From IMG/VR virus record IMGVR_UViG_3300020171_000144, positions 1 through 20,824 of that record: a DNA stretch of 20,824 nt, one strand, 5' to 3'. This DNA comes from a virus. The translations under genes were made by a program, and so were the position numbers. Below, piece by piece: positions 1 to 20,824 of the stretch (positions within the stretch are counted from its first letter, which is position 1; every line of letters begins with the position of its first letter). The notes beneath the pieces are model-generated. The model saw only the letters and a program-made list of their open reading frames with translations. It ran no database searches and was not told the origin of the DNA.

Positions 1-1
1 C

Positions 2-178
2 GGAGTTTATGTCCAGAAAGCAATAGTCTCAAATAAAACCGGAATATTTAAAACAACATTTACGCCGAATAAGTTTCTTTTGTGTGATAAGATTGTAAAG
101 CTAAGAAAGCTACACTATAAACCGAGGACATTGGCTAAATTTGTTGTTGATTATGGAAAAAATAGTTATTATACATAA
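2..178 (+). CDS. 3' end of an unrecognised gene (truncated by window edge)
   Basis: An open frame runs from the first bases of the window to a TAA at 176-178 and gives a 58-residue C-terminal fragment rich in Lys and Tyr (GVYVQKAIVSNKT near the start, ending DYGKNSYYT). No start codon is inside the window, so it is probably the tail of a longer gene to the left. It overlaps the start of the next plus-strand gene (ATG at 153) by 26 bases, the same tight packing seen in the rest of the window. I do not recognise a family. It is accepted because it is open to the window edge and fits the gene overlaps; a chance open frame of this length is possible. Confidence 0.5.
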   Translation, partial: GVYVQKAIVSNKTGIFKTTFTPNKFLLCDKIVKLRKLHYKPRTLAKFVVDYGKNSYYT

Positions 179-350
179 TTGTTTTGAGTGTCAGTACGAT
201 AGTGGGGCTGATTGTGGCCATCCGTATTTTGAGCACCAATATCCGAATATCCCAGGTTATCCGAATGTGTCTGCAAGCTGGTGTCCATTGACCGACTGGA
301 AGAGAGTGAAGTCTGGTGCTAAAAAAAATGCCCCTGCGGATGATGAATGA
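153..350 (+). CDS. Small Cys-rich phage protein
   Basis: A 65-residue protein. The Cys/His pattern is C10-x2-C13, C21-G-H23 and a later C44-P-L, a layout often seen in small phage proteins that bind a metal or are built around disulphides; metal binding is inferred. The open frame extends to a TTG at 141, but ATG 153 is preferred as the first normal start; neither has a clear ribosome-binding site. The last codons lie inside a terminator hairpin (321-369), so the C-terminal Lys-Lys-Asn-Ala-Pro segment is partly dictated by the terminator. The precise function is unknown. Confidence 0.6.
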   Translation: MEKIVIIHNCFECQYDSGADCGHPYFEHQYPNIPGYPNVSASWCPLTDWKRVKSGAKKNAPADDE

Positions 351-369
351 ACACAGGGGCATTTTTTTG
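321..369. terminator. Bidirectional intrinsic terminator
   Basis: A run of A (321-328) is followed by ATGCCCCTG, a loop of about 16 nt containing the TGA stop of the upstream gene, then CAGGGGCAT and a run of T (362-368). The stem is GC-rich and flanked by A and T tracts, so it can act on both strands. It ends the plus-strand gene 153-350 and the minus-strand operon that finishes at 381. Confidence 0.85.
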
Positions 370-380
370 TTAGTTGTTAG

Positions 381-563
381 TCATGGTCTAACCATTGCGT
401 CCTCGAATCCTGTGGGAATAGGACAGCCAGTATTATATTCCCAGTTTTGGCAAAAGTCATGCGATTTTAACCGCTGGTCTATATCACATATCATAATTCC
501 CCATGTGATAATAATCCAGAGGATTAAAACGTAGATTGCCTCGGCCTTGATTTCCTTAATCAT
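381..563 (-). CDS. Small membrane protein
   Basis: A 60-residue protein with one hydrophobic segment at about residues 10-27 (YVLILWIIITWGIMIC), preceded by a charged N-terminus (MIKEIKAEA). The rest is polar, with two Cys (in DFCQNW and TGCPIP). This suggests a single-pass inner-membrane peptide, although the family is not recognised. Its ATG overlaps the upstream minus-strand gene by four bases (ATGA type), and AAAGGA precedes the start. It is the last gene of the minus-strand unit, ending just before the bidirectional terminator. Small membrane peptides in such positions are often host-takeover or exclusion factors; that is inference only. Confidence 0.65.
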   Translation of the reverse strand: MIKEIKAEAIYVLILWIIITWGIMICDIDQRLKSHDFCQNWEYNTGCPIPTGFEDAMVRP

Positions 564-748
564 GGCAGTATCCTTTCCAGTATCTCAGCTTCCGGCATAG
601 TCACACACTCATCACACAGCGGGATCGTGAGACTGCCGGCAGAGTTAATTTCCATTGTTGCAAACCAGGTAGCTTCATTTTTCTTGCATAGTTTGCAGGG
701 ATTGCCGACATCGGGGAGTATTTCCCATGTTATTCTTTCTTTTTGCAT
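560..748 (-). CDS. Small zinc-ribbon-like protein
   Basis: A 62-residue protein with two Cys pairs, C18-K-L-C21 and C45-D-E-C48, separated by 23 residues of beta-prone sequence. This is the classical spacing of a treble-clef or zinc-ribbon fold. GGAGG lies a few bases upstream of the ATG. It overlaps the 57-residue gene upstream by 19 bases and the membrane-protein gene downstream by four, so the three are almost certainly co-transcribed and translationally coupled. Zinc binding is inferred from the motif; the target (nucleic acid or protein) cannot be read from the sequence. Confidence 0.7.
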   Translation of the reverse strand: MQKERITWEILPDVGNPCKLCKKNEATWFATMEINSAGSLTIPLCDECVTMPEAEILERILP

Positions 749-903
749 GATTCCTCCATTCTTTCGACATACTCAGTAATTAATCTTATGACACCCTTGT
801 TCGCCGAGATGTCCTGGTCTGCACAAATCACACGGAATTTTTGCCAGACCTTATCTCTGATTTTTCTGATGATAATTGGTTTTTTATAATTTTCTGCTTT
901 CAT
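730..903 (-). CDS. Ribbon-helix-helix-like DNA-binding protein (57 aa)
   Basis: Reading the minus strand from ATG at 903 gives a 57-residue protein beginning MKAENYKKPIIIRKI and ending RMEESCKKKE, with TAA at 732-730. The layout is that of the Arc/CopG/ParG ribbon-helix-helix fold: a short strand with alternating hydrophobics and basics (PIIIRKI), helix A (RDKVWQKFRVICADQ), a short turn (DISAN) and helix B (KGVIRLITEYVERMEE). Such dimers bind operator DNA in the major groove, often at direct repeats. An excellent ribosome-binding site (AAGGAGGT) sits eight bases before the start. It is a candidate repressor for the repeat-bearing control region at 1472-1770. The family call rests on pattern only. 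Confidence 0.7.
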   Translation of the reverse strand: MKAENYKKPIIIRKIRDKVWQKFRVICADQDISANKGVIRLITEYVERMEESCKKKE

Positions 904-914
904 GTTTTTACCTC

Positions 915-960
915 CTTAAAAACAATAAGGCACGCCAAGCCTAAGCCTGACATGCCTTTT
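915..960 (-). terminator. Intrinsic terminator on the minus strand
   Basis: On the minus strand AAGGCATG (958-951) can pair with CGTGCCTT (934-927), eight pairs with one U-G wobble and a 16-nt loop, followed by ATTGTTTTT. It lies between the 169-residue gene and the 57-residue gene, so it may partly uncouple the two halves of the leftward unit. Confidence 0.65.
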
Positions 961-961
961 A

Positions 962-1471
962 TTATTCTCCAGCCTCATCAGCCTGAAGAATTTCTTGAAT
1001 TTCTTCCCAGGACTTTCCATCAGTCCAATGCTGACGAGTTTTTTCTGGGTTTTTTGGCTTCGGGATTACGCCAATTATTTGGCACACCATTCCGAACCCT
1101 TCCGTATCTTCCATTTTTGCAAAGACACGAAGTTTTCCATCACGTCCTATTTCTGTCCCTATCCCAGATGGGCGGCGGAACAATCCAGGCGAATGTTCCT
1201 CGGCAATCCCGTCTGGATGTACAGCAATACATCCTACCGGGACTCTCCAGCAAGAACCTTCTTTTACCAGCCCTACTTGCAAACAGAGCTGGTCTTCAGC
1301 TTTTTGACGGGCTTCTTTTATGCCCATCTCCTTCTCAGCCTGTGTCCACAGTTCGGCAGGAATTAGCGCCCTTACCTCTGCGCTGTCCCTTCCTTTCATG
1401 ATTAATTTTTGACAGTCCCTTTGCCCTCTTACTGTCATCCCCCAGCCAGCCCCTTTTAATCTTATTTCCAT
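962..1471 (-). CDS. Unrecognised 169-residue protein
   Basis: The first gene of the leftward unit. It starts at ATG 1471 behind a GAGGT ribosome-binding site. The N-terminal half is basic and helical (LIPAELWTQAEKEMGIKEARQKAEDQL), the middle is Gly/Pro-rich (VGCIAVHPDGIAEEHSPG, RRPSGIGTEIG), and the C-terminus is acidic (KSWEEIQEILQADEAGE). There are no membrane segments or obvious catalytic motif. Its position right behind a promoter-like sequence opposite the rightward unit suggests an early or regulatory role, but this is context only. Long plus-strand open frames across the same DNA are shadows; their products are Phe/Leu/Pro-rich and lack ribosome-binding sites. Confidence 0.7.
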   Translation of the reverse strand: MEIRLKGAGWGMTVRGQRDCQKLIMKGRDSAEVRALIPAELWTQAEKEMGIKEARQKAEDQLCLQVGLVKEGSCWRVPVGCIAVHPDGIAEEHSPGLFRRPSGIGTEIGRDGKLRVFAKMEDTEGFGMVCQIIGVIPKPKNPEKTRQHWTDGKSWEEIQEILQADEAGE

Positions 1472-1507
1472 GTTTCAACCTCTTTTTTAATGTTTTTAAA
1501 GTTAATC

Positions 1508-1596
1508 AAAACGTAAAGCATATTGTTTTATATGTCAACAAAAGAATTTTATCATATTATCAAATAACCCTGTAAATACCTAAAATGTAAAGCATA
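1508..1596. repeat. Direct repeat pair AAAAYGTAAAGCATA
   Basis: AAAACGTAAAGCATA at 1508-1522 and AAAATGTAAAGCATA at 1582-1596 differ at one base and start 74 bp apart. The first copy covers the -10 of the leftward promoter. This is the geometry of a paired operator; the binding protein is unknown. Confidence 0.6.
1510..1538 (-). promoter_or_regulatory. Minus-strand sigma-70-like promoter
   Basis: On the minus strand there is a perfect TTGACA (1538-1533), a 17-bp spacer and TACGTT (1515-1510), about 40 bp upstream of the 169-residue gene. The -10 overlaps the first copy of a 15-bp direct repeat. The -35 is strong and the -10 is only moderate, so activation or repression at this site is plausible. 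Confidence 0.5.
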
Positions 1597-1642
1597 AATA
1601 TTTTAATTTATTTTTAATTATTTGTTGATTATTTTCAGGTTA

Positions 1643-1704
1643 AAACAGCTAAAAAGTACGGAAATTGACTTAACTTAATGTTGTTATTGGATAAACAGCT
1701 AAAA
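1643..1704. repeat. Direct repeat pair AAACAGCTAAAA, 50 bp apart
   Basis: Twelve identical bases occur at 1643-1654 and 1693-1704, exactly 50 bp apart (about five helical turns, so on the same DNA face). Each is followed within 11-17 bp by a TTGAC sequence (1665 and 1709), and a third TTGACA lies at 1738. They probably form regulator sites upstream of the rightward promoter. Confidence 0.55.
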
Positions 1705-1737
1705 CGCTTTGACGTGTTTTTTAAATGAAAATAAAGC

Positions 1738-1766
1738 TTGACAGGTACTTTTTAATCTGATACGCA
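1738..1766 (+). promoter_or_regulatory. Rightward promoter for the small-gene operon
   Basis: TTGACA (1738-1743), a 17-bp spacer ending in TGA, then TACGCA (1761-1766), which gives an extended -10 (TG-A-TACGCA). The -35 is perfect and the -10 is weak. It is the last and best of three tandem TTGAC boxes and lies about 100 bp before the first rightward gene. Confidence 0.5.
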
Positions 1767-1777
1767 ACAAGATACAG

Positions 1778-1840
1778 GTGGGTAATGCCCACAGTTTTCA
1801 TCTCTTACCTCCAGCCCCGTTACTATTGTGGTGGCGGGGC
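1778..1840 (+). promoter_or_regulatory. Structured 5' leader with two hairpins
   Basis: GTGGG/CCCAC (1778-1782, 1788-1792, 5-nt loop) is followed by GCCCCG/CGGGGC (1814-1819, 1835-1840). ACCTCC at 1807-1812 could pair with the downstream ribosome-binding site AAGGAG (1851-1856) if the second hairpin opens. There is no T-run directly after either stem, so this reads as a translational or stability element rather than a terminator. The function is inferred. Confidence 0.4.
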
Positions 1841-1863
1841 AACACCTCAAAAGGAGCTTTTTT

Positions 1864-2094
1864 ATGATTTTCGATTTCTATGATAAAGCCGTCCAAACCC
1901 CACTAACACGTATTCAGATCGGCCAACACGTTATAGTTCGTTCCTCTACTCCAGCGAAATGTTTTATTTGTGGGGCAGAAACGCAATGGAGAGACTCAGA
2001 TGACATGCAGCCGGTGTGCGAAAAGATATGTTTGTCCAGGTTGCATCATCCACCAATATCACAGGAGCAGCACGATGATCGAGTTCATGCTTGA
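1864..2094 (+). CDS. Small zinc-ribbon protein, first gene of the rightward operon
   Basis: A 76-residue protein. The metal-site pattern is C33-F-I-C36-G-A-E-T-Q-W followed by C52 and C56, a common form of tiny phage zinc ribbon (CxxC, Trp, then a second Cys pair). The start is ATG 1864 because AAGGAG lies seven bases upstream; an in-frame GTG at 1828 lies inside the leader hairpin and is unlikely. The C-terminus is His-rich and overlaps the next gene. It is the first gene behind the rightward promoter, so it is probably expressed early. The function is unknown; zinc binding is inferred. Confidence 0.7.
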   Translation: MIFDFYDKAVQTPLTRIQIGQHVIVRSSTPAKCFICGAETQWRDSDDMQPVCEKICLSRLHHPPISQEQHDDRVHA

Positions 2095-2233
2095 TTGCAT
2101 ATGGATACTATCACAATGTGTCATTGGGTTTGCAATTATCATGCTGCTGATAATTGGAGCGAGCACATTAAAAATGACATTGTGGGAAGCGAAACGAAAA
2201 ATGGATGAAAGAGCGCAAAAATGGAAAAACTAA
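2075..2233 (+). CDS. Small membrane protein
   Basis: A 52-residue protein with one long hydrophobic helix at about residues 9-30 (including CVIGFAIIMLLIIGAS) and a basic, amphipathic C-terminal tail (EAKRKMDERAQKWKN). Start ATG 2075 is supported by AGGAG seven bases upstream. An alternative in-frame ATG at 2000, with GGAGAG upstream, would add a segment containing CSRC and CPGC, making a zinc-ribbon plus membrane-helix protein of 77 residues; this cannot be excluded. It overlaps the preceding gene by 20 bases and the next by 13. A single-pass membrane peptide is likely; the role is not known. Confidence 0.6.
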   Translation: MIEFMLDCIWILSQCVIGFAIIMLLIIGASTLKMTLWEAKRKMDERAQKWKN

Positions 2234-2388
2234 CATGCGAAATGGCGTGGAAATTAAATCGTGATAAGCTGATCAGAATGGCAAACCGGAACACATTCAA
2301 TGCTCTGGCAATTGCGTTTGAAACTGGATGGGATTTGGCAACCGAAGAAGCTAAAAAAGATGATAGCAAGACCAATAGAACAGTTTGA
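2221..2388 (+). CDS. Unrecognised 55-residue protein
   Basis: ATG 2221 to TGA 2386-2388 encodes a 55-residue mostly helical protein (starts MEKLTCEMAWKLNRDKLIRM, ends DDSKTNRTV). No metal motif or membrane helix is present. It overlaps the membrane-protein gene by 13 bases, and the next gene starts inside it at 2360. No strong ribosome-binding site precedes it, consistent with translational coupling. The function is unknown. Confidence 0.5.
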   Translation: MEKLTCEMAWKLNRDKLIRMANRNTFNALAIAFETGWDLATEEAKKDDSKTNRTV

Positions 2389-2605
2389 CTTTGCAGATGA
2401 TTATAAGGCTTTTTGGTTGGATATTGTTAAAAAAGCCGGTATTGAATTGTACGGAGATATAAATAATTTCTGCGAGACATACAGAAAAGCTCCGACAAAA
2501 ATATTTAACGATATTAATACGATGTTAAAAGTGGTACCAATAACATTACAAAAATTAATTGACGAAATATTTACAAAAGAATATGGTAATGCAAAAGATG
2601 TTTGA
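2360..2605 (+). CDS. Unrecognised 81-residue protein
   Basis: The ATG at 2360 gives an 81-residue helical, weakly acidic protein (starts MIARPIEQFDFADDYKAFWL). The open frame extends upstream to 2300, but that part overlaps most of the previous gene and has no better start. The sequence has regularly spaced aromatic and hydrophobic residues (FWLDIVKKAGIELYG, FCETYRKAPTKIFND), suggesting a small helical bundle. No family is recognised. Confidence 0.5.
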   Translation: MIARPIEQFDFADDYKAFWLDIVKKAGIELYGDINNFCETYRKAPTKIFNDINTMLKVVPITLQKLIDEIFTKEYGNAKDV

Positions 2606-2789
2606 TTTTTTCGATGCCATACAAATAATTATCGACATGAATCAAGACCGGAATGTCACTATAGACCTCAATAATGAGCTGATTACGGTCGAAAGTATGG
2701 TTAATCTTGATTATTCATGCCAGCCGGTAGTTGGCCAGGATGATCGAGCAATAACGCATATTGGGAAAAATATAGGATGGATAGTTTAG
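2583..2789 (+). CDS. Unrecognised 68-residue protein
   Basis: The frame is open from 2559; the first ATG after the previous gene's coding core is 2583, with other ATGs at 2589 and 2598, so the N-terminus is uncertain by a few residues. The protein contains FFDAIQIIIDMNQDRNVTID and ends GKNIGWIV. It is acidic, with no Cys pair motif and no membrane helix. It sits in the chain of overlapping small genes and is probably co-expressed. The function is unknown. Confidence 0.45.
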   Translation: MVMQKMFDFFDAIQIIIDMNQDRNVTIDLNNELITVESMVNLDYSCQPVVGQDDRAITHIGKNIGWIV

Positions 2790-2810
2790 TTTTATGCGGT
2801 AAGGAGAAAA

Positions 2811-3131
2811 GTGAACCTGCCAAATAAAATCAAAATAGGTGGTCATCAATATAAAATTGTTTTTCCTTATGTTTTCACAGAAAGAGTTGACCTGTGCGGC
2901 GACCATGACAGCGCAGCCAAAACTATAAGAATAACAGACAATGAGGATAATATCAAAAGGGCAAACTCATCTATAACCGTAACGCTAATTCACGAAATTT
3001 TACACGCAATAGACCATACAACAGGGCATGATATGTTTCAGGGCAGTGAGGGGGAAAAGCACATAGAAGCATTGTCGGAAGGCATTTATCAGGTTTTAAC
3101 TGACAATCCAGAACTAAAAGGAATATTGTGA
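2811..3131 (+). CDS. HExxH metallopeptidase-like phage protein
   Basis: A 106-residue protein starting at GTG 2811, four bases after an AAGGAG site. It carries H61-E-I-L-H65 followed by AIDH, the zinc-binding helix of zincin metallopeptidases, and a downstream acidic helix (EALSEGIYQV, E86 or E90) that could give the third ligand as in the gluzincin/ImmA-IrrE-type arrangement. An N-terminal beta segment (KIKIGGHQYKIVF) precedes the site. Small phage proteins of this form are known, but their substrates are not. If active, it could cleave a host regulator or process a phage protein; it may also be inactive. The next gene starts within its stop (GTGA). Confidence 0.7.
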   Translation: MNLPNKIKIGGHQYKIVFPYVFTERVDLCGDHDSAAKTIRITDNEDNIKRANSSITVTLIHEILHAIDHTTGHDMFQGSEGEKHIEALSEGIYQVLTDNPELKGIL

Positions 3132-3328
3132 ACATAATCCGATACCATAAAGAAAAAGAGTTTAATGAGATTCCGAAAAAGAATCTCATGGATTTTGTAA
3201 CCGTTCATTCCGGCAGAGATCGGGGTGTAATTGATACTTGGGAGCGGCATTTTAAGAGCGTTAATGTGCCTTTTGGCGTGGAATCAACTGGCAAGTTATT
3301 GATATTGTGGAAGGAAAGAAGAGTATGA
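3128..3328 (+). CDS. Unrecognised 66-residue protein
   Basis: It starts at a GTG that overlaps the TGA of the metallopeptidase-like gene (3128-3131), a typical translational-coupling junction. The protein is basic (VHSGRDRGVIDTWERHFKSV, ending LLILWKERRV) with no Cys pairs. Because it is coupled to the HExxH protein it might act with it, but there is no sequence evidence for this. The next gene overlaps it by ATGA. Confidence 0.55.
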   Translation: MNIIRYHKEKEFNEIPKKNLMDFVTVHSGRDRGVIDTWERHFKSVNVPFGVESTGKLLILWKERRV

Positions 3329-3588
3329 AAAATAGATACATAATTATCACTATGCTTTTGTTGTCTTTTACATTCGGATTTACAGCACCAAAAACAATAC
3401 AGCCGAAAATCCCATTATATAAGTCTAAACCATATCAGAAGTCACAGATAGACCCTCAAATCGAACAGCAAAAAAACCAAGAAGAAATAATTAGAAATCA
3501 ACGCAAAATCATACGACAACAACGAGAGATGCAAGACGATTTGGAGCAGCAAAAACGCTGGGACTGGATCAACCAAAGGAATAGATGA
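3325..3588 (+). CDS. Exported or membrane-anchored coiled-coil protein
   Basis: An 87-residue protein from ATG 3325, which overlaps the previous TGA (ATGA); a GTG at 3307 is the only earlier start. Residues 1-20 form a signal peptide or membrane anchor (KNR, then IIITMLLLSFTFGFTA). The rest is a Gln/Arg/Lys-rich amphipathic helix with many charged repeats (QKNQEEIIRNQRKIIRQQ), suggesting an extracytoplasmic coiled coil. The form resembles small envelope-acting phage proteins such as spanin-like subunits, but the length and lack of a lysis cassette make that uncertain. Confidence 0.6.
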   Translation: MKNRYIIITMLLLSFTFGFTAPKTIQPKIPLYKSKPYQKSQIDPQIEQQKNQEEIIRNQRKIIRQQREMQDDLEQQKRWDWINQRNR

Positions 3589-3746
3589 AAACATATAAAA
3601 TTATAGCACTAACCGGTGATGATGCCAGAGAACAAATATCTGAAATATCGAGCACTCTTAATAAGGGCGATAAAGCAGAAGTTACTTACCCTGATGGGAG
3701 TAAGCATATATATGAGTATATTGAGATTGGCGAGAGGAATAGATGA
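3585..3746 (+). CDS. Unrecognised 53-residue protein upstream of terS
   Basis: ATG 3585 (overlapping the previous TGA) to TGA 3744-3746 encodes 53 residues: starts MKTYKIIALTGDDA, middle KAEVTYPDGSKHIYEY, ends IEIGERNR. The pattern of two strands around a helix is compact and looks like a real small fold. Both ends use four-base ATGA overlaps, so it is translationally coupled to the genes on either side, including the terminase small subunit. The function is unknown. Confidence 0.6.
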   Translation: MKTYKIIALTGDDAREQISEISSTLNKGDKAEVTYPDGSKHIYEYIEIGERNR

Positions 3747-4180
3747 TGGCAGGAGCACCGATGGGAAATACAAACAGAGAAATATATACACTTGAGGTGG
3801 CTCTTGATTTATTTGAAAAGGCCAAAGACATATTAGTTAGCGATGCAAGCATAGTCACAGAGACAGAATTAATGGTAAAATGCAAATATGCGTTATCATT
3901 ACCGATGTCGTCATATCAATATTTAAGAGACGAAAAGTTTCCCATTGAATTAGGAGATCATAAAAAGGAGATTAACTCAATCCTTGAATCCAGGGTCATG
4001 AAATGTAAAGAAATGTATCCAGGCATAGCAGCTATGACTTTAAAAAATAAGCATCGATGGAAAGATCAGCATGACGTAAAGGTTGGCATGGATGAAGAAA
4101 CATTAAGCACCATTCTCAATGCACTTCCAGAGCAAGACAGGATAGCAGTTAAGGCGGCGTTATTGAAGCATGTTAAATGA
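3743..4180 (+). CDS. terS: Terminase small subunit
   Basis: A 145-residue protein directly before the large terminase, overlapping it by 11 bases. The N-terminal half is helical (LEVALDLFEKAKDILV...), and the C-terminal part carries the segment AMTLKNKHRWKDQHDVKV, which matches the conserved (A/I)xxxLKNxxxWxDK signature before the oligomerisation and large-subunit contact region of many small terminases. Small terminases recognise the packaging site on concatemeric phage DNA and load the large subunit. The call rests on that signature and on the neighbour. No pac or cos site is recognised here. The start is ATG 3743 by ATGA overlap; a second ATG follows directly. Confidence 0.8.
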   Translation: MMAGAPMGNTNREIYTLEVALDLFEKAKDILVSDASIVTETELMVKCKYALSLPMSSYQYLRDEKFPIELGDHKKEINSILESRVMKCKEMYPGIAAMTLKNKHRWKDQHDVKVGMDEETLSTILNALPEQDRIAVKAALLKHVK

Positions 4181-5780
4181 AATGCCCAACACATTCAATC
4201 CTGAACAATTTGCTGCAATATTAGCGAGTAAATTAGCACCAGGCGTATTAGAATCCCTCCAAAAAGAAAATCAATATCAGACATATCAAAATGATCCGGT
4301 AGGGTTTGGGATGGATATCCTTAATGAAATCTACACCGATGAAGTTAAAACCCTTATGAATTCTGTTAGGGACTATCCGGTAACTATTGCCATATCATCA
4401 AATGCCGTGGGGAAAACACATAGTGCAGCGTCAATAGCTTGTTGGTGGTTTACATGTTTTCCAGACTCACAAGTTTATACAGCAGCAGCTCCGCCGGAAT
4501 CAAATCTAAAGAAATTATTATGGGGCGAAATCGGCTCTCGGATAGAGCAACATCCTGATTTATTTTCGTCATTTACAAAAACAACACTTCATGTTCAGAG
4601 GTCAGCGCAATCATTTCTAACAGGCGTAACTATCCCAAGTTCCGGCACAGACGCACAAAGAGAAGCAAAGTTTTCAGGAAAACATGCGCCATATCTATTA
4701 TTCATACTTGATGAGGGTGATGCCATCCCCGATGATGTCTATAGAGGCATTGAGTCCTGTATGACAGGAGGTTTAGCACGGCTCTTGGTTATGTTTAATC
4801 CACGATCAGAGATAGGTGAAGCATATCGCATACAGAGGGACAATAGGGCGAATGTTGTACACTTATCAGCATTTAATCATCCCAATGTCATTACCGGTAC
4901 AGATCAAATACCAGGCGCAGTAACAAGAGAAACTACAGTTCGCAGGGTAAATGAATGGTGCAGACCATTAGTGCCAGAGCAGGAGACTCCTGACGGAGAG
5001 TGCTTTTTGCTGCCAGAGTTCCTTATCGGATCCACAGCTAAAAAACAAAATGGCATGTTATATTCACCGCTTAAGCCAGGATATTACAAAATCATGGAAC
5101 CTGCTTTTAGTTACATGGTCTTAGGACAATATCCGTCTCAATCCACTAAACATCTCATATCAAAAGACTGGATATCTAAAGCCAGAACTCGATGGGATAT
5201 GTATGTCTCAGAACATGGAGAAACACCCCCTGATTATACAGTGGGGGTTATGGGTCAGGATGTGGCTGAGTATGGAAGCGACTCAAACGTATTATGTAAA
5301 AGATACGGCGGATATGTAGATAAATTAATAACTTGGCAAGGTATAGATGTAATAAGTTCAGCAGATAGGGGCGTGCTTGAGGCTAAGGGGAAGAATGTAT
5401 CACGGGTAAATGTGGATGCCACAGGACTTGGTTCGGGTGTTGCTCCCCATATGCAAAGATCAGGATGTAATGCTACTCCGGTAAAAGTAGCGTCAAAGGC
5501 TACAGAACGCACAGAGCTTGGAGAGTTTTACATCCTAAGAGATCAATTATGGTGGGCTGTTAGAGAATGGCTAAGAACAGATCCATCATCAATGCTACCA
5601 CCAGACGAAGAACTAATGGAAGAACTATCCGTACCAACATACGAAATACACAATGGTAAGATCAGGGTAATGAACAAGGATACTATGAAAGAACTGTTGA
5701 AGCGGTCTCCGGACAGGGCCGACTCACTTGTACTGACTTTCTATGATGGTGGTTTCTTTGCTGGGAGTGATTTAACATGA
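4170..5780 (+). CDS. terL: Terminase large subunit (packaging ATPase and nuclease)
   Basis: A 536-residue two-domain motor. The ATPase domain shows a Walker A variant SSNAVGKTH (about residues 76-84) and Walker B LLFILDEGD (176-184, catalytic D181-E182), followed by the coupling segment LLVMFNPRSE near 205-214. The RNase H-like nuclease domain shows three acidic clusters: D364 in VGVMGQDVAEYGSDSN, D416 in RVNVDATGLG, and D515/D518 in RSPDRADSL near the C-terminus. It pumps DNA through the portal and cuts concatemers to genome length. All key residues are present and the length is typical. The next gene begins in its stop codon (ATGA). Confidence 0.95.
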   Translation: MLNEMPNTFNPEQFAAILASKLAPGVLESLQKENQYQTYQNDPVGFGMDILNEIYTDEVKTLMNSVRDYPVTIAISSNAVGKTHSAASIACWWFTCFPDSQVYTAAAPPESNLKKLLWGEIGSRIEQHPDLFSSFTKTTLHVQRSAQSFLTGVTIPSSGTDAQREAKFSGKHAPYLLFILDEGDAIPDDVYRGIESCMTGGLARLLVMFNPRSEIGEAYRIQRDNRANVVHLSAFNHPNVITGTDQIPGAVTRETTVRRVNEWCRPLVPEQETPDGECFLLPEFLIGSTAKKQNGMLYSPLKPGYYKIMEPAFSYMVLGQYPSQSTKHLISKDWISKARTRWDMYVSEHGETPPDYTVGVMGQDVAEYGSDSNVLCKRYGGYVDKLITWQGIDVISSADRGVLEAKGKNVSRVNVDATGLGSGVAPHMQRSGCNATPVKVASKATERTELGEFYILRDQLWWAVREWLRTDPSSMLPPDEELMEELSVPTYEIHNGKIRVMNKDTMKELLKRSPDRADSLVLTFYDGGFFAGSDLT

Positions 5781-6043
5781 GACAGGTAAATATAAAAGAA
5801 TTAAAAAAGAATTTATGTAAAGAATTACAAGACCTGCCATTTGAAATAACTAAGTATGGTAGGGTTGTGGGTGTTGTTGGTGAAAAAGGTAGTCACCTTG
5901 GTGAAAAAGGTAGTCACCTTGACGCATCTCCCAAGAAAAAGGTAGTCACAAAAAAACACGATTATCCGGTGGCAGGTATTTCCAAAATAGATACACCTTG
6001 GGTTAATCCATTAATCAATTCAGCACTTGCGCCAAAGAAATAA
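5777..6043 (+). CDS. Phd/YefM-like protein with internal tandem repeat
   Basis: An 88-residue protein. Residues 1-34 (MRQVNIKELKKNLCKEL, LPFEITKYGRVVGVV) match the N-terminal Phd/YefM antitoxin pattern (strand, helix, then EITKxGxxVxV). In this family that part binds operator DNA and the C-terminal tail neutralises a toxin. No toxin gene follows, and the tail instead carries two copies of GEKGSHL and a Lys-rich linker, so an orphan DNA-binding or structural role is possible. The 21-bp unit is repeated at 5879-5899 and 5900-5920. It overlaps terL by four bases, so it is translated with the packaging genes. Confidence 0.6.
   Translation: MRQVNIKELKKNLCKELQDLPFEITKYGRVVGVVGEKGSHLGEKGSHLDASPKKKVVTKKHDYPVAGISKIDTPWVNPLINSALAPKK
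5879..5949 (+). repeat. 21-bp tandem repeat plus a third partial copy in another frame
   Basis: GGTGAAAAAGGTAGTCACCT plus a final T is repeated exactly at 5879-5899 and 5900-5920. A third copy of its 15-nt core GAAAAAGGTAGTCAC occurs at 5935-5949, but shifted in frame relative to the gene (core phase 0, 0 and 2). Each complete unit contains a short inverted pair AAGGT/ACCTT. Confidence 0.9.
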
Positions 6044-6047
6044 GACG

Positions 6048-6569
6048 ATGCCAGAGAAAAGTCCAAATTTTATTCGTAACATTATTATAACTCGTGATGT
6101 TTTGTGGGGTGAATCACTGACATCTGTCAGTAAAAAGTATGGCATAAGTGGTGGGCGGGTTCGTCAAATAGTTATGAGGTGTATCAGGACCGCTTTTGGC
6201 AAAAGGCGCTGGGGGTTATTTGAGAAAAAGTCTATATCTGTATTTAGATCACATGCAGATTTTTTAGTGCCGACATTAGAAAAGATGTCAACATTCGAAG
6301 ATACCAAACCTGTTTATTACAACAAGAATTTAAAAATGATGCCGGATCTTTATTTTGATAAGAATGGCAACAGGGTTGCTTCATACAATTTGATTTATGC
6401 TAACAACAATCTTTATGATTTGTCTGGAACTGTGAAGTATTGTATTAAAGGTAAACTTATGGACAGGGAAGCAGTCGAGGAACTATTGTTTTTATATGAC
6501 AATGAAATAGTTAATCCAGGATATAATTTATTGATGTCGCTTAAACAGAAGAATAGTTTGCAAAAGTGA
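6048..6569 (+). CDS. HTH DNA-binding protein near the terminase
   Basis: A 173-residue protein. After a short N-terminus it carries a helix-turn-helix at about residues 22-45 (SLTSVSKKYGISGGRVRQIV), close to the form of sigma-70 region 4, where the second helix (G-x-x-RVRQI) reads -35 DNA. The rest (ARG/LYS-rich FGKRRWGLFEKK, then a 100-residue beta-rich part) is not recognised. The start ATG 6048 is chosen over 6027 because the latter overlaps the upstream gene more deeply; neither has a strong ribosome-binding site. Candidate roles are a transcription factor for virion genes or a packaging-site binding protein. The HTH is seen; the role is inferred. Confidence 0.6.
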   Translation: MPEKSPNFIRNIIITRDVLWGESLTSVSKKYGISGGRVRQIVMRCIRTAFGKRRWGLFEKKSISVFRSHADFLVPTLEKMSTFEDTKPVYYNKNLKMMPDLYFDKNGNRVASYNLIYANNNLYDLSGTVKYCIKGKLMDREAVEELLFLYDNEIVNPGYNLLMSLKQKNSLQK

Positions 6570-6570
6570 A

Positions 6571-7236
6571 ATGATTCTCATTGAAAAGAAATCCTTTGAA
6601 ACACCATTAAACCAAACAAAGAACTATTATTACGATGCCGGTGAGAACGCAGAGTATCGAAGGATAGCCGGAGGGGTTGGGTTCCCTTACGGGGATCTTC
6701 CAGGGTTTCTGATTGTCATGGCTGAGGATTATAATAAAAATCCACGTTTGAAAAAAAGGCAAATAAAGTTGTTGACAGAGTATCAAAATGATGTTACCGA
6801 CAAGATCGTCAAGGCAATATACGATTATCAAAACAAATACTTAGTCGAAACATGGTATGGGGAAACAGACAATTTGTTAATGATGCACTTCATAGATAAA
6901 TTTAACCAAAGTCTTTCAAAAAAGAAAAAAGGCATTTATATATCTGAAGCGCCCTTTGCTGATGACCCTCATAACCTTCGACTATATTCCCACCAAATCA
7001 AAAACCTGTTGTTACCCACAAAAAAAGCTTTAAGTTTTGGCGACAATAGCCAAATACCCGGATATCTGTCAGGTCTGTCAGCCGACCAGGTACGACAAGA
7101 TCAGGCGCAGAAACATCCGATCATAGCTGCTCTTGGTTTTTTAATAGCAGGATTAGACGAACCGTATTATGACATATCTAAAGACCAGGAACTACATGAG
7201 CGACATGCTCTAAGGACGCAGGTGGAAGGATTATGA
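6571..7236 (+). CDS. Unrecognised 221-residue protein of the packaging block
   Basis: It begins one base after the HTH gene ends. The N-terminus is Tyr-rich (NYYYDAGENAEYRR), with a Gly-rich turn (IAGGVGFPYGDLPG), then a long helical region (LKKRQIKLLTEYQNDVTDKI) and a basic stretch (NQSLSKKKKG). Near the C-terminus ALGFLIAGLDEPYYDISKD is moderately hydrophobic but too short for a confident membrane helix. No Walker or nuclease motif is visible. It lies between terminase and virion genes, so a packaging or virion-internal role is possible. The stop overlaps a possible 32-residue frame (ATGA). Confidence 0.65.
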   Translation: MILIEKKSFETPLNQTKNYYYDAGENAEYRRIAGGVGFPYGDLPGFLIVMAEDYNKNPRLKKRQIKLLTEYQNDVTDKIVKAIYDYQNKYLVETWYGETDNLLMMHFIDKFNQSLSKKKKGIYISEAPFADDPHNLRLYSHQIKNLLLPTKKALSFGDNSQIPGYLSGLSADQVRQDQAQKHPIIAALGFLIAGLDEPYYDISKDQELHERHALRTQVEGL

Positions 7237-7331
7237 GGAAGCGACCGACAAGAATCCTATCAACGACAATGGTTGAATTCCAGGGATCAGGGTGGCGAGG
7301 CTGGAAGCAGACAGGAAATTCACATTCATAG
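7233..7331 (+). CDS. Possible 32-residue peptide
   Basis: ATG 7233 overlaps the preceding TGA (ATGA) and the frame runs to TAG 7329-7331: MRKRPTRILSTTMVEFQ followed by a Trp/Gly-rich end. It is basic and unlike any family I know. The coupling junction argues for translation, but the same DNA contains the structured element 7245-7276, so this stretch may be mainly regulatory. Confidence 0.3.
   Translation: MRKRPTRILSTTMVEFQGSGWRGWKQTGNSHS
7245..7276 (+). promoter_or_regulatory. CCGACAA box plus GACA-loop hairpin (copy 1)
   Basis: CCGACAA (7245-7251), eight bases, then stem TCAAC (7260-7264), 7-nt loop GACAATG (7265-7271) and stem GTTGA (7272-7276). The same layout recurs at 13406-13436 and 14182-14212 with different stem bases. 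It lies 76 bases before the start of the beta-solenoid-like gene. Confidence 0.55.
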
Positions 7332-7351
7332 GATGATAGGAGACTAAAATC

Positions 7352-8314
7352 ATGGGACAGTTACTTGCAGAAATATTAAATGATATGTCCGACGGGAAAA
7401 GTCGGAGAGCATTATACACATTATTTACGAAACTTCTTAACAACGATTCCACCTCAACACATAAGGCGATTGTGTGTGGTGCATCGGCAACACCTATTTC
7501 AGTAGCAGGCAGTTTTACGACAGGCATGGAAATATCAGCCGATGGCACAACTGCAATCTCAGTAACGTCAGGATTTACCGGCACAACCGGTATTCTTTTT
7601 AATGGCACAGCTACAAACGGTATTTCTTTGACCGGAGCATGTGCGACAGCAGCGATCAGTATTTCAGGGGCAGAGGCAATAGGTCTGAGTATTTTAACCT
7701 CAACACCTACCTACGGAATTTCAATTACAGCGAATTGTGAAACTGCTGCTCTTGGGATCACACAAACCCTGGCAGCTAACGACGATCATGCAATCGAAGT
7801 TATTACAACCACAGCGGCAACAGGCGGTACTGTTAGGCCGATTCATATGGTCAGCACTATGACTGGCGCAGGTGGAGTAGGTGGAAGAGCTGAGTTCCAG
7901 TGTACAATTAGTGCGGCACTTGGTGGATGGGCTAATGCTCTTAAAGGATACACAGTAATTACGACCACTACTGGTTCTGTTAGTGGCCTTGGCTCAGCAG
8001 TGGTCAGTGAGTTGTTGTTGCCAGGCAGCGCATTATCAACAGGTACTTATGCAGTACATGAAATAGAGCTGGTAACACAGGCGAGCGGAAGTTATACAAG
8101 TCCTGTGTCTTTTATCTGGTGTCAGGTCAGTGGAGATGGAACTGCCACAGCGACTTTTGAGGACACTGGTTACCTTATGACAGTCAAGGGGTTGACCGAA
8201 GGTACAGGCAATATATTTTCAGCCGGTGCAGATGTGGCAGCGGCAGCGACATTAAGAATTATGGTTGGAGATACAGCGTATTATATTTTATTGGGCGCTG
8301 GTGAATCTACATAA
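7352..8314 (+). CDS. Beta-solenoid-like virion protein
   Basis: A 320-residue protein starting at ATG 7352 behind AGGAG. Residues 1-40 are helical (LLAEILNDMSDGKSRRALYT), resembling an oligomerising or attaching head. Residues about 46-140 are low-complexity repeats of 10-12 residues with a G-I-S-x-T-G rhythm (ISVTSGFTGTTG, ILFNGTATNG, ISLTGACATA, AISISGAEAIG), the pattern of a right-handed beta-helix. The C-terminal half is Gly/Ala/Thr/Ser-rich, beta-rich and without catalytic motifs. Its place between terminase and portal and its upstream structured element, shared with other virion genes, suggest a capsid decoration or fibre protein. The function is inferred. Confidence 0.6.
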   Translation: MGQLLAEILNDMSDGKSRRALYTLFTKLLNNDSTSTHKAIVCGASATPISVAGSFTTGMEISADGTTAISVTSGFTGTTGILFNGTATNGISLTGACATAAISISGAEAIGLSILTSTPTYGISITANCETAALGITQTLAANDDHAIEVITTTAATGGTVRPIHMVSTMTGAGGVGGRAEFQCTISAALGGWANALKGYTVITTTTGSVSGLGSAVVSELLLPGSALSTGTYAVHEIELVTQASGSYTSPVSFIWCQVSGDGTATATFEDTGYLMTVKGLTEGTGNIFSAGADVAAAATLRIMVGDTAYYILLGAGEST

Positions 8315-8328
8315 TTAAGGCTTAATAC

Positions 8329-8383
8329 TCACGGGATAGAGACACGTGCTTGAAAAGCTGATTCCTGGTCAGCCTTCCCGTGA
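8329..8383 (+). promoter_or_regulatory. Structured intergenic RNA
   Basis: The outer stem TCACGGGA (8329-8336) pairs perfectly with TCCCGTGA (8376-8383). Inside it GCTGA (8357-8361) pairs with TCAGC (8369-8373) around a 7-nt loop. CCTGG (8365-8369) could alternatively pair with CCAGG at 8391-8395. No T-run follows, so it is not a normal intrinsic terminator. It lies between the solenoid-like gene and the next ribosome-binding site. Confidence 0.45.
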
Positions 8384-8414
8384 ATAACCACCAGGAAATA
8401 TTACAGGAGATATT

Positions 8415-8720
8415 ATGAAGCTTAATGTTTTAGAAAGACTATTGTTACTTAACCTACTTCCGGCAGAAGGGTCGTATACAAACCTTAAACTTATGCGGAA
8501 GGCGAAAGAAAACTTATCTTTCACAGAGGAAGAGAACGGACTACTTGAATTTAAACAGGAAGCAGATCAGGTAAGATGGGCAGACAATGCAGTTGAAGAC
8601 AAAGAAATCGACATAGGCGAAATCGTAACGCAGATAATCGTTAAGAAGCTTAAGAAACTTAACGATGAAGAAAAGCTCAAATCAGAGCATGAAAGTTTAT
8701 ACGAAAAGTTTGTAGGATAA
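8415..8720 (+). CDS. Conserved small phage protein preceding the portal
   Basis: A 101-residue protein, ATG 8415 behind AGGAG. The N-terminus LERLLLLNLLPAEGSYTNLK is characteristic of a small phage protein family of unknown function that I have seen near head genes. The rest is highly charged and helical (EEENGLLEFKQEADQ, IIVKKLKKLNDEEKL), suggesting an extended helical protein. Its 3' end (GAGCATGAAAGTTTA... to the TAA) is repeated at 9013-9049 after the Lar-like gene, indicating that it once sat directly before the portal gene. The role is not known. Confidence 0.7.
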   Translation: MKLNVLERLLLLNLLPAEGSYTNLKLMRKAKENLSFTEEENGLLEFKQEADQVRWADNAVEDKEIDIGEIVTQIIVKKLKKLNDEEKLKSEHESLYEKFVG

Positions 8721-9049
8721 AGATATAGAAGTATTATTGAAAAAAAGAATCCATTAAAACAAGGATTGAAACATAAAGTCAGGGGGAGATGGAGAGTTGA
8801 CATATATATTGAAAGGCAACCTGTAATTATGAACGATTTATTGCCATGTCCATTTTGTGGCTATAAAGAAACTATTATTAGTAAGACATACAAACGAGTT
8901 GATAATAACAAAATGACTTGGGATGGCGGATATTCAGCTAATTGTCCTAAGTGCAAGATTGGAACATCTTCCGGCCCTGACCCAGAATATCAAAGGTCTT
9001 TATGGAATAGCCGAGCATGAAAGTTTAAAAGTTTGCAGGATAAAATATA
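8685..9049 (+). repeat. Diverged direct repeat flanking the Lar-like gene
   Basis: Copy 1 at 8685-8727 is the end of the 101-residue gene plus spacer; copy 2 at 9013-9049 follows the Lar-like gene. Both contain GAGCATGAAAGTTTA, then AAAGTTTGYAGGATAAA and ATATA. Copy 2 lacks TACGA, which breaks the original frame, and has one substitution (T to C) in the core. The unit between the copies is about 285 bp. Confidence 0.8.
8829..9020 (+). CDS. Lar-like zinc-ribbon protein (restriction alleviation family)
   Basis: A 63-residue protein. It begins MNDLLPCPFCGYKE, has a second pair C-P-K-C near residue 43 and ends EYQRSLWNSRA. This is the signature of the Lar restriction-alleviation-like family (LPCPFCG start, a second CxxC, and a terminal W-N-x-R). 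The original Lar protein of the Rac prophage modulates type I restriction; most phage members have unknown targets, so anti-restriction is possible but not shown. ATG 8829 is chosen because the family starts here; the open frame to 8766 has no match. Its last codons fall in the duplicated sequence, a mark of insertion. Confidence 0.75.
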   Translation: MNDLLPCPFCGYKETIISKTYKRVDNNKMTWDGGYSANCPKCKIGTSSGPDPEYQRSLWNSRA

Positions 9050-9115
9050 ATGGCATCATCCAATTTATCATATGAAGAAATAGAGCCAATACAAGGTATA
9101 TATTATGGCTGCTAA
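9050..9115 (+). pseudogene. Relic of a portal-gene start
   Basis: ATG 9050 opens a 21-residue frame, beginning MASSNLSYEEIEPIQG, that stops at TAA 9113-9115. It resembles the N-terminus of the real portal, whose start reads MPVSTKLSYDEIERL: LSY-(E/D)-EIE is shared, with Leu and Ser encoded by different codons (TTA vs CTC, TCA vs AGT). It lies where the portal would begin if the HNH gene were removed. I read it as the leftover start of another portal allele, interrupted by the HNH insertion. It overlaps the HNH start by 11 bases. Confidence 0.6.
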
Positions 9116-9671
9116 AATTAATATGTTAGGCCGAATATTTGGGAAACTAACTATTATTAAAGAAGCTGGTGTTGATAACTGGGAAAAGATAAAATATCTA
9201 TGTCAATGTTCTTGCGGAAATGAGACAATAGTCCTCGGGACTTGCTTGCGGTCTGGGCGTACACAGAGTTGCGGATGCTTTAAAACAGAGATGACTATAA
9301 AAGCGCATAGTGGAAGTAGCCGTTCTATAGAAACTCGAATAAAAATGAGCGAAAAGAACTCAGGCGAGAACAATCCAAACTGGCAAGGGGGGAAGTCTTT
9401 TGAGCAATACTGTGGTATATGGTCAGATAAAGAATTTAAAGAGTACATTCTTAAAAGAGATAACTACAGATGCCAAAACCCAGATTGTTGGGGAAATAGT
9501 AACGGATTGAATCGCCATCATATTAATTATGACAAAAAAGATTGTGCCCCAAATAATATTACAACGCTTTGTATTTCTTGTAACGCACGTGCAAATAAGG
9601 ATCGTGTTTGGCATGAATTATGGTATCGCACAATAATGGAAAAGAAAAACCAAAAAGGGATATGCCTGTGA
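9105..9671 (+). CDS. HNH homing-type endonuclease with NUMOD3 motif
   Basis: A 188-residue protein. The N-terminal DNA-contact domain runs to about residue 58 (GRIFGKLTII, LCQCSCGNE, SCGC), a Cys-rich form common in phage HNH endonucleases. A NUMOD3-like segment SGENNPNWQGG (86-96) follows. The HNH/zinc finger lies at about 118-167: C123-x4-C128, H138-H139, N150/N151 and C156-x2-C159, so all catalytic and structural residues are present. Such enzymes nick or cut DNA at a target site and spread by repair-driven copying. It lies directly in front of the portal, overlaps its start by ten bases, and follows a relic portal start, so the portal gene start was probably its insertion target. Confidence 0.85.
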   Translation: MAAKINMLGRIFGKLTIIKEAGVDNWEKIKYLCQCSCGNETIVLGTCLRSGRTQSCGCFKTEMTIKAHSGSSRSIETRIKMSEKNSGENNPNWQGGKSFEQYCGIWSDKEFKEYILKRDNYRCQNPDCWGNSNGLNRHHINYDKKDCAPNNITTLCISCNARANKDRVWHELWYRTIMEKKNQKGICL

Positions 9672-11767
9672 GTACGAAACTCAGTTATGATGAAATAGAG
9701 CGTTTGGTTAATATTGAGGTTCAGGCTGCTGAAGAGTATGCCAGAACAAGATCCGACAAGAGGGAAAAAAGTTGGGATCGTTATTACGGCAAAAAAATGG
9801 GCAACGAGGTCAAGGGGCGATCTCAATTTATAACGAAAGAGCTTCAAGATACGATAGAATGGATGATGCCGTATTTTATTCGTACGTTTGCTGCTGGAGA
9901 CCCAAAGATCGAGATAGAGATTAAAGGCCAAGAGTCATGGGTAGGCAAGGCGTTGATGGATAGGATTCAGATTGATCTTGGCGAAGGCATGCCGAATCTG
10001 TTTCTTATATTTTATCAGTGGTTTAAGGATGCACTTGTATCAGACACCGCATTTGTGAAGATGTCATGGGATTTAGACCAGGAAGAGGTTTCCACAGAAT
10101 TTGACGAACTTCCACCCGAACTATTACAGCAACTTGTTAGCGACCCAGATGTGACTATCACTGATGGTGGTGAGATGAGCATGGGGTCTGGTGGAATATC
10201 ATTTAAAAATATTAAAGCCAAGATTAAAAAAACCATTAAAGACTCTATCTATTCGGAAAACATTCCTCATTGGGAATTTCTTGTAAGTCCTAAATGCCGT
10301 GGGGTAAACGACGAGTACGGCAAAGGACATAAGACAGAAGTAACGGTTGACTACTTAAAGAGAATTAATCGAGCATTCACCGAAGGCAAGAAACCATATT
10401 TTAAAAATCTTGACAAGTTAGAATCAGGCCAGAGCAAATCAGAAACAGATATAAATAACAGTGAAAAAACAAGCTACATGTCTGATGCTGATCAGATTAA
10501 TATTGATGACAGCACAGAGAAGGGCGCTAAGTCTCCAGTAACATTTATAGAATGGTACACACGGATTGATGTTGACGATAATGGATATCTTGAGAACATA
10601 GTTTGTTATATGGGTAACGGTCATCTATTAAGATGGGAAGAGGACAAAGATGGTTTTATTCCATTCGCTGCGTTATCTCCTATTATTGATTGCTATAAAT
10701 TCTTTGGTATATCATATTCAGATCTTTTGATTGAGATTCAAAACCTCAAGACCATGCTCTTTCGTAGAATTCTGGATAACTTTGATTTCCAGAACTCAGG
10801 CCGATGGCTAAAAGATCCGAATAGCGCAATCGACACTCATGCTCTTTTAAATAACATTCCAGGCTGTGTAATAACCGGCAAAATAGATGGATTAAAAGAC
10901 ATATCCCCTCAACCATTCAATCCGGTAAGCCTTTCAATCCTTGAGTACGTTGATACGATCAAAGAAAATCGTACCGGTATAACTAAATACAATCAGGGGC
11001 AGGACAGCGATTCGCTCAATAAAACGGCCAGAGGAATTATAACAATTCAGAACGCAGCAATGCAACGTCTTGAATTGATTGGAAGAATTTTCGCAGAGCT
11101 TGGCCTTAAAGATTATTATCGTAAAGTAGCAATGCTTTATCAGAAGCATATGAGGCAACCTTTTCAAGCGAAGGTATTAGGACAAGATAGAGAAATCACT
11201 TCTGACATGCTTCAGGGTAGAGTAATCACAAGGGTAAATATGGGCGTGGCTGCTTCGGTAGGCGCTGAGGAAGCACAAAAGATCGAACACATGCTTGGGG
11301 TTCTGTTTAAGCTCAACGAATATTTTCCTGGTCTTTTAACACCTGAAAAAATACACAACCTTTCAAAGCGATACATAACGTCGCTTGGGTTTAAAGACGC
11401 AGACGATTTTATCGAAGATGCTCAAAGTTACTTACAAAAAGCACAGCAACAGCAAAAAGAACAGTCCGAAATGCAGCAGATGATGATGGAACTTCAAAAG
11501 AAATTCAAAGAGATGGAGCTTCAGATCAAAGCCCAGGACGTACAGGTTAAATCTCAGAAGGTTCAGCAGGATGGTCAGATTGCAACCGCAAAACTAAAAC
11601 AGGAAGGCGAGATTGCTACAGCGGAAATACAAAGCGAACTTGCTATAGCCCGGGCTGATGTTGCTCAGAAAGAAAGAGATAGCAGGTTAGACCATAAGCT
11701 TGGATTGCTTGAACTATTAGCTGATAAGCAAAAGCCTGAAACAAAAAAGACAGAGGAAAAGAAGTGA
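9662..11767 (+). CDS. Portal protein
   Basis: A 701-residue dodecameric portal candidate. The start MPVSTKLSYDEIERL is chosen because of the relic copy of the same start at 9050; an upstream ATG at 9620 lies inside the HNH gene. Typical portal features are the N-terminal helix with RSDKREKSWDRYYG, then KGRSQFITKELQDTIEWMMP, a central wing/stem region, and a C-terminal Gln-rich coiled coil from about residue 589 (LQKAQQQQKEQSEMQQ to the Lys/Glu-rich end), reminiscent of the barrel of long podovirus portals. It forms the DNA entry vertex, docks terminase and joins the tail adaptor. Length and place before scaffold and capsid genes support the call. Confidence 0.85.
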   Translation: MPVSTKLSYDEIERLVNIEVQAAEEYARTRSDKREKSWDRYYGKKMGNEVKGRSQFITKELQDTIEWMMPYFIRTFAAGDPKIEIEIKGQESWVGKALMDRIQIDLGEGMPNLFLIFYQWFKDALVSDTAFVKMSWDLDQEEVSTEFDELPPELLQQLVSDPDVTITDGGEMSMGSGGISFKNIKAKIKKTIKDSIYSENIPHWEFLVSPKCRGVNDEYGKGHKTEVTVDYLKRINRAFTEGKKPYFKNLDKLESGQSKSETDINNSEKTSYMSDADQINIDDSTEKGAKSPVTFIEWYTRIDVDDNGYLENIVCYMGNGHLLRWEEDKDGFIPFAALSPIIDCYKFFGISYSDLLIEIQNLKTMLFRRILDNFDFQNSGRWLKDPNSAIDTHALLNNIPGCVITGKIDGLKDISPQPFNPVSLSILEYVDTIKENRTGITKYNQGQDSDSLNKTARGIITIQNAAMQRLELIGRIFAELGLKDYYRKVAMLYQKHMRQPFQAKVLGQDREITSDMLQGRVITRVNMGVAASVGAEEAQKIEHMLGVLFKLNEYFPGLLTPEKIHNLSKRYITSLGFKDADDFIEDAQSYLQKAQQQQKEQSEMQQMMMELQKKFKEMELQIKAQDVQVKSQKVQQDGQIATAKLKQEGEIATAEIQSELAIARADVAQKERDSRLDHKLGLLELLADKQKPETKKTEEKK

Positions 11768-12060
11768 TGGGAATAGCAGATGACCAGGAATCAATCGAAA
11801 AGACTCGCAAGCTACATTTAGCGAGTGAAGCACGAAGGATATTATCCGAACCACTGATAGATAATTTCCTAAGAGATCAGGAAGCTATGTGCTTTGAAGC
11901 ATTTAAGCAATTACCACTTGATGCTAATCTTGATGAGTTCAAAACTATTTATCACGAAGTCAGGGCAGTCAATAAGTTTAGGGTTAAATTGCAGACATAT
12001 ATAAATGAAGCTGATATAATGACGTACCAGGACAATAGGAATGTTGCAGAGGAAATATGA
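11767..12060 (+). CDS. Small conserved protein following the portal
   Basis: A 97-residue protein; ATG 11767 overlaps the portal TGA by one base (TGATG). The sequence HLASEARRILSEPLIDNFLR then a long helix and ending YINEADIMTYQDNRNVAEEI is an all-helical pattern seen in small genes beside phage portals, possibly a portal or head-assembly helper. No catalytic or metal motif is present. Its stop overlaps the next gene by ATGA. The role is inferred from position only. Confidence 0.65.
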   Translation: MGIADDQESIEKTRKLHLASEARRILSEPLIDNFLRDQEAMCFEAFKQLPLDANLDEFKTIYHEVRAVNKFRVKLQTYINEADIMTYQDNRNVAEEI

Positions 12061-12359
12061 GCTACAAATATTATGTTGCCGGTAAAGAAATCACGCAGTC
12101 TGAAAAGGATAAACTCATCGGAGGAACCGGTGAAAAGGCTTTGTATTCTCCAAAGGATCAGCCAGGAATACCTTTTGCGGTATCAGGAGAACACTTTAAA
12201 ATTATGGGTAATAAGCTTGATATAAATGATCAGTTGTTAAGAGAATGTCTTAATGCTATTAAGCTTGATATTGACAAGACGTTTATAATCCAAAGATTTG
12301 TTGATAGTGAAGACAAGCTGGTAATTCCACAGAAAGGTGCAGTGTATGGATGCTGGTGA
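12057..12359 (+). CDS. Unrecognised 100-residue protein (module boundary gene)
   Basis: It starts at ATG 12057, overlapping the previous TGA. It contains MSYKYYVAGKEITQSEKDKL and a Gly/Pro-rich middle (GTGEKALYSPKDQPGIPFAV) and ends VIPQKGAVYGCW. Its last 33 bases (12327-12359) recur at 12639-12671 with two changes, both synonymous in this frame, so a homologous 3' end lies downstream as a relic. The repeat also carries the ribosome-binding site and start of the following gene, which is encoded in another frame. Function unknown. Confidence 0.6.
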   Translation: MSYKYYVAGKEITQSEKDKLIGGTGEKALYSPKDQPGIPFAVSGEHFKIMGNKLDINDQLLRECLNAIKLDIDKTFIIQRFVDSEDKLVIPQKGAVYGCW

Positions 12360-12671
12360 GAATAGAAGATTGGTAGTTGTTCCGATTCCAGATTGTTTCA
12401 TAGGAGATATGTGTAAAACTACAGGAGAAGATTGTGTTTTTGTTAATATTGAGGGCATTCCAAAAGATGCGCAATTAATTAATATATATTATGATAATAT
12501 AAATAGACAAGTTATGGTGATTTTTGAGCATGAGTCATTTGATCCTATTTCCCAAGGTTGGCCTATACCAAGTAAACTTATTAGGCATACTAAATATTAT
12601 GTCTAAGAAAGAGATAGACACAGAACAACTTTATAATCCCACAAAAAGGGGCAGTGTATGGATGCTGGTGA
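12327..12671 (+). repeat. Direct repeat carrying a gene end plus the next gene's start
   Basis: Copies at 12327-12359 and 12639-12671 match at 31 of 33 positions. Each copy has a Shine-Dalgarno-like AAAGG or AAGGGG, then GCAGTGTATGGATGCTGGTG, giving the start of a gene beginning MDAGE. The two downstream genes (12346-12606 and 12658-12882) are unrelated after those residues. The interval is 312 bp. Confidence 0.85.
12346..12606 (+). CDS. Cassette gene 1, begins MDAGE (unrecognised, 86 aa)
   Basis: ATG 12346 sits eight bases after AAAGG. It encodes 86 residues: MDAGENRRLVVVPIPDCFIG, a middle with two more Cys, and a beta-rich C-terminus ending SKLIRHTKYYV. Its ribosome-binding site, start and first five codons lie in a repeat that is shared with cassette gene 2, while the rest is unrelated to it. 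It overlaps the end of the 100-residue gene by 14 bases. The protein looks compact and soluble; the function is unknown. It appears to be an inserted or alternative module. Confidence 0.55.
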   Translation: MDAGENRRLVVVPIPDCFIGDMCKTTGEDCVFVNIEGIPKDAQLINIYYDNINRQVMVIFEHESFDPISQGWPIPSKLIRHTKYYV

Positions 12672-12679
12672 ATCTGTAA
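12599..12679 (+). pseudogene. Truncated copy of the KEIDTEQL gene start joined to a repeat
   Basis: The frame from ATG 12599 begins MSKKEIDTEQL, closely matching MKEIDTEQL of the small gene at 12888. After that the sequence runs into the repeat at 12639 and the reading frame ends at 12679. The shared part ends just before the repeat, so this is a broken copy of the 12888 gene at a recombination joint. Confidence 0.55.
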
Positions 12680-12882
12680 TAAGTCAATATGATGTAGATG
12701 ACCTCCCCTTATTAGGGGATGCCCTAATGCTTATTCTCCTTGCGATTTTAAAAGATAATTATGAAAAGGACGATATAGCACAATTAAAAATAGTCTTAGA
12801 GAAGAGACTGGCCATGCAAGGCGCTGATAGAAAACACATAAAAAAAGTAATTGATATGATAATAGACCCTATTTTGGAATAA
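12658..12882 (+). CDS. Cassette gene 2, begins MDAGE (unrecognised helical, 74 aa)
   Basis: ATG 12658 behind AAGGGG encodes 74 residues. It shares MDAGE and its upstream control sequence with cassette gene 1 but then diverges: ESVISQYDVDDLPLLG, a hydrophobic helix (DALMLILLAILKDNY) and an amphipathic C-terminus (KHIKKVIDMIIDPILE). The hydrophobic helix of about 14 residues is more likely buried than membrane-spanning. The same entry sequence before two unrelated genes points to module exchange. Function unknown. Confidence 0.6.
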   Translation: MDAGESVISQYDVDDLPLLGDALMLILLAILKDNYEKDDIAQLKIVLEKRLAMQGADRKHIKKVIDMIIDPILE

Positions 12883-12887
12883 AAAAT

Positions 12888-12989
12888 ATGAAAGAAATAG
12901 ACACAGAGCAGCTCATTAAAGCTCTCATAAAAGGGTTAGGGTTCTTAGTAGGACAACTCAAGAAGGTATTAAAGGGTGAAAAGATATGA
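12888..12989 (+). CDS. 33-residue peptide
   Basis: ATG 12888 to TGA 12987-12989 encodes MKEIDTEQLIKALIKGLGFL followed by a Lys-rich amphipathic tail. The TGA overlaps the ATG of the next gene (ATGA), which supports translation. A second, truncated copy of its start occurs at 12599, which also argues for it being a real gene. It might associate with the membrane through its amphipathic helix; no family is recognised. Confidence 0.5.
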   Translation: MKEIDTEQLIKALIKGLGFLVGQLKKVLKGEKI

Positions 12990-13273
12990 CATATCACGAT
13001 GATAATTTTGAACCAAAAATATTATTTCGAAACAATAGAATATCGGGAAAAGAATTGAAGGAGATTCTTGAAAAAAAAGATATTCATATTTGTAATGGTG
13101 GAGAACCCGCGATAATGCTTTCTGGTTACATAAATTGGAATCACCTACAATCAGATCACATAGTGGTTAAAGCCTTAGAAAATCTTGGTAAAAAGATAGA
13201 GGACGTTGTGATAAAGTCAGTTAATGGAGGGGAATGGACATGTATATACACATTAAAGGGTGAGCCAATATGA
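12986..13273 (+). CDS. Unrecognised 95-residue protein
   Basis: ATG 12986 overlaps the previous TGA. The protein contains MTYHDDNFEPKILFRNNRIS, a Lys-rich helix (KELKEILEKKDIHI), HICNGGEPAIMLSGYINW and a beta-rich end (GGEWTCIYTLKGEPI). Two separate Cys do not form a pair motif. It is the last gene before a long untranslated stretch with a strong terminator, so it closes the small-gene unit that follows the portal. Function unknown. Confidence 0.6.
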   Translation: MTYHDDNFEPKILFRNNRISGKELKEILEKKDIHICNGGEPAIMLSGYINWNHLQSDHIVVKALENLGKKIEDVVIKSVNGGEWTCIYTLKGEPI

Positions 13274-13294
13274 TATAACATAAAAATACATACA

Positions 13295-13326
13295 ATCTGA
13301 TATCTCTCTTAGGAAGCCTATCAGAT
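13295..13326 (+). promoter_or_regulatory. Hairpin upstream of the terminator
   Basis: ATCTGATA (13295-13302) pairs perfectly with TATCAGAT (13319-13326), eight pairs around a 16-nt loop containing GGAAGCC. The segment GGAAGCCT recurs at 13333-13340, and AAGCCTC begins the terminator stem. The region may form alternative pairings before the terminator. Confidence 0.45.
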
Positions 13327-13350
13327 AAAGCTGGAAGCCTTTAGAAAATC

Positions 13351-13395
13351 AAAGCCTCTTCAGAATCAACACGATTCTGGGAGGCTTTTTTATTT
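13351..13395 (+). terminator. Strong intrinsic terminator
   Basis: AAAGCCTC then CAGAATC, loop AACAC, then GATTCTG and GAGGCTTT with a small internal bulge, followed by TTTTATTTT. Two stacked stems of eight and seven pairs with a T-rich tail. It should end transcription through the accessory genes before the virion genes from 13485 on. Confidence 0.9.
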
Positions 13396-13405
13396 TGGCG
13401 ATAAG

Positions 13406-13436
13406 CCGACAAGTAAATCGTAGCGACACTGGCTAC
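13406..13436 (+). promoter_or_regulatory. CCGACAA box plus GACA-loop hairpin (copy 2)
   Basis: CCGACAA (13406-13412), seven bases, then stem GTAGC (13420-13424), loop GACACTG and stem GCTAC (13432-13436). It matches the element at 14182-14212 in 24 of 31 positions without gaps. It lies just after the strong terminator and 48 bases before the next start, exactly where a new promoter would be needed. Confidence 0.65.
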
Positions 13437-13484
13437 ATGCGAAACAAACAAAAAACTTAAACTAATAAGAAAGGAATAGAAAAA

Positions 13485-14162
13485 ATGAATGAGCAAATAA
13501 CATTACTTGCACAGGGCACAGGCGCAGCGATTTATTTTCGCTTAGGCTGGTGTCCTTCTAAGGTAGTAATTCAAGGTTCAGCCGAGGAAGATTCGGTTGT
13601 ATGGACGATAGACATGGCTGCTGGTTATGGAGTCGAATCTATAGATACCGATGGTATTTCAACACTAACTACCGCCACCGGCATCACTCTTGTTCAGTTT
13701 ACAGGCGATTCAGATACACTTCCGACCGCAGCTCCAAGTTCAGTTGAGCCTGGCCGGTATTGGGAAGCAAACGGTATTGGAATTGGTGCGTCAGCGGCAG
13801 CAAACGTAAATGGCAATCCATTTACAGTACAGGCGTTTAGAATGAATGTGCCTATTGTACGTGCAGTACATGACGGAACAAACCCAAGCCATGCCTATTT
13901 TGAGGATAGTTCAATTGACTTCCTTGAGGCTGGTGTTTCGCCAAACGGTAAGTTTATTCTTGTAAACGAAACCAATGACAATATGGCTTATGTCGGAGCA
14001 ATTACGAAACCGGCAGGCAAGGATAAATATTGCCGTATTTACACTTTTGCGGATGAACTTTTGGTAACAGCAACAGCGGCAGCGGCTTTCGCTACGTCTG
14101 ATGTGGTTTTTATCATCCCAAGGCAATATATCCAATATCCATTAATTACAGCAGCAACCTAA
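13485..14162 (+). CDS. Virion protein, probable capsid decoration protein
   Basis: A 225-residue protein starting MNEQITLLAQGTGAAIYFRL behind AAAGGAATAG. It is beta-rich, with many Gly/Ala/Thr/Val residues and no catalytic motif. Its place directly before the scaffold and capsid genes, behind a terminator and a virion-type structured element, and its composition (ANGIGIGASAAANVNGNPF) suggest a surface or accessory head protein. Decoration is inferred from place; homologues would be needed for proof. No membrane segment or signal peptide is seen. Confidence 0.55.
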   Translation: MNEQITLLAQGTGAAIYFRLGWCPSKVVIQGSAEEDSVVWTIDMAAGYGVESIDTDGISTLTTATGITLVQFTGDSDTLPTAAPSSVEPGRYWEANGIGIGASAAANVNGNPFTVQAFRMNVPIVRAVHDGTNPSHAYFEDSSIDFLEAGVSPNGKFILVNETNDNMAYVGAITKPAGKDKYCRIYTFADELLVTATAAAAFATSDVVFIIPRQYIQYPLITAAT

Positions 14163-14181
14163 CAATATGGGGTTATGAATC

Positions 14182-14212
14182 CCGACAAATTTAAAGTAGC
14201 GACAATAGCTAC
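14182..14212 (+). promoter_or_regulatory. CCGACAA box plus GACA-loop hairpin (copy 3)
   Basis: CCGACAA (14182-14188), seven bases, stem GTAGC (14196-14200), loop GACAATA (14201-14207), stem GCTAC (14208-14212), then directly AAGGAGGACAAC and the scaffold ATG at 14225. The hairpin touches the ribosome-binding site, so it could control scaffold translation. Confidence 0.65.
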
Positions 14213-14224
14213 AAGGAGGACAAC

Positions 14225-15046
14225 ATGTCTGAAGAAGAAAAAGAAGTAACTGAGGAAGTCGAAGAAGAAATCGAAGAGCAGGAAGAAGAAACGGAAGAAT
14301 CTGAAGAGTCTGGCGACAAAGAAAAACCAAAGGAAGAAAAACCAGCCAGGTTTGAACTTGCTCAATCGGAAGTCCCTGTTGCTCAAGATGATACTGTAGA
14401 GATCATCCATAATGGAAGACCTTATCGTCTCCCTAAAGATGAGATTATAAAACTTGCACAAAAGGGTTTTGATTATGATGTAAAAGTAGGCCCGCACGGT
14501 AAATTGGTTCAGATGGTGGACGCTGATCCAGAGTTGGCTAAAACAATAGATAATTACTGGAAAAAGAAAGTCGCAGGAGAACCTACCGGAGAGGATTTTA
14601 AAATTAAGCCTATCACAGAGTATGAAGACGAAACCGAATGGTTGCAAGACAATCTTAGGCAGGCGCTCAAAACAGTAAAGCCCCAAGCAATACCGGCACC
14701 TCAGCCAGCAGGAAGGGCAATCGAGAACGCTTTAAAGATGAGAGACCCCGAAACCGCTCATTTGATTATTCCGCAGTTAGGCAAGTATGTTTCTCAACTA
14801 AGCGTATCTGATTATCAAAAAGTTGACTCAGACATGGGTGCACTCTGTCAGTTTTATGATTTTGTAAAAACTCAAGAAATGGCAAAGAGAAGAACTGCTT
14901 CACCGACAGAAACCAAACACCCGGGATTTAGGGTTAAGTCTGGCGGTGGTGATGCTCCAAAGGAGAATAGTACTCCTGTATGGAAACTATCAAAAGAAGA
15001 ATTTCAAAAACAGTTAGATAAAGTAAAAGGATTATCATTCGGATAA
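14225..15046 (+). CDS. Head scaffolding protein
   Basis: A 273-residue protein behind a very strong ribosome-binding site (AAGGAGG). The N-terminal 30 residues are almost entirely Glu/Thr/Val (MSEEEKEVTEEVEEEIEEQ); then a folded part includes IIHNGRPYRLPKDEIIKLAQ; the C-terminus is basic and helical (WKLSKEEFQKQLDKVKGLSFG). An acidic start, an extended middle and a Lys-rich C-terminal capsid-contact helix are typical of podovirus scaffolds, which guide capsid assembly and leave or are degraded afterwards. It lies directly before the major capsid gene. Confidence comes from composition and place; no protease gene is visible nearby. Confidence 0.8.
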   Translation: MSEEEKEVTEEVEEEIEEQEEETEESEESGDKEKPKEEKPARFELAQSEVPVAQDDTVEIIHNGRPYRLPKDEIIKLAQKGFDYDVKVGPHGKLVQMVDADPELAKTIDNYWKKKVAGEPTGEDFKIKPITEYEDETEWLQDNLRQALKTVKPQAIPAPQPAGRAIENALKMRDPETAHLIIPQLGKYVSQLSVSDYQKVDSDMGALCQFYDFVKTQEMAKRRTASPTETKHPGFRVKSGGGDAPKENSTPVWKLSKEEFQKQLDKVKGLSFG

Positions 15047-15053
15047 CACCGAA
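15038..15053 (+). promoter_or_regulatory. Small hairpin over the scaffold stop codon
   Basis: TTCGG (15038-15042), loop ATAACA, CCGAA (15049-15053). The loop contains the TAA of the scaffold gene, and the hairpin is two bases before the AAAGGA ribosome-binding site of the capsid gene. It could tune capsid translation or RNA processing; this is inferred. Confidence 0.35.
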
Positions 15054-15068
15054 GAAAGGATATAGAAA

Positions 15069-16073
15069 ATGGCACTTATAACGGGAACAAGTGATGTCGC
15101 TGTCAATTTACAGGGGCATTACGATAGAAATCTATTAGAGCGGGCTGTACCTGCTTTGATTCATTCGAAATTTGCTCAAGTGCGTCCGCTTCCAAAGAAC
15201 GCAGGCACTCGAATTAATTTCAGGAGATATGGTTCACTTGCAGTTAATACTACTCCGCTTTCAGAGGGAGTAACACCTACTGGTAAAAAACTTACCACCA
15301 CAGATATTTATGCACTCGTAAAGCAATATGGAGACTTTATTACCGTATCTGATTGGGTATCAATGACAGGTCTTGACCCGATACTGGTTGAAGGTGGCGA
15401 GATTCTTGGTGAGCAGATGGGCGAGTCAGTAGATACGCTTGACAGGGACGTGTTTATTGCTGGCACGAATGTAAGATATGCCAATGCTGTTGCTGGCAGA
15501 ACTACAGTTGCAACGGCGGTGGCTGTCGCAGACATTAAGTCTGTAATCAGAACCCTTGAAGGCGCAAACGCCAAAAAAATCAGAAGTATGGTTATGGCTG
15601 GTGCTAAAATAGCAACCCGTCCGCTTCCTCCTGCATTTTATGGCATTACCCATACGTCATGTCGTCAGGATTATGAGGCATTGCATGGCTTCACCAAAGT
15701 TGAGGAATACGCAAGCCAGAAAGACGTTATGGAAGAAGAGATCGGTAATTGGGGCAACCTTAGGGTTCTTGTAACCACTAATGCTAAGATTTGGCTTGCA
15801 GGTGGTGTTGTTGTTGCTTCAGCAACTGATCTTGTTGCAGCAGACAGTACTAATATTGATGTCTATTCTACACTGGTATTTGCTGCCAACGCAGTAGGAA
15901 CCGTTCCGCTTCAGCAGGGAAGTGTAAAGAACATCATCAAGAAAATGGGTAGTGCTGGGACAGAAGATCCATTGGATCAGAGGGCAACCTCTGGTTGGAA
16001 GGTCGCCAGAACCGCCAAGATTCTTAACGATGATTTCTTGGTAAGAATAGAACATGGTTGTACTGACTTATAG
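15069..16073 (+). CDS. Major capsid protein, N4-gp56 family
   Basis: A 334-residue protein with the layout of the N4-gp56 family of HK97-fold capsid proteins: an N-terminal arm (MALITGTSDVAVNLQGHYDR), the segment LLERAVPALIHSKFAQ, P-loop-like KNAGTRINFRRYGSL, then TDIYALVKQYGDFITVSDW, a central peripheral domain, FYGITHTSCRQDYEAL and a C-terminal A-domain ending TAKILNDDFLVRIEHGCTDL. It forms the shell. It is preceded by AAAGGA and the scaffold gene. The family's usual length is 300-400 residues, so it looks complete. Confidence 0.9.
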   Translation: MALITGTSDVAVNLQGHYDRNLLERAVPALIHSKFAQVRPLPKNAGTRINFRRYGSLAVNTTPLSEGVTPTGKKLTTTDIYALVKQYGDFITVSDWVSMTGLDPILVEGGEILGEQMGESVDTLDRDVFIAGTNVRYANAVAGRTTVATAVAVADIKSVIRTLEGANAKKIRSMVMAGAKIATRPLPPAFYGITHTSCRQDYEALHGFTKVEEYASQKDVMEEEIGNWGNLRVLVTTNAKIWLAGGVVVASATDLVAADSTNIDVYSTLVFAANAVGTVPLQQGSVKNIIKKMGSAGTEDPLDQRATSGWKVARTAKILNDDFLVRIEHGCTDL

Positions 16074-16100
16074 TAATATCAAGTAGTTGAATGTTAAATG

Positions 16101-16130
16101 CTAAGGGGTAGCATGAATGTTACCCCTTAG
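16101..16130 (+). promoter_or_regulatory. Strong hairpin after the capsid gene
   Basis: CTAAGGGGTA (16101-16110) pairs perfectly with TACCCCTTAG (16121-16130), ten pairs and a 10-nt loop that can be extended by one G-U and one C-G pair. No T-run follows, so it is not a classical terminator; it more likely protects or partly stops the abundant capsid transcript. Confidence 0.6.
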
Positions 16131-16137
16131 AAACCAT

Positions 16138-16156
16138 GCTGAGGACAAAACTCAGC
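16138..16156 (+). promoter_or_regulatory. Hairpin with GACAAAA loop before the head gene
   Basis: GCTGAG (16138-16143), 7-nt loop GACAAAA, CTCAGC (16151-16156), followed by GACAAAAAAGGAG, the ribosome-binding site of the next gene. The loop resembles those of the three CCGACAA-box elements, but here the box is missing, so membership is tentative. Confidence 0.4.
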
Positions 16157-16176
16157 GACAAAAAAGGAGAAGTATC

Positions 16177-16653
16177 ATGGAAGAAATTACAAAAGAAGAC
16201 GGCACAGCATTTGGGTCTAAAGGTTCTTTGGCAATGGTATTAAAACAAAAAGGACTGACAGACACATATGAAACAGTTGAAACCACAGAAGGCTTTGTCG
16301 GTGTTCCAAAAAGAGTTAAAGATAAACTTATAAAGTGCCGTGTGTATAGATCGAATGTTGATCCCGACAACAGGGATATGCATATTTCGGTTACGCACAA
16401 TTCGTTAGCACACAAAAAGATATTTTGGCCTGGAGAAGAAGTCGAATTAACAGAAGGGCAGATAAACATATTAAAAGATTCAGTTGAAGAAAACAGGTTA
16501 TTCATTCCGGCTGAGTCAGGGATATATGCAAGCAAAGACCCTATTGCGGTAGCTAAAAACTTCTATCCCAACATGAGGGCAGAGGTAAACCCTACTGACA
16601 ACACAATTTCAATGATGAGCCGGGTACCAAATTTTATTGTTGAATTGATATAA
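16177..16653 (+). CDS. Unrecognised head protein following the capsid gene
   Basis: A 158-residue protein starting MEEITKEDGTAFGSKGSLAM. ATG 16177 is chosen because AAGGAG is seven bases upstream; an upstream in-frame start at 16117 lies in the hairpin region. It contains KCRVYRSNVDPDNRDMHISV and WPGEEVELTEGQINILKD and is mixed alpha/beta, without catalytic motifs. It is found between the N4-gp56-type capsid gene and the adaptor, where many related phages have a gene of this size with no known function; a head-completion or capsid-stabilising role is possible. Confidence 0.6.
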   Translation: MEEITKEDGTAFGSKGSLAMVLKQKGLTDTYETVETTEGFVGVPKRVKDKLIKCRVYRSNVDPDNRDMHISVTHNSLAHKKIFWPGEEVELTEGQINILKDSVEENRLFIPAESGIYASKDPIAVAKNFYPNMRAEVNPTDNTISMMSRVPNFIVELI

Positions 16654-16663
16654 GGAAAAATCA

Positions 16664-17311
16664 ATGGGCACTCTCAAGACAGCAGGTGATAGCGCAAGGA
16701 CAAAATTCAGAGATACTAATTCTCTTCAATTTACCGATGCAGAGTTAGTATCTCTTACGAATACAATTCTCGAAGACATATATCAGACGCTTGTTAATGT
16801 ATCAAGCAATCTTGTGTATGCGATAGGAACTGTAACTACTGTGGCCGATACCGCTGAATATACTCCGTCATTTACACACAATGGATTTTTAAGAGAAGGC
16901 TCATGGGTTAATGGTGAAGATACCTATCTTCAGGAAGTTTCAGAAGCAGATAAAATTAAGTGGGATTATGGTTCAACCACGTCTCAACCGGAAGCGTATT
17001 ACCTTACCGAAGATGGTAAGGTAGGTTATTTATGGGTTCCCGATGACGCATATACAATATATCATATGTATTGGAAGCCTGTAACAGCCATGGCAACATA
17101 TGCAACCGATACTCTTCCTTGGGGCGGTATTTTCAACAGATTTATTGAACGAATGCTCGTAGTCGAGTGTCTTGAAATACTCGAAAGAGACAGCTCAAAG
17201 CAGGCAGTTTTAGCAGAGATAGAAATGAATAAGGCAATGAACATGGTGTATGGCCGCGGTGTTCGTAGAGAGAAACAAGTAAGCTCGATGTTCAGTATCG
17301 GGGGGATTTAA
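16664..17311 (+). CDS. Head-tail adaptor protein
   Basis: A 215-residue protein starting MGTLKTAGDSARTKFRDTNS, with LQFTDAELVSLTNTILEDIY, the helix pattern at the start of phage adaptor (connector) proteins that sit below the portal. A beta-rich middle (YLTEDGKVGYLWVPDDAYTI) follows, and a long C-terminal helix (FIERMLVVECLEILERD) with ALAEIEMNKAMN-type spacing, ending SSMFSIGGI. It would form a dodecameric ring between portal and nozzle. The call rests on this layout and on its place after the capsid gene and before the nozzle. Confidence 0.7.
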   Translation: MGTLKTAGDSARTKFRDTNSLQFTDAELVSLTNTILEDIYQTLVNVSSNLVYAIGTVTTVADTAEYTPSFTHNGFLREGSWVNGEDTYLQEVSEADKIKWDYGSTTSQPEAYYLTEDGKVGYLWVPDDAYTIYHMYWKPVTAMATYATDTLPWGGIFNRFIERMLVVECLEILERDSSKQAVLAEIEMNKAMNMVYGRGVRREKQVSSMFSIGGI

Positions 17312-19642
17312 GTGCTTATAAACTACAGACATGTATCTCCAAGAGCACAGAAGAATCTAAAGCCCATAGTCTTGGATAACTTTAATCTTGGGGTAAACAC
17401 GTCTCTTTCCGCAGCAGCAATACAAGCTAATGAGATGTCGTCTTGTGTTAATTTCAAGCTCCTCCCATTGGGCGGCCTTCAAATCCGGGAAGGCTTAACC
17501 AGGTACACAACCAGCCCTTTAACTGAGAGGATCTCATTTTTTACCTTTTTCCCTTTTGACATAGACCTGAGCGACCTTCGAGTATTTGAAGATACAACAG
17601 ATCGTGAGTGGAAAAACTCAGCAGGAAGGCAATGGGCGATAGAAGTCCCTGCATCAAGTGGAACGGATGAATTAATAGTTACACAGCCTGATAATAAACT
17701 TTACCTTCTTAATAGTTTAAAAGCTCCAGTCGAGCAGGCTACTCTTGAAGGTGATGCGACAATAATTCCCTTTGGGGATAAAGCGATAATATGCGATGGA
17801 AGCTTTTTAAAGTATTGGGATAAAAACACAAATACAGTTTTAATGGCATATGATGATGGCTCTGGTGATGACGGATATCAATATGACAACACCGCCCTAA
17901 CTCCTGACACAATGATTAAACTATACAGCGGTGGAAACACTAAAGCAGGCGTGAGTTTTGAAACACAGGATTGGGATAGTTCCTATACCATTACAATAAC
18001 TACAGTCGAGATATATGCTTTAAAATCAGGCAGCCCTACTGGAAATGTGGGATGTGAACTATATCTTGACAGTGATGACTCTTTGGTCGCAACGGCTACT
18101 ACAATTTATTCAGCCGCAGACATTGGCACATTATCGGAAAAACTAACATTCACATTCGCTTCAGGAACAATGGAACATCTTACTGTTTATAATGCGGTTC
18201 TCACTTATGCAGGCGGAGATGCTTCAAATTATATTCAACTTGAGTGTGACACAGTAACAGCTTCCGGGGATTCTAAATACTATGATGGAGCATGGAAAGA
18301 AGATGCCTTAAAAATCGCAGTAGTAGGAGTAAAGCCTGGTCGTCCACCAAGCGCAATGTTTGGATTGGTTCAAGCCAATAGAATATTCGTAAGCGGCGAT
18401 CCTTTTAATCCTGGTGTATTATGGTATTCAAATCTAAATACAGTGTTTGACTGGTCAACCGCTGATGGTGGAGGATGGATTGGCGTTATTGATGATAATG
18501 TTACTAACTTTCCAGTAGGGGCATTGGTTTCGTTCTTTGGTAGTATTTATATTTTTGGGCAACAATCACAACCTTATTTATGCAAACTTTCAGGCAGTGA
18601 CCCAACAGATTATGCAATTTCTCCAATATTCCAAAGGATTTATTCAACATATAAAACAGCAAAACATACAGTAAACGATTTATGGTTCGGAAGTGATAGC
18701 GGAATCAATGCACTTTCAGGAGTAGAGCAGTTTGGTGATTTAAGAACAGAGAACGAATCGGATGCAGTTGATGATAGAATAAAAAGTTATTGGGATGATG
18801 AGGAAGCCTTTACTGGGTATAATAGTGCAACAGGACAATGCTTTTTAAAGCTTCCCAACTATGCAAGGGTTTTAGTAGTTCATACTAAAAATCCTATTCT
18901 TAACCAAGGTAAGATCAGATACCCATGGTCTGAATACATATTCGTTAAAGAGAATCTTTCATCATCTACATATAAATGGACAGCAAGCGATACTGCTAAT
19001 GAATACTACGTTGAATTGGCATCCGGTGGCGATCCTTCATTGTCTGAGCCATCTTATCTTCTTATGCAGGACTCAGTAATAACTAATGGAACGGTAGGTT
19101 CACTAACAGATCATACATGGGATTATGGCGATAACGATACCTTAGGATATAGCACAATATACATAAGAGATGATTCTGGCGATCCTGATACAACAAGTGT
19201 AAGAATCCAAACCGTATTAGAGCCTACCGCTTTTGCTAATTATCACAATGAGTTTTATATAGCTTGTGACGATGGATATATTTATAAATTAGACTCAACA
19301 GTTGAAAAAGACAACTCTGTGGAAGTGCCTTATGTGCTTGGCGGAAAGATGTTTGAAAGCCCTTACAATGACGTATGCCTTGAGAAATACGATGTATCAT
19401 GTGGGACAAGTTCGACAGGAGCTACACTTGATCTTGAAATATACGAAGAAGATTTGGATGTTGATCAACTTCATTCTGCTTCTACAGACGCAAGCTTTTC
19501 AATCACTATAAATACTGATTTTAACAGGAATCTAAATTATAACGTTAAGAAGTTTTTACCTATGCTCAGAAATATTGATCCAGATGATACTGAATTAAGG
19601 ATTAATAATATTTCTCTAATTGTGCGTTCTTTAAATATGTAA
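17312..19642 (+). CDS. Tail nozzle-like protein with inserted jelly-roll domain
   Basis: A 776-residue protein with GTG start one base after the adaptor stop, behind GGGGGGAT. The N-terminus NFNLGVNTSLSAAAIQANEM then KLLPLGGLQIREGLTRY matches the start of podovirus nozzle/stabilisation proteins (P22 gp10 and T7 gp12 type), which form a beta-propeller tube. Residues about 205-327 look like an inserted carbohydrate-binding-like jelly roll (EIYALKSGSPTGNVGCELYL, then LTYAGGDASNYIQLECDT). After it come propeller-like blades (QANRIFVSGDPFNPGVLWYS, FFGSIYIFGQQSQPYLCKLS). It closes the head and joins it to the fibres. The nozzle call is moderate; insertion is inferred. Confidence 0.65.
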   Translation: MLINYRHVSPRAQKNLKPIVLDNFNLGVNTSLSAAAIQANEMSSCVNFKLLPLGGLQIREGLTRYTTSPLTERISFFTFFPFDIDLSDLRVFEDTTDREWKNSAGRQWAIEVPASSGTDELIVTQPDNKLYLLNSLKAPVEQATLEGDATIIPFGDKAIICDGSFLKYWDKNTNTVLMAYDDGSGDDGYQYDNTALTPDTMIKLYSGGNTKAGVSFETQDWDSSYTITITTVEIYALKSGSPTGNVGCELYLDSDDSLVATATTIYSAADIGTLSEKLTFTFASGTMEHLTVYNAVLTYAGGDASNYIQLECDTVTASGDSKYYDGAWKEDALKIAVVGVKPGRPPSAMFGLVQANRIFVSGDPFNPGVLWYSNLNTVFDWSTADGGGWIGVIDDNVTNFPVGALVSFFGSIYIFGQQSQPYLCKLSGSDPTDYAISPIFQRIYSTYKTAKHTVNDLWFGSDSGINALSGVEQFGDLRTENESDAVDDRIKSYWDDEEAFTGYNSATGQCFLKLPNYARVLVVHTKNPILNQGKIRYPWSEYIFVKENLSSSTYKWTASDTANEYYVELASGGDPSLSEPSYLLMQDSVITNGTVGSLTDHTWDYGDNDTLGYSTIYIRDDSGDPDTTSVRIQTVLEPTAFANYHNEFYIACDDGYIYKLDSTVEKDNSVEVPYVLGGKMFESPYNDVCLEKYDVSCGTSSTGATLDLEIYEEDLDVDQLHSASTDASFSITINTDFNRNLNYNVKKFLPMLRNIDPDDTELRINNISLIVRSLNM

Positions 19643-19657
19643 TAATATGAGGTAGTT

Positions 19658-20824
19658 ATGGCTCTCAAAAATTATTCGGCAACAAGTCTAATAGGCGGTG
19701 GAAGTGGAGCACTTGATTCTATAAGTGGCACAAATCTAACCGATCTTGATTCAGCTATGGTTTTTACGGCTGACACTTTTTATTTCTATATATTAGATGA
19801 TGATTCTGCGGCTGCTGAAAGTTCACCAGATATTATAGAACCGGCTGCCACGGCAGGCAATAAACGATGGATTCTAATATTCAGCATGGGGACTTCCGGT
19901 GTAATCACTTTAAGCAATACCGGACTTCATCTTTTAGATACAGGTGGAAACCATGATCTTATTATAAAGCCAGGCTCGGATGTAACTGCCGACCGGACAC
20001 TTACACTTACCACTGGTGATTCAAATAGAACTGTTACATTGAGCGGAAACCCGACTCTTTCTGACTGGTTTGATCAAGCGGTTAAGGCTGCTTCATCTCC
20101 AACTTTTGCTGGTGTAACGCTTGGCAACACAGGTTTGCATATACTTGATTCAAACGCTTCTCACGATCTTATTATAAAGCCAGGTTCAGACTTAACAGCG
20201 GATAAAACTCTTACTGTAACTACCGGAGATGCTGATAGAACATTAACGCTGAGTGGCAATCCTACCTTGTCTGACTGGTTCGACCAAGCAGTTAAAACTA
20301 CAAGTTCGCCCACTTTTGCAGGTTTAACATTAGATGCACTTCTTACAGCCACAGTAGTAGAAATCAACACAGCCTGTGACGGAGTTTTGGCTACTGCTGC
20401 CGAAATCAACACAGCCTGTGATTTGACAGCTAACGGTTTTTTCACGACCGGCAGTGTAAACAAGATGTTGTTTTATCTTGATACCGCTCCTACGGGATGG
20501 TCGATTGACACAGCGATGAACGATAAACTTGTATTTGTGACTAAAGGCAGTGGTGCTGGTGGGCTCGCTGGAGGGATAGCCCATGCCACAGGCTCATGGA
20601 CTCTTTCAGGTTTAACATATAACACAGTGATCGCTCACACACATACAACTTCAGGTACGGCGGCCAGTAATGGATCACATACACATACATTTGGAAGGTA
20701 TAAAAACGCTGGTGGCGCTGTAAATTATGTTGAGGGTGATGAGTTAACAGCACTGGCAGGCACAACCACTACTGACGCTAACGGAGCGCATACCCATTCA
20801 GTTACAGGTACAGCGGCTTCAACT
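19658..20824 (+). CDS. Tail fibre with tail-collar-like part (cut by window end)
   Basis: ATG 19658, open to the last base (389 residues; the true end is beyond the window). Residues about 87-156 and 157-226 form a tandem repeat of exactly 70 residues (NTGLHLLDTGGNHDLIIKPG and NTGLHILDSNASHDLIIKPG), and TAAEINTACD-type phrases follow. Then comes a phage tail-collar-like start (KMLFYLDTAPTGW, residues 269-281) and a Gly-rich region with HTHTTSGT, HTHTFG and HTHSV. Such HxH motifs are known from short tail fibres (T4 gp12), where they bind metal ions in a trimer knot. It is probably the receptor-binding fibre. It begins behind GAGG. Confidence 0.8.
   Translation, partial: MALKNYSATSLIGGGSGALDSISGTNLTDLDSAMVFTADTFYFYILDDDSAAAESSPDIIEPAATAGNKRWILIFSMGTSGVITLSNTGLHLLDTGGNHDLIIKPGSDVTADRTLTLTTGDSNRTVTLSGNPTLSDWFDQAVKAASSPTFAGVTLGNTGLHILDSNASHDLIIKPGSDLTADKTLTVTTGDADRTLTLSGNPTLSDWFDQAVKTTSSPTFAGLTLDALLTATVVEINTACDGVLATAAEINTACDLTANGFFTTGSVNKMLFYLDTAPTGWSIDTAMNDKLVFVTKGSGAGGLAGGIAHATGSWTLSGLTYNTVIAHTHTTSGTAASNGSHTHTFGRYKNAGGAVNYVEGDELTALAGTTTTDANGAHTHSVTGTAAST
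19916..20335 (+). repeat. 210-bp tandem repeat inside the tail fibre
   Basis: Units 19916-20125 and 20126-20335 each encode 70 residues with strong identity, including DLIIKPGSD, TLSGNPTLSDWFDQAVK and SSPTFAG. Bases are diverged but the length is exactly conserved. Confidence 0.85.

Follow-up and report, generated by a model that had tools for sequence, protein, structure and literature searches.

How do two dissimilar small genes come to stand in tandem in a phage genome, each behind the same short entry sequence? The question is raised by a metagenomic virus record of a tailed phage in IMG/VR, the whole 20.8 kb of which (20,824 nucleotides) is referred to here as the window. In mosaic phage evolution, small accessory genes (morons) between conserved genes are exchanged among related phages with junctions at gene boundaries, and random recombination followed by selection is the proposed mechanism. 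A sequence-only reading of the window had suggested that two alternative modules from different phages were joined in tandem, and that their shared end acts as an expression cassette for exchangeable genes. Our analyses argue for the first proposal and against the second. The tandem probably consists of two modules from two related phages, each comprising a 100-residue gene (p100), a cargo gene (X) and a 33-residue gene beginning KEIDTEQL (KEID), joined in an exchangeable cargo slot where swaps leave duplicated scars.

A variable interval between conserved genes

All features of the window described below lie on the plus strand. The portal gene matches PHROG 1216 by profile, and the portal and putative major capsid genes have relatives in approximately 30 other IMG/VR contigs. 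The 2.4 kb around the tandem gave zero DNA matches in the annotated phage collection, and DNA and protein searches of the collection with p100, with the two cargo genes (A and B) and with a further accessory gene, p95, returned no useful match. In most relatives the gene order is portal, p98, a variable stretch, and then p225, scaffold and capsid genes. The left neighbour of the interval is p98 (11764–12060), a conserved reading frame whose homologues follow the portal in most relatives; the right neighbour is KEID (12888–12989), intact in the window and 88–97% identical in four relatives (L003, L004, L006 and L027). The interval thus has the conserved flanks and variable interior of a mosaic slot. 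It holds nothing in L003 and L027, where KEID lies directly 3' of p98 with a 4-nt overlap; small unrelated reading frames in L004; an HNH-like gene in L023; p100 and a Lar-like gene in L006 (IMGVR 3300020171_000036); and p100 with A through B in the window. KEID is absent at that place in L002 and L005.

Scans of IMG/VR with p100 (12057–12359) retrieved L006 only, with an 84% identical protein, and scans with A and B retrieved nothing; the remaining relatives have no p100-X module. Hence, with only one other phage carrying p100, exchange behind this gene is seen in two genomes only. A match to p100 in a bacterial genome (L063) was rejected as a shadow frame opposite a histidine kinase, and comparison of p100 with p95 as paralogues gave no signal.

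A scan for sigma-70-type promoters detected no promoter-like excess in 11700–14300, and the cargo cluster did not display the promoter and terminator of its own that characterise a classical moron; a clear terminator-like hairpin stands at 13359, after the whole cluster. As part of the overall explanation, the p98–KEID interval, in the head operon's tail and just ahead of this hairpin, is likely to be a cargo site of the phage group.

Head genes of the relatives carry interruptions of another kind. The portal gene of L006 (6007–9147) has an in-frame intein-like insertion after LNK, with the motifs WLGDG and LLRGLMDSDG and ending ATHN before TARG; its first residue appears to be Arg, not Cys or Ser. 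Capsid genes are interrupted, as by introns or inteins, in L003 (5503–7199), L026, L027 and L030 (1512–3435), either after residue 88 (by approximately 700 bp) or near residue 119 (by approximately 900 bp).

Two genes behind a duplicated gene end

The two-copy entry sequence was recovered by a direct-repeat scan of pairs 100–800 bp apart, controlled with eight simulated windows that kept the trinucleotide content. It forms a 38-bp repeat (12322–12359 and 12634–12671), identical at 35 of 38 positions, with a score of 30.5, far above the best score of 15 in the simulated windows. The first copy, which carries a ribosome-binding-site-like AAAGG and ATGGATGCTGGTGA, comprises the last 11 codons and the stop codon of p100. 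The second, a remnant of another p100 with a residual match to that gene, keeps the codons for IPQKGAVYGCW and the stop with three third-position changes, all three synonymous (P = 0.0066 under unconstrained change). The start of the first cargo gene, MDAGE, and the p100 stop overlap by 14 nt, and the cargo genes (A, B and the Lar-like gene of L006) diverge only past the p100 stop codon, TGGTGA.

Gene A occupies 12346–12606 and gene B, of 74 amino acids, 12658–12882; open frames of these lengths have chance probabilities of about 0.001 each. A matches phrog_20473 over most of the protein (E = 9e-6; residues 7–76 of A against profile positions 3–67 of 94), and a search with the family's own record gives E = 6e-8; a relative occurs in the halophage PhiCh1. 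By profile similarity, A is a member of this dispersed phage family. The match begins past MDAGE, and A may have its family-proper start at a TTG (12370) that lies 10 nt beyond GGTGA. In the cargo of L006, homology likewise begins at an inner ATG and not at MDVGE, so that in two of the three cargo cases (tentatively for A) the family-proper start would lie downstream of MDAGE, which speaks against a shared end that serves as the expression cassette of its cargo.

No similarity between A and B was detected. The structural model of A is beta-rich, of low confidence and too poor for a fold search; that of B is all-helical, with three helices and a mean pLDDT of 74, and its fold search gave no significant matches. 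B had no relatives in any search, including the IMG/VR scan. The claim that two unrelated genes stand behind the same entry sequence is upheld by these results, and the predicted folds, beta for A and alpha for B, do not suggest distant homology, though the model of A is poor.

Two alleles of the KEIDTEQL gene

The KEIDTEQL gene is present twice, as had been read from the sequence: intact, and as a truncated start (12599–12633) cut at its junction with the second p100 end, where the two share a few bases only. The duplicated starts (12604–12630 and 12887–12913) agree at 23 of 27 positions, and the four changes within their eight shared codons are all synonymous (P = 0.0006). Since the differences in both the entry and the KEID repeats are exclusively synonymous, each copy most likely accumulated its changes in a gene that still worked, prior to the present arrangement, in agreement with the claim that both derive from functional coding sequence.

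The two KEID copies are also different alleles. The truncated copy, of L006/L003 type, matches the L006 allele at 18 of 18 bases, which is the whole extent of the allele argument; the intact copy differs at approximately 79% of synonymous sites, and its differences are partly common to L004. L006 itself carries one p100-X-KEID module, in which X differs from both A and B and is a third gene, encoding a Lar-like zinc-ribbon protein of 63–70 residues (Pfam PF14354, E = 4e-6). This single genome supplies both the single-module relative and the further gene behind the same entry that the sequence-only reading had recommended looking for, and the two-module order is not shared by the relatives compared. 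Together with the KEID alleles, the single module of L006 supports the joining in tandem of alternative modules from different phages. A donor with a single p100-A-KEID or p100-B-KEID module was not found among the genomes searched.

The left boundary of the cargo is always at the p100 stop, and the right boundary varies: A overlaps KEID by 8 nt, B ends 5 nt before it, and the Lar-like gene of L006 has a 19-nt overlap with KEID, whose start codon it provides. This three-way difference on the right led us to reject simple site-specific recombination.

The same final order would result if a p100-X-KEID block had been duplicated in tandem in one phage, one X then being replaced and the middle KEID and p100 mostly deleted, and the two entry copies are indeed nearer to each other (three differences) than either is to L006. 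We consider this origin improbable, because the KEID copies are different alleles, one of them identical to that of L006 over the bases compared, because the synonymous divergence would require both complete genes to have been long under selection in the same phage, and because L006 has one module only. Joining of modules from two related phages is the reading we retain.

Boundary duplications at other accessory genes

Each accessory gene examined shows a duplicated boundary of its neighbour, in a recurrent pattern: the upstream gene is followed by the cargo, and the cargo by a second copy of either the upstream gene's end or the downstream gene's start. Direct repeats that pass the threshold coincide with accessory-gene boundaries, save for repeats within tail-fibre proteins and one leader-hairpin pair. 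Immediately beyond the tandem, p95 (12986–13273; no match in the relatives) is appended to KEID: the KEID tail, LKGEKI and stop (12968–12996), recurs as the end of p95, LKGEPI and stop (13252–13280), forming a third boundary repeat, and p95 upstream of this copy is unrelated to KEID. An HNH-like gene (9105–9671), with weak NUMOD3 and GH-E matches, lies between two copies of the portal start (9071–9086 and 9686–9701). With scores of 14.0 (p95) and 13.5 (HNH), neither of these two scars, taken singly, exceeds the simulated windows (maximum 15), and the case for them is their position.

The third site lies between a 101-aa gene and the portal, a place that is empty in L006. The 101-aa gene has its end duplicated here (8685–8721 and 9013–9044), and the two copies flank a solitary CRISPR repeat (8736–8772) and, 56 bp beyond it, a Lar-like zinc-ribbon gene (8829–9020). 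The latter belongs to the Lar family by profile (phrog_599, E = 1.8e-9; Pfam PF14354, E = 3e-6, although its 27.9 bits fall just under the cut-off of 28.6), and is predicted to be anti-restriction-like, acting in restriction alleviation. It is 86% identical in DNA to the slot cargo of L006, from 4 nt before the ATG to the stop, and the sites differ between the two phages. Its dS of 0.79 is below that of p100, portal and KEID (saturated) and fairly close to the 0.91 of the 101-aa gene.

The CRISPR repeat is complete (37 nt; Rfam CRISPR-DR7, 50.8 bits against a gathering score of 37). Arrays in several uncultured bacteria contain a 26-nt core of it without mismatch, and the full repeat agrees at 36 of 37 positions with the type I-B repeat of a 28-repeat array in a Desulfobacteraceae MAG, adjoining cas5b, cas3 and cas4. 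The window has one copy and no array, as in solitary repeat units, and this copy is a candidate RNA anti-CRISPR (Racr). Solitary repeats that have been tested act as RNA anti-CRISPRs and tend to sit near anti-CRISPR genes (PMC10651486), and by this analogy the inserted repeat and Lar-like gene look like a counter-defence pair. The likeness is that of one viral CRISPR repeat, matching real arrays, beside a probable anti-defence gene; here, however, the element is a putative one and the matching array is type I-B. The match suggests the Desulfobacterota as host group; portal searches of five genomes carrying the repeat, and of 389 genomes from the class of the Desulfobacteraceae MAG, found none. 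Single exact copies of the repeat core are also present on three Bathyarchaeota MAG contigs (L052, L056 and L059), the first of which has a second, degenerate copy nearby.

An assembly chimera of two strains co-occurring in the metagenome, whose variants the two modules would then be, is conceivable for a metagenomic record. We judge it very unlikely, given that the KEID/p100 junction offers no long shared k-mer that could have joined them and that scars of the same type occur at three other places.

The entry sequence and other recurrent elements

The notion of the entry sequence as a translation-start cassette, mobile or selected, that itself recruits genes could appeal to the AAAGG, ATG and GGTGA of that sequence and to the three different genes behind it. 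It is the least probable of the alternatives and can be set aside, because only three copies of the sequence are known, every one the end of p100 (the one exact match outside the window, among 2.9 million IMG/VR viral contigs, being again a p100 end), because the sequence has no special RNA fold (z-score about 0) and because conservation stops at the p100 stop. Seen only as the end of p100, the entry sequence does not travel alone. The shared left end is, to judge from its codons, kept as p100 coding sequence and not as a roaming expression signal, and the expression-cassette proposal is accordingly not sustained.

Comparison with known elements reveals partial likenesses. Start-associated sequences in cluster K mycobacteriophages are 13-bp elements found at many genes (PMC3203893); they resemble the entry repeat in being short repeated sequences that could bind ribosomes and that stand immediately before unrelated genes. 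The entry repeat, in contrast, belongs to a single locus, where it forms the coding end of one gene, and its two copies in the window are both coding sequence in the frame of p100. The PeSL cassettes of T4-type phages, promoter plus stem-loop elements according to the citing account (Arbiol 2010, cited in PMC4503421), are, as far as that account goes, likewise short repeats tied to the shuffling of small genes, but neither a promoter nor a stem-loop was found in the entry sequence.

A covarying hairpin, GTAGCGACANNGGCTAC, resembles start-associated sequences more than the entry repeat does. It has the form GTAGC-GACANNG-GCTAC with an invariant GACA in the loop, and recurs in the window (13420–13436 and 14196–14212) and in L002–L009, L023, L025, L029 and L030, where it precedes the start codons of head genes, p225 and scaffold among them, by some 15–60 nt and often stands just upstream of the Shine-Dalgarno sequence. 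Across the alignment 96.5% of cells are paired, three of the five pairs show both-sided change, and the covariation score was reached by none of 500 shuffles. The model finds approximately 30 copies at E<0.05, including those used to build it, all on the gene strand; its sites have no match in Rfam. It could be an element of translation or a site for an RNA-binding protein. A further RNA, Rfam int-alpA, scores above its gathering threshold in the window (8329–8396) and in L005 (8929–8996), at different genomic places in these two related phages.

Discussion

The observations can be assembled into a sequence of events. One lineage would carry p100 in the interval, followed by one exchangeable small gene, so far A, B or a Lar-like gene, which overlaps or abuts the p100 stop codon and may be translated by coupling to p100. 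Unequal, short-homology recombination between two related phages would have joined two such modules, with a 5' KEID fragment of one fused to a 3' p100 fragment of the other, to give p100-A-keid'::p100'-B-KEID. Events of the same type would have added p95, the Lar-like gene with its solitary CRISPR repeat, and the HNH-like gene. Where the crossover falls slightly upstream of the equivalent point, a gene end is duplicated and no conserved gene is lost; where it falls downstream, a gene would be broken and the product lost, such that selection leaves only duplications. The process would be one of quasi-random recombination between related phages, filtered to keep the flanking genes intact.

The locus resembles morons in that small accessory genes between conserved genes are exchanged. 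It differs in presenting both versions side by side, with duplicated coding ends at the junctions, and in that no promoter of the cargo's own was recognised, the cargo being attached instead to the upstream gene's end. Mosaicism is as a rule deduced afterwards, from clean boundaries, whereas several gene acquisitions in one 5-kb stretch here keep their joints, as short duplicated gene ends and different alleles. With these joints visible, the model of random joining and selection becomes directly readable.

Because a Lar-like gene uses the same slot, which is the sole basis for the idea, a counter-defence role for A and B is a plausible extension by analogy. A broader proposal, that the end of the head operon and the gap preceding the portal both serve as counter-defence sites filled by boundary-duplicating recombination, with A, B and p95 as new anti-defence proteins, is rather doubtful at present. 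Nonetheless, since one swap partner is anti-restriction-like and the second site carries a solitary CRISPR repeat, scars of this kind could help to find unknown counter-defence genes.
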